Shown one piece after another: positions 1 to 64,000 of a stretch of 64,000 nucleotides of DNA (position 1 is its first letter; each line of letters begins with the position of its first letter). The notes beneath the pieces are model-generated. The model had not been told where the DNA came from. It searched no databases and saw nothing but the letters and a program-made list of their open reading frames with translations. The translations under genes and the position numbers were made by a program. Origin of the DNA: Leeia speluncae (lineage in GTDB: Bacteria; Pseudomonadota; Gammaproteobacteria; Burkholderiales; Leeiaceae); NCBI RefSeq assembly GCF_020564625.1, contig NZ_JAJBZT010000003.1:1-64000 (forward strand). The letters run 5' to 3'.

Positions 1-198
1 CTCTAGCACAGCGATATTTTTAACGCCGTGGTTCTTGGCCAAGTAGTAGGCCGTTGCCAAGCCGTGGCCGCCACCACCAATGATAATCACATCATAGGAT
101 GGTTTTAGCTGCGGGCTGGTCCAGGCAGGTTCCCAGCCTTTGTTATGCTTGAGCCCTTGCTTGAACAGGCTCCACAGGGAGTAGCGATTTTTGGACAT
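1..198 (-). CDS. soxB: Sarcosine oxidase beta subunit, N-terminal part (gene runs off the left edge)
   Basis: Only the first 66 codons are in the window. The protein begins [16 protein letters not shown], followed by a Trp-rich stretch and then the FAD-binding Rossmann motif [19 protein letters not shown] at about residues 38-56. That arrangement is characteristic of the beta subunit of heterotetrameric sarcosine oxidase, which oxidatively demethylates sarcosine to glycine and passes one carbon to tetrahydrofolate or releases formaldehyde. A GGGA-like Shine-Dalgarno lies just upstream of the ATG at 198. The formaldehyde dehydrogenase gene at 1389-2582 on the same strand fits the pathway. The rest of the operon should lie to the left, outside the window. 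The family call is made from the N-terminus alone. Confidence 0.82.
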
Positions 199-567
199 GG
201 TTCATCCCGATCTAATAAGAATACGGTGAAGAAAAGCAGTAAAAAATTTGATTTTTATACCCGCTTTCCCGATGGTGCTATTCTTCAAATTCGGCGGCAC
301 CTCTGATTGACATGAACGGACAATGATTTGCAGAATTTCGACAAGACTGAGAAAAAACGGCGTTTTTAAGCTACTTTCTTTGGCCTTCACCCGCTCTTTC
401 ATCTAATTAGCCAACTAATCAGTACGGTTAGCAAGAAGACAACATACCAATAGCCTATTTGTAAAGTCACTAGGGCGAATTGTCACAAAAGCGTAAAATT
501 AACTACTTAATTAATTTTCGTCAGTCCTCCCAAAGCGATCTGACGTTCTTTTTGTTGTGAGTTGGTT
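199..567. other. Divergent intergenic region between soxB and the binding-protein gene
   Basis: About 370 bases with no convincing gene. It must carry the promoters of soxB (leftward) and of the binding protein (rightward). It is AT-rich, especially near 495-515. I saw no riboswitch, strong terminator or clear operator. The open frame at 202-402 on the minus strand has no coding signs. Confidence 0.6.
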
Positions 568-1317
568 TTGAAATACTTGTTTGTCTGTGTTGCTCTACTC
601 CTTTCTGGCCTCTCTTCGGCCGAGAATTTAAGAGTAATTGCAGAAGATGATTGGTTCCCTTATTCAGCCGAGATTAAAGGCAAGCCATCTGGCTTATCTG
701 TTGATCTGGTTAAAGCGGCTTATAATGCAGTAGGTACGCCAATCAACATGATCACACTACCTTACGCGCGGTGCATGAAATTACTCGAAGCAGGCAAAGA
801 GCCCGTCTGCTTTGATACCAGTAAAGATTCTGCCACCCTGCCAAAATACCTTTTTTCTGATGAGCCGCTCTATATTGCACGAATCGCCATCTATGCAAAA
901 ACAGGACGGTTCTCTGCGCAAAACATCGGCCTATCCGATCTAATTGGCAGAAAAATTGGTCTGACAAATGGCTACACCTATGGCGATGCAGTTGAACAAA
1001 GTACAAGCATGTTGAAAGACTATTCCAACAGCGATCTTCATAGCCTTCGAAAGTTAGCCATTGGACGGGTGGATTACGTCTTAGCCTACGACCAAGTTGC
1101 TACCTACCTAATCAATATGCACAAAGAAGAACTAGCCGGCAAAATCAAACCGGTTGGATTAGCGCTAGAAGTCCCCATCTACGTCACTTTTTCAGCGACT
1201 CACCTAAAAGGTCGTTTTGCCAAAGATATGTTTGACCAAGGTTTTGCACTAATCAAGCGAAATGGCACCTACAGCCAAATCATGCAAAAGTGGCAAGCAG
1301 CAACGCCAACCAACTAA
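568..1317 (+). CDS. Periplasmic solute-binding protein, family 3 (amino-acid type), orphan
   Basis: About 249 residues. A signal peptide (KYLFVCVALLLSGLSSA) precedes a mature part starting ENLRVIAEDDWFPYS, the usual opening of family 3 extracellular binding proteins. The middle has the family's DLIGRKIGLTNGYTYGDA segment and the end has LIKRNGTYSQIMQKW. It should bind a small polar solute, probably an amino acid or similar, in the periplasm. There is no ATG: TTG codons lie at 562 and 568, and 568 is preferred because a GAG lies six bases upstream. No permease or ATPase gene is adjacent, so it is an orphan that could serve a distant transporter or act as a sensor. It sits between two one-carbon metabolism genes on the opposite strand. 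Confidence 0.8.
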   Translation: MKYLFVCVALLLSGLSSAENLRVIAEDDWFPYSAEIKGKPSGLSVDLVKAAYNAVGTPINMITLPYARCMKLLEAGKEPVCFDTSKDSATLPKYLFSDEPLYIARIAIYAKTGRFSAQNIGLSDLIGRKIGLTNGYTYGDAVEQSTSMLKDYSNSDLHSLRKLAIGRVDYVLAYDQVATYLINMHKEELAGKIKPVGLALEVPIYVTFSATHLKGRFAKDMFDQGFALIKRNGTYSQIMQKWQAATPTN

Positions 1318-1334
1318 CACCATCAATAAAGTAA

Positions 1335-1367
1335 AAAAGCCCCGTCAGATTCACTAACGAGGCTTTT
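1335..1367 (-). terminator. Rho-independent terminator, probably for fdhA, possibly bidirectional
   Basis: An 11-bp stem (AAAAGCCCCGT with ACGAGGCTTTT) has one C-A mismatch on the plus strand but a G-U pair on the minus strand, where it is followed by a T-run. It lies between two convergent genes. Confidence 0.75.
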
Positions 1368-1388
1368 AGATCAAACTGCTTTAATCAA

Positions 1389-2582
1389 TCAACGTAATTG
1401 ATTGTGCGGATCGATCACGTATTTCTTCGCCACACCTGCATCAAACTGCGCATAACCTTTTGGTGCATCGTCCAAAGAAATTAGCTCAACGTTTACCACG
1501 TCAGCAATGTTGATACGATTCCACAGAATCGCTTGCATCAACTGGTGGTTGTAACGCATCACAGGGGTTTGGCCAGTATGGAAGCTGTGTGCTTTTGCCC
1601 AACCTAGACCAAAGCGTACAGACAAGCTACCACGTTTAGCAGCCTCATCCACCGCACCCGGATCATCCGTCACGTAAAGACCAGGGATACCAATCTTACC
1701 GGCAACTTTCGTCACTTCCATGAGTGAGTTCAATACGGTAGCTGGCGCTTCGTGTTGAGAACCTGAATGGCCATGACCACGCGCTTCAAAACCCACTGCA
1801 TCCACGGCACAATCCACTTCTGGCGTACCAAGGATAGCGGCAATTTGTTCACCCAGTGTAGCATCTTGAGACAAATCTACGGTCTCAAAACCAACTGCGC
1901 GAGCATGGGCCAAGCGTGCTTCGTTCATATCGCCAACAATTACCACTGCTGCGCCTAGTAGACGAGCAGAAGCAGCTGCAGCCATACCCACAGGGCCAGC
2001 ACCAGCGACATAAACCGTTTTACCAGGACCAACACCTGCCATGACGGCACCGTGGTAACCAGTTGGCAGAATATCTGACAAGCAAGTCAAATCTTTGATC
2101 TTAGCTAGAGCTTGATCACGATCTGGGAACTTCAACAGGTTAAAGTCAGCATAAGGCACCATGACATACTCAGCCTGCCCACCAATCCAGCCACCCATGT
2201 CCACATAACCATAAGCACCGCCGGCACGTGAAGGGTTCACGCTCAGACATACACCGGTATTTTGCTCGATACAAGTACGGCAACGACCACACGCAACGTT
2301 AAATGGTACAGAAACCAGATCACCAACCTTCATGGTTTCTACATCAGCACCTACTTCAACCACTTCACCAGTAATTTCATGACCCAATACCAAACCAGCT
2401 GGCGCGGTGGTACGACCACGAACCATGTGCTGATCAGAGCCACAAATATTGGTAGACAACACTTTTAGAATCACACCATGGCCAATTTTACGACCTTGTG
2501 GATTCACTAATTCAGGAAAAGGAATATTTTGTACTTCGACCTTACCAGGACCTACATAAACAACGCCACGATTACCTGACAT
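1389..2582 (-). CDS. fdhA: Glutathione-independent formaldehyde dehydrogenase (zinc, NAD)
   Basis: 397 residues, close to the roughly 399 of the Pseudomonas putida enzyme it strongly resembles (MSGNRGVVYVGPGKVEVQ...). It oxidises formaldehyde to formate with NAD, without a thiol cofactor. Visible features are the catalytic zinc segment STNICGSDQHM, GHEITGE, the structural zinc cluster with C-x2-C-x2-C-type spacing (ACGRCRTCIEQNTGVC), and the Rossmann motif VYVAGAGPVGMAAAA. The longest open frame begins at 2639, but the ATG at 2582 has a strong GGAGGAG seven bases upstream and matches the family N-terminus. Formaldehyde from sarcosine oxidation (soxB at the left edge) is the likely substrate source. 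Confidence 0.95.
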   Translation of the reverse strand: MSGNRGVVYVGPGKVEVQNIPFPELVNPQGRKIGHGVILKVLSTNICGSDQHMVRGRTTAPAGLVLGHEITGEVVEVGADVETMKVGDLVSVPFNVACGRCRTCIEQNTGVCLSVNPSRAGGAYGYVDMGGWIGGQAEYVMVPYADFNLLKFPDRDQALAKIKDLTCLSDILPTGYHGAVMAGVGPGKTVYVAGAGPVGMAAAASARLLGAAVVIVGDMNEARLAHARAVGFETVDLSQDATLGEQIAAILGTPEVDCAVDAVGFEARGHGHSGSQHEAPATVLNSLMEVTKVAGKIGIPGLYVTDDPGAVDEAAKRGSLSVRFGLGWAKAHSFHTGQTPVMRYNHQLMQAILWNRINIADVVNVELISLDDAPKGYAQFDAGVAKKYVIDPHNQLR

Positions 2583-2690
2583 GAAATCTCCTCCTTCTAT
2601 TATTGGTTGGAATGTCGGCAAATCACCCTCATCACTCATGAGAGCTTGTACATCATGTCAGTAAGTTGAAAAGGGTTTGACGCGAAAGGC

Positions 2691-2720
2691 GACCTTGAAT
2701 TGATCGTGAACGACAAGGTC
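2691..2720. promoter_or_regulatory. Inverted repeat upstream of fdhA, possible operator
   Basis: GACCTTG and CAAGGTC form a perfect 7-bp inverted repeat separated by 16 bases, about 110 bases upstream of the fdhA start. The spacing suits a dimeric regulator, but no regulator is identified and chance occurrence is possible. Confidence 0.3.
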
Positions 2721-2805
2721 ATGAAATAGAAAGAAAGTCTTATTCTGTATACGACAGCTTTGGTCACTAACCCAATGAAATATCAGATATATTTGCGTTT
2801 ACATG

Positions 2806-2840
2806 AAAAAAATGGATACGATCTACGTATCCATTTTTTT
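2806..2840 (-). terminator. Rho-independent terminator of dcd (bidirectional form)
   Basis: A perfect 15-bp stem (core ATGGATACG/CGTATCCAT flanked by A-run and T-run) with a 5-base loop, 36 bases beyond the dcd stop codon. Confidence 0.9.
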
Positions 2841-2876
2841 AACTTTTTACAATCTTTGGCGACTCAGCGCCCCCAT

Positions 2877-3449
2877 TTAAGTCTTCGGCAACGTCACTCC
2901 GACCTGCCCTTGGTACTTACCACCACGGTCACGGTACGAGGTTTCACAAATATCGTCAGAATCTGCCTCAAAGAACAAGACCTGCGCACAACCTTCGTTT
3001 GCGTAAATTTTTGCTGGCAGCGGTGTGGTATTCGAAAACTCTAGCGTCACATACCCTTCCCACTCAGGTTCAAATGGGGTCACGTTAACAATAATGCCGC
3101 AACGCGCGTAGGTAGACTTGCCCAAACAGATCGTCAACACTTCACGTGGAATGCGGAAATACTCTACTGTTCTTGCCAAGGCAAAAGAGTTAGGCGGGAT
3201 AATACACACGTCGCCGACAAAATCGACAAAGTTATTGTGATCAAAATCTTTCGGATCAACGATGGTGCTGTTGATATTGGTAAAAATCTTGAATTCGTTT
3301 GCACAACGAATATCGTAACCATAACTAGACGTTCCGTAAGAAACAATCCGGTTACCATTTACTTCTTTCACTTGGCCAGGCTCGAACGGCTCAATCATGC
3401 CGTGTTCAGTCGCCATTTTGCGAATCCACTTATCAGACTTAATCGACAT
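2877..3449 (-). CDS. dcd: dCTP deaminase
   Basis: 190 residues, matching the usual 188-193. It deaminates dCTP to dUTP, feeding thymidylate synthesis. The active-site segments [23 protein letters not shown] (catalytic Glu within TPFEPEWEG) and the C-terminal nucleotide-closing stretch [14 protein letters not shown] are intact. The sequence looks like the monofunctional proteobacterial enzyme rather than the bifunctional dCTP deaminase/dUTPase. GGAG lies nine bases before the ATG. It follows apbC on the same strand after a 53-base gap and they are probably co-transcribed, a common proteobacterial neighbourhood next to metG. Confidence 0.96.
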
Positions 3450-3502
3450 GCCAACTACTCCACATTCTTATTTAATGAAGTCAGACTTAACACAGTAAAT
3501 GT

Positions 3503-4579
3503 TTAGCTATTCTGAATCACAATTTTCGGGAACTTGCTGCTGAAGTCTTGCTGCATTTGGCCGACTTTAACCGCTACTTTACGTGCAATTTCTTGATAAA
3601 TCGCCGCGACTTTTCCATCTGGTTCAGCCACTACACTTGGCTTACCTTCATCTGCGTTTAATCGAATAGATAAATCAAGTGGCAATTTACCTAATACATC
3701 AATATGGTAGTCTTCCGCCATCTTCACGCCGCCACCCTCACCAAAAATTGGCTCTGCATGACCGCAATTCGAACAAATATGTACGCTCATATTTTCAACG
3801 ATACCTAGAATCGGTACGTTGACCTTTTCAAACATCTTCAAACCTTTACGCGCATCAATCAATGCAATGTCTTGCGGCGTGGTAACAATCACCGCACCGG
3901 TAACCGGCACTTTTTGTGCTAGCGTCAACTGAATATCACCTGTACCCGGTGGTAAATCAATCACTAGGTAGTCCAGGTTATCCCAGCGAGTTTCATTAAT
4001 CAGTTGCAGCAACGCCTGTGTCACCATCGGACCACGCCAAACCATTGGCTGTTCTGGATCAATCAAGAAACCAATCGACATGGTTTGAATACCGTGTCCA
4101 ATAATTGGCTGCATTGATTTGCCATCAGGTGACTCTGGCTGTTTGCCTTCAACGCCAAGCAAAGTTGGCTGAGATGGACCGTAAATATCCGCATCCAACA
4201 TCCCAACGCGCGCACCTTCCGCTACTAAGGCCAAGGCCAAGTTAGCTGCGGTAGTAGATTTACCTACGCCACCTTTGCCACTCGCGACTGCAATCACGTT
4301 TTTCACGCCTGGAATATGTGGCACACCACGTTGCGCCGCATGAGCAACCACTTCGCTACGCATCATAATCGTTGCGTCTACACCCGCCTCTGCTTTTAGC
4401 TTCGCTTTAATCTCATCTGTAAACTGTGGAATAAAACGATTCGCAGGATAAGGTAGCACAATGTCCACCTCCGCCTTACCCGCCGACTCGGTCACTCGTT
4501 TTACACATTTACCCGAAACCAGATCTTTTCCAGTGTGTGGGTCAACAATATCTTTTAATACGTCTTGTACGCTCGCCAT
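3503..4579 (-). CDS. apbC: Iron-sulfur cluster carrier protein ApbC (Mrp/NBP35 family)
   Basis: 358 residues. An N-terminal MIP18-like domain (residues about 1-85, DPHTGKDLVSGKCV) precedes the P-loop ATPase domain with the deviant Walker A GKGGVGKST near residue 105 and VIDLPPGTGDIQLTL. The CxxC motif (HICSNCGHAEPIFG) that holds a bridging Fe-S cluster is present. It binds and transfers Fe-S clusters in the cytoplasm. The open frame starts at 4624, but the ATG at 4579 gives the normal N-terminus and has GAGA about eight bases upstream. It is divergent from metG and upstream of dcd. Confidence 0.95.
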   Translation of the reverse strand: MASVQDVLKDIVDPHTGKDLVSGKCVKRVTESAGKAEVDIVLPYPANRFIPQFTDEIKAKLKAEAGVDATIMMRSEVVAHAAQRGVPHIPGVKNVIAVASGKGGVGKSTTAANLALALVAEGARVGMLDADIYGPSQPTLLGVEGKQPESPDGKSMQPIIGHGIQTMSIGFLIDPEQPMVWRGPMVTQALLQLINETRWDNLDYLVIDLPPGTGDIQLTLAQKVPVTGAVIVTTPQDIALIDARKGLKMFEKVNVPILGIVENMSVHICSNCGHAEPIFGEGGGVKMAEDYHIDVLGKLPLDLSIRLNADEGKPSVVAEPDGKVAAIYQEIARKVAVKVGQMQQDFSSKFPKIVIQNS

Positions 4580-4765
4580 TACGGATTCTCGATTACTCAA
4601 CAGTGAGTCTATAGAGACAATCACTCTTGCTAAAAATTCGGTTCAAAAAAGAGATTTTAAACCAAAAAAGGGTAACTGCTCGACAGAAAACGACAAGAGG
4701 ATGCTGACATAGTTTAAAATACCCGATTATCTAATGATTTAACCTAATTCTGAGTGCAAACAGAC

Positions 4766-6841
4766 ATGACTTCTGCTCCGTTTACCAAGCGAAAAATTCT
4801 GGTGACCAGCGCACTACCATATGCGAATGGTCCGATTCACCTAGGCCACATCCTGGAACATATCCAGACAGACGTTTGGGTCCGCTTCCAGAAAATGCGT
4901 GGTCACGACTGTTTCTACGTTTGTGCCGATGATACCCACGGCACACCAGTGATGCTGCGTGCTGAAAAAGAAGGCATTACGCCAGATGAACTCGTTGCAC
5001 GTATGCAAGAAGAGCACGTGGCGGACTTCCGTGGCTTCCTGATTGGCTACGACAACTACTACACCACCAACTCGCCAGAAAACAAGAATCTATCTGAAGG
5101 TATCTACAATGCGCTAAAAGCCAATGGCAAAATTGCTGTTCGCACCATTAGCCAATTGTATGATCCAGAAAAGAACATGTTCTTGCCTGATCGCTTCGTG
5201 AAAGGCGAGTGCCCGAAATGTAGCGCAAAAGATCAATATGGTGATTCTTGTGAGGCTTGCGGCGCTACTTACAGCCCAACCGAACTAAAGAACCCTTACT
5301 CGGCCGTGTCTGGTGCGACACCAGTGATTCGTGAATCTGAGCATTTCTTCTTTAAGCTAGGAGAATGTGCCGATTATCTAAAATCTTGGACAAGCGGAGA
5401 AACCAAACTACCTGATGGCCGCGTGCAGCCACACCTACAAACTGAATCCCTCAACAAAATGAACGAGTGGATTGAAGGTGGCTTGGCAGATTGGGATATC
5501 AGCCGTGATGCCCCTTATTTTGGCTTCCCAATTCCTGGCACCAATGGTGAAAAATTCTTCTATGTTTGGCTAGATGCACCAATTGGCTACATGGCTTCAT
5601 TTATGAACCTTTGCCAACGATCTGGCCTAGATTTTGATAGCTATTTTGGAAAAGACTCTGATGCCGAGTTGTATCACTTCATCGGTAAAGACATTCTGTA
5701 TTTCCACGCACTATTCTGGCCTGCCACCTTGCATTTTAGTGGCTACCGCTCTCCAACCGGCGTATTTGCGCACGGTTTTGTGACGGTTGACGGGCAAAAG
5801 ATGTCGAAGTCTCGCGGCACCTTCATTAATGCCAGCGTGTACTTAAAGCATCTCAACCCAGAATACCTACGCTACTACTTTGCGGCAAAGCTAAACAACA
5901 AGATTGAAGATATCGATCTGAGCTTGGATGACTTTATTGCTCGCGTGAATAGCGATCTAGTAGGTAAGTTCATTAACATTGCTAGCCGCTCTGCTGGCTT
6001 TGTGAAAAAACGCTTTGATGGCAAGCTAGCCTTAGAAGCAGACCAGCCAGAACTATTAACCAAGCTTCAAGCTGCAGCCGATGAAATCGCTAGTCACTAT
6101 GAGCTACGCGATTACGCGAAAGCGATGCGCGACATCATGGCATTGGCAGATTTAGCCAACCAATACGTTGACGAGAAAAAGCCTTGGGACTTAGCCAAAC
6201 AAGAAGGTGCTGACGCCGAACTACACAAAGTGTGTACCACCGCGATTAACTTGTTCCGCTTACTCGCCATTTACTTAAAACCAGTCTTGCCAGCGCTATC
6301 TGAAAAAGTGGCCGCTTTCTTAAATGTGGCAGAACTACAGTGGCAAGATAGTCAGCAATTGTTGTTAGGCCATGAAATTCAGGCTTATCAGCACTTGATG
6401 ACCCGTATCGACAAAAAACAGATTGATAATATGATTGAAGAAAACAAACAAGGGATGGAAGCGCCAGCTGCTGCACCAGCAGCGCCTAGCATCGAACCAA
6501 TTGCAGATACAGTGACCATCGATGACTTTGCGAAAGTCGATCTTCGCGTTGCATTAATTGTGAATGCAGAGCACGTAGAAGGCGCGGCCAAACTACTGAA
6601 GCTAACGTTAGATGTTGGCGAAGGTCGTCACCGCACTGTCTTCTCAGGTATTAAAGCTTGGTACGATCCTGCAACACTGGTTGGCAAACACACCGTGATG
6701 ATTGCGAACCTTGCCCCACGCAAGATGAAGTTTGGTCTATCAGAAGGCATGGTATTGGCAGCAAGTGGTACAGATGATGACAGCGGCGTGTTCTTGATGG
6801 AACCACATGAAGGCGCAAAACCAGGGATGCGTATTCGCTAA
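4766..6841 (+). CDS. metG: Methionine--tRNA ligase
   Basis: About 691 residues. It charges tRNA-Met. Class I signatures are present: the HIGH-type HLGH in [16 protein letters not shown] and KMSKS in [12 protein letters not shown]. The zinc knuckle [18 protein letters not shown] lies in the connective domain, the anticodon-binding helices follow, and the last 110 residues are an EMAP/Trbp111-type tRNA-binding domain ([21 protein letters not shown]) that drives dimerisation. A GTG at 4754 would add four residues; the ATG at 4766 is preferred because it has GAG about ten bases upstream. It is divergent from apbC. Confidence 0.97.
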
Positions 6842-6862
6842 TCTCGGTTTTACCCAGCCAAT

Positions 6863-6892
6863 AAAAAAGCTAGGATTCTTCCTAGCTTTTTT
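6863..6892 (+). terminator. Rho-independent terminator between metG and the convergent cyclic-di-GMP gene
   Basis: A 13-bp stem (AAAAAAGCTAGGA with its complement), 4-base loop and T-run, 22 bases after the metG stop. It is extended by a weaker outer stem and is nearly symmetric, so it may serve both convergent genes. Confidence 0.9.
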
Positions 6893-6917
6893 ATTGGGTA
6901 GATCGTCACGTTTGAAT

Positions 6918-9900
6918 TCAAGACATTAATTGAGGAATAGAGCTGACCCTCGGTTGGCGATTATCCTGATGATATTCAGCCACCCATTTCTCCACTTTGT
7001 CTGCCGGCATTGGTTTTGAGAATCCATAACCTTGACCTAAGAAGCATCCCATCTCCAACAATGCTGCGGCATGCTCTAAAGTCTCTACCCCTTCTGCAAC
7101 CACATTCCGCTGGAAAGCGGTTGTGAGTCCAATAAGCCCCTGCACAATCGCAAGGTCCTCAGGGTCTTGCAGCATATCTCGCACAAACGATTGATCAATC
7201 TTCAATGTTTCAGCAGGTAATCGTTTAAAGTAGGTCAGCGAAGAATAACCTGTGCCAAAATCATCCAAGGCAAATCGCACTTTCAGGGCTTTTTGACACG
7301 CCGTCATAATATCTGACACACGGCTAATGTCATTCAATGCCGTGGTTTCCAAAATTTCAAACTCAATCAAACGTCCTGGCACGGTCGAATGACGGTTCAT
7401 CACTTTCGTTAAGCGCTCTAAAAACTCTGCTTGCTGTAAGTGTTCCCCCGAAATATTAATACTAACCGGCAATTCCATATCATGAGACAACCAGAGTTCC
7501 TGTTGCTTCAAGACAGTCTCAATCACCCATTCGCCAAGTGGAATCGCCAATTCTGTACCTTCGACATCCGGCAAGAATCGACCTGGCAACAGCATGCCCC
7601 ACTCTGGGTGGTTCCAACGAATCAACGCCTCTAAACCAACCACTTCATGTGTGCGCATATCAATTTTTGGCTGGTAATAGAGTATAAACTCCCCTTGCGC
7701 CAACCCAGACTGAATACGCTCTAAGCGAGTACGCTTTGTACGCTCTTTACGATCTAGCACAGAGTCAAAGAAGGTATAACGGTTTCGCCCAGCCTGCTTC
7801 GATTGATACATAGCCAAATCTGCATGACGAAGCAGCGTATCACCATCCACATCATCATGAGGGAAAAGCGCCACACCGATACTCGCGGAAACTGAGAGTG
7901 GTCGGCCTTGCAACCAAACCGGCCGGGCAATCGATTCTAGAATGCGGTCTAATGTATGCTCACAATCCGTTAATGCGGCGAGGTCAGTTAGCAATAACAC
8001 AAACTCATCGCCCCCCAACCTAGCAACTGTGTCTTGGTCTCTTAATTCAGCACGGAAACGGTTTGCCATCTCAATGAGTAAACGATCCCCCGTATCATGA
8101 CCAAAGGTATCGTTAACCGGCTTAAATCCATCCAAATCTAAGAAACAGACGGCCAGCATTTTGCCACGACTAATAGATTGCATCATGGCAGACTCAAGCC
8201 TAGAGGCTAACATCACTCGGTTAGGCAGCTGAGTCAGAGCATCAAAATTCGCTAAATGCTCTAGCCGTTTTTGCTGCTCTTTCAAGACAGAAATATCAGA
8301 GAATACAGCGATGTAATGCTTCGGATTATTATCGTTACACGCTTCTGCCACACTAGTAATCGTTAACACTTCAGGGTATACCTCCCCTGATTTCCTTCTA
8401 TTCCACACCTCTCCATTCCAAAAACCGGTCGAACTCAGCGAAGACCACATTTCTTTATAGAAATGCTCATCATGTCTGCCAGATTGTAATATTCGAGGGC
8501 TCTTGCCAATGACATCTGCTTTGTCATAGCCTGTAATCAACGTAAAGGCAGGGTTTACTTCCAAGATGCGTGTATTGGCATCAGTAATCACAATTGCATC
8601 ATGTGCATTTTCAAACACACTAGCGAGCAACTTTAGTCGTTGCTCAAACTCGATACGCTCTGAAATATCTGTCGCAATACAACCTACCGCAATGACCTCA
8701 CCATCTGGAGATAACACTGGAAATGCCATCATCAGGTAGGTTTTTGCTTCATTTTTTACAGTGACTTGCAATTCGGTCCGATAGTTCTGCCGAGCCGCAA
8801 TCGTTGGCTGCAACGCCTCCCATTGCATCAGGATTGGCTCTTGAATAGCTAAATCAGACCAAGAACGACCAACCAAACCAGCACCAAGTAAGCGTTCACA
8901 AGCTTGGTTTGCAAATATAAAGCGCCCAGTCATATCTAGCATGCAAATAATGTCAGGACTATTATCAATAAACTGCTGAAGTACCTTTTGCTGCTCTCTA
9001 ACTTGATACTCAACTTGCTTAATTGCCGTAATGTCGTGCGCAATCCCCGCGGTCCCAATTAGCGCCCCATTGGCATCCGCCACTGGCACTCGCACATATT
9101 GGAATGAGCGCATCTCACCCGCGTTATCTTTCAATAACAACTCGGTGCGGTAATGTTTGCCTTGGTAAATCGCACTTTTGTCATACATTTCTAACATCGC
9201 CACCACTGGTGACGGCAACAACGCTTTCGCTAGCTTGCCTTGGATGGATTGTTTACTCATCCCAACAAAACTTGCAAATGCTTGGTTTACCACTAAGTAG
9301 CGTCCATCTAAGTCAGAAATCCACGCCAAATCGGGCATGCCATCTAAAAGTGCTTGGATGTGGGAATCTTTTGTATTAGAAACATGCAATAAATTTTCAG
9401 CGATTTCTAAAGCATGTAAATAAGAGCGGCGCCACTCCATGACCAACCGCATCAGGATAATGCCTAATAAGATAAGCCCCGCCACAGCCCCCGCCGCATA
9501 AATATACCAACCATTAAATACGTGGCGAACACTTTGCCCGATCACAATGTAAAACGGAAAATTCGCTACCTTTTTATAGGAGTACAAGCGTTTTTCACCA
9601 TCGACTGTTGAGATGAAAGTCAACTGTCCTTCTGGTTTACGCGTCAGAATGGCATCCCCAATCGGAGATTGATACAACGGTTTTCCCATTTGGTTAAATG
9701 GCATCGGATGCCTAGCAACCATGAGCGCATCCATGTCATACAAACCAATTGCATCTGTCCCACTATCAAAGGTTTTGTAATATGAGGAGAACAACTCGGC
9801 GGGCAGCGCCACCTGAACAAGGCCAATAAAGTTTCCTTTTTGGTCATTCATTCTCCTGCTGAGTGTAATTACCCAATTTTTAGTAAAACGAGCAAAAATT

Positions 9901-10352
9901 GGTTTAGAAATAATTAACCCAGCATTGGGATCACTTTTTTGGCGGATAAAATAACTACGATCAGAAATAGAAATAGAAGAGTGCTTCCCCTCCGCATCAT
10001 AGATCAGATGACCTGTTACCCCAATCACACGCAAACTTTGCGACTCAGGTAATAGCTTAAGAAGTTCAGATAAACGTTTATCGACAATTGAACGTTCCAG
10101 ATTCGAAGCCAATTGTGGAGAAATTTCTAAAACGGCTTGCTGCAAAATCACATCAGACTTAATTAGCGTAGCAGACAAGTGCTCCTCTAATGCCCTCACC
10201 ATATTTTTTTGGTTGGTAAACGCAAGAGACTCTTCTCTTTGACGCATTGCCAATAATCCAAAAAATACCAACGCGGTTACCCCTGCAAACAGCAGAGCAA
10301 CCAGCGCATAAGATAAATGCTGTCTATGATGAGATATTTTTAAATCCGACAT
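6918..10352 (-). CDS. Membrane-bound Cache-PAS-PAS-PAS-GGDEF-EAL cyclic-di-GMP protein
   Basis: 1144 residues. There is a transmembrane helix at about 14-36, a periplasmic dCache-like sensing domain to about 280, and a second helix at about 282-305. Three PAS domains follow (about 330-450, 455-575, 580-700), then GGDEF (about 710-870) and EAL (about 885-1130). The cyclase motif ARLGGDEF and the inhibitory RxxD (RDQD) are intact. The EAL side keeps EALIRW, SINIS, FEILE, DDFGTGYSS, LKID, AEGVET and GQGYGFS, so it should be able to hydrolyse cyclic-di-GMP. Net direction of activity cannot be predicted. It is divergent from the second GGDEF-EAL gene across 243 AT-rich bases (10353-10595). Confidence 0.92.
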   Translation of the reverse strand: MSDLKISHHRQHLSYALVALLFAGVTALVFFGLLAMRQREESLAFTNQKNMVRALEEHLSATLIKSDVILQQAVLEISPQLASNLERSIVDKRLSELLKLLPESQSLRVIGVTGHLIYDAEGKHSSISISDRSYFIRQKSDPNAGLIISKPIFARFTKNWVITLSRRMNDQKGNFIGLVQVALPAELFSSYYKTFDSGTDAIGLYDMDALMVARHPMPFNQMGKPLYQSPIGDAILTRKPEGQLTFISTVDGEKRLYSYKKVANFPFYIVIGQSVRHVFNGWYIYAAGAVAGLILLGIILMRLVMEWRRSYLHALEIAENLLHVSNTKDSHIQALLDGMPDLAWISDLDGRYLVVNQAFASFVGMSKQSIQGKLAKALLPSPVVAMLEMYDKSAIYQGKHYRTELLLKDNAGEMRSFQYVRVPVADANGALIGTAGIAHDITAIKQVEYQVREQQKVLQQFIDNSPDIICMLDMTGRFIFANQACERLLGAGLVGRSWSDLAIQEPILMQWEALQPTIAARQNYRTELQVTVKNEAKTYLMMAFPVLSPDGEVIAVGCIATDISERIEFEQRLKLLASVFENAHDAIVITDANTRILEVNPAFTLITGYDKADVIGKSPRILQSGRHDEHFYKEMWSSLSSTGFWNGEVWNRRKSGEVYPEVLTITSVAEACNDNNPKHYIAVFSDISVLKEQQKRLEHLANFDALTQLPNRVMLASRLESAMMQSISRGKMLAVCFLDLDGFKPVNDTFGHDTGDRLLIEMANRFRAELRDQDTVARLGGDEFVLLLTDLAALTDCEHTLDRILESIARPVWLQGRPLSVSASIGVALFPHDDVDGDTLLRHADLAMYQSKQAGRNRYTFFDSVLDRKERTKRTRLERIQSGLAQGEFILYYQPKIDMRTHEVVGLEALIRWNHPEWGMLLPGRFLPDVEGTELAIPLGEWVIETVLKQQELWLSHDMELPVSINISGEHLQQAEFLERLTKVMNRHSTVPGRLIEFEILETTALNDISRVSDIMTACQKALKVRFALDDFGTGYSSLTYFKRLPAETLKIDQSFVRDMLQDPEDLAIVQGLIGLTTAFQRNVVAEGVETLEHAAALLEMGCFLGQGYGFSKPMPADKVEKWVAEYHQDNRQPRVSSIPQLMS

Positions 10353-10595
10353 TTCATTTCAATAAGCGATTTACAGCCAAATATTGCAATTGGCATAGAT
10401 AAGCGTTTCAGACACCGCCGGATTGTGCTAGAAAAAAACAAAAATATTATTGAGTCACATCAATCGAACAATCATATTCATCAATAAATACAAAAATTTA
10501 CTTTTCCAAAACTGATATAAAGCAATGCAGATATTATTTTTTGAATTAGACTTAAAGAACGCAAAAACAAGACCAAATTTAAATAGCCAAACCCC

Positions 10596-13478
10596 GTGAA
10601 AAATACAGCATTCTCACTCGCCCAAGTACCATTTGAGCAGATGTTTCAAGCATCGGCATTGCCTATGCTAATCATCTTGCCAAAGACGGGCGAAATTGTA
10701 GAAGCCAATCAGGCTGCCGCACATTTTTACGGATTCTCTATTTCAGAAATCTGTCAGCGCACGATCTTTGATTTCAATACTTTAACGCGTGAAGAAGTCT
10801 TACAAGAAATGCGGTTAGCCGCAGCATACAATAAGAACACTTTTCGTTTTGAGCACCGCTTAGCAGACCACAGCGTACGACAAGTTGAAGTCATTTCGAC
10901 CCCATTGATGCATGGTCCAGATGCGCCACTGTGTAGCGTCATTCACGATGTATCTGAGTTTTTCACCATTCAACAACGTGAACAGCTGATTCAGCAAACA
11001 TTAGAAAAGCACTACCACCTGCTGCACGCCGTACTCAATGGCACGCATAAGCGCGCCATGTTAGTAGTAGACCCGACAGGGGTATTACGCTTACTGAATA
11101 AGCCAGCAGAAAATATTTTAGGATTGCACCCTGTTCAAGCGACAGGTAAACCACTAGCGACCACCTTATTTGGTGAAGAAATCATTGCTAATATTCAGCG
11201 TGAATTATCTCTGCCAGCATCTACCCCTTTAGCATGGCCAACATTGTTTGCAAAAATTGAAGCGCATGCGCTACAGGCAACAAAAGGTTGGGTCCGACCT
11301 GAAGGACTCCCTGCGTTCAGAGCTGAGGTTCACTTCTCGACACTAAAAGAAGAGTCCGACACCGTCAGTGGATTGCTCATCCTTATCGAAAACATCGAGA
11401 ACCAAGAGCAAGCGGCTGAAAAATTAAAACTTGCTGCCAGCGTATTTTCTGAAGCGAGCGAGGGCATTTTAATCACGAGTACAGACGGCAAAATTCTGGA
11501 TGTAAACCAAGCATTTTGCATCATGACCGGTTACGACAGGCAAGAACTCGTCGGTCAAAACCCGCGAATGCTCAAATCAGGTCATCAGGAACCACATTTT
11601 TATCAACAAATGTGGGAAAGTATTCATGCAACAGGCCACTGGTTTGGAGAGTTATGGAATCGTCGTAAGAATGGTCAAATCTACGCTGAAGAATTAACCA
11701 TTACGGCAGTCAAAGACGACCAAGGAAAAGTAAGCCACTATATTGGCTTACTCTCTGATATTACGGATCGCAAACACCAGCAAGCGACCATCGAACATCT
11801 TGCCTACTATGATGCACTCACCCAATTACCGAACCGTATATTACTGGGCGATCGTATGCGCCAAGCCTTGGCGCACAATGCCAGAGGACATGGACTAATC
11901 GCTGTTTGCTATCTCGATTTAGATGGCTTTAAACCAGTTAACGATAAATATGGCCATAAAACCGGAGATCTATTATTAATTGAAGTCGCAAAACGCCTGC
12001 AAGATTGTGTTAGAAATCACGATACCGTTGCTCGCCTAGGCGGGGATGAGTTTGTGATCGTGATGACCCAAATCAACACCCCAGAGGAAACCGATCGCAT
12101 TCTGCATCGAGTACTTCACACCTTGCATAAAACCTTCCGCATTGATGGCTACCCAGACATTCATGTTGGCGCAAGTATTGGTGTGGCGCACTACCCAGTC
12201 GACGGTCAAGATGCCGACACGCTACTGCGCCATGCAGATCATGCGATGTATCAGGCAAAAGATGCAGGCCGCCACACTGTGCATTACTTCAATCCGGCAC
12301 AAGATGAGCAAATTCATCAACATCACCAATTCAGGAACGAGATTCGCCGTGCACTGGAAGACGATGCATTTACGCTGCATTGGCAACCGTGGGTAGATTT
12401 AAGCAGTGGCAAAATTTTGGGGTACGAAGGCCTACTTCGCTGGGTGAAAGACAACCGAAACATCTGGCTTCCGGCAACGTTTCTAGAGCGTCTAGAAAAT
12501 GACAACCTCTTAATCGCCATTGGTAATCGCGTACTTGAACAAGCCTACGAAGCGCTTGATCAAACCTTCCAATACAACATTGCCAAACCGATTAGCCTCA
12601 ATATTTCATTGCGGCATTGGCAGGGCAAAACATTTATCCAAAAATTAAGACAACTTAGCGAAACGCACCCTCGTGTACCATCCTCTTTTATTTCGCTAGA
12701 AATTAAAGAGTCAGAACTCCTCGCTAATATGGATGAATTAAAACCCATTATTCGAGAAGTAAGAGGCTTAGGCTATAAGGTCATCATTGATGGTTTAGGT
12801 GCAAAAACAGAGGTCACCGATTACCCTTACTTAGCATTGGCAGACGCCGTCAAACTATCTTCTTACTTGCTACATGACATGCTTGAAAATGATCAAGCAC
12901 TTCTGCATGTACAAACATTGCATCTGGCATGCCAAAAGCGAAATGTCCCGATCATTGCCAAGCAACTCGAATTAATCGAGCAAATTGTTGTGCTACTTCG
13001 TTTAGATATTACCCAAGGGCAAGGGTATGCGATTTACCCAACCCTATCTGCTCTTCCATTACAGCCTAGCGAAGAGCCCAACATTGAACTCAACGTGCCC
13101 ACACTTCACCTTGCTTGGCCGATTGATGATAGCGCCTTAGCAACCGCGATCCCGGAGCACCGTCGCTGGCTGCAGAAACTGCATAAACTGATGCTAGATG
13201 GAGCAACATTTCCTTATCAAAAAGGAAATACACTCGATTGTTGCCGATTAGGCGATTGGATGCACGGCAAAGGGCAGCGCTGGGCACATCTACCAGAATT
13301 TAATAAATTAGAAAAAGAGCACCAGCATTTCCGTCGTCTAGTCAGCGAGGCCGTCGCTGCCATTCAAACCGCACCGCAAAATATGCCTGGCATTCTTGAT
13401 CAAGCCACTTCTGAATTAGGCAGAATGGCCGACACCGTTGATTTATTGATTCACGACATTACAAAAAACTCTAAATAA
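10596..13478 (+). CDS. PAS-PAS-PAS-GGDEF diguanylate cyclase with degenerate EAL and CZB-like C-terminus
   Basis: 960 residues with no transmembrane segment, so cytoplasmic. Three PAS domains (about 15-130, 140-275, 280-395) precede GGDEF (about 405-565) with ARLGGDEF and the inhibitory RNHD intact. The EAL region (about 580-820) is degenerate: EGLLRW replaces EALLRW, DGLGAKTEV stands where DDFGTGYSS belongs, LKID is lost, and the AEGVE loop reads AKQLE. Phosphodiesterase activity is therefore unlikely. The last 110 residues resemble a zinc-binding CZB domain (EHRRW, CRLGDWMHGKG, EKEHQHF), although the final His of the usual motif appears to be Arg. The start is a GTG with no clear Shine-Dalgarno; ATG at 10641 is an alternative. 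Confidence 0.88.
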   Translation: MKNTAFSLAQVPFEQMFQASALPMLIILPKTGEIVEANQAAAHFYGFSISEICQRTIFDFNTLTREEVLQEMRLAAAYNKNTFRFEHRLADHSVRQVEVISTPLMHGPDAPLCSVIHDVSEFFTIQQREQLIQQTLEKHYHLLHAVLNGTHKRAMLVVDPTGVLRLLNKPAENILGLHPVQATGKPLATTLFGEEIIANIQRELSLPASTPLAWPTLFAKIEAHALQATKGWVRPEGLPAFRAEVHFSTLKEESDTVSGLLILIENIENQEQAAEKLKLAASVFSEASEGILITSTDGKILDVNQAFCIMTGYDRQELVGQNPRMLKSGHQEPHFYQQMWESIHATGHWFGELWNRRKNGQIYAEELTITAVKDDQGKVSHYIGLLSDITDRKHQQATIEHLAYYDALTQLPNRILLGDRMRQALAHNARGHGLIAVCYLDLDGFKPVNDKYGHKTGDLLLIEVAKRLQDCVRNHDTVARLGGDEFVIVMTQINTPEETDRILHRVLHTLHKTFRIDGYPDIHVGASIGVAHYPVDGQDADTLLRHADHAMYQAKDAGRHTVHYFNPAQDEQIHQHHQFRNEIRRALEDDAFTLHWQPWVDLSSGKILGYEGLLRWVKDNRNIWLPATFLERLENDNLLIAIGNRVLEQAYEALDQTFQYNIAKPISLNISLRHWQGKTFIQKLRQLSETHPRVPSSFISLEIKESELLANMDELKPIIREVRGLGYKVIIDGLGAKTEVTDYPYLALADAVKLSSYLLHDMLENDQALLHVQTLHLACQKRNVPIIAKQLELIEQIVVLLRLDITQGQGYAIYPTLSALPLQPSEEPNIELNVPTLHLAWPIDDSALATAIPEHRRWLQKLHKLMLDGATFPYQKGNTLDCCRLGDWMHGKGQRWAHLPEFNKLEKEHQHFRRLVSEAVAAIQTAPQNMPGILDQATSELGRMADTVDLLIHDITKNSK

Positions 13479-13594
13479 TCGATTGCATAGATGCCATGCC
13501 AGATTAGATTTGATGTATTAATACGAATACCCAACAACCACCTTGGGTAACCGTCATAAAAAGATAAGCAACTACCAACTAATTTCTTCGAAAA

Positions 13595-13603
13595 TGTTAT
13601 AAT
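13595..13603 (+). promoter_or_regulatory. Extended -10 promoter of fabI
   Basis: TGTTATAAT is an exact extended -10 element (TGn-TATAAT). No good -35 is visible, as expected for this class. It would start transcription near 13610, giving a leader of roughly 28 bases before the fabI ATG at 13638. Confidence 0.6.
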
Positions 13604-13637
13604 GCACGACCAAAATGACATTCATTGTGAGGAATTT

Positions 13638-14429
13638 ATGGGTTTTTTGTCTAACAAACGAATCCTGATTACTGGCCTGCTATCTAATCGCTCCATTGCA
13701 TACGGTGTAGCTCAAGCCATGCACAAACAAGGCGCTGAACTGGCCTTCACCTACATGAATGAAGACCTTAAAGGTCGTGTGGCTGAAATGGCCAAAGAAT
13801 TCGGTAGTGAAATTCTGATTCGCTGTGATGTATCTAGCGATGAAGAAATTAGCAGCATGGCTTCAGAGTTAGCAAAACACTGGCCAACATTTGATGGTTT
13901 TGTTCACGCAATTGCATTTGCACCACGCGAAGCACTTGCTGGCGATTATCTAGATGCCGTTAGCCGTGAAAATTTCCGCGTTGCGCATGACATCAGTTCA
14001 TACAGTTTTGCAGCAATGGCAAAAGCCACTCGCAGCATGCTAAATGAAAACTCTGCACTAGTAACATTGTCTTACTTGGGTGCCGAACGCGTCATGCCAA
14101 ACTACAACGTGATGGGTCTTGCAAAAGCTAGCCTTGAAGCAAACGTACGTTACATGGCAACTAGCCTAGGTGCACAAGGCCACCGTGTAAATGCAATTTC
14201 CGCAGGTCCAATTCGTACCCTAGCAGCAAGTGGTATCGGTAACTTCCGCTCACTACTAAAAATCGCAGAATCTCGCGCACCATTGAAGCGTAACGTTTCC
14301 ATCGAAGAAGTTGGTAACGTAGTAGCATTCATGATGAGTGACCTAGCTAGTGGCATTACTGGTGAAGTCACCTACGTGGATGCGGGCTTTAATATTACCG
14401 CAGGCGTATTAGACGAGGCAGCTAGCTAA
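13638..14429 (+). CDS. fabI: Enoyl-[acyl-carrier-protein] reductase (NADH), FabI type
   Basis: 263 residues, the family's usual size. It catalyses the last reduction of each fatty-acid elongation cycle and is the triclosan target. The SDR-like fold is visible: the FabI-specific nucleotide motif [12 protein letters not shown] near the N-terminus, the catalytic Tyr-x6-Lys in [11 protein letters not shown], and the end AGFNITAGV. The open frame extends to 13602, but that codon overlaps the -10 element. The ATG at 13638 has GAGGA seven bases upstream and the conserved [13 protein letters not shown] beginning. Confidence 0.96.
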
Positions 14430-14443
14430 TCGAAGCTACCCGC

Positions 14444-14485
14444 CCCATAAAAAAACCGGACATTTTTGTCCGGTTTTTTTATGGG
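14444..14485 (+). terminator. Rho-independent terminator of fabI
   Basis: A perfect 18-bp stem built on CCGGAC/GTCCGG with A and T runs, 6-base loop, 14 bases after the fabI stop. Confidence 0.93.
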
Positions 14486-14541
14486 CATCATTCTCATGCT
14501 TTACCCACCCTGCCAAACGTCACATTTTCATGCGCAAGAAT

Positions 14542-14576
14542 GAATAAAAAAACGCCCAGCGGGCGTTCTTTTATTC
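14542..14576 (-). terminator. Rho-independent terminator of ppiD
   Basis: The stem GAACGCCC/GGGCGTT reads into a seven-T run on the minus strand, 32 bases after the ppiD stop. Confidence 0.88.
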
Positions 14577-14608
14577 AACAGGACTCATCATCCCATAAAG
14601 ATAATACA

Positions 14609-16441
14609 TTACTGCTGCGCAGCAGCTCCTAGAAGCTTAGGATAAACCTTCACAGGCATCTCAGCTTGTAACCACTTCTGATAAGAAACAACCTCGCCCT
14701 CAGCTAGCATTTCGGTCATTTTCTGTTTTAGCGCGGCTTTTTGTTCTGCAGTTAATGCCAGTGGAGAGGTAGATTTATCCACCTTCAATAGCGCAACACC
14801 ACCATCCGGCAGATCCGTCACCACAAATGAAGATTTTCCAGCAACCAACGGCGTTCCAAACACCGCTTTCAGCGCCTTATCATCTAACCCCTTACCATCC
14901 ATTCGGTTAATCGATTGAACAGCAGACCACGTTAATTGAGCAGGCTTAGCCGCTTTGAGAGAAGCCAATTGTGCATTCGCGTCTTGCTTAGCCAATGCCA
15001 ACGCTTTTTGCTTCAATAAAATCTCTTTAATTTGCGCAGAAGCTTCTTGCAACGGCTTCAAACGAGCTTTCTCATGTGCGGTAACACGCGCAGCTAACAA
15101 ACGCCCCTGTCCAAGCTCAACGACTTCTGTGTTGTAGCCTTTTGAGATCACGTCCGCTTGAAACACCGCATCACGTACTTCCGCCTTGTTTAGGACTTCA
15201 TCAACTGCTTTTGACTTATCTAGCCAATCACTATGTGCAATCGCAATCGCAAACTTAGTTGCTGCAGGCTGCAAAGATTTAGCCTCTTCATTCACTAAGT
15301 TCTTGAAGGTTTCGCTATCACGGTTTAACTTCGCACTTGCTTCTTTTAGCTTCAAATCAGATTCAATAGCAGCTTTAGCAGCCACAGGGTCACCAACCTT
15401 GATGTCGGTCACCTGGATGATGTGGAATCCGAACTCAGATTTTACAACACCACTAATCTGACCTTTATTTAGTGCATAAGCCGCATCAGAAAATGGCTTA
15501 ACCATTTTATCTGAAGTAATTAAACCTAAATCGCCACCTTGCTGCGCACTACCTGTGTCATCCGATGCACGTTTCGCCACGTCAGCAAATGAATCTGGCT
15601 TCGCCTTTACTTCAGCCAACAGTTTTTCAGCCTTTGCTTTAGCTGCTGCCACATCTGCTGGTTTTGCCCCTTGAGGAACAGCAACTAAAATATGTCTTAC
15701 TTGACGCTCTTCATATTTAGATTTTGTCTTTTCATAAATCGCATTTACCTCTTCAGGCTTTACCTGAATGCCCGCAGCCAATGTTTCAGGAGAAAACAGC
15801 ACGTAATCAACTTTCACACGCTCTGGCACATTAAACTGTGATTTTTGCTTGTCGTAGTACGCTTTAATTTCCGCGTCGCTGACTGAAGCCTTGGCTAGAT
15901 AGGCGCTAGGCTGAAATGGCACAACAGATACATCACGCTGTTCACTCATTAAATTCACGATGCTATCAAGCTGCGTTTTGCTAATAATGGTAGAAGTAGC
16001 AATTGGGCCTAGTAAGTTTGAAACAGCCAATTGTTTTCTGGTGCTATCTTCAAATGCTTCGGCGGTTAAATTATTGTTCGCGAGCAACTCTTGGTAAGTT
16101 TTTTCATCAAACTTACCATTGCGTTGAAACACCTGCATTTGCGCAATGTTATTTCTTAAAGCACTATCCGTTGCAGTTAAATACAAACTGCCTGCTTGCT
16201 TATCTAACATCTTCTGGATAATCAAACGTTGTAATGCCGTATTTTTTTCTTCAGCACTGGCATTCTGACTATTCAGAGATTTCTCTAGTTCTTGCAAATC
16301 GATTTTAGCGCCGTCTACAGTGGCTACCGTCGTATCAGATACGCTGTTATAGGAACTTACACCAAAGCCAACAAAAGTCAGCGCAATGCCGCCTAACAGT
16401 ACTTTAATCAATACTTGGTTTTTTTGGACAAAATCAAACAT
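14609..16441 (-). CDS. ppiD: Periplasmic chaperone / peptidyl-prolyl isomerase PpiD
   Basis: 610 residues, typical for PpiD. A single N-terminal membrane anchor (VLIKVLLGGIALTFVGFGV, residues about 11-29) tethers it to the inner membrane facing the periplasm. A SurA-N-like chaperone region follows, then a parvulin domain at about 245-345 (RQVRHILVAVPQG, GGDLGLITSDKMVKPFSDAAYAL, SEFGFHIIQV), then a second chaperone-like region. It assists newly translocated outer-membrane and periplasmic proteins next to SecYEG. Its position after hupB and tRNA genes matches the common lon-hupB-ppiD order. Confidence 0.94.
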   Translation of the reverse strand: MFDFVQKNQVLIKVLLGGIALTFVGFGVSSYNSVSDTTVATVDGAKIDLQELEKSLNSQNASAEEKNTALQRLIIQKMLDKQAGSLYLTATDSALRNNIAQMQVFQRNGKFDEKTYQELLANNNLTAEAFEDSTRKQLAVSNLLGPIATSTIISKTQLDSIVNLMSEQRDVSVVPFQPSAYLAKASVSDAEIKAYYDKQKSQFNVPERVKVDYVLFSPETLAAGIQVKPEEVNAIYEKTKSKYEERQVRHILVAVPQGAKPADVAAAKAKAEKLLAEVKAKPDSFADVAKRASDDTGSAQQGGDLGLITSDKMVKPFSDAAYALNKGQISGVVKSEFGFHIIQVTDIKVGDPVAAKAAIESDLKLKEASAKLNRDSETFKNLVNEEAKSLQPAATKFAIAIAHSDWLDKSKAVDEVLNKAEVRDAVFQADVISKGYNTEVVELGQGRLLAARVTAHEKARLKPLQEASAQIKEILLKQKALALAKQDANAQLASLKAAKPAQLTWSAVQSINRMDGKGLDDKALKAVFGTPLVAGKSSFVVTDLPDGGVALLKVDKSTSPLALTAEQKAALKQKMTEMLAEGEVVSYQKWLQAEMPVKVYPKLLGAAAQQ

Positions 16442-16662
16442 TCAAACGCCCTAGATCTCAAAGAGTCAGCAAAAAATTAATTTAAGAGGATAGCAGACTA
16501 AGCCACATACTGACTAGTCATGACATTCGCCATAGACACAAAGACATAGCGAAAAATGACAAGTTCAACAAAGCAGCTTGGAGCAATGAAAAAAACAAGT
16601 GACCTAGAGCAAACCTAGAAGCGACTAAATTTGAGAGGCTTGGGAGAATAGAGATTTTTGAT

Positions 16663-16738
16663 TGGTGGGTGTTGAGGGATTCGAACCCCCGACCCCCTCC
16701 TTGTAAGGGAGATGCTCTACCAACTGAGCTAAACACCC
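16663..16738 (-). tRNA. tRNA-Val (anticodon TAC), copy 1
   Basis: 76-nt cloverleaf: acceptor GGGTGTT with AACACCC, anticodon loop CTTACAA, T-loop TTCGAAT, and an encoded CCA end. It is the last gene of the minus-strand tRNA array. The three Val copies look identical. Confidence 0.97.
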
Positions 16739-16780
16739 AATCAAAAAAGAAGTTGTCAGGATAACCTAGACAGGAAAAGC

Positions 16781-16857
16781 TGGCGGAGCGGACGGGACTC
16801 GAACCCGCGACCCCCGGCGTGACAGGCCGGTATTCTAACCAACTGAACTACCGCTCC
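16781..16857 (-). tRNA. tRNA-Asp (anticodon GTC), copy 1
   Basis: 77-nt cloverleaf: acceptor GGAGCGG with CCGCTCC, anticodon loop containing GTC, T-loop TTCGAGT, CCA encoded. The three Asp copies look identical. Confidence 0.97.
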
Positions 16858-16896
16858 GGATAGAACAACATCTGACGTCAATCAGACTAAACGATT

Positions 16897-16973
16897 TGGC
16901 GGAGCGGACGGGACTCGAACCCGCGACCCCCGGCGTGACAGGCCGGTATTCTAACCAACTGAACTACCGCTCC
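16897..16973 (-). tRNA. tRNA-Asp (anticodon GTC), copy 2
   Basis: Same 77-nt sequence as the neighbouring Asp gene 39 bases away. CCA is encoded. Confidence 0.97.
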
Positions 16974-17007
16974 AAATCGGGTGCGCTAAAACACGCTATT
17001 AAGTAAC

Positions 17008-17083
17008 TGGTGGGTGTTGAGGGATTCGAACCCCCGACCCCCTCCTTGTAAGGGAGATGCTCTACCAACTGAGCTAAACACCC
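17008..17083 (-). tRNA. tRNA-Val (anticodon TAC), copy 2
   Basis: Same 76-nt sequence as copy 1. CCA is encoded. A 34-base spacer separates it from the next tRNA-Asp. Confidence 0.97.
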
Positions 17084-17114
17084 AATTACTTAATTTATTT
17101 TGACATTGCGTTGT

Positions 17115-17191
17115 TGGCGGAGCGGACGGGACTCGAACCCGCGACCCCCGGCGTGACAGGCCGGTATTCTAACCAACTGAACTACCGCTCC
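17115..17191 (-). tRNA. tRNA-Asp (anticodon GTC), copy 3
   Basis: Same 77-nt sequence as the other Asp copies. It is the first tRNA after the promoter at 17219-17247. Confidence 0.97.
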
Positions 17192-17218
17192 ATACTTCGC
17201 AACATCAGAAGAGCGCGC

Positions 17219-17247
17219 ATTTTACCGACTATAAAACTGCTTGTCTA
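17219..17247 (-). promoter_or_regulatory. Sigma-70 promoter inside the tRNA array, stringent type
   Basis: On the minus strand TAGACA, a 17-base spacer and TAAAAT are followed by the GC-rich discriminator GCGCGC. That combination is typical of stable-RNA promoters under ppGpp control. The start would be near 17212, giving a leader of about 20 bases before tRNA-Asp copy 3. Confidence 0.65.
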
Positions 17248-17283
17248 GCATTTTTTTCGTCGCCAGCTAATTTATTTTTTAGC

Positions 17284-17359
17284 TGGTGGGTGTTGAGGGA
17301 TTCGAACCCCCGACCCCCTCCTTGTAAGGGAGATGCTCTACCAACTGAGCTAAACACCC
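17284..17359 (-). tRNA. tRNA-Val (anticodon TAC), copy 3
   Basis: Same 76-nt sequence as the other Val copies. It is the first tRNA after hupB (49 bases away) and lies upstream of the internal promoter, so it is either read from hupB or has an unseen promoter. Confidence 0.97.
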
Positions 17360-17360
17360 A

Positions 17361-17402
17361 TTGCAGATTGCTTGCCCAATGATTTTGGACCGCAATCAGC
17401 AA
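17361..17402 (-). other. Hairpin between hupB and the first tRNA
   Basis: TTGCTGATTGC and GCAATCTGCAA can pair over 11 positions with one T-T mismatch and a 20-base loop. There is no T-run, so it looks more like a processing or 3'-end protecting structure for hupB mRNA than a terminator. Confidence 0.4.
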
Positions 17403-17408
17403 AGAAGA

Positions 17409-17681
17409 TTAGTTTACCGCATCTTTCAGAGTTTTACCAGCCCTGAATTTAGGAGATTTTGCAGCTTTGATATCAATTGGCTTGCCTGTACGTGGGTTAC
17501 GGCCACTACGAGCAGCGCGCTCACCAACGTAGAAGGTGCCAAAACCAACCAAAGTCACCATATCACCTTTAGCCAACGCATCTTTTACAGCACCTAGCGT
17601 TGCATCTAGTGCGCGGCCAGCCGCTGCTTTGGAAATTTCTGCCTGTTCTGCGATTTGATCGATCAGTTCGGATTTATTCAC
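17409..17681 (-). CDS. hupB: DNA-binding protein HU, beta type
   Basis: 90 residues, the exact HU length. It is a small nucleoid protein that bends DNA as a dimer. The family signature [24 protein letters not shown] is at residues about 46-69, with the DNA-inserting Pro within RNPRTG. The N-terminus [27 protein letters not shown] is standard HU rather than IHF. A GAAAGGGGACGG Shine-Dalgarno region lies just upstream. It sits between lon and the tRNA array on the same strand, as in many proteobacteria. Confidence 0.97.
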
Positions 17682-17833
17682 TTCCGTCCCCTTTCAGTTT
17701 GGGTTTAAAGACGTTAACAGCACTCGATTTATAGCAAGCAGCAAATTGTTATGTCAAGCGGGAAAGCAAGCAAACACGGGGCTTTCAGCAAATATTCTGT
17801 AGATTTCACACAATACATGACATTCATTTGCAA

Positions 17834-17879
17834 AAAAACACCAGATGACAGTGTAATTGAACAATCATCTGGTGTTTTT
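17834..17879 (-). terminator. Rho-independent terminator of lon
   Basis: The stem ACACCAGATGA/TCATCTGGTGT (11 bp, extended by A/T runs) has a 16-base loop and lies 16 bases after the lon stop. A T-run follows on the minus strand. Confidence 0.85.
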
Positions 17880-17894
17880 ATTCGTCATTACTAA

Positions 17895-20315
17895 TTAATG
17901 TTTAGTAACTTTTGGAACTGTTTCTTCTTCCGGTTTTGCCACTAATTCAGCAACCGCCGTTGGTTCTGGTTCTGGCAATGGTTCTGGTTGACGCTCTAAC
18001 GCTAACTCAAGCACCTGATCAATCCATTTAACCGGATGAATCGTTAGCTTCTGTTTAATATTGTCAGGAATGTCAGCCAAATCTTTCACGTTCTCGTGAG
18101 GAATCAATACATCTTTAATTCCTCCACGATGCGCTGCTAGCAGTTTTTCTTTCAAACCACCAATCGCCAATACTTCACCACGTAATGTGATTTCACCTGT
18201 CATCGCCACATCACATCTAACCGGGATACCAGTTAAAGAACTAACCAATGCGGTCGTAATGGCAATACCAGCAGATGGGCCATCTTTCGGTGTTGCTCCT
18301 TCAGGCAAGTGAATGTGGATATCTTGCTTTTGATAAAACTCGGCATCAATACCCAATCGCTTCGAACGACTACGTACCACGGTACGCGCCGCTTGAATCG
18401 ATTCTTGCATCACATCGCCCAATTGACCCGTTTGGATCATATTACCTTTACCTGGCATCACCGCGCTTTCGATGGTTAATAATTCACCACCCACTTCCGT
18501 CCAAGCCAAGCCTGTTACCTGACCTACTTGGTTAGTTTGCTCTGCAATGCCATAGCTGTAACGACGAACACCAAGGTACTTATCCAGGTTTTTCGCGGTT
18601 ACTTGTACTTTGCCATCTTTCGGTTTCAAAAGACGCGCCTTCACCACTTTACGGGCAACTTTACTAATTTCACGCTCTAATGATCGCACACCAGCTTCAC
18701 GCGTATAGTAGCGAACAATATCTCTTACTGCGCTCTCTGCAATTTGGCACTCTTCTGCAGACAGGCCATTTGCCTCGAGCTGTTTTGGCACCAAATAGTT
18801 AAGTGCAATGCTTACCTTTTCGTCTTCGGTATAACCCGCTACACGAATCACTTCCATACGGTCTAGTAACGGACCAGGAATATTCAATGAGTTAGCGGTC
18901 GCAACAAACATAACATCAGAAAGATCGTACTCAACCTCTGCGTAATGATCGACAAACGTACCGTTTTGCTCTGGGTCTAACACTTCTAACAATGCGCTAG
19001 AAGGATCGCCCCTAAAGTCTTGGCCTAATTTATCTACTTCATCTAGCAAGAAAAGAGGGTTCTTAACAGTGACTTTTGTCATGTTCTGTAGAATCTTACC
19101 TGGCATAGAGCCAATATAAGTTCTACGGTGACCACGAATTTCAGCTTCGTCACGCACGCCACCCAAGCTCATACGAACAAACTTGCGGTTAGTTGCCTTC
19201 GCAATACTTTGTCCTAAAGAGGTTTTACCCACACCAGGAGGGCCAACCAAACATAGGATTGGGGCTTTTAGCTTATCTACACGTTGTTGAACAGCTAGAT
19301 ACTCCAAAATACGTTCTTTAACTTTTTCTAAACCAAAGTGCTCTTTATCAAGCAAGGTTTCAGCAGCGGCCAAATCTTTGCTGATTTTGGTTTTTTTCTT
19401 CCAAGGAAGATTCACCAACGTTTCGATGTAATTGCGAATCACGGATGCCTCAGCAGACATCGGAGACATTAAACGCAATTTCTTCAGCTCCGACTCGGCT
19501 TTCTCACGTGCCTCTTTTGGCATATGAGCGGCTTGAATTTTCTTCGCTAACTCTTCTAAATCTGCGCTTTCATCTCCCTCACCCAACTCTTTCTGGATGG
19601 CTTTTACTTGCTCATTTAAGTAGTACTCACGCTGACTCTTTTCCATCTGGCGTTTTACACGACCACGGATACGCTTTTCTACCTGAAGAATTTCAATTTC
19701 TGACTCCATCAGACCTAGCAAATGCTCCAGACGATCAACCACAGGGAACATTTCCAGAACTTCTTGTTTTTGCTCTAGCTTCAATGGCAAGTGTGCTGCC
19801 ACGGTATCAGCTAGGCGACCAGCGCTTTCAATACCAGAAAGAGAAGTTAGTACTTCTGGTGGAATCTTTTTATTCAACTTCACGTACTGATCGCATTGGG
19901 CCAACATTGCGCGGCGCATTGCTTCTAGCTCTGGCGTTTCTGGTGAGGTGGTATCTACTGGCGTTGCTACCGCAGTAAAGAAGCCTTCGTCATCACTTAC
20001 CGCAGAGATATCAGCACGATCACTACCTTCTACCAACACTTTAACCGTGCCATCAGGCAACTTCAGCATTTGTAGAATATTAGCCGTAGCACCGACTTCA
20101 TATAAGTCTTCGGCAACTGGCTCGTCTTTATCTGGGTGTTTTTGCGCGACCAATAAAATGGTCTTGCCATTTTCCATGGCATATTCAAGCGCTTTAATTG
20201 ATTTAGCTCTTCCGACAAATAGCGGAATTACCATATGAGGAAATACCACTACATCTCTTAGTGGTAACAATGGAAGCGCTGTTGCTTCCTCTTGAGTCAA
20301 TACTTGTTCTGTCAT
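17895..20315 (-). CDS. lon: ATP-dependent protease La (Lon)
   Basis: 806 residues. It degrades misfolded and specific regulatory proteins in the cytoplasm. Order of domains: LON substrate-binding ([23 protein letters not shown], about 15-210), coiled helical part, AAA+ with Walker [10 protein letters not shown] and Walker [11 protein letters not shown], and the serine protease domain with catalytic Ser in PKDGPSAG and Lys in [12 protein letters not shown]. The open frame starts at 20372; the ATG at 20315 has GTGAG nine bases upstream and the canonical length. A sigma-32-like promoter lies just upstream. It is followed by hupB and preceded by clpX. Confidence 0.97.
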
Positions 20316-20352
20316 TGCAATACTCACATATTGGCGGTGGCTTTGAGATAGC

Positions 20353-20380
20353 AGATGGCTACAAAACCCCAAAATTCAAG
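20353..20380 (-). promoter_or_regulatory. Possible sigma-32 (heat-shock) promoter of lon
   Basis: On the minus strand CTTGAAT, a 14-base spacer and GCCATCT approximate the consensus CTTGAAA-N13/14-CCCCATNT. The predicted start is about 30 bases before the lon ATG. lon is a classic sigma-32 gene in proteobacteria; the match here is partial. Confidence 0.4.
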
Positions 20381-20565
20381 AGGGAAAGTTATATTTCGTT
20401 TATTTGCCCATTACAAAACGAAAAAACCACTAACCAATAATCGGCACAATTTGTTGTGCGCACTTCCAATCTACACCGAACAGGCTAGATATCAAAGTGT
20501 TTCAAACCAATTTTTTGATTTTTACGTGTTTGAGGATACGTGAATAGCCCTGTGCGATCACCAAT

Positions 20566-20595
20566 AAAAAAGCCGATTTTGCAATCGGCTTTTTT
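20566..20595 (-). terminator. Rho-independent terminator of clpX
   Basis: A 12-bp stem (AAAAAAGCCGAT with ATCGGCTTTTTT) and 6-base loop, 28 bases after the clpX stop. Confidence 0.92.
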
Positions 20596-20623
20596 ATTTT
20601 AGACTGAAAGTCTCGAAAACAGC

Positions 20624-21889
20624 TTAACTGGCCTCTGATACCTTTGCGGCACCTTCACCATAAACCATCAGCGGCTTTCCACCATCATTGATGACACTCT
20701 CATCCACAACGACTTTTACGACGTTGTCGAGAGATGGTAATTCATACATGGTATCTAAGAGCGCTTGCTCAAGAATAGAGCGTAGCCCACGCGCACCAGT
20801 CTTACGCTTAATAGCTTTTCTGGCCACTGCATGCAATGCGGTATCTCTTACTTCTAGCTCAACTTCTTCTAAGCTAAATAGCTTCTGATATTGCTTCACT
20901 AATGCGTTACGAGGCTCAGTTAGTATCGTCACTAAAGCAGTTTCATCTAGCTCGGTCAAGGTTGCAACAACCGGCAGACGACCAATCAACTCAGGAATAA
21001 TACCAAATTTGATCAAGTCTTCTGGCTCAGTTTCTTTAAACAGAGATGTCAGCGACTTTCCATCATCTTTGCTTCTTACTTGAGCAGAGAAACCGATACC
21101 GCCTTTTTCTGTACGGTCACGAATCACCTTATCCAAGCCATCAAATGCCCCACCACAAATGAACAAGATATTTGTCGTGTCAATCTGAATAAACTCTTGG
21201 CTAGGGTGCTTACGTCCACCTTGCGGAGGCACAGAGGCGACAGTACCTTCAATTAGCTTCAATAGCGCTTGCTGAACACCCTCACCAGACACATCACGTG
21301 TGATAGATGGGTTGTCAGACTTACGGGAAATCTTATCGATTTCATCGATATAAACGATACCGCGCTGCGCCTTCTCTACGTCGTAATCACACTTCTGTAG
21401 CAGCTTTTGGATGATGTTTTCAACGTCTTCACCCACGTAACCCGCTTCTGTCAGTGTAGTTGCATCTGCCATAACAAATGGCACATTCAACATACGAGCT
21501 AGCGACTGCGCTAGTAATGTCTTACCAGAACCAGTAGGACCCACTAGCAAAATATTACTTTTTGCTAGTTCTACATCGTCTTTTTTAGATGGATTGGCCA
21601 AACGCTTGTAGTGGTTATATACCGCTACAGACAGCGCCTTTTTGGCATGATCCTGACCAATTACATACTGATCAAGCTCATTTCGAATCTCAGACGGCGT
21701 TGGCAAGCGATTTTCGTTCGCCTGATTTTTTGCCTGATTTTGAATTTCTTCACGAATGATGTCATTGCAGAGATCAATACATTCATTACAAATGAATACT
21801 TGTGGACCTGCAATTAGCTTGGTTACTTCATGCTGGCTTTTGCCGCAAAAAGAACAATAAAGCAACTTTTCGTCGCCGCTTTTGCTCAT
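20624..21889 (-). CDS. clpX: ATP-dependent Clp protease ATP-binding subunit ClpX
   Basis: 421 residues. It is the unfoldase that recognises ssrA-tagged and other substrates and feeds ClpP. The N-terminal zinc-binding domain has CSFCGK and [10 protein letters not shown]. The AAA+ core has Walker A GPTGSGKT, Walker [11 protein letters not shown], the pore loop region and the ClpP-docking loop (IGF in KGGIGFSAQ). The tmRNA gene at 56337-56704 supplies one class of its substrates. It follows clpP after 135 bases on the same strand. Confidence 0.97.
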
Positions 21890-22024
21890 GCCTAAACCTC
21901 AAATAAAGCGCTATTCCTATCAAGACAGAACCGCCGTGTGCAATAGCCGACGGCGGTTCTGACCACATACCTACATTGTGCGCTTCTAAAACGTAATTGC
22001 CAATATGCTGCTTGACTTTATCTG

Positions 22025-22663
22025 TTAAGCAGTCTGGCGATTCACGAGCACATCATCAATCAGGCCATAGTCTTTTGCTTCTGGCGCGCTCATGAAGTTA
22101 TCGCGATCTGTATCACGTTCTAGCGACTCTACACTTTGACCTGTATGGTGAGCCAAAATTTCATTCATCCGTGCTTTTGTTTTCATCAACTCACGTGCAT
22201 GAATTTCAATGTCAGATGCCTGACCTTGTAACCCACCCAACAATGGTTGGTGAATCATGATGCGTGAATTTGGAAGCGAGAAACGCTTACCTTTCGCACC
22301 AGCAGCAAGCAAGAATGCACCCATGCTAGCAGCCATACCAATACATAGTGTAGATACATCTGGTTTGATGAACTGCATGGTGTCATAGATTGACATACCA
22401 GCAGTTACCGAACCGCCTGGAGAGTTGATATACAGAGAAATATCTTTGTCTGGGTTCTCAGACTCCAGGAACAACAGCTGAGCAACGACTAAGTTAGCCG
22501 TTACATCATTGACCGGCCCCACAAGAAACACGACACGTTCACGCAACAGTCGTGAATAAATATCGTAAGAGCGTTCTCCACGACCGCTCTGTTCAATCAC
22601 CATCGGAATATATCCGAGAGCTTCAGGCCCTTGCGGGGTAATGATCATGCTGTCATTAGGCAT
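22025..22663 (-). CDS. clpP: ATP-dependent Clp protease proteolytic subunit ClpP
   Basis: 212 residues. It is the serine peptidase barrel partnered by ClpX. The catalytic Ser is in [11 protein letters not shown], the His in [12 protein letters not shown], and the Asp further on in the handle region. The start ATG at 22663 overlaps the end of tig by eight bases, indicating translational coupling; a second ATG five codons in is also possible. The gene order tig-clpP-clpX-lon is standard. Confidence 0.97.
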
Positions 22664-23966
22664 TATTCTGACCCATCAGTTCGTCAAAACTCAAAGCTTT
22701 CTCTTCTACTTTCGCACGTGAAAGCACCCAAGCAACTACGTTATCTTCTGTCGCTAGAGACTCTGGTCCTTCTAGGCGAGATGGGTCAGCATAGTACCAA
22801 CGCACCACGTCTTCTGGTTGCTCGTAGCTAGCAGCAAAATCATCGATCACTGAGCGAACTTGTTCTGGAGTAGCGCGTAGAGACTCTGCATCTACCAAGT
22901 CAGACAAGATCAGGCCCAAAGCAACGCGACGCTCTGCTTCTTTAGTGAATATTTCTGGTGGGAATGGCATTTTGTTAACGTCCATACCACGAGATTGGAA
23001 ATCTTTCTTGGTTTGTTCAACCAAGCGATTAACTTCCATAGAAACCAAAGATGTAGGCAAGTCAATTGGAGTAACGTCTAGCAATGCTTGCAATACGTTC
23101 TCTTTTACTTTGGTTTTCAAACGACGAGTTACTTCGCGAGTAACGTTCTCACGAATTTCGCCCTTCATTTTTTCTACGTCGCCGTCAGCTACGCCAAGTG
23201 TCTTAGCGAACTCTGCGTCAACTTCTGGCAATACAGCCTTAGCCACTGATTTAACAGTGATTTCGAACTGAGCTGTTTTACCAGCAACGTCTTTACCATG
23301 GTAGTCTTCTGGGAAGCTCAAGTCGAACACTTTGCTTTCGCCAGCTTTCAAGCCACGTGCTGCGTTTTCGAATTCTGGCAACATTTGGCCTTGACCAAGT
23401 TGGAATGCGAAATCGTTTGCTGAACCGCCTGCAAATGCTACGTCATCGATCTTACCTAGGAAATCAACCACTACGCGATCGCCATCTTCAGCAGCTGCGT
23501 CTGTTGTTTCGTAGTTAACGCGTTGCTTACGCAATACATCGATAGTTTTATCTACGGCTTCTTCAGACACTTCAGCAACTGGCTTCTCAACTGCTTTTTC
23601 AGCTAGATCGCCCAGTTTGATTTCTGGGTAAACTTCGAAAGTTGCAGAGAATTCGAAAGATTCTGCTGATGGCTCGCCTTCAACTGGCTCGAAACGTGGA
23701 TAGCCAGCTACTTTCAATTCTTGTTCGCGAACAACATCGGTAAACGCGCTACCAACGGTCTCGTTCAATACGTCTTCACGTACTTGTAGACCATATTGTT
23801 GAGCAACGATATTTAGTGGGGCTTTACCTGGACGGAAACCTTGCACTTTAGCTGTACGCGCAACTTTTTTCAGGCGTACATCGACTTCTGCATTAATTTG
23901 GGTAAAAGGTACAGAAATCTTTACGCGGCGCTCTAGGGTGCTCACGGTTTCTACATTAACTGACAT
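22656..23966 (-). CDS. tig: Trigger factor
   Basis: 436 residues. It is the ribosome-bound chaperone and peptidyl-prolyl isomerase. The ribosome-docking loop GFRPGKAP (signature FRxGxxP) lies near residue 45. The FKBP-like PPIase domain (about 150-245) carries [20 protein letters not shown], and the C-terminal chaperone arms follow. A GAGGAA Shine-Dalgarno lies upstream of the ATG. It is the first gene of the quality-control run and is preceded by a strongly structured leader at 23995-24066. Confidence 0.97.
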
Positions 23967-23994
23967 GTTAAAATTTCCTCAACAATTCAACAAG

Positions 23995-24066
23995 TTGCAA
24001 CAATTTGCCTGATCGGCTCGCAGCGCATGTAATCATGCTTTGGGGCCGTCGGTGGGATTGTTGCAA
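23995..24066 (-). other. Nested inverted repeats in the tig leader
   Basis: An outer perfect 10-bp repeat (TTGCAACAAT with ATTGTTGCAA) encloses 52 bases that contain an inner GCATG-TAAT-CATGC hairpin. No T-run follows. It lies 28 bases before the tig start codon, so a transcript starting upstream would carry a stable 72-base structure. Confidence 0.5.
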
Positions 24067-24199
24067 AGAAAATCACCAGCCAAACGAGCGACTGCGGTTA
24101 TAGCAAAAGCTCCCCATTATACGCGGGGGAGAATCAATAATGGAAGTAGTCACACGATGAATGCGCAATCACATTCCATTAAATAAGGGTGAAACTCAA

Positions 24200-25681
24200 T
24201 TAAACAACCAATAATGTGCCCATCATGCCTAGATTTTCATGCTCTAAAATATGGCAATGGAACATACGGCGACCTCTAAACGCTTGAACAACACGAATAA
24301 CAGCAGACTCACCGGATCTTAAATTCACAATATCGCGTCTAGCGACAAATGGGGAGGCTTGTGTTTGCCCCTTATAGGTTTTAGACATCACAATAAACTG
24401 CACACCATGCAGATGAAATGGGTGATCCATATCTGCTTGGTTAACAATTTCCCATTCCTCAACTTCACCCAAGCGGCTAATCAGATCGATATTATTCATA
24501 TCAAACTGTTTGCCATTAATTAAAAACTGCATTGAGTGCTGTCCATTTTCCATGCTCATGAGTTCGGAAAACACGACTTTTTTCTTTGCTTTCACGGGTG
24601 CAGGAACAGGAATGGAGCGAAGTTTTTGTGGAATGATCACCGCAGCGCCTTCGGCAACTCCTTCAATTTGCGCCAAGGTTAAGCGCTTTTCTGGCGCAAC
24701 CGTACCCATTTTCCCGCGTTGATAAATTTCTGCAGCTAGCTCTACATTGTTTTCGGCAGAAACCAATAACTCCACCCGTTCTGCTGGCGAAACCAGCAAC
24801 CCTGTCAAGCCGACGATAGGATGCTCTAGCAAGCCGCCATCCGTGCCCACTTGGGTCACACTGGCATTGCCCCAACTTAGATTGAGATAGCGCGCACTCG
24901 TGGCATTCCAGATTCGCCAACGTTCGGTTTTAGCCTGCATTTGAATTAGCGGCTGATGCAATCCATTAATTAATACAAACTGGCCTTCCCTGCCATTCAT
25001 TTCATCATTGGCATCATTTGGCGCAATTTTGCCATCTGCCAAGAGCTTGAGATCTGACACCACTAGGTGTCGTTCTGGAATAGATCGAATTGGGTCTGTT
25101 GGGTCTTTGACAATAAAGACACCGGCTAGGCCACGATAGACCTGCTCTGGCGTTGTGCCATGAGGATGTGGGTGGTACCAGTAGGTTCCTGCCGAGTCTT
25201 TCGGCAAAGTAAACTTGTAGAGTCGGTTTTCGCCGGGAAGAACAAGATCATCCGGATTACCATCTTGATCTGGCGGCACAGGCAACCCGTGCCAATGAAC
25301 CGTAGTTGCTTGAGTTAGATGGTTCTTAAATAGAATTTCAACCGTATCGCCCGCCATGACTTCAATCAACGGGCCAGGCACTTGTCCATTGTATGACCAG
25401 AAGGTCGTTTTTCCCGCATCAATCAGCGACACATCAATCGGTGCGGCAGTGAGCGTGCCCTTAAATACACCGGCAATTGTTGATTCGTTTTTAAGCGGAT
25501 GTACAGGAATCAGTTGCTTCCCCGTAGGCAGCGCAGAAACAGGCGCGAGTGGGCCAACCTCTTTGGCTGGCACCGCGTTCATGTGCATCGTATGCGCGGG
25601 CTCTTCTGCCATTGCGTTGAATGGCAATGCACTGATGGCTGCGGCCCCACTAAGGTAAGACAAAAACTGACGACGCTTCAT
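24200..25681 (-). CDS. Multicopper oxidase (CueO/FtsP-like), Tat-exported
   Basis: 493 residues. A twin-arginine signal (MKRRQFLSYLSGAAAISALPFNAMA) exports the folded, copper-loaded protein. All four copper motifs are present: HWHGLPVP, YWYHPHPHG, HPFHLHGVQF and FHCHILEHENLGMMG, the last giving the type 1 Cys with a Met axial ligand. It is therefore expected to be an active laccase-type oxidase, possibly oxidising Cu(I) or phenolics. It lacks the long Met-rich insert of E. coli CueO; there is only a short HTMHM near the mature N-terminus. No copper exporter or regulator is adjacent, so the physiological substrate is open. Confidence 0.9.
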   Translation of the reverse strand: MKRRQFLSYLSGAAAISALPFNAMAEEPAHTMHMNAVPAKEVGPLAPVSALPTGKQLIPVHPLKNESTIAGVFKGTLTAAPIDVSLIDAGKTTFWSYNGQVPGPLIEVMAGDTVEILFKNHLTQATTVHWHGLPVPPDQDGNPDDLVLPGENRLYKFTLPKDSAGTYWYHPHPHGTTPEQVYRGLAGVFIVKDPTDPIRSIPERHLVVSDLKLLADGKIAPNDANDEMNGREGQFVLINGLHQPLIQMQAKTERWRIWNATSARYLNLSWGNASVTQVGTDGGLLEHPIVGLTGLLVSPAERVELLVSAENNVELAAEIYQRGKMGTVAPEKRLTLAQIEGVAEGAAVIIPQKLRSIPVPAPVKAKKKVVFSELMSMENGQHSMQFLINGKQFDMNNIDLISRLGEVEEWEIVNQADMDHPFHLHGVQFIVMSKTYKGQTQASPFVARRDIVNLRSGESAVIRVVQAFRGRRMFHCHILEHENLGMMGTLLVV

Positions 25682-25831
25682 GTACTTCGCACCTTGTAAA
25701 TTCTGATTAACCTAGGACTTGTATTTTGCGGTGAAATTCCCGTTTCGAGCAGAAATTTCGCCGCATCTTTGATCAATCATTCACTATAGCGTGAAGCGAT
25801 GACTTATGTCAGCGTTCTTGTCGCAATTTAG

Positions 25832-26743
25832 TTAACTCACCTGATGTTGCCCATCACTAGTGAGAACGGTTTTGTACATCTGTGGTCGGCGGTCTCGGAA
25901 AAAGCCAAAGGAAGCTCGTGTTTTTGCAATTTCGTCTAAATCAAACCTAGCAATGAGAATCGACTCATCCGTCCGATTTGCCTCTGCCACTTTTTCCCCC
26001 GTGTGATCCGCGATAAAACTACTACCATAAAAGTTATTCGTAAAAGGGGCTTGGGTTCCATTGGCGTTACCAAGGCCCGTTTCAGACCCGATTCGATTCG
26101 CCGCAATTAAGGGCATCATGTTCGCCGCTGCATGACCTTGCATAGTGCGTTGCCAGTGCGGTGCAGAATCTAAGTGATTATTTTGTGGTTCGCTGCCAAT
26201 AATCGTTGGAAAGCACAAAATCTCCGCCCCCATTAGCGCCATTGACCTAGCCGTTTCTGGATACCATTGGTCCCAACAAATTCCGACGCCTAACTTTGCG
26301 TACTTCGTCTGCCAAACCTTAAAGCCCGTATCCCCCGGTGTGAAATAAAATTTTTCTGTATAACCAGGACCATCCGGAATGTGCGTTTTTCGATATACCC
26401 CTAAGTTACTGCCATCTGCATCAATAATCGCGATGGAATTAAAGTAGGCATAACCGGCTTTTTCAAAAAAACCGACAGGGATCACGACATTTAATTCTTT
26501 AGCGAGTGCGGCAAAATGAATCAGCCCGGGGTGGTTTTCTGCGGGATGGGCATGCGCAAAATGATTGGCATTTTGATCTATACAAAAATAAGGCATCATG
26601 AATAATTCTGGGCATACAATAATTTGCGCCCCCTGCGCTGCCGCAGAACGGATTAGGCGATCAGCCCTATCGATATTTTTCTGAATATCCCAATCTCCGG
26701 ATGCCATTTGAACCGCTGCGACGGTGATCTTTGCTGCATTCAT
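25832..26743 (-). CDS. aguB: N-carbamoylputrescine amidase (nitrilase superfamily)
   Basis: 303 residues. It hydrolyses N-carbamoylputrescine to putrescine, CO2 and ammonia. The nitrilase triad is visible: Glu in CPELFMMPYF, Lys in YRKTHIPDGPGY, and Cys in GVGICWDQWYPE. The latter segments are characteristic of this amidase group. The open frame starts at 26821, but the ATG at 26743 has GGGAG eight bases upstream and the usual N-terminus. The expected partner, agmatine deiminase (aguA), is not nearby. A LysR regulator is divergent, and a polyamine-binding protein lies 1.1 kb beyond the end of that regulator. Confidence 0.9.
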   Translation of the reverse strand: MNAAKITVAAVQMASGDWDIQKNIDRADRLIRSAAAQGAQIIVCPELFMMPYFCIDQNANHFAHAHPAENHPGLIHFAALAKELNVVIPVGFFEKAGYAYFNSIAIIDADGSNLGVYRKTHIPDGPGYTEKFYFTPGDTGFKVWQTKYAKLGVGICWDQWYPETARSMALMGAEILCFPTIIGSEPQNNHLDSAPHWQRTMQGHAAANMMPLIAANRIGSETGLGNANGTQAPFTNNFYGSSFIADHTGEKVAEANRTDESILIARFDLDEIAKTRASFGFFRDRRPQMYKTVLTSDGQHQVS

Positions 26744-26889
26744 ATATCGCTCCCTTTCTTTTTTGTGTACATTCTTAGCATGATTCATGCTTAGCAAATT
26801 TCGACAATTCGAATGAAGCACATGCTAATCATTTTGCTTTCACACCAACACTACAGCGGGTAAAAAGGCGTTTTGCGTCTAACACAATA

Positions 26890-27807
26890 ATGGATCCGAT
26901 CGTCTCAATCAGAACGTTTTTACAAGTCATGGAACATGGCAGCTTTTCTGCTGCAGCAAGGGCTGCTGATGTTGCCGTTTCTTCGATTACCCGGCAAATA
27001 GATGCACTTGAAAAGCATCTAGGGACAGCTGTACTGACCCGAACCACGCATCGACTCACCCCAACCGAAGCTGGGCTAAACTTGATGCAACATGCCAGGT
27101 CGGCGCTGGGTGAAATCGATGATGCAATCCGGCATATTCAGGGGATTGATCATCAACTTAGTGGCAAAATTGTACTAACGGCACCGCTTACTTTTGGGCA
27201 AAAATATTTAACCCCATTGTTACCTGCTTTTTTGAATCAGTACCCCGCACTAGAAATTGATATTCGGCTGACTGACAATTATTTAAATCTAATTCAGGAA
27301 GGCATCGATTTAGCGATTCGCGTTGGCGAACATGAAGTGCCAGATTTGATTCTTCACCCTTTGATGCCCAACCATCACGTGGTGTGCGCATCCCCCGCCT
27401 ATTTGGCACGTCATGGCACACCAAACACGCCAGACGAGCTAAAACAACACACCAGCCTTGCTCATCACCATGAGCACTCTGAGCTTGGTTGGAGTTTTTT
27501 TCAAGGCAATGAACAACGCCTAATTCAACCGCATGGTGCGTTATCGACAGATAACTCTGGGTTATTAATTAATGCGGCGATTAATGATGTAGGGGTTGTA
27601 CTCATGCCGTTGTGGGCCGTGTGGAAAGAGATTGATGAAGGGTTATTAATCCCCATTTTAACGGACTGGAAAGTACTATCCCCTTTTGGCAAAGGGCTCT
27701 ACCTAGCCACCCCGCCTCATCGAAGACAATCAGAAAAAGTCAGGACGTTGAGACAGTACTTATTGCAATCACTCAAACCGTTGAGTGCTAGATGTGGGCA
27801 TGTTTGA
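26890..27807 (+). CDS. LysR-family transcriptional regulator
   Basis: 305 residues. The N-terminal winged helix-turn-helix (FLQVMEHGSFSAAARAADVAVSSITRQIDALEKHLG) is followed by the periplasmic-binding-like effector domain beginning near residue 90. The shape (SGKIVLTAPLTFGQKYLTPLLPAFL, YLNLIQEGIDLAIRVGE) is that of the large group of LysR proteins regulating adjacent catabolic genes. It is divergent from aguB with 146 bases between starts, so aguB is the likely target. The effector is unknown. Confidence 0.92.
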   Translation: MDPIVSIRTFLQVMEHGSFSAAARAADVAVSSITRQIDALEKHLGTAVLTRTTHRLTPTEAGLNLMQHARSALGEIDDAIRHIQGIDHQLSGKIVLTAPLTFGQKYLTPLLPAFLNQYPALEIDIRLTDNYLNLIQEGIDLAIRVGEHEVPDLILHPLMPNHHVVCASPAYLARHGTPNTPDELKQHTSLAHHHEHSELGWSFFQGNEQRLIQPHGALSTDNSGLLINAAINDVGVVLMPLWAVWKEIDEGLLIPILTDWKVLSPFGKGLYLATPPHRRQSEKVRTLRQYLLQSLKPLSARCGHV

Positions 27808-27815
27808 GAAATAAG

Positions 27816-27840
27816 AAAAAGGGAGCTAGGCTCCCTTTTT
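27816..27840. terminator. Bidirectional terminator between the LysR gene and the polyamine-binding protein gene
   Basis: AAAAAGGGAGC-TAG-GCTCCCTTTTT is a perfect 11-bp stem between two convergent genes. Confidence 0.93.
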
Positions 27841-27863
27841 ATCTTAGAACAATTCAAAACGAA

Positions 27864-28958
27864 CTATTTACTCGTTTTAAATACGTTAAAACTCGCGATT
27901 AGTTTGCGTTGCTGTTCTGGCGCAAGTGGTTTCACTAGCACAAATTGCTTTTTCATTTCTGGCGTTGGAAAAATAGCGGTGTTATTTCGTAATTCAGTGG
28001 TTAAGAATGGAGCTGTTTTGGTGTTGGGCGTGGCGTAGAAAATATCATGGGTTAGTTCAGAGATAATTTCTGGCTTCATCAGAAAATTCATAAACTTTTG
28101 GGCATTTTCTGGATGTTTCGCGTCTTTTGGGATAGCCATCATGTCGATCCAGAATGGCGTATGCTGTTTTGGCGTTAAGTAGGCAATATTGACCCCATTT
28201 TTTGCTGCTTTAGCTTGGCTAGCAGCTAGGCCGGCATCCCCCGAATAGTCCATTGCGACACAAAACTCTCCGCTGGCCATTTGCTGGGTAGGTATACCAA
28301 TAAATTTACGCACGTAAGGGCGGATTTTTTTCAACATGCCTTCTGCCGCTTTTAAATCTGTATCCGTGGCAGTAGCAAGGTCTTTTCCCATGTAAGAAAA
28401 TGCCAAGGTGTACATTTCGCTGGCAGAATCAAAAAACGAAATACCACAGCTTGATAGTTTGCTAGCGTACTGAGGATCGAAGACCAATGCTAAGGGGTCT
28501 GCTGGCAGCTTCCCACCGAGTGCTTTGTTTACCTTTTCGACATTAATGGTGATGCCGTTTGTTCCTTGAGCATAAGGCATACCAAATTGGTTACCCGCAT
28601 CTAATGCAGAAAGTTGAGCTAATACGCCTGCATCTAGGTTTTTAAGATTCGGCAGTTTCGCTTTATCTAGCTTATAGAAAACGCCTGCTTTGACTTGGCG
28701 TGCAAAGAATTGAGAGCTTGGAAAGACGAGATCGTAGCCACTATTTCCAGACAATAGTTTTGCCTGCAGAGCTTCATTGCTGTCGTATTTGTCGTAACGG
28801 ACTTTGATACCTGTTTCTTTTTCAAACTTTTGCAGCGTTGTCGCGCCAAAGTAGTCTGCCCAGTTATAGACATTTAATACGGGTTCTTCATTGGCAAAGG
28901 CACAACTGGCGACCAATGCCCCAAATACGAAACCACTTACCCACTTTTTTGCTTGCAT
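27864..28958 (-). CDS. Polyamine (putrescine)-binding periplasmic protein, PotF-like
   Basis: 364 residues. After a Sec signal peptide ending near VASCAFA, the mature protein begins EPVLNVYNWADYFGATTLQKFEKETGIKV, the hallmark of PotD/PotF/SpuD-type polyamine-binding proteins. The YDLVFPSSQFFARQ and MDYSGDAGLA segments are also typical of PotF. The Shine-Dalgarno GGGGAG lies eight bases before the ATG. No potGHI transporter genes follow, so it is an orphan here. It could supply a transporter encoded elsewhere. Its nearness to aguB supports a putrescine link. Confidence 0.87.
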   Translation of the reverse strand: MQAKKWVSGFVFGALVASCAFANEEPVLNVYNWADYFGATTLQKFEKETGIKVRYDKYDSNEALQAKLLSGNSGYDLVFPSSQFFARQVKAGVFYKLDKAKLPNLKNLDAGVLAQLSALDAGNQFGMPYAQGTNGITINVEKVNKALGGKLPADPLALVFDPQYASKLSSCGISFFDSASEMYTLAFSYMGKDLATATDTDLKAAEGMLKKIRPYVRKFIGIPTQQMASGEFCVAMDYSGDAGLAASQAKAAKNGVNIAYLTPKQHTPFWIDMMAIPKDAKHPENAQKFMNFLMKPEIISELTHDIFYATPNTKTAPFLTTELRNNTAIFPTPEMKKQFVLVKPLAPEQQRKLIASFNVFKTSK

Positions 28959-29259
28959 CTAACGACTCCCCTTCGTTTCACTTTCGGCCTACTTCTTTGG
29001 TTGAAGTGGCCATCACACTTGATTGAGATCCATATTGCGACAGGATGGAAGATGGTGAAATCGTAGATTAGGGAAAATACCTTTGCTCTGTACGCAATAA
29101 ACACTCTTTTTTGATGAATATTTGGAAAACAGAAATTTTTTCTGAGGATGGTTCCCTTTTTTCCGCGAAATATTCGGCTAGATAAGGTTTACTTCGATGG
29201 CGATACGCGCAAGAATGTTTTACATAACGTCAAAAAAGTATTCTGAATAGAGGCCAGCA
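28959..29259. other. Divergent intergenic region, polyamine-binding protein / thioesterase
   Basis: About 300 bases. A hairpin at 28986-29011 pairs GGCC-ACTTC with GAAGT-GGCC (one bulged T, 7-base loop) and lies in the leader of the leftward gene, 27 bases before its ATG. Otherwise I see only AT-rich promoter-like sequence. Confidence 0.45.
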
Positions 29260-29736
29260 ATGAGTAAAACCAACCCACGTGAAGTTACCCTTCGATTTTT
29301 AGCACAGCCAACCGATGTCAATTTTGGCGGTAAAGTGCATGGTGGGACAGTAATGAAATGGATTGACCAAGCAGGTTACGCCTGTGCCGTTGGTTGGAGT
29401 GGCCGCTATTGCGTCACCGTTTACGTAGGTGGTATTCGCTTTTATAAGCCGGTATTACTTGGCAGTATGGTTGAAGTCTCTGCACGTGTACTTTATACCG
29501 GCCGAACCAGTATGCACATTGCAGTAGACGTACAAGCGGGTGATTTAAAAGATGGTGAATTTAGCAAAACGACGCATTGCGTGATGGTATTTGTGGCAAC
29601 CAATGACCACGGCAACCCTACCCCAGTGCCTGAATGGGTGCCACACTCTGAGTCCGAACTAATTGACCATGCTTACGCCCAGCGTCTAATGGAGTTGCGT
29701 AAGGGGATTGAAGAAGAAATGGGCCAGCGCGTTTAA
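29260..29736 (+). CDS. Acyl-CoA thioesterase, hotdog fold (YciA/BFIT-like)
   Basis: 158 residues. It should hydrolyse acyl-CoA to free acid and CoA. The hotdog signature is clear: FGGKVHGGTVMKWIDQAGYACA (residues about 22-43) with the central helix and catalytic Asp, followed by VGGIRFYKPVLLGSMVEVSARV and HIAVDVQAGD. AGAGG lies about eight bases before the ATG at 29260. Chain-length preference cannot be read from sequence. It is convergent with the unknown operon that ends at 29769. Confidence 0.9.
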   Translation: MSKTNPREVTLRFLAQPTDVNFGGKVHGGTVMKWIDQAGYACAVGWSGRYCVTVYVGGIRFYKPVLLGSMVEVSARVLYTGRTSMHIAVDVQAGDLKDGEFSKTTHCVMVFVATNDHGNPTPVPEWVPHSESELIDHAYAQRLMELRKGIEEEMGQRV

Positions 29737-29768
29737 CCCCCTTCTTTCTGCAATTGAATAGAAGGCGA

Positions 29769-30257
29769 TTACTTCCCGTAGTAGCCTTCTAACCGCCTCA
29801 CAAGCGAATTCCCGTCTCTATCTACAATATCGGTCAACTGCCAACAACCGGATGCTTGCTGCACGGCATGCACGATACTGGTCCTATTCGTCTTTTGCGC
29901 ATCTGCTACGCCAAAACCAAAACGATAGCGAATCTTCACCGCAGCACTACCAACTTTGTTTGTCTGCTGATACGAGATAGGGGAATAAGCCTCGCCATCT
30001 TGGCCACCCGTCCAGATACTTGCATCAATGGCACAAACCTCTGACTTTGCGCATTGGCGTTCTTTTGCAAGCAGCTGATTCAGCGGTTTTGAGGCATTTG
30101 AATTTAACCACTTCACATTATCTAATAACGCATCTCCTTGCTGCCAAGCAGCTTTGGCAAATTCAAGTGCATTCATATATTGGCACGCCGCTTGCACAAC
30201 ACTAGGTAAGGAAAAGAAAACGATTAGCCCAATTAAACGATGATGAATGCGGATCAT
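29769..30257 (-). CDS. Small secreted protein of unknown function, last gene of the alkylation-repair/envelope operon
   Basis: 162 residues with a Sec signal peptide (LIGLIVFFSLPSVVQAA, cleavage near residue 24). I do not recognise the family. The mature part has four Cys (CQYMN, RQCAKSEVCAID, SGCWQL), so one or two disulfides are possible in the periplasm. The C-terminal half looks like a mixed alpha/beta domain (AAVKIRYRFGFG, GCWQLTDIVDRDGNSLVRRL) similar in style to small lumazine- or NTF2-like secreted domains, but that is only an impression. Its ATG overlaps the upstream gene's TGA by four bases (ATGA), indicating translational coupling. Confidence 0.75.
   Translation of the reverse strand: MIRIHHRLIGLIVFFSLPSVVQAACQYMNALEFAKAAWQQGDALLDNVKWLNSNASKPLNQLLAKERQCAKSEVCAIDASIWTGGQDGEAYSPISYQQTNKVGSAAVKIRYRFGFGVADAQKTNRTSIVHAVQQASGCWQLTDIVDRDGNSLVRRLEGYYGK
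30181..30196 (+). promoter_or_regulatory. Perfect sigma-54 -24/-12 consensus inside a coding region, antisense
   Basis: TGGCACGCCGCTTGCA matches TGGCACG-N4-TTGCA at every fixed position. It lies within the 162-residue gene but points the other way, toward the end of the 737-residue gene. It may be fortuitous, because the underlying codons read VQAACQ on the other strand. Confidence 0.3.
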
Positions 30258-32467
30258 GCATTATCTTTCACTGAATTACGGCTGTTAGTCGTTTTTACTT
30301 TTCTACGTTTAACCAGCCAAATAGCACATAAAGTAACACCAACCACAGCTAGGGCGATCAACCATGCGTAATGTCGAATCCAATGTTTGGTAGATATCCA
30401 ATATTGGGTTTGAATCATTTTATTTGCACGTTCAAACTCAGGCTCAGGGCAATTCGAGCCAAATTGGGCACCCCAACTAACATAAGCGCCGTTCGTTAGG
30501 TAGGTGCGGTATAACGCTGCCGCCATTACCTCATCCTTGCCCATCCAGCTTGCCGCACGGCAAAGCACTGCCGCATACGCTTGGGAACGCTGAGGAAGCT
30601 CATTCGCGGCTTGTTTAGCTAAATCGACAGCGAGATAGCGATAGTGATATGCATTCGATTGCTTGGGCGCTGTTTGGATATATCGTGCAACCTCGGTGGC
30701 TGTACTTGGTTTATCTTGCTTAGGATCATTGTTATGCATCCAGAAAAAATTGCCCCCTGAAGAAAACTGATCTGGAAATAGTTCATATCCCATCATTTCC
30801 ATACCATGCTGACGCGCCAAGACTGCCGCCTTGAATAAGGCTTCTGAGCGGCCAACTCTGGTCCAGGCTGAGTTTGCCTCAGAAAGTGCGTCGGCATAGG
30901 CCTTTACATGTTCAGTGATTTCTTGGTCTGCAAAACGATAATCGCCTTTTTGATGAAAATAAGGGAGCGACTCTTCATAGCGCTCTTCCCTTACTAATCG
31001 TCGTGCTAATAAATCGCGTAATTGCGCATTCGTATTCGTTGCAGGCCATTCTGTCTCCGCATCGGGTTCTGCGTAAATCGAGCCATCGCTGGCCTTGCTT
31101 GTTTTAGGTAACGCAGGAACAGAGACATGCTGATCAACAAATGATTTAAGCTCATCAACCGTCACGACACGCTCTGCCACATAGGCTAGATCTAACCAGT
31201 AAACCTTTCCTACTCTATACAATTGCGCAAGCGCATTGGTATATTCACCACGAGTTAAATTTAGCAACCCTTCTTCGCTCTTTGCCTGCATCGCACTGCC
31301 AAAACGGTTGCCAGACGTCTCGCTTGGAAATGCAGGAATCGCTTTGGCGTACCACGCTGCCGCACTACGGGTATCACCATTTCTTTGTGCTAACTTCGCT
31401 TTCACCCACGCGGCAGTTGCTGTATCACTCTTTTGGGCGAGTTTTACGGCCGTATCAAACCGGCCAGCGTTATAAGCAACAGCGGCCAACTTGTCTGCAT
31501 AGGCAAAATGCTGCACGCCTGCTTTTTCAGCCGCGGAAATAAGGTTAAGTAATGGAGACCCCTTGGCTTTTAAATCCGAGAAATCAAACTTTTCAGCATT
31601 AAACAATTGCTCTTCTCGCAGCCGATCTGCACTTAAATTTAAAACATAAATACTTAGTAAGCGCTGAACGGCGGGGGTCTTGATTTGTTCCGAAAGCAAT
31701 TGCTCATTGCTTAAAATATCACTTGCGATTTGCTTTAATGACGAGAGACCAGAAGCATCGCCATAAGCGGCTTGCAGAGCATATAAACGAATCGCCTCTG
31801 TATATTTGCCCACATTTAAAAAGAGTTTGGCATCTTCTCCGACACTAGAAATAGCCAACCCTAGCGGATCATGCCCATTGGCTTCTGCGAGTTGTCTCGT
31901 CTTACTAAAATGAGCGGATGCGCCTTTTTCATCACCATTTAAGAGCGCAATCTTCCCTAACATATAGGTTGCCCATACCGCTCGAGATATTGCCTCTTTG
32001 GCAGGTAACGCTAAGATAGACTCGAAATAGTGCTTCGCTTCATCGTGATGCGGATCGGTAGCGGCGGGACGCGCATAGGCAACTGCACCAGCAGTGTATA
32101 ACCGAATAGCAAGCGGTAACGATTGACCAATCCTTTCCGCTTCTTTTGCGTTAGCCGCCATCCGCATTTGGATGATGATTTTTTTATCTCTGGCGGCTAG
32201 ATCTTGTTGCTCTGCCTGAATGGTCTCACTATCGCCCACTATTTTTTCTTTGATGTATACATACTCAAAAGATTTGGCGATGGGCAGACGTTGCTTCTCA
32301 ACATCTTTGACCATTAGATTCACTTCATCGTTAAAACTATTCCCAATCGGCGCTGTTAATGTGCCCTGCCGATTAGCAAGTAAACTACGAAAATCTGGGC
32401 CGCATGCCCAGACTGTAATGGCAGAAACTAAAATTGTGATGGAGAACCATTTTTTACTGAGAAACAT
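30254..32467 (-). CDS. Large repeat-rich, membrane-anchored protein of unknown function
   Basis: 737 residues. The N-terminal signal (WFSITILVSAITVWACGPDF) ends at a Cys that is a non-standard lipobox (VWAC). There is a C-terminal transmembrane helix (YAWLIALAVVGVTLCAIWLV, about 705-725) with basic residues after it, so the bulk should be periplasmic. The body is helical and Ala-rich with several TPR/Sel1-like helical pairs (ARPAATDPHHDEAKHYFESI, AGRFDTAVKLAQKS, GDTRSAAAWYAKAIP, EERYEESLPYFHQKGD), suggesting a scaffold. It overlaps the upstream lipoprotein gene by 14 bases and the downstream gene by four. I do not recognise a named family. Confidence 0.8.
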   Translation of the reverse strand: MFLSKKWFSITILVSAITVWACGPDFRSLLANRQGTLTAPIGNSFNDEVNLMVKDVEKQRLPIAKSFEYVYIKEKIVGDSETIQAEQQDLAARDKKIIIQMRMAANAKEAERIGQSLPLAIRLYTAGAVAYARPAATDPHHDEAKHYFESILALPAKEAISRAVWATYMLGKIALLNGDEKGASAHFSKTRQLAEANGHDPLGLAISSVGEDAKLFLNVGKYTEAIRLYALQAAYGDASGLSSLKQIASDILSNEQLLSEQIKTPAVQRLLSIYVLNLSADRLREEQLFNAEKFDFSDLKAKGSPLLNLISAAEKAGVQHFAYADKLAAVAYNAGRFDTAVKLAQKSDTATAAWVKAKLAQRNGDTRSAAAWYAKAIPAFPSETSGNRFGSAMQAKSEEGLLNLTRGEYTNALAQLYRVGKVYWLDLAYVAERVVTVDELKSFVDQHVSVPALPKTSKASDGSIYAEPDAETEWPATNTNAQLRDLLARRLVREERYEESLPYFHQKGDYRFADQEITEHVKAYADALSEANSAWTRVGRSEALFKAAVLARQHGMEMMGYELFPDQFSSGGNFFWMHNNDPKQDKPSTATEVARYIQTAPKQSNAYHYRYLAVDLAKQAANELPQRSQAYAAVLCRAASWMGKDEVMAAALYRTYLTNGAYVSWGAQFGSNCPEPEFERANKMIQTQYWISTKHWIRHYAWLIALAVVGVTLCAIWLVKRRKVKTTNSRNSVKDNA

Positions 32468-33695
32468 GCAGTTCGAAACCTAAGGATGAAGAAGACGGCA
32501 TTGAACACCTAGCCCATCCAATCACTTTCAAAGCACCGGGGGCCACCACTCCCATATCATGACGATTAAATATAAAATTATCTACCCCATTGATCATCTG
32601 ATAACCATTTAAACCATCTGCTTGCGAACAACTTGCTGGTAGGGTAATGGATTCAGGTAATTCAGCATCGACGCCGCCTTGGTTAGATAGCACCACATCA
32701 AATAAATCATTCTGCTTGGTTGGCTTTAACGTTGCACCTAACATGGCAGTTAAAGGCTCGCCTTTGACTACTGCTTTAAGGGTGCTTAACCGCCAAGCAC
32801 GCGCATCTTGATCGGTTGGTAATCGAAACCAAACCACCCCTTTTAAGTGTTGCCAGTTTCGTTTAGATAAATCGAATAAAAATTGCTGCAAGGCTTGTGG
32901 CTTTGCCATCCACTCTTGTGAGTAAGCGCCATTCGCTAATAGCGTAGCTTCGCTCTCCACGCCAGCTAAGTTACCCGCTTCATCCCAAATAATTTTAGAG
33001 CCGTAACTTGGCAATGCTAAGCGGAAATTACCCGCGGTGATCTGATCGAATTTTTTTGCCCACGCAATGGCATCTTCCGTATTAAATAGTCCTCTACTTG
33101 GCCCTTGCACGGCATGTACTTGTAACACCATTTCGTCAGGAATTTGGGTAAGTGGATATAGGTCTTTAGCATCCAACCAAGCAGGTAACGCAGTAATTGA
33201 AAGCGTCGTATTTTTGGGTAGTTTTGTTTTTAACGCGCGCAAGAAAGTGGCATAACCCGCTAGAGACTTCACACCACAATCATAATCAATCTCTACCCCC
33301 GAAAACACCGCCCCATCTTGCCGCAAGGAGGCTAACCTTGCGCGCAAACGTTCAATCAGTAACCCCGTATCTAATTCTGCAATTCGACCATCAATTCGAA
33401 AAACAGCAATGGCTGGCACCTGAGTTTGCTTGAGGGAGATAGGATGGATTTGTATCTCTTTCCAGTCTCCTGAAGGAGAGATTTCTGACACCAACACCCG
33501 CCAATGCTGAAAACTATCTTTTCCGTTTTGAATAGATGCCAACAATCCTGGTGTCCATTTGTGCTGCCAAATATAGACATCCGAAGGCAAGATTGCGTGT
33601 TCTTGGGTATTTTGTTGCTGACAGCCAATTAGCAGCAATAGCAGTCCCAAAAACGCGCACAATCCGCGAACGCGTTTCCAACATTGCAGCAGCAC
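32454..33695 (-). CDS. DUF3142-family lipoprotein
   Basis: About 413 residues. The signal is a clear lipoprotein type: basic KRVR, hydrophobic LGLLLLLI, lipobox LIGC. The body fits DUF3142, with a TIM-barrel-like run YDCGVKSLAGYATFLRAL, LSITALPAWL and DEMVLQVHAVQG, resembling the fold of glycoside hydrolases of unknown substrate. The longest frame starts at 33764, but GTG at 33695 overlaps the eamA stop as TAGTG and gives an ideal lipoprotein signal, so this start is chosen. It would be anchored in the outer or inner membrane facing the periplasm. It is coupled to eamA upstream and the 737-residue gene downstream. Confidence 0.82.
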   Translation of the reverse strand: MLLQCWKRVRGLCAFLGLLLLLIGCQQQNTQEHAILPSDVYIWQHKWTPGLLASIQNGKDSFQHWRVLVSEISPSGDWKEIQIHPISLKQTQVPAIAVFRIDGRIAELDTGLLIERLRARLASLRQDGAVFSGVEIDYDCGVKSLAGYATFLRALKTKLPKNTTLSITALPAWLDAKDLYPLTQIPDEMVLQVHAVQGPSRGLFNTEDAIAWAKKFDQITAGNFRLALPSYGSKIIWDEAGNLAGVESEATLLANGAYSQEWMAKPQALQQFLFDLSKRNWQHLKGVVWFRLPTDQDARAWRLSTLKAVVKGEPLTAMLGATLKPTKQNDLFDVVLSNQGGVDAELPESITLPASCSQADGLNGYQMINGVDNFIFNRHDMGVVAPGALKVIGWARCSMPSSSSLGFELHVSQ

Positions 33696-34582
33696 TAGGC
33701 AGCTCGCTTTCCAAGGCGAATAAACCCAGTGCTTAATGCGGTACCCGCCAAAATAATTAAGCACCCTAGCACCATGTTAAAGGTAGGCGTTTCTTGTAGG
33801 AACAAACCACCCCATAGCACGCCAAAAACAGGAATTAAATAGGTCACCGCAATCGCTTTGCTTGGTCCGACGTTTTGTAATAGTCGGAAGAAAATAATAT
33901 AAGCAGTTCCTGTACACGCAATCCCAAGTACTACAGCAGAAATCCATGCCTGATGGCCAGGCACGACCGAAGGCCAATTGAGAAAGGCCGCAGGTAATAT
34001 CAGTAAAGTAGATGCTAATTGGCTTCCCGCCGCCAAGGTGAGTGAGTTCACACCGGTCAGAAACTTTTTGGTATAGCTAGCAGCAATACCATAACACAGC
34101 GTTGCGGCTAAAGCTGCCGGAATCGCCAATGCCTCGCCACCGGATTGCCAATGTAATTTATGCCAAACCAACACCAAAATCCCCACAAACCCGACCAGTA
34201 GACCAATTACTCGGCTAGCGGATAAACGATCGCCCAACCAAACCCAAGCGACAATCGCCCCCCATAGTGGCGCGGTCGCATTTAACATAGAACCAAATCC
34301 ACCCGTCACATATTGCAAGGCGTAGGCAAGTAGGCAAAAAGGAAGAGCGGTATTAAAAATAGCCATCACCCCAATACTTTTCCAACGCTGCCGGATGACA
34401 CGAAGCTCGCTAGTCCCGGTTTTATAAAGTAATAAAGGAAGTAAAAATAAAGTCGCCACCAATACACGCATAAAAATCAGCGCTAATGGACCAAACTCCG
34501 GCACGGCCTGGCGCATAAAGATAAAAGAAGCCCCCCATAAGGCAGCTAAAATTAACAGATCACGTACATCATTGATTTTCAT
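33695..34582 (-). CDS. EamA/DMT-family transporter
   Basis: 295 residues with about ten transmembrane helices in two homologous EamA halves. Telltale segments are LAALWGASFIFMRQAVPEFGPL at the start, NTALPFCLLAYALQYVTGGFGSMLNATAPLWGA, and LIPVFGVLWGGLFLQETPTFNMVLGCLIILAG in the second half. It is an inner-membrane drug/metabolite transporter, probably an exporter of unknown substrate. It begins 15 bases after ogt and its stop overlaps the next gene's start (TAGTG), so it is embedded in the operon. Confidence 0.9.
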   Translation of the reverse strand: MKINDVRDLLILAALWGASFIFMRQAVPEFGPLALIFMRVLVATLFLLPLLLYKTGTSELRVIRQRWKSIGVMAIFNTALPFCLLAYALQYVTGGFGSMLNATAPLWGAIVAWVWLGDRLSASRVIGLLVGFVGILVLVWHKLHWQSGGEALAIPAALAATLCYGIAASYTKKFLTGVNSLTLAAGSQLASTLLILPAAFLNWPSVVPGHQAWISAVVLGIACTGTAYIIFFRLLQNVGPSKAIAVTYLIPVFGVLWGGLFLQETPTFNMVLGCLIILAGTALSTGFIRLGKRAA

Positions 34583-34597
34583 TTTGTCGACTTTTGA

Positions 34598-35098
34598 TTA
34601 TGGATTCATCCAGTCCATTTGAAATGGACGATTGTTTTCTAAAGCAAGCAGTGCAGCCTTACGATCTACCCCACCCGCATAGCCAGTCAGCGCACCATTA
34701 CTGCCAATCACACGGTGACAAGGCACCACTAAGGAAATTGGATTTTTTCCTACCGCATTTGCCACTGCACGCACCCCACTACTTTTTCCACAGCGATCAG
34801 CTAGCTGCTGATAAGACCATGTTTCACCAAATGGAATCGCTAATAATTGCGCCCACACTATTTTCTGAAAATCAGTGCCTTCCAATGCTAAGGGCAAATC
34901 AAAGGTTGATAACGTACCTTGAAAATAAGCAGTAAGCGACTTCTTTGCTTCCAATAACAATGGCGATACACCTAACTTAGCTGGGTCTGGTGTTCGACCA
35001 TATTTTTGTGGGATAAAATAAATTCCCACAATCGCGCCCTGTCGTTCACAAACCAGCATCTCACCAAGCGGAGACTGAATGACTAATTGCGTTTCCAT
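34598..35098 (-). CDS. ogt: Methylated-DNA--protein-cysteine methyltransferase
   Basis: 166 residues. It removes O6-alkyl groups from guanine by transferring them irreversibly to its own Cys. The active site PCHRVIGSNGALTGYAGG is intact, and the DNA-binding helix region (GETWSYQQLADRCGKSSGVRAVANAVGKNPISLVVPC) is standard for Ogt/AGT. Its start overlaps the ada-alkA stop (TAATG), so the two repair proteins are translated together. Because the upstream protein lacks an AGT domain, this gene supplies the methyltransferase half that Ada carries in E. coli. Confidence 0.95.
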   Translation of the reverse strand: METQLVIQSPLGEMLVCERQGAIVGIYFIPQKYGRTPDPAKLGVSPLLLEAKKSLTAYFQGTLSTFDLPLALEGTDFQKIVWAQLLAIPFGETWSYQQLADRCGKSSGVRAVANAVGKNPISLVVPCHRVIGSNGALTGYAGGVDRKAALLALENNRPFQMDWMNP

Positions 35099-36579
35099 TA
35101 CACAGACTCCTTAGCCATCAACAATGAAATGGGCTGATCTGAAACTGCGTTTGCTTGCCAAATTGCCCACATAGCAAATACCAAATAGCTTCGCCATGGT
35201 CTGAAATTCGCAGCCCACTTGATACGCTCTCCCGTTGTTGTGTCTGGTAGTAATTTTTTAATCACGTAATCATCTTCTAAAAACACATCTGGCGATTGCC
35301 ATGCACGTAATGCAATATAACCGGCCGTCCACGGACCAATACCCGGCAAAGCCAATAAGTTTGTTATCGCCAGATTAACGTCTACAACGTTATCTAACTC
35401 CAACTCACCGGCCACTACCGCATTCGATAGAGCCCAAATAGCCCTCGCCTTCGTGCGCGATAACCCCAGCGCCCGCCACTCGTCTTCTGACACCGCACTT
35501 AAGCGAGAGGGTGTTGGAAATAAATGTGTCAGCTTTTCTGTTAAAGAGACTGGTTCACCAAAGTTAGCCACCATTTTTTCGATAATTCTTCTTGCTGCTT
35601 CGGTGCTAATCACTTGTTCGATAATGCTCCGGATAGCCACTTCATAGCCACTAACGGCACCAGGTACACGAATCGTCTCGATAGAACAATTTAACAAGGT
35701 TAAGACTTCATTAATCGCATGTGGGTCCGCATCCAAGTCGAATTGTCGTCTCACCAATTGCAAGACTTGCATCACCGCAGGTAACAGCGACTCGGACAAA
35801 TAAACAAAAATCTTCTGCTTATTCTCACTTATCTCTAACCGATACCATCCAATTAGTGGCTTTCCTTGACAAAGAATAGCCAAGGTTCTTTCATATACCG
35901 TTTCGTCAACATACTCCAGCCCGGCAATTTGCCTTTTCTGCCAAAATTCCATGACTTGCGAAATAGGATACGGTGCTCGGTAGCTTAATTCGAAACGTTG
36001 CGCATCTACTTGCGCAGTGATTTGCCGCGCGTCTTTTCTAAGCGAGGTAGGTGTTAAGCGATATTTATCGACAAATACCTCATTAAATCGCCTCAAACTG
36101 CCAAAACCAGCACACAAAGCAATTTGCGCCATCGGTAAAGCCGTATCCATTAACAAACGTTTAGCCAGTAATAAACGTTGCGATTGGGCATATGCTATTG
36201 GAGATACCCCAAAAGTTTGTTCAAACAACCGCCTTAAATGCCTATCTGACACGCCTAAGCGCTTTGCCAAGCCTGCACAGCCATATTGGTCTAAGTAGCC
36301 TTGAGCAATTAGGCATGTCGCAACTTGGATTAATCGATTTTGGCTTAAATAACTTAAATTATTAGGGGCCAGTTCTGGTCGACAGCGTAAACAAGGCCGA
36401 TACCCTGCTGATTCCGCAGCAGCAGCATTAGAAAAAAAGACGCAATTTTCTGGTTTTGGTGTTTTTACTCGGCAGATAGGACGGCAATAAATGCCTGTAG
36501 AAGTGACAGCCACATAAAAGGAGCCATCAAAGCGCGCATCTCTTGCGAGTAAGGCACGATAATAATCTTGATGTTCCAC
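35098..36579 (-). CDS. Ada-AlkA fusion: methylphosphotriester-sensing regulator plus 3-methyladenine DNA glycosylase II
   Basis: 493 residues. The Ada zinc domain (residues 1-80) has its four Cys in GIYCRPICRVK and YRPCLRCRPE, of which the first accepts methyl groups from DNA phosphotriesters. An AraC-type helix-turn-helix follows (about 85-185: GCAGLAKRLGVSDRHLRRLFEQTFG, AQIALCAGFGSLRRFNEVF). Then come an AlkA N-terminal domain and an HhH-GPD glycosylase domain (LPGIGPWTAGYIALRAW; catalytic Asp near VFLEDDYV). It should sense alkylation, activate its own operon and excise alkylated bases. It is the first gene of a six-gene minus-strand run. No obvious E. coli-like Ada box was found upstream. 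Confidence 0.92.
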   Translation of the reverse strand: MEHQDYYRALLARDARFDGSFYVAVTSTGIYCRPICRVKTPKPENCVFFSNAAAAESAGYRPCLRCRPELAPNNLSYLSQNRLIQVATCLIAQGYLDQYGCAGLAKRLGVSDRHLRRLFEQTFGVSPIAYAQSQRLLLAKRLLMDTALPMAQIALCAGFGSLRRFNEVFVDKYRLTPTSLRKDARQITAQVDAQRFELSYRAPYPISQVMEFWQKRQIAGLEYVDETVYERTLAILCQGKPLIGWYRLEISENKQKIFVYLSESLLPAVMQVLQLVRRQFDLDADPHAINEVLTLLNCSIETIRVPGAVSGYEVAIRSIIEQVISTEAARRIIEKMVANFGEPVSLTEKLTHLFPTPSRLSAVSEDEWRALGLSRTKARAIWALSNAVVAGELELDNVVDVNLAITNLLALPGIGPWTAGYIALRAWQSPDVFLEDDYVIKKLLPDTTTGERIKWAANFRPWRSYLVFAMWAIWQANAVSDQPISLLMAKESV

Positions 36580-36727
36580 AGTCTGCTCCGCTACAACAAT
36601 GAAACCTGAGCTTACAGCAAAGTAGAAGTCGAAGCTCGCGGAAAACGGACATAGATATTTTTCAGTTTAGAAAAATAGAAAACACTATATTGCTGGAAAA
36701 ATTTGGAAGTTTTTGAGAGATTTTTTT

Positions 36728-36801
36728 TGGAGGCGGAGGCCGGAATCGAACCGGCATAGACGGATTTGCAATCCGCTGCATAACCATTTTGCTACCCCGC
36801 C
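36728..36801 (-). tRNA. tRNA-Cys (anticodon GCA)
   Basis: 74-nt cloverleaf: acceptor GGCGGGG with CTCCGCC, anticodon GCA in TTGCAAA, encoded CCA. It is last in the Gly-Gly-Cys unit. Confidence 0.96.
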
Positions 36802-36886
36802 GTACACAGACTTAAAACAGTAAATTACTTCTATGAAATCTTAAGTCTGTAAAGCGAAACATCAAAGAAATGATGTTTTAGAAAAC

Positions 36887-36962
36887 TGGAGCGGGAGACG
36901 AGTCTCGAACTCGCGACCTCAACCTTGGCAAGGTTGCGCTCTACCAACTGAGCTACTCCCGC
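36887..36962 (-). tRNA. tRNA-Gly (anticodon GCC), copy 1
   Basis: 76-nt cloverleaf: acceptor GCGGGAG with CTCCCGC, anticodon GCC in TTGCCAA, encoded CCA. It is identical to copy 2. Confidence 0.97.
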
Positions 36963-37027
36963 ATTGGAGTGTTGTGAATTTACTACAAATCTGCCTAACT
37001 TACCACCGAAAACTATTTAGTTTTAAG

Positions 37028-37103
37028 TGGAGCGGGAGACGAGTCTCGAACTCGCGACCTCAACCTTGGCAAGGTTGCGCTCTACCAACTGAGCTACTCC
37101 CGC
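37028..37103 (-). tRNA. tRNA-Gly (anticodon GCC), copy 2
   Basis: Same sequence as copy 1 and first gene after the promoter at 37152-37179. uvrC-pgsA-glyW-cysT is also the E. coli order. Confidence 0.97.
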
Positions 37104-37151
37104 TTCGTCTTGCTGTTTTGCTGTATTGCGTTGCATTCACAAGAGACCGCA

Positions 37152-37179
37152 ATTATAAAGACTTTACGGACGGTGTCAA
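37152..37179 (-). promoter_or_regulatory. Near-perfect sigma-70 promoter of the tRNA-Gly/Cys unit
   Basis: On the minus strand TTGACA, a 16-base spacer and TATAAT: both hexamers are exact consensus. The predicted start is near 37145, about 42 bases before the first tRNA-Gly. Confidence 0.85.
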
Positions 37180-37198
37180 CACCTTTTTATAAAAAAGT

Positions 37199-37783
37199 TT
37201 ATTTTTCTTTCTTCTCGTCGTGACCAACCATTAATGGCCATGCCTGACGAAGGTAGTAAACCATCGACCACAAAGTAAGGATCACGGCGATTACCAATAA
37301 ACCACGTCCCACCATTCTGGTATCGGTACCTGAAGCAAATTGCCAGTCAAAGAGTAATGCAGTAATAGCAATCATCTGGGCGGCGGTTTTCAATTTACCC
37401 ACATAAGAGACGGCAACGCTTTTTCTTGCCCCTAGCCCAGCCATCCATTCTCGCAGGGCAGAAATGGTAATTTCGCGGCCAATGATAATGACAGCAAACA
37501 TTGCATCCGCACGTCCTAACTGCACCAGCATCACGAGCGCTGCGGCAACCATTAGCTTATCGGCAACGGGATCCAGAAATGCACCAAAGGAAGAGGTTTG
37601 ATTCAGTTTTCGGGCAAGATAACCGTCAAACCAATCAGTAACAGCTGCCAACACAAAAAAAGCGGTGGCAGTGAGATTCTTGTCTGGCATGGGTAGCCAT
37701 TTTTCAGGGAGGTAATAAATCCCGATAAACAAGGGAATTAATACGATTCTTAACCACGTTAATAATGTGGGAAGGTTGAACAT
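37199..37783 (-). CDS. pgsA: CDP-diacylglycerol--glycerol-3-phosphate 3-phosphatidyltransferase
   Basis: 194 residues, an integral inner-membrane enzyme with several hydrophobic helices. It commits CDP-diacylglycerol to phosphatidylglycerol synthesis. The CDP-alcohol phosphotransferase motif D-G-x2-A-R-x8-G-x3-D-x3-D is complete in DWFDGYLARKLNQTSSFGAF continuing to LDPVADK. AGAGG lies directly before the ATG, unusually close. It follows uvrC by 155 bases and precedes the tRNA-Gly/Cys genes, a conserved order. The tRNA promoter lies within 50 bases of its stop codon, so readthrough into the tRNAs is possible too. Confidence 0.95.
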   Translation of the reverse strand: MFNLPTLLTWLRIVLIPLFIGIYYLPEKWLPMPDKNLTATAFFVLAAVTDWFDGYLARKLNQTSSFGAFLDPVADKLMVAAALVMLVQLGRADAMFAVIIIGREITISALREWMAGLGARKSVAVSYVGKLKTAAQMIAITALLFDWQFASGTDTRMVGRGLLVIAVILTLWSMVYYLRQAWPLMVGHDEKKEK

Positions 37784-37938
37784 CCTCTAATCCAGTCTTT
37801 GTTGCAGATTGAGTGGGCTATGTTACCTGCTGCCCAGTAATCATTTTTTATTAAAATACATTTGTACCAACACAAACGAATAGTGAGTACATCCACTACA
37901 GTTGGTTTTTACATCAATCATTTCTCACCACATGCGGT

Positions 37939-39777
37939 TTATTCATGCAGTTGACGATAAATCCGTTCGGCCAATGAAGCGCCAATCCCCTCTACCGCCG
38001 CAATATCTTCTTCACTGGCGGCCAATAAACCTTGCATTCCGTTAAAACGGGTTAGCAAGCGCTGACGACGTTTGGCGCCCACTCCTTCAATTTCTTGCAA
38101 GCTAGATTGTACCCTTGCTTTCCCTCGTTTGGCACGGTGCCCTGTAATAGCAAAGCGGTGGGCTTCGTCACGAATCTGTTGAATCAGATGTAAGGCAGGC
38201 GCATCGCTTGCCATGTTAATACTTCGATCTTGCTGGGGAATAATCAGGGTCTCTAGCCCCGGCTTTCGATCTTCTCCTTTTGCCACCCCGACAATTGGCA
38301 GGTCTGGCAACCCCACTTCCGCCAATACTTCTAGCGCAATGTTAACTTGCCCAAGTCCACCATCAATTAGCAGCAGATCAGGCAATTTTACTTCTTCACC
38401 GGCCTCTTTTTGTTCGACCAATTTACCATAGCGCCTAGTTAATGCTTGTCGCATTGCGGCGTAATCATCCCCTGGTGTGATGCCAGAAATATTAAATCGC
38501 CGATATTCAGATGGTTGAATACTCCGTTTGTCGTAAACCACACAAGAAGCTACAGTTGCCTCGCCTTGTGTATGACTGATGTCGAAACATTCAATTCGTT
38601 CCGGCATTTCATCAAAAACTAAGGCGTCCGCCAATGCTTGCAGCCGCATATCTTGTGATGCTTTAGACAATAGCCGTTGCGCTAATGCTAACTGAGCATT
38701 TTTTTCTGCCATTTGCAGCCACACTCTTCGCTCACCATTGGGGTTGCTATTGAGTTTGATTTTGCGCCCTGCTTGCTCAGATAGAAGCGCCTCTAAACTA
38801 TCATCTTCTACCGCATGATTCACCACGATTAAGGCGGGTGGCGACATAGATTGATAGTGTTGTTGCAGAAAGGCGTCTAATACCTCTGCGGCGGTTGTCT
38901 CTTCTGATACGTGCCCAGGAAAAAGTGCTTTATCGCCTAAATGTCGCCCACCGCGGATCATCACTAGGTTTACACAAGCAGTCCCTTCTGCAATCACCAC
39001 CGCGACGATATCTGTATCCATTTGGCTAACATTGCTAGAAATAAACTGCTTTTCCTGCACCGTTTGCAATTGACGAATTTGGTCTCTGACGACGGCTGCT
39101 TTTTCATAGGCAAATGCTTCTGCATGTTTTTGCATATCGTCTGTTAAGCGATCAATCACATCCTTTTGCTTGCCTTCTAGCAATAGTCTGGCTGATTGCA
39201 CATCCGCAGCATATGCCTCTGGTGAAATATGATCGACACAAGGAGCAGAACAACGTTTGATTTGAAACAGTAAACAAGGTCGTGAGCGATTGTGAAACAC
39301 CGTATCTTCACAAGTGCGCAAATGAAAGATTTTCTGCAGCAGATGCACACTATCTCTCACCGCCCAGACGTTTGGGTAAGGACCAAAATATTGATTTTTA
39401 CGATCTAGGCCGCCACGGTAGTAGGCAACCCTTGGGAATTCGTGCCCTGTCAGCATAATGTAGGGATAACTCTTATCATCCCTAAACAAAATGTTGTACT
39501 TCGGCTTTAAGCTTTTGATTAGATTGTTTTCTAGTAGCAGCGCCTCTGCTTCACTACGCGTCACCGTCACTTCAATTTGCTTGATCTGCGAGATCATTAA
39601 TTGAATGCGTGGGGAATGATCGGTTTTCTGAAAATAAGAGCTCACCCGTTTTTTTAATGCCTTTGCCTTACCGACATAAAGGACATTGCCAGTCTCGTCT
39701 AACATACGATAGACGCCCGGTAATAACGGTAAGTTTTTCAAAAATCCGGGTATATCAAATGGGGTAGTTTCAGTCAT
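37939..39777 (-). CDS. uvrC: Excinuclease ABC subunit C
   Basis: 612 residues. In nucleotide excision repair it makes both incisions around a lesion after UvrA/UvrB recognition. The N-terminal GIY-YIG nuclease domain ([29 protein letters not shown]) makes the 3' cut. Next are the Cys-rich region ([17 protein letters not shown]), the UVR motif near residue 210, the RNase H-like domain making the 5' cut ([43 protein letters not shown]), and two C-terminal helix-hairpin-helix motifs. Its partner genes uvrA/uvrB are not in the window. The promoter probably lies in the short gap shared with divergent rdgC. Confidence 0.97.
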
Positions 39778-39865
39778 TTGCGATCATCGGCAAAGCAGGG
39801 AAGCGATGATTATAGTAAACTTCAGGCCTTTGCTGCTGAAACAAACAAGAAAGAACAGACAGATC

Positions 39866-40843
39866 ATGTGGTTCAAAAATCTGCAACTCTATCGCTTAAC
39901 CGCTCCTCTATCACTAACAGCAGAGGAATTGACCGATAAACTAAGCCCGCAACGATTTGCGCCGTGTAGCAAATCTGACAAAAGCCAAGCCGGATGGTCT
40001 GATGCTTTTGGCTGCGATGAACTCGTTATTTCTGCGGGTGGTGCGCTTTGGTGCGTACTCAAAACCGAAGAAAAAATCTTACCTTCTAGTGTGATTAACC
40101 AAGAATTGCAAGAAAGAATGGATCACATTCAGGCAACAGAGGCTCGCCGAGTAGGTAAAAAAGAAAAGCAAACGCTAAAAGAACAAATCGAAGATACCCT
40201 GCTGCCACAAGCATTTAGCCGCTTTAACCGTATTGCCGTGATGCTAGACCCTGTTTCGGGTTGGGTCTTGGTAGATGCTGGCAATATGAATAAAGCCGAG
40301 CAAGTGATTAGCGCGTTGATTGCGGCGATTGAATCATTAAAGATGAAGCGTCCTGAGGCCGCTCACTCTCCTGCTAGCAAGATGGCAGACTTGTTGCTGA
40401 TCCCTGCAGAAGAACAAGAACTTCAGTTATTTCAATTAGATAGTGACTGCGAACTAAAAGGCCATGGCGATACGCAAAGCGTGGTTCGATTTGCTCGTCA
40501 CGATTTATTGCAACCGGAAGTTGCTGCGCATTTGGCGACGGGTAAACAGCCGGTAAAGCTAGGCTTACAATGGCAAGATCGTATTAGCCTAATGCTGACG
40601 GATGACTGGCAAATTAAGCGTCTGAAGTTTCTGGAACTGATTCAAGATGAACTGCTAAATTCAGATACGGATGATCGTCGTGCGATGGTAGAAGCAACGC
40701 TAACGATTCAGGCTGATGCCTTACGCAAAATGCTCGCCGATTTAATGCTCTGGTTAGGAGAAGAAATGGAAGAGGCGGAAACGGCCACTTCCCCTGCTCC
40801 AGCAGTATCGAGCAACACCGCAGAAAGTGCGCCTTGGGAATAA
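39866..40843 (+). CDS. rdgC: Recombination-associated protein RdgC
   Basis: 325 residues. RdgC forms a dimeric ring around duplex DNA and restrains RecA. The recognisable start is MWFKNLQLYRLTAPL, and the middle has FAPCSKSDKSQAGWSDAFG, a family hallmark, with RMDHIQATEARRVGKKEKQTLKEQI downstream. The open frame begins at 39806, but the ATG at 39866 gives the family N-terminus; the preceding AAGAAAGAA is a weak Shine-Dalgarno. It is divergent from uvrC and ends at a clear terminator. Confidence 0.95.
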   Translation: MWFKNLQLYRLTAPLSLTAEELTDKLSPQRFAPCSKSDKSQAGWSDAFGCDELVISAGGALWCVLKTEEKILPSSVINQELQERMDHIQATEARRVGKKEKQTLKEQIEDTLLPQAFSRFNRIAVMLDPVSGWVLVDAGNMNKAEQVISALIAAIESLKMKRPEAAHSPASKMADLLLIPAEEQELQLFQLDSDCELKGHGDTQSVVRFARHDLLQPEVAAHLATGKQPVKLGLQWQDRISLMLTDDWQIKRLKFLELIQDELLNSDTDDRRAMVEATLTIQADALRKMLADLMLWLGEEMEEAETATSPAPAVSSNTAESAPWE

Positions 40844-40880
40844 CCCTTGGTTAGTCTCTATTTTCTATTAATAAGAAAAG

Positions 40881-40906
40881 CAAAAGCCCGCAATTGCGGG
40901 CTTTTG
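40881..40906. terminator. Bidirectional terminator between rdgC and glnB
   Basis: CAAAAGCCCGCAA and its exact complement form a 26-base perfect palindrome between two convergent genes. Confidence 0.9.
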
Positions 40907-40943
40907 ACTATCTACACCGATCGAATCGGTGCGTTATTGCGGA

Positions 40944-41300
<357 letters not shown>

Positions 41301-41323
41301 CTATTTCGTTTTCAAATCAAAAC

Positions 41324-41340
41324 TGAATTCGGCGAATTCA
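41324..41340. promoter_or_regulatory. Short palindrome in the glnB leader
   Basis: TGAATTC-GGC-GAATTCA, perfect 7-bp arms. It lies between the predicted sigma-54 start and the glnB ATG. It could be an operator or leader hairpin. Confidence 0.3.
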
Positions 41341-41364
41341 TTTCATTAGATCTGATTTGGAAAC

Positions 41365-41379
41365 GCAATATATGTACCA
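41365..41379 (-). promoter_or_regulatory. Sigma-54-type promoter of glnB
   Basis: On the minus strand TGGTACATATATTGC has the invariant GG and GC separated by exactly ten bases and differs from TGGCAC-N5-TTGC by one base. The predicted start is near 41353, about 70 bases before the gene. No clear NtrC-binding palindrome was seen upstream. Confidence 0.5.
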
Positions 41380-41436
41380 ATTTGCTTCCACTTTATTGTG
41401 TAAGCTTGATATTACTATAGATCATTTATCTGTCAT

Positions 41437-41769
41437 CTACCACCCACATTTTCGCCGCATCGCAGCAAATGCAGGGATATCTGACCAAGCGATTGCTTCG
41501 TAGTTAGACATTTTTCGCTTATCTAGCATGAGCCTGACAAACCAAATTAGCGCCCAACTTGCTAGCGCAATACCTAAAAAGGCAAATAACTGGCTGAACC
41601 GTGCCCAGCCGTATTGGTCAAACCCACTAGATAGCCAAAAAATAATGGCTCCCATAACAAGCTTTAATAAAATGGAAGCGGCAAGCCGTTTTTCCAACTC
41701 GGCAAGCATCGGATCATTCGTCTCGACTACCGTGCCGTTTACAGGGATCTGTTCTTCGTTTACATTCAT
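41437..41769 (-). CDS. Small two-helix membrane protein of unknown function
   Basis: 110 residues. Two hydrophobic helices at about 32-50 (ILLKLVMGAIIFWLSSGF) and 60-82 (LFAFLGIALASWALIWFVRLML) are separated by a short loop, with a soluble N-terminal tail of about 30 residues. I do not recognise the family. It sits alone between glnB and the moxR operon and is divergent from the latter. The start has no strong Shine-Dalgarno. The regular codon structure and membrane pattern favour a real gene. Confidence 0.7.
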   Translation of the reverse strand: MNVNEEQIPVNGTVVETNDPMLAELEKRLAASILLKLVMGAIIFWLSSGFDQYGWARFSQLFAFLGIALASWALIWFVRLMLDKRKMSNYEAIAWSDIPAFAAMRRKCGW

Positions 41770-41840
41770 GGCATCGACATATCACACTTTATGAACGGGT
41801 GAAACCGTCTCGTTTAACCCGATTTGATGGCAACTATTAT

Positions 41841-42776
41841 ATGACCAGCACCAACCACAATAATCAATTACAGCCAGCCGAGCAAGTTGCGTCTATTTTG
41901 CACTCCGTTGAACAGCATCTGTTAGGGAAGCAATTGGTTATTCGATATGCGCTGACGTCCTTATTAGCTAAGGGACACTTGCTACTTGAAGATGTTCCTG
42001 GCGTTGGTAAAACCACCCTCGCCCATGCCTTGGCAAGTTCGCTAGGACTAAACTATCAGCGGGTACAATTCACGAGTGATTTACTACCCGCCGATTTGAT
42101 TGGGGTATCGGTTTACCTGCGTGATGCGGGCAAGTTTGAGTTTCATCGTGGCCCGATCTTTTCTCAGGTGCTATTAGCCGATGAAATCAACCGTGCGAGT
42201 CCCAAAACACAAAGTGCACTGCTAGAAGCGATGGCAGAGCAGCAAGTCACTCATGATAGCGCGACACATCTTTTGCCCGACCCATTTTTTGTGATTGCCA
42301 CACAAAACCCGCAAAACCAAATTGGCACGCACGCACTACCCGAATCGCAGCTAGATCGGTTCATGATGCGTTTATCAATTGGCTATCCAGATGCGGCCGC
42401 TGAAAAAGCATTGTATTTAGGGCAACGAAGAGACAAGGTGGATTTGTCTAAACTAGCTACTCATGATGTATTGCAACTGCAGGCACAAGTGAATTCGGTC
42501 ACAGTCAGCAGTGCATTGGCGGATTATGTAATCGCTTTAGTTAGCGCAACGCGAGAGCCAAACCGATTTACTCACGGCCTTTCCCCAAGAGGTGGCTTAG
42601 CCCTACTGCAAGCAGCCAAGGCATGGGCATTTATTGATGGTCGATCTTTTGTGACCCCGGAAGATATTCAAATGGTGTTTGCACCGGTCGCAGGACATCG
42701 TTTACTACCCAATAGCACCATTGATGCGGCGACAGCCATTTGCCAAGATCTAGTTAAATCGGTCGCGATTCCTTAA
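41841..42776 (+). CDS. MoxR-family AAA+ ATPase
   Basis: 311 residues. The AAA+ core has Walker A EDVPGVGKTTLAHALA, Walker B VLLADEINRASPKTQSALLEAM and the sensor region FVIATQNPQNQIGTHALPESQLDRF. MoxR ATPases act as chaperones for neighbouring von Willebrand factor A, DUF58 or transglutaminase partners. The open frame begins with a GTG at 41799; the ATG at 41841 is chosen because conserved sequence begins after it. Its stop overlaps the DUF58 start (TAATG), giving a coupled three-gene operon. Confidence 0.92.
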   Translation: MTSTNHNNQLQPAEQVASILHSVEQHLLGKQLVIRYALTSLLAKGHLLLEDVPGVGKTTLAHALASSLGLNYQRVQFTSDLLPADLIGVSVYLRDAGKFEFHRGPIFSQVLLADEINRASPKTQSALLEAMAEQQVTHDSATHLLPDPFFVIATQNPQNQIGTHALPESQLDRFMMRLSIGYPDAAAEKALYLGQRRDKVDLSKLATHDVLQLQAQVNSVTVSSALADYVIALVSATREPNRFTHGLSPRGGLALLQAAKAWAFIDGRSFVTPEDIQMVFAPVAGHRLLPNSTIDAATAICQDLVKSVAIP

Positions 42777-43726
42777 TGATGATTCAGCATCGCATCCGGA
42801 CATGGCTGCAACGCCCAAGGTATCCGCAAGAAGGCTGGGTAACGCTAGATCATCGTCATCTATATATTTTACCTACATGGCTAGGGATCTGGTTTTCTGT
42901 GTTGTTGATAACCATGCTGCTGGCTTCGCTAAACTTTAACTTAAACCTTGGTCTGATTCTCACCTTTACCCTTATCAGTATTTCATTGGGGAGCATGTGG
43001 TTTGCGTATCGTAATGTGCAAAACCTAAAGGTGGGGCACGCTATTCAATCTGCGATCTTTGCCAATCAACCCGCCGTGCTATCTGTCACCGCGCGTAACA
43101 CGAGTAAAAATAGTCGATTTGGAATTTCTATTCGTTACCAAAAACATACAGGCGAAGATTACGAAGTCCATGCAGAGCAAGATACGGTTTTATTGGTCCC
43201 AATTGGGCATTTAAAGCGCGGCATTCATCCAATCAAGCGAATTAAGATTGCAGGAGAGTTTCCATTTCGGTTATTCCACGTATGGTCTTATGCAGATTTA
43301 GCCCAACAGATTACGGTGTATCCCGCACCGGAAGAAGCCTACCCGCCCCTTCCGTCTCCTGATCAAGGAGAGGATACGACAGGGCAAAGAACCAAGCCAG
43401 ACGATGAACTACCAGAGCTGATTCGCCCCTACCAACTAGGCGATACCTTAAAGCAAATTGCCTGGAAACACAGCGCAAGATCAGACGAACTGGTTAGCCG
43501 ATATGGAGAAGCGCAAGTCCCCAGTAATTTATGGCTGGATTGGCGGCAAACGGCGAGCGAAAAAGATACCGAGCTTCGACTATCTCGGCTCTGTGCATGG
43601 GTGATAGACGCGGAAGCGCAAGGTTTGCAATATGGTTTGTCCTTGCCTGGTGTTCAGTTGATGCCAAACAAAGGGGATGCACACTTACACCAGTGCCTCA
43701 CCGCTTTAGCAGCGTGGAGAGGCTAG
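42776..43726 (+). CDS. DUF58-domain membrane protein
   Basis: 316 residues. Two adjacent transmembrane helices (LGIWFSVLLITMLLASLNF and LGLILTFTLISISLGSMWF, about 35-80) precede a beta-rich region and the DUF58 signature PELIRPYQLGDTLKQIAWKHSAR near residue 215. The DUF58/MoxR pair is a conserved partnership of uncertain role, often linked to cell-envelope stress. The ATG overlaps the moxR stop. A second ATG immediately follows at 42779, so the exact start is uncertain by one codon. Confidence 0.9.
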   Translation: MMIQHRIRTWLQRPRYPQEGWVTLDHRHLYILPTWLGIWFSVLLITMLLASLNFNLNLGLILTFTLISISLGSMWFAYRNVQNLKVGHAIQSAIFANQPAVLSVTARNTSKNSRFGISIRYQKHTGEDYEVHAEQDTVLLVPIGHLKRGIHPIKRIKIAGEFPFRLFHVWSYADLAQQITVYPAPEEAYPPLPSPDQGEDTTGQRTKPDDELPELIRPYQLGDTLKQIAWKHSARSDELVSRYGEAQVPSNLWLDWRQTASEKDTELRLSRLCAWVIDAEAQGLQYGLSLPGVQLMPNKGDAHLHQCLTALAAWRG

Positions 43727-43731
43727 CCGAA

Positions 43732-45690
43732 ATGCATCAAGCCTCTGTGACCAAACCCGCCTATGGAAAGCTTGGCTTACAACTAAGCCTTGCGCTGCTG
43801 CCGCTCGTCTTTTATCTGCCCTTATTTTTATTAGCTATTCCGGGCGTACTTGTTCTGACCGGTTGGATAAGGTGGAAGAAAGACCATAATGCGTTGCCTG
43901 TTGGGCAAACGAGAGTTGCGATTTTTCTCTCCTTAGCACTCGGCGCAACGGCAATTGCCCTCAGCCAATTTGCACTAGAAGACATTGCGGTGGCGTTCTT
44001 TATGTTGGTGGCTAGCTTGAAATGGCTAGAAACAAGAACCGGCCGCGATGCGATCATTTGCTGCCAGTTGAATTTTTTCACCTTACTTCTACCTGTATTG
44101 TATGACCAACCGATTTGGCTAACGGTATTAATGGTGATCACCACAGGGCTAACGCTATACCACTGGCTAGTGATTGCACATCCCGGCGTGCAGCAACAAC
44201 TACCTTCACGGTATCTCACGAAGCTATTTCTCTTTGGTTTACCGTTAATTGCCATCCTATTCTTTTTATTTCCTCGATTTGAGCACCCGCTTTGGCAAAT
44301 TAACGAACCGCCTAAAGCCCAATCTGGCATTAGCGATACCATGAACCCTGGCTCGATGAGCGAAATTGTTCAATCTGCCGAGCCAGCGTTTCGAGTGACA
44401 TTTACTGGCCAAACACCTGACAAAACCGATATGTATTGGCGAGGGTTAGTGCTGTGGGATTTTGATGGTAAGAGTTGGAAAGGAAATACATCGCGCAAGG
44501 GTTATCAATGGAATAAGGCTGATGAGGTTGTCACTAATGTCAGTTACACCATTACACTAGAAGCGGCAAGCAATCGCTGGCTGTATCTCCTCTCCCCTGC
44601 GACAAACATCCAATCCAAAGAACGTGGTTTTATGAATATGGATGATGAATTTCTCTTAATTCGTCCTCCTGAAGGGAGAACGCGTTATTCAGCAAGTAGC
44701 GGAACAAAAAATAGCTTCCACCCCCTAGATGATTTTTCTAAGCAATTAGGATTAGCACTTCCTTTTGGCAACCCCAAAGCAACTGCACTTGGGCAATCTT
44801 GGGCAAGTAAATTTGCCAGGCCAGAAGACCGTGTTCAGGCAGCGCTTACCTTATTTGGCAGCGCGCCATTTAGCTATACGCTCAAACCCGGTTTACTGGG
44901 TGAGAATGGCGTGGATGAGTTTCTCTTTGACAGCAAAAAAGGCTTTTGCGAACACTATGCGAGTGCTTTTGTCTTTTTAATGCGAGCTGCCGGTGTACCA
45001 GCTAGGGTGGTTGTTGGTTATGCAGGCGGAGAATATAACCAAGTAGGCAATTACTATTTAGTTCGCCAAGCCAACGCACATGCATGGGCAGAAGTGTATT
45101 TAGAAAATAAAGGTTGGGTACGTATCGACCCGACAGCAGCTATCGCCCCTGAACGGGTAGAAACCAGTGTCCTTCAATTGGGCGATAGCCGTACCGATAG
45201 TAGACGCACAGCAACAGAAGCAACATGGGGAAAACAGTTAGGCTGGTTTGCCGACTCTCTGTTAAATGAATGGAATAGCTTGATTTTAAGTTACGACAGA
45301 CAAAAGCAAAGAGAAATGCTTGAAAAACTTGGCTTAGATGGCGATAGAAAAACCTTGTATCAACTCATTGCCGTTGCCCTCGGCTTCTTTGCCATGATCG
45401 CGGTCATTGTATTGCTATGGCCAAGGCGCCGGCACTTAAGCGAAGAGCAGAAGCTATTTGCTTTACTGTGCAAGCGATTAAAAAGTAGAGGATTTGTACG
45501 TGTACCATCTGAAGGTGAAGGCGCGTTTATACACAGAGTATTGCGTGAGTGGCCAACACCGAAGAAAGAATTATTGGGGTTCTTAGCGCTTTACCAGGGA
45601 GTGCGCTATGGCAATCAGCCACTAGACACAAACGCGCGTCTGCAAATGAAATCGCAGATAAGTACCCTGCCTAAACGTTCTCGCCAATAG
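43732..45690 (+). CDS. TgpA-type transmembrane transglutaminase-like protein
   Basis: 652 residues. The N-terminal half has several transmembrane helices (about residues 15-195: LSLALLPLVFYLPLFLLAIPG, IFLSLALGATAIALSQ, LFLFGLPLIAILFFLFPRF). A periplasmic transglutaminase core follows with Cys in KKGFCEHYASAF, His in ANAHAWAEV and Asp in WVRIDPTAA, then a further helix near 550 and a DUF4129-like tail. Pseudomonas TgpA is the family reference, needed for viability there. The longest frame starts at 43531 inside the DUF58 gene; ATG at 43732 lies five bases after the DUF58 stop and is chosen, with GGAGAGG about 12 bases upstream. Confidence 0.92.
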   Translation: MHQASVTKPAYGKLGLQLSLALLPLVFYLPLFLLAIPGVLVLTGWIRWKKDHNALPVGQTRVAIFLSLALGATAIALSQFALEDIAVAFFMLVASLKWLETRTGRDAIICCQLNFFTLLLPVLYDQPIWLTVLMVITTGLTLYHWLVIAHPGVQQQLPSRYLTKLFLFGLPLIAILFFLFPRFEHPLWQINEPPKAQSGISDTMNPGSMSEIVQSAEPAFRVTFTGQTPDKTDMYWRGLVLWDFDGKSWKGNTSRKGYQWNKADEVVTNVSYTITLEAASNRWLYLLSPATNIQSKERGFMNMDDEFLLIRPPEGRTRYSASSGTKNSFHPLDDFSKQLGLALPFGNPKATALGQSWASKFARPEDRVQAALTLFGSAPFSYTLKPGLLGENGVDEFLFDSKKGFCEHYASAFVFLMRAAGVPARVVVGYAGGEYNQVGNYYLVRQANAHAWAEVYLENKGWVRIDPTAAIAPERVETSVLQLGDSRTDSRRTATEATWGKQLGWFADSLLNEWNSLILSYDRQKQREMLEKLGLDGDRKTLYQLIAVALGFFAMIAVIVLLWPRRRHLSEEQKLFALLCKRLKSRGFVRVPSEGEGAFIHRVLREWPTPKKELLGFLALYQGVRYGNQPLDTNARLQMKSQISTLPKRSRQ

Positions 45691-45703
45691 TCGGGCTTAA
45701 AAT

Positions 45704-45733
45704 AAAAAAACCAGCAGATGAAGTATCTGCTGG
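45704..45733 (-). terminator. Rho-independent terminator of the aldehyde dehydrogenase gene
   Basis: CCAGCAGAT/ATCTGCTGG stem with 5-base loop, followed by seven T on the minus strand, 38 bases after the stop. Confidence 0.88.
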
Positions 45734-45771
45734 CATAGTCACTAACTTAGTTGGGTTAGTGGGGGAAACGT

Positions 45772-47187
45772 TTATAGCTGGATCGATTTAATTTCATAGA
45801 ACTCATGAATACCAAAATCGCCCCATTCACGGCCATTGCCCGATTGTTTGTAGCCACCCAATGGCGCATCGTAGTTAAAATCACCACCGTTTACATAACA
45901 TTGCCCAGCACGAATACGGCGCGCAATTTTTAGACCTTCTTCTTTGTTTGCAGCCCAAACGCCAGAAGAAAGGCCGTATTTGCTATCGTTAGCGATTTCA
46001 ATGGCTTCTTCGATGGTGTCATATGGGATCATCGCGATGACTGGCCCAAAGATTTCCTCTTGTGCGATAGTCATTTTATTGTGCACATCTCTGAAAATGG
46101 TAGGACGTACATAAGCGCCTTTATCAAAACCTTCTGGACGCTCAACACCACCAGTCACCAGTTTTGCACCTTCTTCTAAACCGGCTCGGATATATTTCAA
46201 GACGGTTTCGCGCTGCGCTAACGAGCTTAATGGGCCAATGTCGGTATTTTCATCATCAATTGCGCCAACCGGCATTTCTTCTGCGTATTGTTTTGCCAAC
46301 ACCACCGCCTCTTCGTAGCGACTACGCGGCACCAACATACGCGTTTGGCAAATACATGTTTGACCAGAGTTAATCATCACATCACGCACGCCGCTGCGTA
46401 CGGCTTCTGCAAGTGGTGCATCTTCAGTGATAATCAGTGGAGACTTACCACCAAGCTCTAGGCAAACTCGTTTAATTGAATCGGCTGCAAGACGCTGAAT
46501 ACGCGCGCCAGTGCCTGTAGAACCGGTAAAGGAAACCATATCTACTTCTGGATGAGTAACCAGCGCATCGCCTAGTTCACCCCCTTTACCCGTCAGCAGG
46601 TTAAATACACCTGCTGGCAAACCAATTTCTTCGACGCACTCAGCAAAAATCAAATCTTGCAGCGGAGTAATCGATGCGGGTTTTAGCACCATGGTACAAC
46701 CAGCGGCTAACGCTGGTGCCACCTTGCCAATTAGTTGATAGAGCGGGTAATTCCAAGGGGTAATAAACGCGCATACCCCCACCGGCTCTCTAACCACGAG
46801 CGAATTATTCACCTGCTTTTCTACATCCATTTCTGCAGCACGGTCAGCAAATTTAGCAAAGGCCGCAACGCAGTTCACTTGAATGATTCTGGCCCACTTA
46901 ATTGGACAACCCATGGTTTGGGAAATCGCAATGGCCAGCTCTTCTTTGCGCGCTTCTAAGGCTTTTTGCAATTTACGAATGTATTCTGCGCGCTCGGCAG
47001 AAGACGTTTGAGACCAACTAGAAAAGGCCGCCCGCGCGGCTTTCACCGCTTTATCAACATCCGCCTGGCTGGCATTGATCACTTCAGCAACGGGTGCTTC
47101 TGTAGCAGGGTTAATCAGCGTAGTCCAACCGGTTCCTTCTGCAGCAACCCACTGGCCATTAATAAATAGTTTTTCGTAACGTTTCAT
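45772..47187 (-). CDS. NAD(P)-dependent aldehyde dehydrogenase
   Basis: 471 residues, the standard size. It oxidises an aldehyde to the carboxylic acid. The catalytic Cys is in NSGQTCICQTRMLVP, the general-base Glu in LELGGKSP, the cofactor motif FTGSTGTGARI is present, and EEIFGPV and the conserved ITPWNYPL are intact. Substrate cannot be assigned. Of the ATGs at 47193 and 47187 the latter is preferred, with GGAGAG six bases upstream, while the former touches it. A LysR gene is divergent and probably controls it. Confidence 0.93.
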   Translation of the reverse strand: MKRYEKLFINGQWVAAEGTGWTTLINPATEAPVAEVINASQADVDKAVKAARAAFSSWSQTSSAERAEYIRKLQKALEARKEELAIAISQTMGCPIKWARIIQVNCVAAFAKFADRAAEMDVEKQVNNSLVVREPVGVCAFITPWNYPLYQLIGKVAPALAAGCTMVLKPASITPLQDLIFAECVEEIGLPAGVFNLLTGKGGELGDALVTHPEVDMVSFTGSTGTGARIQRLAADSIKRVCLELGGKSPLIITEDAPLAEAVRSGVRDVMINSGQTCICQTRMLVPRSRYEEAVVLAKQYAEEMPVGAIDDENTDIGPLSSLAQRETVLKYIRAGLEEGAKLVTGGVERPEGFDKGAYVRPTIFRDVHNKMTIAQEEIFGPVIAMIPYDTIEEAIEIANDSKYGLSSGVWAANKEEGLKIARRIRAGQCYVNGGDFNYDAPLGGYKQSGNGREWGDFGIHEFYEIKSIQL

Positions 47188-47315
47188 GTTCATCTCTCCG
47201 AGATTCCACGCCGGTATTTACCGACACTGATGCGATCAATACCACGCATCATAACCATTGCAATCAATGCAACCAAGCCCTAATATGGCAATTATTTATT
47301 ATCGAATGTGCAATA

Positions 47316-48221
47316 ATGATTACGCTTCAAGCCATCGAATTATTTGTGCATGTTGCTGAGCACAGCACCTTTGCTTCTGCAGCCACCCGCTTTGGCGTGA
47401 CGCCCTCGACAGTCACCCGACAAATTCAGCAATTAGAGACGGCATTGGGCGCAAGGCTACTCCAACGCTCTACCCGAAATGTGTCGCTCACCGAAGCGGG
47501 TAGACATTATCTACCGCATGCGCAAGCCTTATTAGAAGCGCATGACAGCGGCAGCGCCGTGCTAAATCAACTGACCCAGCGTCCTAGCGGGACGTTACGA
47601 TTAACCGCCCCATTAGTCCTCACCACACTCTACTTAGTGCCGGCAATTCCTTCCTTTTTGAAGAAATACCCAAGTGTAAAGATTGATCTGCAATTGTCAG
47701 ATGATTACCTAAATCTCATTGATATTGGCTTTGATTTAGCCATTCGGCAAGGTAATACACATGATTCAAGCGTGGTAGCCAGACGCTTATTTAGCTTTGA
47801 CCGTAGTTTATGCGCAAGCCCTGCTTATTTGGCCGCCCACGGCATCCCTACGACGCCGGATGACCTAAAAAACCATGTCTGCATTCCTTACAACCGAACC
47901 AACAAAGACATGGTGTGGCAGTTCCAGAAAAATGGTAAACGGGAAAAAGTGATCCCAACGGGCACCTTACAAAGTAACTGTATTAATAGCCTAAAACAAC
48001 TCACGCTAGCAGGGGTGGGGATTTGTCGTCTGCCGAATAAGCTCATCCAAAATGAAGTGGCAACGGGTGGTTTAGTGAAGCTATTACCCGACTGGCAAAA
48101 TATTGTGGATGATCAGCTAGATACGTTTTATGCGGTCTACCCGCAAAGAAAGCTGCTTTCACCCAAAGTGGGCGCCTTTTTAGAACATGTGCAGCAATAT
48201 CTAAGAGACCAACAGCTTTAA
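47316..48221 (+). CDS. LysR-family transcriptional regulator
   Basis: 301 residues. N-terminal helix-turn-helix (FVHVAEHSTFASAATRFGVTPSTVTRQIQQLE) and effector-binding domain (GTLRLTAPLVLTTLYLVPAIPSFLKKYPSVKIDLQL). It belongs to the same broad subgroup as the regulator at 26890. The starts of this gene and the aldehyde dehydrogenase are 128 bases apart and divergent, the usual layout for a LysR gene and its target. The inducer is unknown, perhaps the aldehyde or its precursor. Confidence 0.92.
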   Translation: MITLQAIELFVHVAEHSTFASAATRFGVTPSTVTRQIQQLETALGARLLQRSTRNVSLTEAGRHYLPHAQALLEAHDSGSAVLNQLTQRPSGTLRLTAPLVLTTLYLVPAIPSFLKKYPSVKIDLQLSDDYLNLIDIGFDLAIRQGNTHDSSVVARRLFSFDRSLCASPAYLAAHGIPTTPDDLKNHVCIPYNRTNKDMVWQFQKNGKREKVIPTGTLQSNCINSLKQLTLAGVGICRLPNKLIQNEVATGGLVKLLPDWQNIVDDQLDTFYAVYPQRKLLSPKVGAFLEHVQQYLRDQQL

Positions 48222-48262
48222 CTCTCACTCTTCACGTGCCCGATCCGATTAAATCTATTGCG

Positions 48263-48294
48263 GAACCTGCAAGATGATATTGCAGGTTCTTTCT
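48263..48294 (+). terminator. Rho-independent terminator of the LysR gene
   Basis: GAACCTGCAA/TTGCAGGTTC perfect 10-bp stem, 7-base loop, followed by TTTCTTG, 41 bases after the stop. Confidence 0.8.
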
Positions 48295-48360
48295 TGTTAT
48301 TCAGCATCCTTTCAGTAAACTGGCTGGCAAAAATAGCATTCACTCGAAAGCACTGCCCAC

Positions 48361-49080
48361 ATGAAACCCGTTGCGATTGTTCAGCAGATTCATCACGACA
48401 CGCCCGATTATTTCACTGATTTTCTAGATAGCGAAAACATCCCTTGGCAGCTTTTCCGGATGGATCAGGGAGATGAACTGCCAACGACTATCGCCAACTT
48501 TAGTGGCTATTGCATGTTGGGTGGGCCGATGAGTGTCAATGACGAAGCTATTTACCCTTGGTTAAGCACCGAGATGCAGCTCGTTAAAGAAGCCTATGAA
48601 TTAGATATTCCGATGATTGGGCACTGTTTAGGGGGGCAATTAATCGCCAAAGGGTTAGGTGCAACGGTTGCGCCAGTACCAATGCCAGAAATTGGTTGGT
48701 GCCAAATTCAAATACATGATGAAAAAGAGGCGAGTGAATGGTTTGGCGGAGAGAACCCAGCCAAATTGTTTCAATGGCACGGAGAAGGATTTCAACTTCC
48801 CGCTGGCGCACGCCTCATTGCAAGTAGCGCACACTGGCAAAACCAAGCTTTTTTGATAAACAACAAGCACTTAGGCATGCAATTCCATTGCGAAGTGAAA
48901 GAAGATAAGGTAAAACATTGGTCTATAGAAGAACGGGCCGAGATTGAGTCCGTCCAACATCATGCTAGTGTTCAGTCAGCCGACGAGATACTCGCATCAC
49001 TTGCAAAAAGCATACCGGAGAGTAACCGAATAGCGCATCGTATCTACAGTAGATGGATACAAGGCCTTATTCGTGCATAA
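48361..49080 (+). CDS. Class I glutamine amidotransferase-like protein
   Basis: 239 residues. The class I GATase nucleophile is in MIGHCLGGQLIAKGLG and the His of the triad in LGMQFHCEVKED (His then Glu). It resembles stand-alone GMP-synthase-like amidotransferases that often act on gamma-glutamyl compounds, but no synthetase partner is adjacent and the substrate is unknown. The start ATG at 48361 follows a conventional spacing from the LysR terminator. It lies 48 bases before the rraA-like gene on the same strand. Confidence 0.88.
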   Translation: MKPVAIVQQIHHDTPDYFTDFLDSENIPWQLFRMDQGDELPTTIANFSGYCMLGGPMSVNDEAIYPWLSTEMQLVKEAYELDIPMIGHCLGGQLIAKGLGATVAPVPMPEIGWCQIQIHDEKEASEWFGGENPAKLFQWHGEGFQLPAGARLIASSAHWQNQAFLINNKHLGMQFHCEVKEDKVKHWSIEERAEIESVQHHASVQSADEILASLAKSIPESNRIAHRIYSRWIQGLIRA

Positions 49081-49128
49081 GTCATTCCTGCAACAGGAAT
49101 CCGATGAACCTACTCAAGGAACAATGCA

Positions 49129-49608
49129 ATGACCTTTCTCACCACCGACCTGTGTGACGCACACAGCGAAAATCTTCAAGTTGCCAGCCCAATCTTCAAA
49201 AGCTATGGTGGCCAACCTCGTTTTTACGGCCAGATTGTCACGTTAAAAGTATTTGAAGATAACTCCTTGGTTCGCACCACGCTTTCTGAACCAGGTGAAG
49301 GCAAAGTCTTAGTGGTGGATGGAGGCGGCTCATTACGTTGTGCTTTAGTGGGTGATCAAATTGCAGCACTTGCTGTTGATAATCACTGGGCCGGCATCAT
49401 TGTGTACGGCTGTATTCGAGATAGCGTTGCCATTAGCAAGCTCCCTATTGGTGTGAGAGCACTCAATACGCACCCGCTAAAAAGCGTGAAAAAAGGCGTT
49501 GGCGACAGAAACATGATTTTGCATTTTGCCGATGTCAAATTTCACCCGAATGATTACGTTTATGCCGACGAAGATGGTGTGATTATTTCCCCATCGGCGC
49601 TGTGGTAA
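49129..49608 (+). CDS. rraA: RraA-family protein (RNase E activity regulator or aldolase)
   Basis: 159 residues, the E. coli RraA length. RraA binds the C-terminal half of RNase E and inhibits mRNA decay. The N-terminus TTDLCDAHSENLQVASPIFKSYGG, the LVVDGGGSLRCALVGDQIA stretch and VYGCIRDSVAI fit closely. The same fold includes class II aldolases (4-hydroxy-4-methyl-2-oxoglutarate aldolase) with a GDxxA...RD metal site; that site is present here, so an aldolase activity cannot be excluded. AAGGA lies nine bases upstream of the ATG. Confidence 0.88.
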   Translation: MTFLTTDLCDAHSENLQVASPIFKSYGGQPRFYGQIVTLKVFEDNSLVRTTLSEPGEGKVLVVDGGGSLRCALVGDQIAALAVDNHWAGIIVYGCIRDSVAISKLPIGVRALNTHPLKSVKKGVGDRNMILHFADVKFHPNDYVYADEDGVIISPSALW

Positions 49609-49807
49609 GCCCGCAGTTTGCGTGCTTTAAACGGGTTGAAAATACATTTATCACTTTGTCTTGCTAGATTCATCGCAAAGTATTTCTTTTAAAAGGGAAA
49701 TAAGCGATAACACAGCAGCAGACAATGGTTTTCTAGGGTAAAATTCCGCTAGTTCATGACTAGAAAAGTCTGGGCCTGTCAACCCAACTTAACGGATACC
49801 TATTGCT

Positions 49808-51127
49808 ATGCTACCCCACCAGATTGATACCCTGATTTCCGCCCGCTGGGTGGTTACTGTTGACCACCACAATAATGTGCTAAACGATCACTCCGTTGCC
49901 ATTAGCCAAGGAAAAATCGTTGCGATTTTACCTACCGCTGATGCGCAAAAGGCGTTCGAAGCGAAAGAGCACATTCAATTACCTGGTCACGCACTGATGC
50001 CAGGGTTAATCAATCTGCACACGCATTCAGCAATGAACTTACTGCGTGGCTTTGCGGATGATTTAGCCCTAATGACATGGCTAAATGACCATATCTGGCC
50101 AGCAGAGAAAAAACACGTTGGTGAACAATTTGTTTACGACGGTACTTTATTGGCAGCAGCGGAATCGTTAAAAGGTGGTGTGACCACACTGAACGACATG
50201 TATTTCTTCCCTGCGCCAACCGCGCAAGCAATGATTGATGCGCAGATTCGTGCGGCAGTGAGTGTGAACGTGATCGAATTCCCGACACAATACGCTGTAG
50301 ACGCAGATGACTACCTGAAAAAAGGCCTAGAAGCTTACAACAAGTTTGGTGATCACCCGCTACTACAATTCACCATGGCACCGCATGCGCCATATACCAT
50401 TTCTGACAATACCTTTAAACGCATGTTGTCTTTGGCGGAAGAACTAGACATGCAGATTCACTGCCACATTCATGAAACACGTGCAGAGATCGAAGGCAGC
50501 TTGAAAGAGCATGGTGTGCGCCCACTAGAACGTCTAGCAGGTCTTGGTTTATTAAACCCGCGCTTAATTGCTGTTCACATGGTGCATTTAACTGAAGATG
50601 AGATGGCTCAGTTAGCCGCAAACGGAGTGCACATTGCCCACAATCCATCTTCAAACATGAAACTAGCCTCAGGCATTTGCCCTGTACCTGCGCTGCACGA
50701 CTTTGGTATTAACGTGGGTATTGGTACAGATGGTGCGGCATCGAATAACCGTATCGATATGTTTACCGATATGCGCACCGCAGCACTACTAGCAAAAGTT
50801 GGTACAGAAAACCCAGAAGTGGTGCCAGCCTCTAAAGCACTAGAAATGGCAACCATCTGTGGAGCCAAAGCGCTTGGTCGTGATCATGAAATTGGTTCGA
50901 TTGAAGTGGGTAAATTAGCTGACATCACCGCAGTAGATCTTTCTGACCTAGTATGCCAGCCATGTTTTGACCCAACCTCACAGCTAGTTTATGTAGCAGG
51001 TAGAGAACACGTGACCAACGTATGGGTGAATGGTAACCGTGTTGTTGCCAACCGCGAACTAACCACCGTAGACGAAAAAGAATTGCTAGCCAAAGCACAA
51101 AGCTGGCATGACAAGCTAAAAGCTTAA
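49808..51127 (+). CDS. Amidohydrolase: 5-methylthioadenosine/S-adenosylhomocysteine deaminase-like
   Basis: 439 residues, TRZ/ATZ amidohydrolase family. The metal-binding HxH is in [17 protein letters not shown], further ligands in [13 protein letters not shown] (His) and [11 protein letters not shown] (Asp), with the conserved [12 protein letters not shown]. In this family such enzymes deaminate methylthioadenosine or S-adenosylhomocysteine, or a related purine. The gene immediately precedes ubiG and gph, a common betaproteobacterial order. ubiG produces S-adenosylhomocysteine, so the deaminase role is plausible. A SAM-cycle riboswitch was looked for in the 199 bases upstream and not found. 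Confidence 0.88.
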
Positions 51128-51134
51128 TCGACTA

Positions 51135-51174
51135 ACGCCCATCTTTCCCGTTGTTCAACTGGTTAGATGGGCGT
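51135..51174 (+). other. Hairpin between the amidohydrolase gene and ubiG
   Basis: ACGCCCATCT/AGATGGGCGT perfect 10-bp stem with 20-base loop, no T-run. It could partially attenuate or stabilise the message within the operon. Confidence 0.5.
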
Positions 51175-51203
51175 CAATCGTTGACTGCCTTCAAGGATCT
51201 CAA

Positions 51204-51932
51204 ATGAGCGCTGCCACTCAAGAAAATAAAGAATTAAACGTCGATCCACATGAAATCGATAAATTCAGCCAATTAGCCCATAAATGGTGGGATAAAAACA
51301 GTGAATTTAAACCACTGCATGATATCAACCCATTACGCGTTCACTTTATTGAAAGAATCGCCGGCTTAACCGGACAAAAAGTATTGGATGTGGGTTGTGG
51401 CGGTGGCATTCTGAGTGAAGGCATGGCCGAAAAAGGCGCAGACGTAACCGGCATAGATATGGCGGAAAAGTCGCTCAAAGTTGCAAAACTACATTTGTTA
51501 GAAAGCGGCCAAAAAGTCACTTACCGTTGCGTACCCGCAGAACAGTTTGCCGAAGAAAATCCAGAAACATTTGATGTGGTTGTGTGCATGGAAATGCTAG
51601 AACACGTACCAGAGCCAGCGAGCATCGTCGCTAGTTGTGCTGCACTAGTAAAGCCAGGCGGTTATGTGTTCTTCTCTACGCTCAATCGTAATCCAAAATC
51701 TTACTTGATGGCGGTACTAGGTGCGGAATACCTACTCGGTATGTTGCCGAAAGGTACTCATGAATATGGGCGATTTATCAAACCATCTGAACTCGTGCGC
51801 ATGACACGAGGTGTTGGTTTAGAGCTAGTCGAGATGAGTGGACTAACATTTAACCCCATTTCACAGCAGTACTCGCTAAATAACGATACAGATGTGAATT
51901 ACATGATTGCCTGCCGCAAGGACCCTGCTTAA
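51204..51932 (+). CDS. ubiG: Ubiquinone biosynthesis O-methyltransferase
   Basis: 242 residues. It methylates two hydroxyl groups during ubiquinone synthesis. The start [34 protein letters not shown] is a UbiG hallmark. SAM-binding motifs follow: [33 protein letters not shown]. The late segment [20 protein letters not shown] and [17 protein letters not shown] are conserved too. AAGGA lies upstream of the ATG. Its stop overlaps the gph start (TAATG), so ubiG and gph are coupled. Confidence 0.97.
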
Positions 51933-52600
51933 TGTCATTAAAAAAGCCAGCAGCAGTATTGTTTGATTTAGATGGAACGCTAGCCGATACCGCACAAGAT
52001 TTAGGTGGCGCATTAAACTCCCTTTTACAAGAAGAAGGCATGCCAAGTGTAGCGTATGAGCGTATTCGCCCTATTGCCTCACACGGCGCACGCGGGCTAA
52101 TCGAACTTGGCTTTGGGATTGATAAAGCACATGCCCAATTTGACGATTATCGCCAGCGTTTTTTGAACCATTACGAGCACATGTTTTGTGACCGTACCGT
52201 GTTGTTTGATGGGGTGAACAGCCTGATTCAACAATTAGAAGCACAAGGCATTCGTTGGGGGATTGTGACTAACAAACCGATGCGCTTTACTGATAGGCTT
52301 GTTCCGAAGCTTGGCTTTCTAATCGAGCCAGGCACGGTTGTTAGCGGCGATACCGTTGGCGTAGCCAAACCAGACCCAAAGCCGATGTATCATGCAGCTG
52401 CCGAGTTGGGGGTTGCCCCTAGTGATTGTTGGTATGTTGGTGACGCGCAACGCGATATTGATGCCGGAAAAGCAGCAGGAATGTTCACGGTATTAGCAAA
52501 TTATGGTTATATTTCGAGTACTGACACACCAACAGAATGGGGTGCAGATATTACGATTGATCAACCAGCGCAGTTAATCACCCATATTCCACAAGGCTAA
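51932..52600 (+). CDS. gph: Phosphoglycolate phosphatase (HAD family)
   Basis: 222 residues. It dephosphorylates 2-phosphoglycolate, for instance from DNA 3'-end repair. HAD motif I LFDLDGTLADT carries the nucleophile Asp, motif II the Thr in GIVTNKP, and motif III/IV KPDPKPMYHAAAELG with WYVGDAQRDIDAGKAAG. Proteobacterial ubiG-gph pairs are common. The downstream racemase-like gene starts three bases after its stop, so the three genes form one operon. Confidence 0.93.
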   Translation: MSLKKPAAVLFDLDGTLADTAQDLGGALNSLLQEEGMPSVAYERIRPIASHGARGLIELGFGIDKAHAQFDDYRQRFLNHYEHMFCDRTVLFDGVNSLIQQLEAQGIRWGIVTNKPMRFTDRLVPKLGFLIEPGTVVSGDTVGVAKPDPKPMYHAAAELGVAPSDCWYVGDAQRDIDAGKAAGMFTVLANYGYISSTDTPTEWGADITIDQPAQLITHIPQG

Positions 52601-52603
52601 GTC

Positions 52604-53320
52604 ATGAAAACCCTCGGTATGATAGGCGGCATGAGTTGGGAATCTACCTTACCTTATTACCGCTATCTAAACGAGGGTGTACGAGACCGTTTGGGCGGGC
52701 TCCACTCCGCCAAACTAATTCTTCATAGCGTTGACTTTGCGGAAGTAGCTAGTTTGCAGCAATCTGAAGATTGGCAAGGCGCAGGGCAATTGCTCGCCAA
52801 TGCCGCCGCGGGTCTAGCCAATGCTGGGGCAGACGGCATTATTCTTTGTACCAACACCATGCACTTAGTGGCAGAGCAAATTATTGCCGCCACCCCACTT
52901 CCCTTTTTACATATTGTCGACCCCACCGCCAAAGCGCTACAAACAGCGGGCATTCAAAAAGTCGGTTTGCTGGGCACACGCTTTACGATGGAAAAACCAT
53001 TCTATGTAGAGCACCTCGCCCAACACTATCAAATTGAATGTCTAGTACCTGATACAGCAGCCAGAGAAGACCTACATCGGATTATTTTCCAAGAACTTTG
53101 TCAGGGTATGATTAGCGATACATCACGCCAACGCTGCAAGCGGATTGTGCAGCAGTTAGCAGCAATGGGTGTAGAGGGGATTATTCTGGGATGTACCGAA
53201 TTAGGTTTACTACTAGAAAACGAAGATTCGATTCTGCCGCTATTTGATACCACCAAGCTACACGCCACCGCAGCGCTTTCTTGGATGCTTTCAGAAGAAA
53301 AACCCCATCTGATTCGCTAA
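52604..53320 (+). CDS. Aspartate/glutamate racemase family protein
   Basis: 238 residues. The fold is PLP-independent with two catalytic Cys: CTNTMH near residue 85 and GCTELGLL near residue 198. The start GMIGGMSWESTLPYYRYLNE is standard for the YgeA/RacX group. The amino acid used is not predictable; E. coli YgeA acts broadly. It is coupled to gph by a three-base gap, but no functional link is obvious. Confidence 0.92.
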   Translation: MKTLGMIGGMSWESTLPYYRYLNEGVRDRLGGLHSAKLILHSVDFAEVASLQQSEDWQGAGQLLANAAAGLANAGADGIILCTNTMHLVAEQIIAATPLPFLHIVDPTAKALQTAGIQKVGLLGTRFTMEKPFYVEHLAQHYQIECLVPDTAAREDLHRIIFQELCQGMISDTSRQRCKRIVQQLAAMGVEGIILGCTELGLLLENEDSILPLFDTTKLHATAALSWMLSEEKPHLIR

Positions 53321-53391
53321 ATTAGCAGTAACAATGCTCACCGCAATTTAACGAATCTGTAGATAGGGACAGTAAAAGAGCCGATAGCTAT

Positions 53392-53748
53392 TTAGTGACT
53401 AGAGAGAAATGGATCGAAGGTGTACGAGCCATCTGTATCACAAGTAGAGCCTTCTACAGCACAAGAATCACTCACCTCAGCCCCTTTGTTTGTAAACTGG
53501 ATTGTCGTTTCACAACGTTTCGCTCCATTTTTCCAAGGATATTTGGCGGTGCCTGAAGTATCTAATGTGAGTGTTTTATTGTTGATGCTTACATCTCCCC
53601 CGCAACTTCCCATTCCCGCACCCAACCAAATTTTATAGGTGTTTTCCTTCACCTTTTTCACTTTTAGCAGGCCATTACACTCGCTACATGTATAGCTTCC
53701 ATCTCGCGGAGAAAGAGCAAAAACATTAGCCGCGCAAGACAATAACAA
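53392..53748 (-). CDS. Small Cys-rich secreted protein of unknown function; start codon uncertain
   Basis: About 118 residues from the TTG at 53748. The mature part contains seven Cys arranged in pairs (YTCSEC, GSCGG, RCET, SCAVEGSTC), suggesting disulfides in the periplasm. I do not recognise the family. The signal peptide looks incomplete from the TTG: in frame upstream, GTT-GAA-AAA-ATT-CTG encodes VEKILIASLLLS, which reads like the n-region and core of a signal peptide whose ATG is missing. Either an unusual start is used or the start codon has decayed. See finding. Confidence 0.55.
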   Translation of the reverse strand: MLLSCAANVFALSPRDGSYTCSECNGLLKVKKVKENTYKIWLGAGMGSCGGDVSINNKTLTLDTSGTAKYPWKNGAKRCETTIQFTNKGAEVSDSCAVEGSTCDTDGSYTFDPFLSSH

Positions 53749-53830
53749 GCTAGCAATCAGAATTTTTTCAACAGGATGTTCCGTTGAGGTTTTAACAGGA
53801 GCGTCTCAGAGCCTGAATCAGGCGCACTGG

Positions 53831-54286
53831 TTACGACCTGTCTACCATGAAGAGCTTGAGTGTTGTCTTGTCAACCAAGACATAGTCATAACTATCATGT
53901 GCATACTCCACTGCAATCAAATGGTATTTTTCAAACGCGTGTACGTAAACGTAATACTCTTCATCTGACTCCCCTCCATTTTTCCCCGGCGGAAAGTAAG
54001 CCCCTTTAAACTTTAAAGGGGGTAGGTTCGGGGCGGTAATGACTAGCGTGTTGCCAGTCTGACTAATGCCTTTTGGCAACCTATTCTTTTTAGGGCGTTG
54101 TTCATACAGATTATTAAAAACGGTTTCAGAATCTGTAATATGTAATCTAGCCTCTGCATCGGCGCGTCGAATATTTGCACAAACTTTTGGATCATTCAGA
54201 TTGCCCACACGTGCATCGATTGTCAGCGCCTGTACTTGCCCAATTAAAGCAAGGCAAGTAACGATACCCAATATCAACCTTTTCAT
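53831..54286 (-). CDS. Small secreted protein of unknown function
   Basis: About 151 residues with a Sec signal peptide (MKRLILGIVTCLALIGQVQA). I do not recognise the family. The mature part is charged with an interior LVITAPNLPPLKFKGAYFPPG and a C-terminal region rich in Tyr (DEEYYVYVHAFEKYHLIAVEYAHDSYDYVLVD) that looks like beta-strands. ATG at 54295 would add three residues (MVE); 54286 is chosen because the n-region is then typical. It neighbours another small secreted unknown at 53392 on the same strand, but their promoters are unclear. Confidence 0.7.
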   Translation of the reverse strand: MKRLILGIVTCLALIGQVQALTIDARVGNLNDPKVCANIRRADAEARLHITDSETVFNNLYEQRPKKNRLPKGISQTGNTLVITAPNLPPLKFKGAYFPPGKNGGESDEEYYVYVHAFEKYHLIAVEYAHDSYDYVLVDKTTLKLFMVDRS

Positions 54287-54522
54287 TTCCACCATCCAAA
54301 AAAGTACAATATCATAATCAAAATAGCATAGATTGTAAAATAATTATACAATTGGCATAAATTAATCATGCGCAATTTAGAGACATTTTTCAATCAACTT
54401 TTTGGTCATATTCCCTATTCTTAGTGCTTTGGTATAGTATGGCATTTTCATGGGCAACAAACTCACCACTACACATGCCCTGCTTTTCTGAATCTAATCG
54501 GCTTAACTACATGGAGTGTAAA

Positions 54523-54858
54523 ATGGCTGGAAAATTCGAACTCAAACCCACCAAAAATGATGGCTTTATGTTCAACCTGAAAGCGGGGAATGGACAAGTT
54601 ATTCTGACGAGTGAAATTTATAACAGCAAAGCAGCAGCCCTTAATGGCATCGAGTCCGTAAAAAAGAACGCGGCAGATTTAGACAAATTTGAAGCGCGCG
54701 AATCCAAAAATGGTGAACCCTACTTTGTATTAAAAGCAGGGAATGGACAAGAAATTGGGCGAAGTGAAATGTATTCAGGAACAAGTGCAATGGAAAATGG
54801 CATTGCATCCGTTAATAAAAACGCCCCTGATGCTGATGTGGTAGAGCTTGAAGCGTAA
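54523..54858 (+). CDS. YegP/DUF1508-family protein, two tandem repeats
   Basis: 111 residues made of two about 50-residue DUF1508 units: FELKPTKNDGFMFNLKAGNG and FEARESKNGEPYFVLKAGNG each open a copy, with GIESVKKNA and GIASVNKNA closing them. The E. coli homologue YegP is a cytosolic protein of unknown role. The open frame starts at 54424, but the ATG at 54523 has GGAG six bases upstream and the family N-terminus. It ends at a good terminator and precedes the globin-coupled cyclase by 65 bases. Confidence 0.9.
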   Translation: MAGKFELKPTKNDGFMFNLKAGNGQVILTSEIYNSKAAALNGIESVKKNAADLDKFEARESKNGEPYFVLKAGNGQEIGRSEMYSGTSAMENGIASVNKNAPDADVVELEA

Positions 54859-54877
54859 ATCCACTCATTCAAACATC

Positions 54878-54906
54878 AACGCCTGCCAGACTTGGCAGGC
54901 GTTTTT
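54878..54906 (+). terminator. Rho-independent terminator of the YegP-type gene
   Basis: AACGCCTGCCA/TGGCAGGCGTT stem (11 bp), 4-base loop and T-run, 19 bases after the stop. Confidence 0.9.
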
Positions 54907-54923
54907 ACATCAAAAGATAAAAC

Positions 54924-56279
54924 ATGCAAACGCCCACCTTTTATCGTGCTGAAATTATTTTTTGCCAAGAAGCCATCACGATAACCAAAGCCATTATTGA
55001 ACAGCACAAAGAGAATTTTGCTGCTTCATTCTATAACCACATGCTGGATAATACGGAAGCCGCACACTTCTTATCCCCCGAAGTGATTCAGGCACATTTA
55101 AAACCAGGTTTGCAAGTATGGTTAGAAAAAGTCTTTTCCGTTGCAGATGAAGACTCTCTCAACAAAATGCTGGCCATTCAGCGCCATGTTGGAGAGGTGC
55201 ATGCGCGCATAGAAATTCCAATCGGGCTCGTAACCCAAGGTTTCCGCTTACTTAAACACAAAATACACGACGAACTACTCAAAACAGACGCGTCAACCTC
55301 TTTGATCCTAGCGGCGGTCTTACGGATAGAAACCTTGCTAGATATTGCATTAGAAGAAATGAGCCATGCGTTTATCGCATCTCATACAAAAAATGCACGG
55401 ATTGATGAAGCGTATAAGATTGTCGCCGCAGGGCAAAATCTATCATTAGAGAAAGAGCGGCAAGTAAGTGCGTTACTGGAGTGGGAAAACAAACTTTTCC
55501 GCGCACTAACCACCAATCAAACCTTAAACCATGTCACCAAGTTATCTGAATCTGCTTTTGGGTTATGGTTACATCACAAAGCAAGCCTGTTATTTGACCA
55601 AACCAATGAATCGAAAAAGATCGATTTGCTCATCGCCAAAATTGATAACGAGACATTACCATCACTAATCGGTTCGAATGAAGAGCATACACAAAACCAA
55701 ACGCAAACAATACGGCAGTTAGTTAGCGACATAGAGCAGATTACTTATTTGCTTTCCACCATCTTTGACCGCTTCATTGGCTTAGAAGTGGGTAAAGATG
55801 CAATGACCCAGTTATTTAATCGACGCTTTCTTTCGACTATTTTAAGGCATGAAATCGAACTGCATCGCAAAAGAAAAGATGAGTTTGCAGTCTTAATGAT
55901 AGATATTGATCACTTCAAACAGATCAATGACCTTCATGGACATGACATGGGTGATAAGGTCATCCAGCACGTAGCCACTACCTTGATTAGCCAAGTAAGA
56001 GCCGGAGACTTTGTCTTCCGATATGGCGGTGAAGAGTTTTTAGTATTACTTACTGAAATCACACCACATCAGGCCTTGGCCATTGCCGAAAAACTGAGAC
56101 ATAAAATTGCCCACACGCCAATATCACTAGCAGACCCATTGCCAGTACATTTATCGGTATCGGTTGGACTTGCACAGTATGATGGCCACCCAGATTATCA
56201 ACGGTTAATTAGCAGAGCGGATGCGGCCTTGTATGAAGCGAAAGAAGCCGGACGCAACCGTTGCGTTGTAGCCAGCTAA
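54924..56279 (+). CDS. Globin-coupled diguanylate cyclase (DosC-like oxygen sensor)
   Basis: 451 residues. The N-terminal 150 or so residues form a sensor globin with proximal His93 in VGEVHARIEIP and a likely distal Tyr37 in FYNHML, equivalent to DosC His98/Tyr43. A middle helical domain follows. GGDEF is C-terminal (about 285-450): DIDHFKQINDLHGHDMGDKV, active site RYGGEEF, and inhibitory RxxD (RAGD) five residues before it. It should make cyclic-di-GMP in a gas-dependent way. No DosP-type phosphodiesterase is adjacent. The start is only 17 bases after the preceding terminator, with a weak Shine-Dalgarno. Confidence 0.92.
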   Translation: MQTPTFYRAEIIFCQEAITITKAIIEQHKENFAASFYNHMLDNTEAAHFLSPEVIQAHLKPGLQVWLEKVFSVADEDSLNKMLAIQRHVGEVHARIEIPIGLVTQGFRLLKHKIHDELLKTDASTSLILAAVLRIETLLDIALEEMSHAFIASHTKNARIDEAYKIVAAGQNLSLEKERQVSALLEWENKLFRALTTNQTLNHVTKLSESAFGLWLHHKASLLFDQTNESKKIDLLIAKIDNETLPSLIGSNEEHTQNQTQTIRQLVSDIEQITYLLSTIFDRFIGLEVGKDAMTQLFNRRFLSTILRHEIELHRKRKDEFAVLMIDIDHFKQINDLHGHDMGDKVIQHVATTLISQVRAGDFVFRYGGEEFLVLLTEITPHQALAIAEKLRHKIAHTPISLADPLPVHLSVSVGLAQYDGHPDYQRLISRADAALYEAKEAGRNRCVVAS

Positions 56280-56312
56280 GCATTGCTTGACGTATCACCC
56301 CACAGAGAATCG

Positions 56313-56321
56313 TGATAGAAT
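56313..56321 (+). promoter_or_regulatory. Extended -10 promoter of ssrA
   Basis: TGATAGAAT fits TGn-TAnnnT. It would start transcription near 56328, a few bases before the mature tmRNA 5' end. A TTGACG further up is too far (23 bases) to pair as a normal -35. Confidence 0.45.
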
Positions 56322-56336
56322 GTAATTTCTTCATCT

Positions 56337-56704
56337 GGGGGCGACTTGGTTTCGACGTGGGTTGCAAAGCAGACGAGGGCATGCCGGGATCTCAGAACCC
56401 CGTAAAACGCTGAACTAAATTAGTCGCAAACGACGAAACTTACGCCCTAGCAGCTTAATAACCTGCGTTCGGCCGTTGCACTGATTCTCTGACGGGTCAG
56501 AGTGGGGCAACCCACAGCAGCGTCATTTACGTCAGATCGTGTTGGTATGGGTAACTTATATTGACACTAAACTTAAGGTTACTCGCTGTAGCAAGGCCTG
56601 CCGGTTGGCATAGCTGCGGTTAAACTCAAATAAATTTGGCTAAGCATGTAGAACTTGCTGTAGAGGGCTTGCGGACGCGGGTTCAATTCCCGCCGCCTCC
56701 ACCA
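56337..56704 (+). ncRNA. ssrA: Transfer-messenger RNA (tmRNA)
   Basis: 368 nt, one-piece form. The 5' end GGGGGCGACTTGGTTTCGAC pairs with CGCCTCC before the encoded ACCA, and the T-arm (GGGTTCAATTCCCG) is present. The tag reading frame at 56426-56458 encodes ANDETYALAA followed by TAA, preceded by a tRNA-derived Ala. The tag ends in ALAA, as recognised by ClpXP whose genes are in this window. It rescues stalled ribosomes with SmpB, which is not encoded here. Confidence 0.98.
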
Positions 56705-56729
56705 GTTTCACTTCTTACGAAGTCTAAAG

Positions 56730-56772
56730 AAAGCCAGTAAACCTAGTAAAATCAAGGTTTCTGGCTTTTTTT
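56730..56772 (+). terminator. Terminator after ssrA
   Basis: AAAGCCAG-AAACC pairs with GGTTT-CTGGCTTT (one bulged T), followed by a T-run, about 25 bases after the tmRNA. Confidence 0.78.
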
Positions 56773-56818
56773 ACGTCTTTTAGAATTGAAAAAAAACAGT
56801 TTCCACCGGCTTTTTAGA

Positions 56819-58204
56819 TCAGCTATTTTCAGATTTTTCAAATTGAATCATAACTTCGTCTGACTTCAATCTGGCTTTTAACCAGTCTGATACGCGTGTT
56901 TTGACGGGGGTGGTCAAGTTATTATCCGCGGTCACTTTCAAGAAGATCGTTTTTGATTTATCCCCGTTCGCATCGACAATTACCCCTTCCGTAAACATCA
57001 CTTGTTGCACTTCTGGAAAGAGTAACTTTAGCTCTTTCGTTACGTCTGTTGCTTGGCCTAGTAACCTATCCCTAAGAGCCAATTCCGCACGTAGTTTTTC
57101 GACTTGAGAATCTCTTAGCTTAATGGTCTCTTGGCTTTCTTTTAGTAAATCAGACAGTAAACTCGATTTAAGCGCAGTCACATCAACACGATTTTCTCCG
57201 GCTTGGTGAAGGATAATTTTGGTACCTTCTAAGCTGGCAGCTGCTAATTTCGCCTCGATATTTTTAAGCGTTTCAGCAGGAATTGGCTCGCCAAGTAACG
57301 AGAGGTCAATCTCTCGTTTATCTGGATCGATTTTGGAATCGACGACTTGTGCATTGGCAAAAACAAACTCTTGATTAATAAAGCTTTGCGCTTTAGCACG
57401 AAATACTTCTTGTCTGACTAAATCTAATGCCAAATAGCCACTAGGCACCGATGTTACAAGTGCGATGGTGAGCAGTGCTAATTTCACTTGATGTTCGGCT
57501 TTGGGGTTGGCGAAGCCGTGCTTTTTAAGGCGCAAGGCGCGAATGCCTACGACGGTTGCCAGTGAAATAAACACACAGTTAATGGCATATAAATACATAG
57601 CGCCACCAAAAAAACGCCACTGCCCTGTCGCCAGCCCAAAGCCCGCAGTACAGACTGGCGGCATCAAGGCGGTTGCAATCGCCACACCGGGTAATACGTT
57701 AGACCTTTCTTTGCGGGTAATACCAATAATACCGGCTAAGCCACCAAACAAGGCGATCAAGACATCCCAAAGTGTTGGGCTTGTTCTTGCCAACAGCTCG
57801 GATTGGGTTTGTTGCAGTGGCGTTAGAGAGAAATAAATAGCCGAGACAATTAAGCTAATGATGGTGGCGATAAATAAGTTGGTGAGCGATCTTTTTACCA
57901 AGTCAAAATCATAAACTGCTAGCCCTAACCCTACGCCCATAATTGGCCCCATCAATGGGGAAATTAACATGGCACCGATAATCACGGCAGTAGAGTTCAC
58001 GTTTAAGCCAATTGATGCCACAAAAATTGCAAACATCAAAATCCAAGGTGTTGCACCTCGGAGCTCTACCCCATCACGGATGCGGTATTCGATTTCTGCA
58101 TCTTCTGCTTTGTCATCGCTAAGGCTGAATCGCTCTTTCAGCACGCGGCGGATTCTCACGCTATGAGATGATCTTTTTTCTGGATATGGGCTATTCAAGG
58201 GCAA
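56819..58204 (-). CDS. DUF389 membrane protein (TIGR00341-type)
   Basis: 461 residues. A soluble N-terminal 50 residues is followed by about six transmembrane helices (residues about 52-265: ILMFAIFVASIGLNVNSTAVIIGAMLISPLMGPIMGVGLG, DVLIALFGGLAGIIGI, GVAIATALMPPVCTAGFGLA). The long C-terminal part (about 270-461) is soluble with a coiled-coil-like stretch (ETIKLRDSQVEKLRAELALRD). The family is widespread and functionally unassigned. The gene is alone on its strand between tmRNA and a 267-base gap. Confidence 0.9.
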   Translation of the reverse strand: MPLNSPYPEKRSSHSVRIRRVLKERFSLSDDKAEDAEIEYRIRDGVELRGATPWILMFAIFVASIGLNVNSTAVIIGAMLISPLMGPIMGVGLGLAVYDFDLVKRSLTNLFIATIISLIVSAIYFSLTPLQQTQSELLARTSPTLWDVLIALFGGLAGIIGITRKERSNVLPGVAIATALMPPVCTAGFGLATGQWRFFGGAMYLYAINCVFISLATVVGIRALRLKKHGFANPKAEHQVKLALLTIALVTSVPSGYLALDLVRQEVFRAKAQSFINQEFVFANAQVVDSKIDPDKREIDLSLLGEPIPAETLKNIEAKLAAASLEGTKIILHQAGENRVDVTALKSSLLSDLLKESQETIKLRDSQVEKLRAELALRDRLLGQATDVTKELKLLFPEVQQVMFTEGVIVDANGDKSKTIFLKVTADNNLTTPVKTRVSDWLKARLKSDEVMIQFEKSENS

Positions 58205-58471
58205 AACCTCCTTGGTACATCAGCAACAAGCAAACTACAGTGTTTATTCACTTTTTTTATTGTCCTTGAAGCTAATTTTTTTCTCTAGCTTATGAATGAA
58301 AAAAACTAACTCGGCGCTCAATTCCATCAATACTTTAATGACAAAGTATTAAATATCTTGATGTTCAAATGATTATTCGTATCATAAGTTGTGAAATAGC
58401 TATCAGTATCCCTACTATTTGTTGCCTATGCTGCGGTTAGGAATATAACTATTTGGTTTGAGGAGACGGTG

Positions 58472-58603
58472 ATGAATGCTCGACAGACGGCAATCTTGCT
58501 CATTCTCGGCTTCGCCTTAATGTTAATCGGTGCTAGCAAAATCTCTCAAGCCTCAGGAATGGTTTCTATGATTTGCTTAACTTCTGATTGCGCATCAAAA
58601 TAA
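58472..58603 (+). CDS. 43-residue single-helix membrane microprotein
   Basis: Below usual gene-calling cutoffs but well supported: a strong GAGGAGA Shine-Dalgarno seven bases before the ATG, an N-in hydrophobic helix (TAILLILGFALMLIGASKI, about 6-24) and a short polar tail with two Cys (MICLTSDCASK). I do not recognise it. It has no coding neighbour on its strand within 200 bases. An inverted repeat (AATACTTT/AAAGTATT, 58329-58350) lies upstream in the region shared with the divergent DUF389 gene. Confidence 0.65.
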   Translation: MNARQTAILLILGFALMLIGASKISQASGMVSMICLTSDCASK

Positions 58604-58814
58604 GCCCCACCCCCTTCGTTCTACCGAAACGTTTACCAAAAGATTATATTTAGCAATTATTAACACGCCTGTAGCATCTTCTTGCGCTCTCAACAGCTTT
58701 TTACAAACAGTCTTAGTTCTCGACAATATTCATTTACATCCTTTCGGCAAACTGTATTCAACAAAGAGGAAAAGACTCTTGCGTTGAACACTTGCATAAA
58801 AAAGGATGAAGAAA

Positions 58815-59267
58815 ATGAAAAAGTTACTCTTAGCGGGTCTTGTACTAGCATCTACGATTGTATTTGCTGAAACGCCAGCGAAACCTGCACCAGCGCCGAC
58901 AATTAAGTTGAGCCCTGCGCAAAAGAACACGATTAAATCTTGCTATGCCAATGCAACAATTAATGATGATGGACGTCCTGACCGCAAAGGGGTAGAAGCA
59001 TGTTTGGCAAAGAATAAAATTGTGTTGCCGCATCATGAGCGCAAAGGTGGCTGGCGCGACATGAAACCAGAAGATAGAGCAAAAATGAAACAAGCGTTTG
59101 AAGATTGTCGTGCACAAGGTAAGCCAAGTGACGACAAAAAAGCAGATCATGAAGCCATGCATGCCTGCATGGAAGCAAAAGGGATTCAACTTCCATCGCA
59201 CCACGGCAAACGTGACGGCCAAGGCAAGCCAGGCCCTAGAATGGAAAAACCAGCTTCGGCTAGCTAA
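58815..59267 (+). CDS. Secreted protein with duplicated Cys/His unit, possible metal-binding
   Basis: 150 residues. After a signal peptide (KKLLLAGLVLASTIVFA) the mature part holds two copies of a unit with the same spacing: C-x19-C followed about ten residues on by LPHH or LPSHH. The first copy starts SCYANATINDD and the second DCRAQGKPSDD. Paired Cys and His-His suggest metal binding or disulfides, but I recognise no family. The tail is Lys/Pro rich. Two ATGs exist (58806 and 58815); the second has AAGGA at proper distance, and the first touches it. A good terminator follows. Confidence 0.78.
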   Translation: MKKLLLAGLVLASTIVFAETPAKPAPAPTIKLSPAQKNTIKSCYANATINDDGRPDRKGVEACLAKNKIVLPHHERKGGWRDMKPEDRAKMKQAFEDCRAQGKPSDDKKADHEAMHACMEAKGIQLPSHHGKRDGQGKPGPRMEKPASAS

Positions 59268-59305
59268 TTAACACCAGATTCAGAACAACCGACTCTCTCT
59301 TCCTG

Positions 59306-59329
59306 ACGGCCCAATTGGGCCGTTTTTTT
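59306..59329 (+). terminator. Rho-independent terminator of the secreted Cys/His protein gene
   Basis: ACGGCCCAATTGGGCCGT is an 18-base perfect palindrome followed by a T-run, 39 bases after the stop. Confidence 0.88.
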
Positions 59330-59490
59330 ATGTGGAAAACGACTGCAGATTTCTGAGAATTTGGTCAAAGATTATTAAAAAAGCATCTTTTTTGGGGGGG
59401 CAATCATATTAAGCATCGAATTGAGGGGCTATGATCAACCACAGAATCATCTTAACAAGTTTTGACTTTAGTTAAAATACAAAGGATTCG

Positions 59491-59727
59491 ATGCGAATGA
59501 ATATGGCAACATTCCCTCACTTCGACAATCTTCGCAAAATCCATTCAGCTGGATTAGACGAGTTTTTAGAAATCCTACTGCATGCAAAAACGCCAGAGGA
59601 AGAGCGCATGCTTGTAGCAATGGTGTTAGGTGAACAGCAAACACAAGTTAGGCCGGAGGGCATTACCCTGCAAGATATGGTGCAGCTAGTATCGTTTTTT
59701 GATAATCCCCTACCACAGCATCATTAG
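59491..59727 (+). CDS. Small cytosolic protein of unknown function
   Basis: 78 residues, acidic, predicted all-helical, no signal peptide or membrane helix. I do not recognise it. The stretch KTPEEERMLVAMVLGEQQTQV looks like a helix-turn-helix-length helical bundle, but the match to any known regulator is not convincing. AAGGA lies five bases before the ATG. It is convergent with the MFS gene, with 13 bases between the ends. Small size means a chance open frame cannot be fully excluded, though the Shine-Dalgarno argues against it. Confidence 0.6.
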   Translation: MRMNMATFPHFDNLRKIHSAGLDEFLEILLHAKTPEEERMLVAMVLGEQQTQVRPEGITLQDMVQLVSFFDNPLPQHH

Positions 59728-59740
59728 CCACCGAGAAAGA

Positions 59741-60910
59741 TCAATGCATGGACACTTTTTGCTTCTGTGCCCAGCAGTAAGTGATACCTAGAATACTAAA
59801 CATCACAGCACTAATAATCACAAAATACCCATGAGCGCCCATATGCGTCATTGCAGTAGAGACGATGATTGGGCCAACAATCCCGCCGATGGAGAAAATA
59901 AGTAGCATTGCGGCGCTGATGGTGGTTCTTAGGTAATCAGGGATATGATCGTTTGCATAAGAAACGACCAATCCGTACACCGTAAAAGACAAACTGATAT
60001 AGATGAAAATCAGCCCTTCTTGCCAGATGCTTTGTGACAAAAAGGAAATGATCGCGGTGAGCGTGCCGCCAAGCAGTACAACGACACGCAAAATTCGTAT
60101 CCGTGAAAAGTGATCGGACAATTTACCAACAGGCCATTGCAAAGCAAATGCAGCAATCATTGCACCGCCCATAAAATGGGCAATTTCATCTAGTTGGTAA
60201 TGTCGCTGTTTTAAGTAAACGGCCATCATCGAGTAAAACGAACCATTCAAACAACCAGCGCCAATGGCCCCCCATACAGCAAGAGGAAGCGCCTGGTACA
60301 GTTTCTTTAGGCTATCTAAATTTAAAATGGGCTTCTCTTTTGGCGCTTGATCGCCATAGGATTTGACCGGGCGGCCGGTAATCATCATTGGCAGTAGAGA
60401 AAGGCTAAACAAGCAGGTAATCAGTAAGTAGGGCGTATCAGAACTATTTTTTGAAAACTGTAATAAGCCCTGCCCTACGCTGCTAGCAAGATAGGCCGTG
60501 GTTAAGTAAAAAGAAAAGATACGACCACGCTGTTGATTCGTTACCGCGAGATTCATCCCACTTTCGATAACGGTAAACAAAATGGCCATACATGCGCCTT
60601 CTAGTAAGCGCAGAACGCCCCAAAAGGTAGGGTTGATATACAGCGCATGTCCTAGCACAGCAGTACACAAGACGGCGGCCATTGCGGCGTATGAACGCTC
60701 ATGCCCCAACCTTGCAATAATAACGCCAGACGCCCACGCGCCAATCAAGAAACCTAAATAGTAAGCCGCCTGCACAGCCCCCACTACCGCAGGGGAAAAT
60801 CCCGCCTGGGTGATGTCTACCGAAATCACGCTGGCAAACACCCCATTTCCCATCATCAATAAGGCATTACTAATTAAGATCGCTAGTACGGCTTTGATGA
60901 GATGGGTCAT
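59741..60910 (-). CDS. MFS transporter (YcaD-like)
   Basis: 389 residues, twelve predicted transmembrane helices. The start AVLAILISNALLMMGNGVFASVISVDITQAGFSPAVVGAVQAAYYLGFLIGAWASGVIIARLGHERSYA carries the MFS loop 2-3 signature (GHERSYA), and the second half has LPLAVWGAIGAGCLNGSFYSMMAVYLKQ. This matches the YcaD/MFS group. It should be an inner-membrane transporter with unknown substrate. A short gap leaves little room for its own promoter apart from the 244 bases upstream shared with the hydrolase gene. Confidence 0.9.
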   Translation of the reverse strand: MTHLIKAVLAILISNALLMMGNGVFASVISVDITQAGFSPAVVGAVQAAYYLGFLIGAWASGVIIARLGHERSYAAMAAVLCTAVLGHALYINPTFWGVLRLLEGACMAILFTVIESGMNLAVTNQQRGRIFSFYLTTAYLASSVGQGLLQFSKNSSDTPYLLITCLFSLSLLPMMITGRPVKSYGDQAPKEKPILNLDSLKKLYQALPLAVWGAIGAGCLNGSFYSMMAVYLKQRHYQLDEIAHFMGGAMIAAFALQWPVGKLSDHFSRIRILRVVVLLGGTLTAIISFLSQSIWQEGLIFIYISLSFTVYGLVVSYANDHIPDYLRTTISAAMLLIFSIGGIVGPIIVSTAMTHMGAHGYFVIISAVMFSILGITYCWAQKQKVSMH

Positions 60911-61154
60911 GCAGCAAGTCCAAATATAAAATGGGAGAGTAAATGGCGGGCAAAGTAAGGCGAATTCTAATTATTCTATTGTTTTACTAGGAATTACTTT
61001 GCAGTGAAACGACATAAATACATCAGAAAACGGCGTACTAAAAGACATAGCTCTATTGTTTAGTTAGAATTAAAAAATGTTTAGCGCGTTTGTCTAATAT
61101 GAATGAATTAAACTAGCGACTAACCAAACTAATTTCCGCAGCAGCACGTATTAA

Positions 61155-61874
61155 ATGAAATCTTCTTCTTTGCATCATATTGTGATGGTAGGCAGGCAAA
61201 ATTTAGATAAAAGTAATCATCCTATCGATTTAATTACACAATATCTGACTAAAGATGCATTTTCATTTCAGTGGTTTCTGTCTAAAGAGCATACCTTTGT
61301 CGAGGCCAGAAATCGCTGGTTACAAAAATTCGACCGCATGCACATTGCACAAATCATTCGGAACTGGAAGCTACTCAATCGAATAGTGATACAACTAATC
61401 AAAAAAACCTATTGGCTTATGCATCCATCTGCACTGTTATATGTCTTATTCTATCGACAAAATAATCGTGTGATGGCAAATGAGATAGCTTGTCTTTTAA
61501 AAGCCATGCCAGCAGATGAAGTTGTGACATTGCTTTGCTATTCAGCAGGTGGCATCCAAGGTTCGTTGGCGAGTCTAGAAAGCAAGGTAGATCATCTAAT
61601 CTGTTTTGGTTACCCTTTTCAGCATCCTGACAAACCGCCGGAAGCCGAAAGAACGGAACATCTAGCAAAACTAAAGACACCAACTCTCATTTTTCAAGGC
61701 ACTCAAGATCCTTATGGTCATAAGGATCTTGAACATACCTATCAATTAAGCTCGTCGATTCATGTTGAGTTATTAGATACCGATCACGAATATCGACTTT
61801 CTGATACGGATTGCGACCGTGTATATCAGCAAATTAAACAATTTCTTCAGTTACCATCAGAGGAAAAAGCTTAA
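61155..61874 (+). CDS. Alpha/beta-hydrolase-like protein
   Basis: 239 residues. The nucleophile elbow is CYSAGG (deviating from G-x-S-x-G by Cys in the first position), the acid is in FQGTQDPYGH and the His in DTDHEYRLSD. The region around residues 85-110 is unusually hydrophobic and basic (RNWKLLNRIVIQLIKKTYW, HPSALLYVLFYR) and might be a cap or membrane-touching helix. It resembles KANL3/Tex30-type hydrolases of unknown substrate. The start has no strong Shine-Dalgarno. Its end overlaps the convergent SbtA-like gene by four bases. Confidence 0.75.
   Translation: MKSSSLHHIVMVGRQNLDKSNHPIDLITQYLTKDAFSFQWFLSKEHTFVEARNRWLQKFDRMHIAQIIRNWKLLNRIVIQLIKKTYWLMHPSALLYVLFYRQNNRVMANEIACLLKAMPADEVVTLLCYSAGGIQGSLASLESKVDHLICFGYPFQHPDKPPEAERTEHLAKLKTPTLIFQGTQDPYGHKDLEHTYQLSSSIHVELLDTDHEYRLSDTDCDRVYQQIKQFLQLPSEEKA
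61704..61731. repeat. Perfect 28-base near-palindrome inside the hydrolase gene
   Basis: CAAGATCCTTATG, two bases, then its exact complement CATAAGGATCTTG. It lies in the codons for the catalytic-acid loop (QDPYGHKDLE). Confidence 0.85.
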
Positions 61875-62875
61875 GCAAGGCTAGTCACTAACCATACATA
61901 AAACGGGATCCCAAATAGCAAATTCAGAGGGAACGTTACCCCTAGTGACAGCCCAAGATAAAGTGAAGGGCTTGCTTCTGGGATGGCGTAGCGAATCACG
62001 GCAGGAACAGCAATGTATGAGGCGCTACTGGCTAAGACCACCAATAAGATCGTATTACCGACTTCAAGCCCTAGCGTATGCGCTAATACCAAAGCAAGCA
62101 ATGCATGTACGAGCGGGGCGATGATCGCATAGACAATGACTAACGCCGATTGCTGACGTAGGCTTGGCCAATTTTTAGCAACCTGCATGCCCATGTCTAA
62201 CAAGAAGAATGCCAACATACCTTTGAATAGATCAACAGAGAATGGGTGCATCATCTGCTGACCCGCTTCGCCGGTGATAATCCCAATTAACATAGCTCCA
62301 AGCAGCAACAACTGAGCACCATCGGTAAAAGATTCGTGCAGCAATTTACCAAGTGGCATGGAAGGCATACCGCCACCAGTTAGACTTAATTGACCATTCC
62401 CCGATACCATTGCCGAACCTGCTGTATTCGCCATCCGGATTTTGTTGGCCATTAGCACCGCAATAATAATGGCTGGTGATTCCATTAACGCCATCGATGC
62501 GGCCATGTGTCCGCCAAACACAATACCTTGGTTTTCTAAGTATTGCGTAGTGGTAATAAACGTTACCGCACTCACTGAACCATAGGTTGCCGCGACGGAT
62601 ATTGCGTCTAGCGAAGGCATCATCCGGCGTAAGATTTCAAAGTCGAGCAATGGAATCACTACTGCTAGCAAGATGGCTGCAAACAAACTGGCTGAGACGG
62701 CGCCAGTAATGCCGCTGGCTGCAAGCGCAAACCCGCCTTTTAAACCAAGTGCCATTAATAAGTACAAACTCAGAAAACGAGAGATGGCCGGCGGAATTTC
62801 CAGATTCGATTTAAGTAACCCTGCTGCAATACCAAAAATAAAAAAGAGGATCGAAGGGTCGAGTAAGGTGTGCAT
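61871..62875 (-). CDS. SbtA-like sodium-dependent bicarbonate permease family protein
   Basis: 334 residues, about ten transmembrane helices. The start LLDPSILFFIFGIAAGLLKSNLEIPPAISRFLSLYLLMALGLKGG is the SbtA/DUF897 hallmark, and ATYGSVSAVTFITTTQYLE and MALMESPAIIIAVLMA are further signature segments. Known SbtA proteins import bicarbonate with sodium in cyanobacteria; in heterotrophs the substrate is less certain. The divergent LysR gene is CbbR-like, a coupling also typical of inorganic-carbon transport genes. No carbonic anhydrase or carboxysome gene is in the window. Confidence 0.88.
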   Translation of the reverse strand: MHTLLDPSILFFIFGIAAGLLKSNLEIPPAISRFLSLYLLMALGLKGGFALAASGITGAVSASLFAAILLAVVIPLLDFEILRRMMPSLDAISVAATYGSVSAVTFITTTQYLENQGIVFGGHMAASMALMESPAIIIAVLMANKIRMANTAGSAMVSGNGQLSLTGGGMPSMPLGKLLHESFTDGAQLLLLGAMLIGIITGEAGQQMMHPFSVDLFKGMLAFFLLDMGMQVAKNWPSLRQQSALVIVYAIIAPLVHALLALVLAHTLGLEVGNTILLVVLASSASYIAVPAVIRYAIPEASPSLYLGLSLGVTFPLNLLFGIPFYVWLVTSLA

Positions 62876-62919
62876 TTATTATCTCCTTTGCATGCGACGC
62901 ATCTTACTCAATTGGTAAA

Positions 62920-62950
62920 ATAAGTTAAAATCGATTTATTCACTACTTAT
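62920..62950. promoter_or_regulatory. Possible LysR-binding site in the sbtA-like/LysR intergenic region
   Basis: ATAAGT and ACTTAT form an inverted repeat with a 19-base spacer that encloses a near-palindromic TAAAATCGATTTA. The placement between divergent starts suits a LysR site. Its low complexity makes the call weak. Confidence 0.25.
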
Positions 62951-62965
62951 CATAGAGTTTTATCT

Positions 62966-63853
62966 ATGCATGCCACTTTTCGACAATTACGGCTTTTTCT
63001 TGCACTGGCAGAACACGGCAGTATTAGTGCCGCTGCTAATGCTTGCCACGTCACCCAACCCACCGCTTCCATGCAGCTAAAAGAGCTGGCTGATAGCATT
63101 GGTTCGCCGCTGTATGAAGTCATCGGGAAAAAGGTTTTTCTCACCCACGCAGGCAAAGCCCTTGCACAAACCGCGAGAAATATTGCCAATGAATGGGCCT
63201 CTTATGAGCAGCTAATTTCAGCGCAGCATGGGCTAACACAAGGTAAATTAAAAATTGCGATTGTGAGTACGGCAAAGTACTTTGTGCCAAAACTGCTAGG
63301 CGAATTTTTTAACCAATATCCAGATATTGATCTCTCATTAGAAATTCATAACCGCGCGAGGGTGATTGAACGGCTTCGAGAGAACTTAGATGATCTGTAT
63401 GTAATGACCACACCACCGTCTGATATAGACGTAGTGCAAGAAGAATTTTTAAATAACCCTTTAGAAATCATTGCCTCTGCACGCCACCCACTCGCCGGGC
63501 AAGCCCATATTCCGTTGTCGGAATTAGTGAATGAGCGATTTATCTTACGGGAGAAAGGCTCTGGCACCCGTATGTATTGCAACGCCTATTTTGAGACTCA
63601 CCAGTTTTTCCCTGAAGTACGCTTAGAACTAGGAAGTAATGAGGCGATTAAACAAGCAGTTTCTGCTGGGCTAGGATTATCAGTCATTTCCCATCATGCA
63701 TTGGGTGAGCATTATGTGGATGAATCATTAGCGGTATTAGATGTGGTAGATTTTCCAATTGCTTCAAAATGGTATGTGGTGCATTTAAAAGGGAAACGTT
63801 TAAGCCCTATTGCGGAAGTATTCAGGGAGTATTTGTTAAGTAAGCGGCACTAA
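62966..63853 (+). CDS. CbbR/CmpR-like LysR-family regulator
   Basis: 295 residues. Helix-turn-helix FLALAEHGSISAAANACHVTQPTASMQLKELADSIGSPLYE and effector domain (GKLKIAIVSTAKYFVPKLLGEFFNQYPDIDLSLEI, RARVIERLRENLDDLYVM, LREKGSGTRM). These are features shared with CbbR/CmpR regulators of CO2-fixation and bicarbonate-uptake genes. It is divergent from the SbtA-like permease gene with 90 bases between starts, so that gene is the likely target. Confidence 0.9.
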   Translation: MHATFRQLRLFLALAEHGSISAAANACHVTQPTASMQLKELADSIGSPLYEVIGKKVFLTHAGKALAQTARNIANEWASYEQLISAQHGLTQGKLKIAIVSTAKYFVPKLLGEFFNQYPDIDLSLEIHNRARVIERLRENLDDLYVMTTPPSDIDVVQEEFLNNPLEIIASARHPLAGQAHIPLSELVNERFILREKGSGTRMYCNAYFETHQFFPEVRLELGSNEAIKQAVSAGLGLSVISHHALGEHYVDESLAVLDVVDFPIASKWYVVHLKGKRLSPIAEVFREYLLSKRH

Positions 63854-63943
63854 TTGTAAACCGCCCACAAAAAAATTAGCTTTTTAAAAAAGACCAACTA
63901 CACTTCATTACATGACAATTGATTAGCTTATATTTGAGGAATA

Positions 63944-64000
63944 ATGGCGCATAAAATAGGTGATTTCCTTGTTCTAAAGAATACAAATGATCAATCTCCT
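63944..64000 (+). CDS. Start of an unidentified gene, cut by the right edge
   Basis: GAGGA lies five bases before an ATG, followed by 19 open codons (MAHKIGDFLVLKNTN...). The reading frame is still open at the window end. Too short to identify. Confidence 0.4.
   Translation, partial: MAHKIGDFLVLKNTNDQSP

Follow-up and report, generated by a model that had tools for sequence, protein, structure and literature searches.

The window, the whole 64,000-nucleotide stretch of Leeia speluncae DNA analysed here, contained six consecutive genes on the minus strand from position 36579 to position 29769, with all open reading frames present as first described. In 5' to 3' order on that strand, these encoded a 493-aa fusion of an Ada Zn/HTH sensor-activator to a 3-methyladenine glycosylase (Ada-AlkA, 35098 to 36579), a 166-aa O6-methylguanine methyltransferase (Ogt, 34598 to 35098), a 295-aa transporter of the EamA/DMT family (33695 to 34582), a 413-aa DUF3142 lipoprotein (32454 to 33695), a 737-aa exported TPR-solenoid protein with a C-terminal membrane helix (30254 to 32467), and a 162-aa secreted protein (29769 to 30257). 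The near-gapless packing claimed in the original prediction was confirmed in the sequence at every junction: ada-alkA, which starts with GTG, shared TAATG between its end and the start of ogt; 15 bases separated ogt from the start of eamA; eamA and the DUF3142 gene met in TAGTG, a 1-base overlap that places the GTG start of the latter at 33695; the end of the DUF3142 gene (32454) and the start of the 737-aa reading frame (32467) overlapped by 14 bases; and ATGA was common to the 737-aa frame (stop ending at 30254) and the 162-aa frame (start at 30257). A longer DUF3142 reading frame from 33764 ran into eamA and was not a likely start. As gene overlaps alone are common, chance was assessed through conservation instead.

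The first gene was said to encode an Ada-type sensor-activator, and this held at the level of domains. Ada-AlkA possessed an Ada Zn domain (PF02805, E 9.2e-31), in which C32, C36, C63 and C66 followed the C-x3-C ... C-x2-C spacing of the Ada pattern, as in E. coli Ada, and an AraC-type HTH (HTH_18, PF12833, E 7.5e-23). Its glycosylase half comprised AlkA_N (PF06029) and HhH-GPD (PF00730) and included the stretch FLEDDYVIKK, which we take to be the site of the AlkA catalytic Asp. Ogt (P0005) carried the acceptor-cysteine motif PCHR within VVPCHRVIG and an MGMT domain (PF01035, E 7.1e-33), together with matches to PF02870 and TIGR00589. The EamA protein comprised two PF00892 stretches (158 bits against a cut-off of 28.2), and scores to all four NCBIfam equivalogs were far below cut-off (e.g., 84.7 against 230.2), so it was assigned to none of these substrate groups. 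In the E. coli Ada regulon (ada-alkB, alkA, aidB), a sensor-activator with the same Ada Zn domain and AraC-type HTH governs methylated-base repair. In the accessible part of PMC4437013, the E. coli regulator gene is described as first in its own operon, and in the window, too, the regulator leads its operon. In contrast to E. coli, Ada in the window is fused to AlkA, Ogt is encoded by a separate gene, and the operon lacks alkB and includes a carrier.

Upstream of ada-alkA we identified a conserved operator-like site of the general form ATGTCCGAAAACGGCnAGC, which in the window reads ATGTCCGTTTTCCGCGAGC (36634 to 36652, minus strand) and has counterparts before the Ada-AlkA clusters of relatives. 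The window site scored 18.0 with a leave-one-out position weight matrix that still included the identical site of the sister genome G002, compared with a shuffle maximum of 8.0, and it was the single zero-mismatch copy in the window's genome. A -10-like box, TAAGCT (36609 to 36614, minus strand), lay 19 nt downstream; of 30 sites compared, 28 had exactly this spacing between operator and box and the other two had 18 nt. When 250 genomes were scanned with the exact pattern, 13 sites were found (control, 1), of which 12 adjoined Ada-AlkA and the 13th was at a contig end; four of the 13 site-bearing genomes had contributed sites to the matrix. Two more matches of at least 18 bits (19.5 in L058 and 18.9 in L071) were situated away from the scored first-gene sites. 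The canonical Ada box, given as AAT-N6-GCAA in the accessible text of PMC3788762, differs from the conserved site of the window and appears unlikely as the common operator: boxes of the form (AAT or ATT)-N6-GCAA occurred in just 3 of 17 clusters, with about 1.6 expected from shuffles, whereas 16 of the 17 had the ATGTCCGAAAACGGCnAGC-type site ahead of their leading gene. In leave-one-out scoring, each of these 16 sites exceeded all of its 50 shuffles; the one cluster without the site by score was that of G042 (L089). The text of PMC3788762 describes alkA and ada of Pseudomonas putida as one operon whose induction by MMS and MNNG depends on Ada. The window has one match to the P. putida-type box ATT-N6-GCAA (36690 to 36702) and encodes an Ada-AlkA fusion, where P. 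putida has two separate proteins behind a canonical Ada box. On conservation rather than binding, the site at 36634 to 36652 appears to be the operator for Ada-AlkA, and, as judged from open PMC papers, it is apparently undescribed so far: none of those containing the string TGTCCGAAAA was on Ada by title, and none combined three of five Ada-AlkA terms.

The transporter gene was tied to this operator in relatives with different gene orders. Gene neighbourhoods placed an EamA gene of the same type inside the cluster in 7 of 16 Ada-AlkA regions of relatives. Where eamA came first (G033 and G077), the operator stood in front of eamA in both cases, and where eamA and ada-alkA were divergent (G060, G103 and G210), each gene had an operator of its own in all three. 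Carriers of this family are abundant and land beside many genes (up to 11 EamA-like matches per genome, in G002), and 9 of the 16 regions had no EamA, as might be expected if the association were a chance neighbourhood. This is very improbable, however, given that three gene arrangements all keep eamA behind its own or a shared operator with the 19-nt spacing, that in all 10 genomes with a cluster copy this copy was the top EamA match, and that three EamA relatives outside the clusters had no comparable site. The presence in G039 and G050 of EamA relatives outside the cluster without the operator site counts against the regulon link; in its favour, only weak paralogues were present in the five genomes examined of the nine with Ada-AlkA and no cluster EamA. 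These comparisons make it very probable that EamA truly belongs to the Ada-type regulon, and ada-alkA, ogt and eamA appear to form an old group under one damage-sensing switch. EamA was not found among the listed open PMC papers on ada, alkA and ogt, no open PMC paper was found in which EamA and methyl methanesulfonate occur together, and the accessible part of PMC3788762 does not mention EamA for the P. putida alkA-ada operon.

The downstream genes encode envelope proteins of a different character. The DUF3142 lipoprotein (PF11340, E 2.6e-60, 204 bits against a gathering score of 30) was modelled as a GH18-like TIM barrel (pLDDT 85.8). GH18 chitinases and the spore-cortex lytic enzyme SleL were its best fold matches, SleL (Foldseek E 4.6e-11; VIA-align Z 22.1, rmsd 4.5, 270 aligned) being 12 to 14% identical to it. 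GH18 enzymes carry a DxxDxDxE motif with the catalytic Glu on strand 4. In the model, strand 131-139 ended in GVEIDYD, placing Asp139, invariant in 29 of 29 rows, at the position of the catalytic Glu. As it lacks that Glu, the protein is not classed as a GH18 member; it may still act like one. A profile match covering part of the barrel (E 2.9e-11) linked it to the solved DUF3142 protein 8y6t, TfeC of Yersinia pseudotuberculosis (8y6t, 9vtv), which also has a GH18-like barrel and likewise an Asp as the acid residue. A review (PMC13162877) presents TfeC as an antifungal effector of the T6SS; in the window, by contrast, DUF3142 is a lipoprotein whose coupled partner is a TPR protein. DUF3142 was named in one open PMC paper. 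TPR matches in the 737-aa partner were sub-threshold in the domain search, and its model was an alpha-solenoid; the search for a PDB fold was uninformative, returning generic solenoids with TM up to 0.20 by query length among the matches listed. The 162-aa protein had no Pfam, NCBIfam or PADLOC match and a homologue in just one other genome among 150, making it nearly unique, and the "trio" is better described as a pair plus a near-orphan gene. A link to anti-phage defence was also considered and dropped (no PADLOC match for P0001, P0002, P0003 or P0006).

The original prediction had united all six genes in one alkylation response, with the envelope proteins protecting the envelope or exporting methylating agents. 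Contiguity with overlaps, the single operator ahead of all six genes and the lack of a clear internal promoter are consistent with such a response, but the relatives make it improbable. The TPR protein is the usual neighbour of DUF3142, the two occurring together in 28 of 30 other DUF3142 loci, and their 14-nt gene overlap was present in 19 of 25. None of the 30 loci contained Ada-AlkA, Ogt or EamA (E up to 1e-3, within about 6 kb, generic AraC HTH aside), none of the 16 Ada-AlkA regions of relatives contained any member of the trio (E up to 1e-4), and none of 33 DUF3142 loci had an operator match that scored close to the true sites. In the sister genome G002, of the same genus, the syntenic repair locus had 64 bp in place of the window's 3,958 bp and no trio, and in the sister genome G001 the DUF3142-TPR pair was about 125 kb from the ada cluster. 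Separation of this kind in relatives is what the original prediction had named as grounds for its own refutation. The pair was observed from alpha- to gammaproteobacteria. What stood of the joint response was the operon headed by an Ada-type sensor-activator behind a conserved operator. Since EamA keeps that operator in relatives with other gene orders, it is a fair idea that the alkylation response has an arm for export; a place for the envelope genes in it was not supported. We consider it likely from these comparisons that the core is an Ada-AlkA/Ogt/EamA operon with one methylation-responsive promoter, and that DUF3142-TPR is independent and possibly read through here. The gene neighbourhoods in relatives set the pair apart as an envelope unit of its own, made up of two genes, and indicate no common function with the repair genes.

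The GC and GC3 of the trio matched those of its neighbours, so composition does not point to a recent foreign origin or recent horizontal gain. A DUF3142 tree of 29 rows (the window, 25 of the 30 loci, i.e., minus L007, L008, L009, L023 and L029, and three relatives) had long branches and was too poorly resolved to polarize gain in G000 versus loss in G002. Spread by plasmids was also set aside, as DUF3142 matches in five plasmid records spanned 88% of the protein in one case and less than 20% in the other four, and the 162-aa protein occurred in none.

At the junction itself, eamA and the envelope genes overlap by 1 base with no clear promoter or terminator between them, an arrangement in keeping with co-transcription that might reflect selection for coupling in the window lineage. 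Were the envelope genes instead transcribed from a promoter of their own within eamA, their operon membership would be apparent only. A sigma-70-like match (9 of 12) does lie within eamA at 33780 to 33753, but such matches occurred at or below the shuffle rate (8 between 29500 and 37300, compared with 12.2 in shuffles), and we regard a separate promoter as rather unlikely. Terminator-like matches in the same interval were also not in excess (8 versus 9.9). A hairpin that spans the end of the final gene (29760 to 29790, minus strand) is a weak candidate terminator because it has no clear T run and was not among the program's terminator matches; the folded stretch (29735 to 29812) gave a z of -2.68, and 3 of 200 shuffles folded equally well. 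It is possible, from this layout, that the envelope genes of the window strain are damage-induced by read-through from the Ada promoter.

Ada Zn domains take a methyl group from the damaged DNA backbone onto a cysteine. By this chemistry, the Zn domain of Ada-AlkA would be methylated at Cys32, and the methylated protein would bind the 19-bp operator at 36634 to 36652, the end of which overlaps the -35 region, drawing RNA polymerase onto the -10 box 19 nt on. The transcript would yield the AlkA glycosylase, the Ogt methyltransferase and the EamA carrier. The probable cargo that EamA takes through the inner membrane would be a small compound able to methylate, or else a thiol or amino-acid product that has been methylated. 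In the window lineage, the pair and the near-orphan secreted protein lie behind eamA, where read-through from the Ada promoter may occur. The DUF3142 lipoprotein, GH18-like and periplasmic, would bind or cut glycan, with the TPR protein, to which it would be translationally coupled, as a membrane-anchored scaffold.

The adaptive response to alkylation is familiar as a DNA-repair regulon. We give about even chances to a broader reading, in which the methylation response of this order includes a dedicated EamA carrier under the Ada-AlkA operator, ridding the cell of the methylating agent itself or of some methylated product, and in which the promoter of the window lineage has also captured a glycan-processing envelope pair. 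The retention of the transporter under the same operator across three gene arrangements suggests that some bacteria may also handle the source of the damage. With the operator set at a constant 19 nt from the -10 box, it may become possible to read the regulon in other genomes of the order. DUF3142-TPR, an uncharacterised pair, gains two starting points, a fold and a coupling over 14 nt that is conserved.

The six minus-strand genes at 36579-29769 and all the overlaps claimed between them were present in the window sequence. In domain searches the first protein matched the Ada Zn domain, HTH_18, AlkA_N and HhH-GPD, and the second (Ogt) matched MGMT domains; the third had two EamA repeats and the fourth DUF3142, the 737-aa protein gave sub-threshold TPR matches, and the 162-aa secreted protein gave no domain match. 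The original prediction, that these genes form one joint alkylation-repair and envelope response, found no support among relatives. Sampling of the family covered three genomes of a single genus: the window's own (G000; 3.78 Mb, 48 contigs) and two sister genomes, G001 and G002. G002 had the gene order of the window (uvrC, pgsA, tRNA-Gly, tRNA-Gly, tRNA-Cys, ada-alkA, ogt, eamA) and, downstream of eamA, the same convergent thioesterase, potF-like gene and lysR, but only 64 bp, containing a hairpin (by eye), lay between the eamA and thioesterase stops, compared with 3,958 bp and three envelope genes in the window. No DUF3142 match was found in G002, and in G001 ada-ogt-eamA and DUF3142-TPR were on one contig about 125 kb apart. 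A tree of 29 DUF3142 rows was poorly resolved and composition was uniform, so that neither polarised gain in G000 versus loss in G002. Because no convincing promoter or terminator separated eamA from DUF3142 in the window, read-through from eamA into the envelope genes is possible in this strain. Upstream, Ada-AlkA started ~150 bp behind a tRNA-Gly-Gly-Cys operon (intervening region 36579-36728), which had a perfect σ70-like promoter at 37179-37152; as no terminator-like site was listed between the tRNAs and ada-alkA, read-through from the tRNA operon is also conceivable. The same region of G002 held an extra ORF, named by eye as periplasmic-binding-like.

Thirty DUF3142 loci were fetched with flanks of up to 6 kb (some contigs were shorter), with named relatives in Herbaspirillum, Achromobacter, Bordetella, Paraburkholderia, Dyella, Luteibacter and Reyranella, plus further proteobacteria. 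A TPR protein came next after DUF3142 in 28 of these (exceptions L025 and L029). Ogt and EamA were found in 0/30 loci at E up to 1e-3 (a single Ogt match in L007 had E 0.26), and Ada-AlkA matches in seven loci covered the AraC-type HTH region only. The 162-aa protein was likewise found in 0/30 loci at E up to 1. Both ends were read in 25 loci, and in 19 of them the DUF3142 stop and TPR start overlapped by 14 nt (L002, L004-L015, L018, L019, L023, L027, L028 and L030; several are close kin, and the start was taken as the nearest ATG or GTG), as in the window (32454-32467); the remaining six had offsets of +13, +89, -1, +1, +1 and -4. The 14-nt overlap was common to alpha-, beta- and gammaproteobacteria, which speaks for DUF3142-TPR being a genuine, translationally coupled pair. 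DUF3142 occurred in 5/200 genomes of the order including G000, one of them (G111) weakly, and the 162-aa protein in 2/150 genomes, own included; its one other relative found (G099, L075 4893-5363; 156 aa, secreted, 29% identity) had no DUF3142 or TPR match alongside.

The DUF3142 model (mean pLDDT 85.8, 29-row alignment) resembled GH18-type barrels, with SleL as the best Foldseek match (E 4.6e-11) and a VIA-align Z of 22.1 for it (rmsd 4.5 over 270 residues), though Z values of all matches listed were within 1.5, so no one GH18-type member stood out. GH18 enzymes carry DxxDxDxE on strand 4; the corresponding strand of the DUF3142 family read GVEIDYDC, with E135, D137 and D139 invariant in 29/29 rows. 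A profile search recovered TfeC of Yersinia pseudotuberculosis, a DUF3142 protein of solved structure; its entry is titled chitinase, and a review describes it as an antifungal T6SS effector (PMC13162877). Both TfeC (IDFD) and the window protein have Asp at the GH18 Glu position. DUF3142 thus likely has a glycan-cutting or glycan-binding role. The TPR protein was modelled (mean pLDDT 82.0) as an alpha solenoid whose C-terminal helix is long and bears a hydrophobic membrane stretch, and the protein's conserved N-terminal C22-G23-P24 resembled a lipobox.

Searching 100 relatives with Ada-AlkA gave 20 strong matches (L039-L058, own included) that cover the Zn domain and extend into the AlkA portion, and larger regions were fetched for 16 of the 19 in other genomes (L071, L072, L077-L090). 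Ogt adjoined Ada-AlkA in 15/16 regions, and an EamA gene of the window's type lay inside the cluster in seven, ordered ada-ogt-eamA in L071, L072, L083, L084 and L085 and eamA-ada-ogt in L077 and L078. When EamA was searched in 16 chosen genomes, the window's included, the cluster copy was the best match in all ten relatives with clustered or divergent eamA (G001, G002, G023, G033, G039, G050, G060, G077, G103 and G210). Extra EamA relatives lay outside the cluster in G039 and G050 (E 3.4e-47, 7.5e-31 and 4.0e-39). Five of the nine regions without cluster eamA were represented (G017, G024, G030, G070 and G083), and these genomes had weak paralogues only (best E 6.9e-13).

Comparison of upstream regions revealed a shared block, which reads ATGTCCGTTTTCCGCGAGC both in G002 and at 36652-36634 (minus strand) of the window; other relatives mostly have ATGTCCGAAAACGGCnAGC. 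Under leave-one-out scoring, 16/17 clusters, window included, had a site that outscored each of 50 shuffles made from the same upstream region, although the site has one and the same sequence in the window and G002, so that these two help each other in this test; G042 (L089) had none and was excluded from every matrix. With a matrix of 14 sites upstream of Ada-AlkA, loci outside the matrix scored 27.2 and 26.7 (L053), 30.6 (L057), 23.0 (L058) and 24.3 (L061). Nothing reached 11 in L055 (G042 again), L059 (upstream part missing from its contig) or L060 (match to the AlkA part only). In the eamA-first loci L077 and L078 the site preceded eamA (29.2 and 26.5), with none ahead of ada-alkA. Loci matching the Ada Zn/HTH part only (L062-L068) had operator-grade sites in 0/7, with one match of 11.8, and outside the first-gene sites two matches reached 18 (L058, 19.5; L071, 18.9). 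The 112-bp ogt-eamA gap of G002 (L071 7550-7663) held TTTCCGTTTGAGTCATAGC, resembling by eye a worn operator. Across 33 DUF3142 loci, scored with a second matrix, a single match reached 13 (L019, 14.9, about 3 kb behind DUF3142), against 21.3 for the window operator; the 14-site matrix gave 13.0 in L004 and 13.3 in L028, and in G111 the weak relative of DUF3142 (L076, outside the 33) had a 15.5 match seemingly inside its reading frame.

An exact-pattern scan of 250 genomes of the order returned 13 matches in 13 genomes, four of which (G017, G023, G024 and G078) were also matrix-site sources, and one for the backward control. Twelve lay directly upstream of Ada-AlkA; the thirteenth (G053, L097) was at a contig end, and G053 Ada-AlkA residues 115-477 begin another contig. 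G000 had one perfect copy of the 18-bp pattern and one with two mismatches (control, four at up to two mismatches). In G060, G103 and G210, eamA and ada-alkA were divergent and each gene had its own site copy, the two copies lying back to back in the intervening stretch (L053 1150-1400, L101 1440-1600 and L102 1440-1600). Comparable sites were missing from three EamA relatives located away from clusters, two in G039 and one in G050: one had a best score of 10.7, behind the gene, and the other two nothing at 9 or above. A -10-like NAnnnT lay 19 nt past the site in 28/30 sites and 18 nt past it in two (L079 and L080), with at most 3/30 at any other offset from 5 to 30 (L061 left out; several genomes are close kin). 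Read from sequence, this spacing is the geometry of a putative activator site overlapping a -35 element.

The canonical Ada box is AAT or ATT, N6, then GCAA (PMC3788762). It was rejected as the shared element, occurring in 3/17 upstream regions versus about 1.6 in shuffles; the window's own P. putida-type ATT-N6-GCAA (36690-36702, operon strand, ~40 bp upstream of the operator) was not kept at the same place in G002, but may work in the window. B box contacts in E. coli Ada are F114, H115 and R118 (PMC3788762). The corresponding stretch of the window Ada-AlkA, aligned to these positions by eye, was SDRHLRRLF, and RHLRR occurred in 12/16 relatives tested, the pattern being missed in four; with that pairing by eye, the stretch would fit a changed operator. 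We infer that Ada-AlkA itself binds the conserved site. The first three genes and their promoter are the part of interest.
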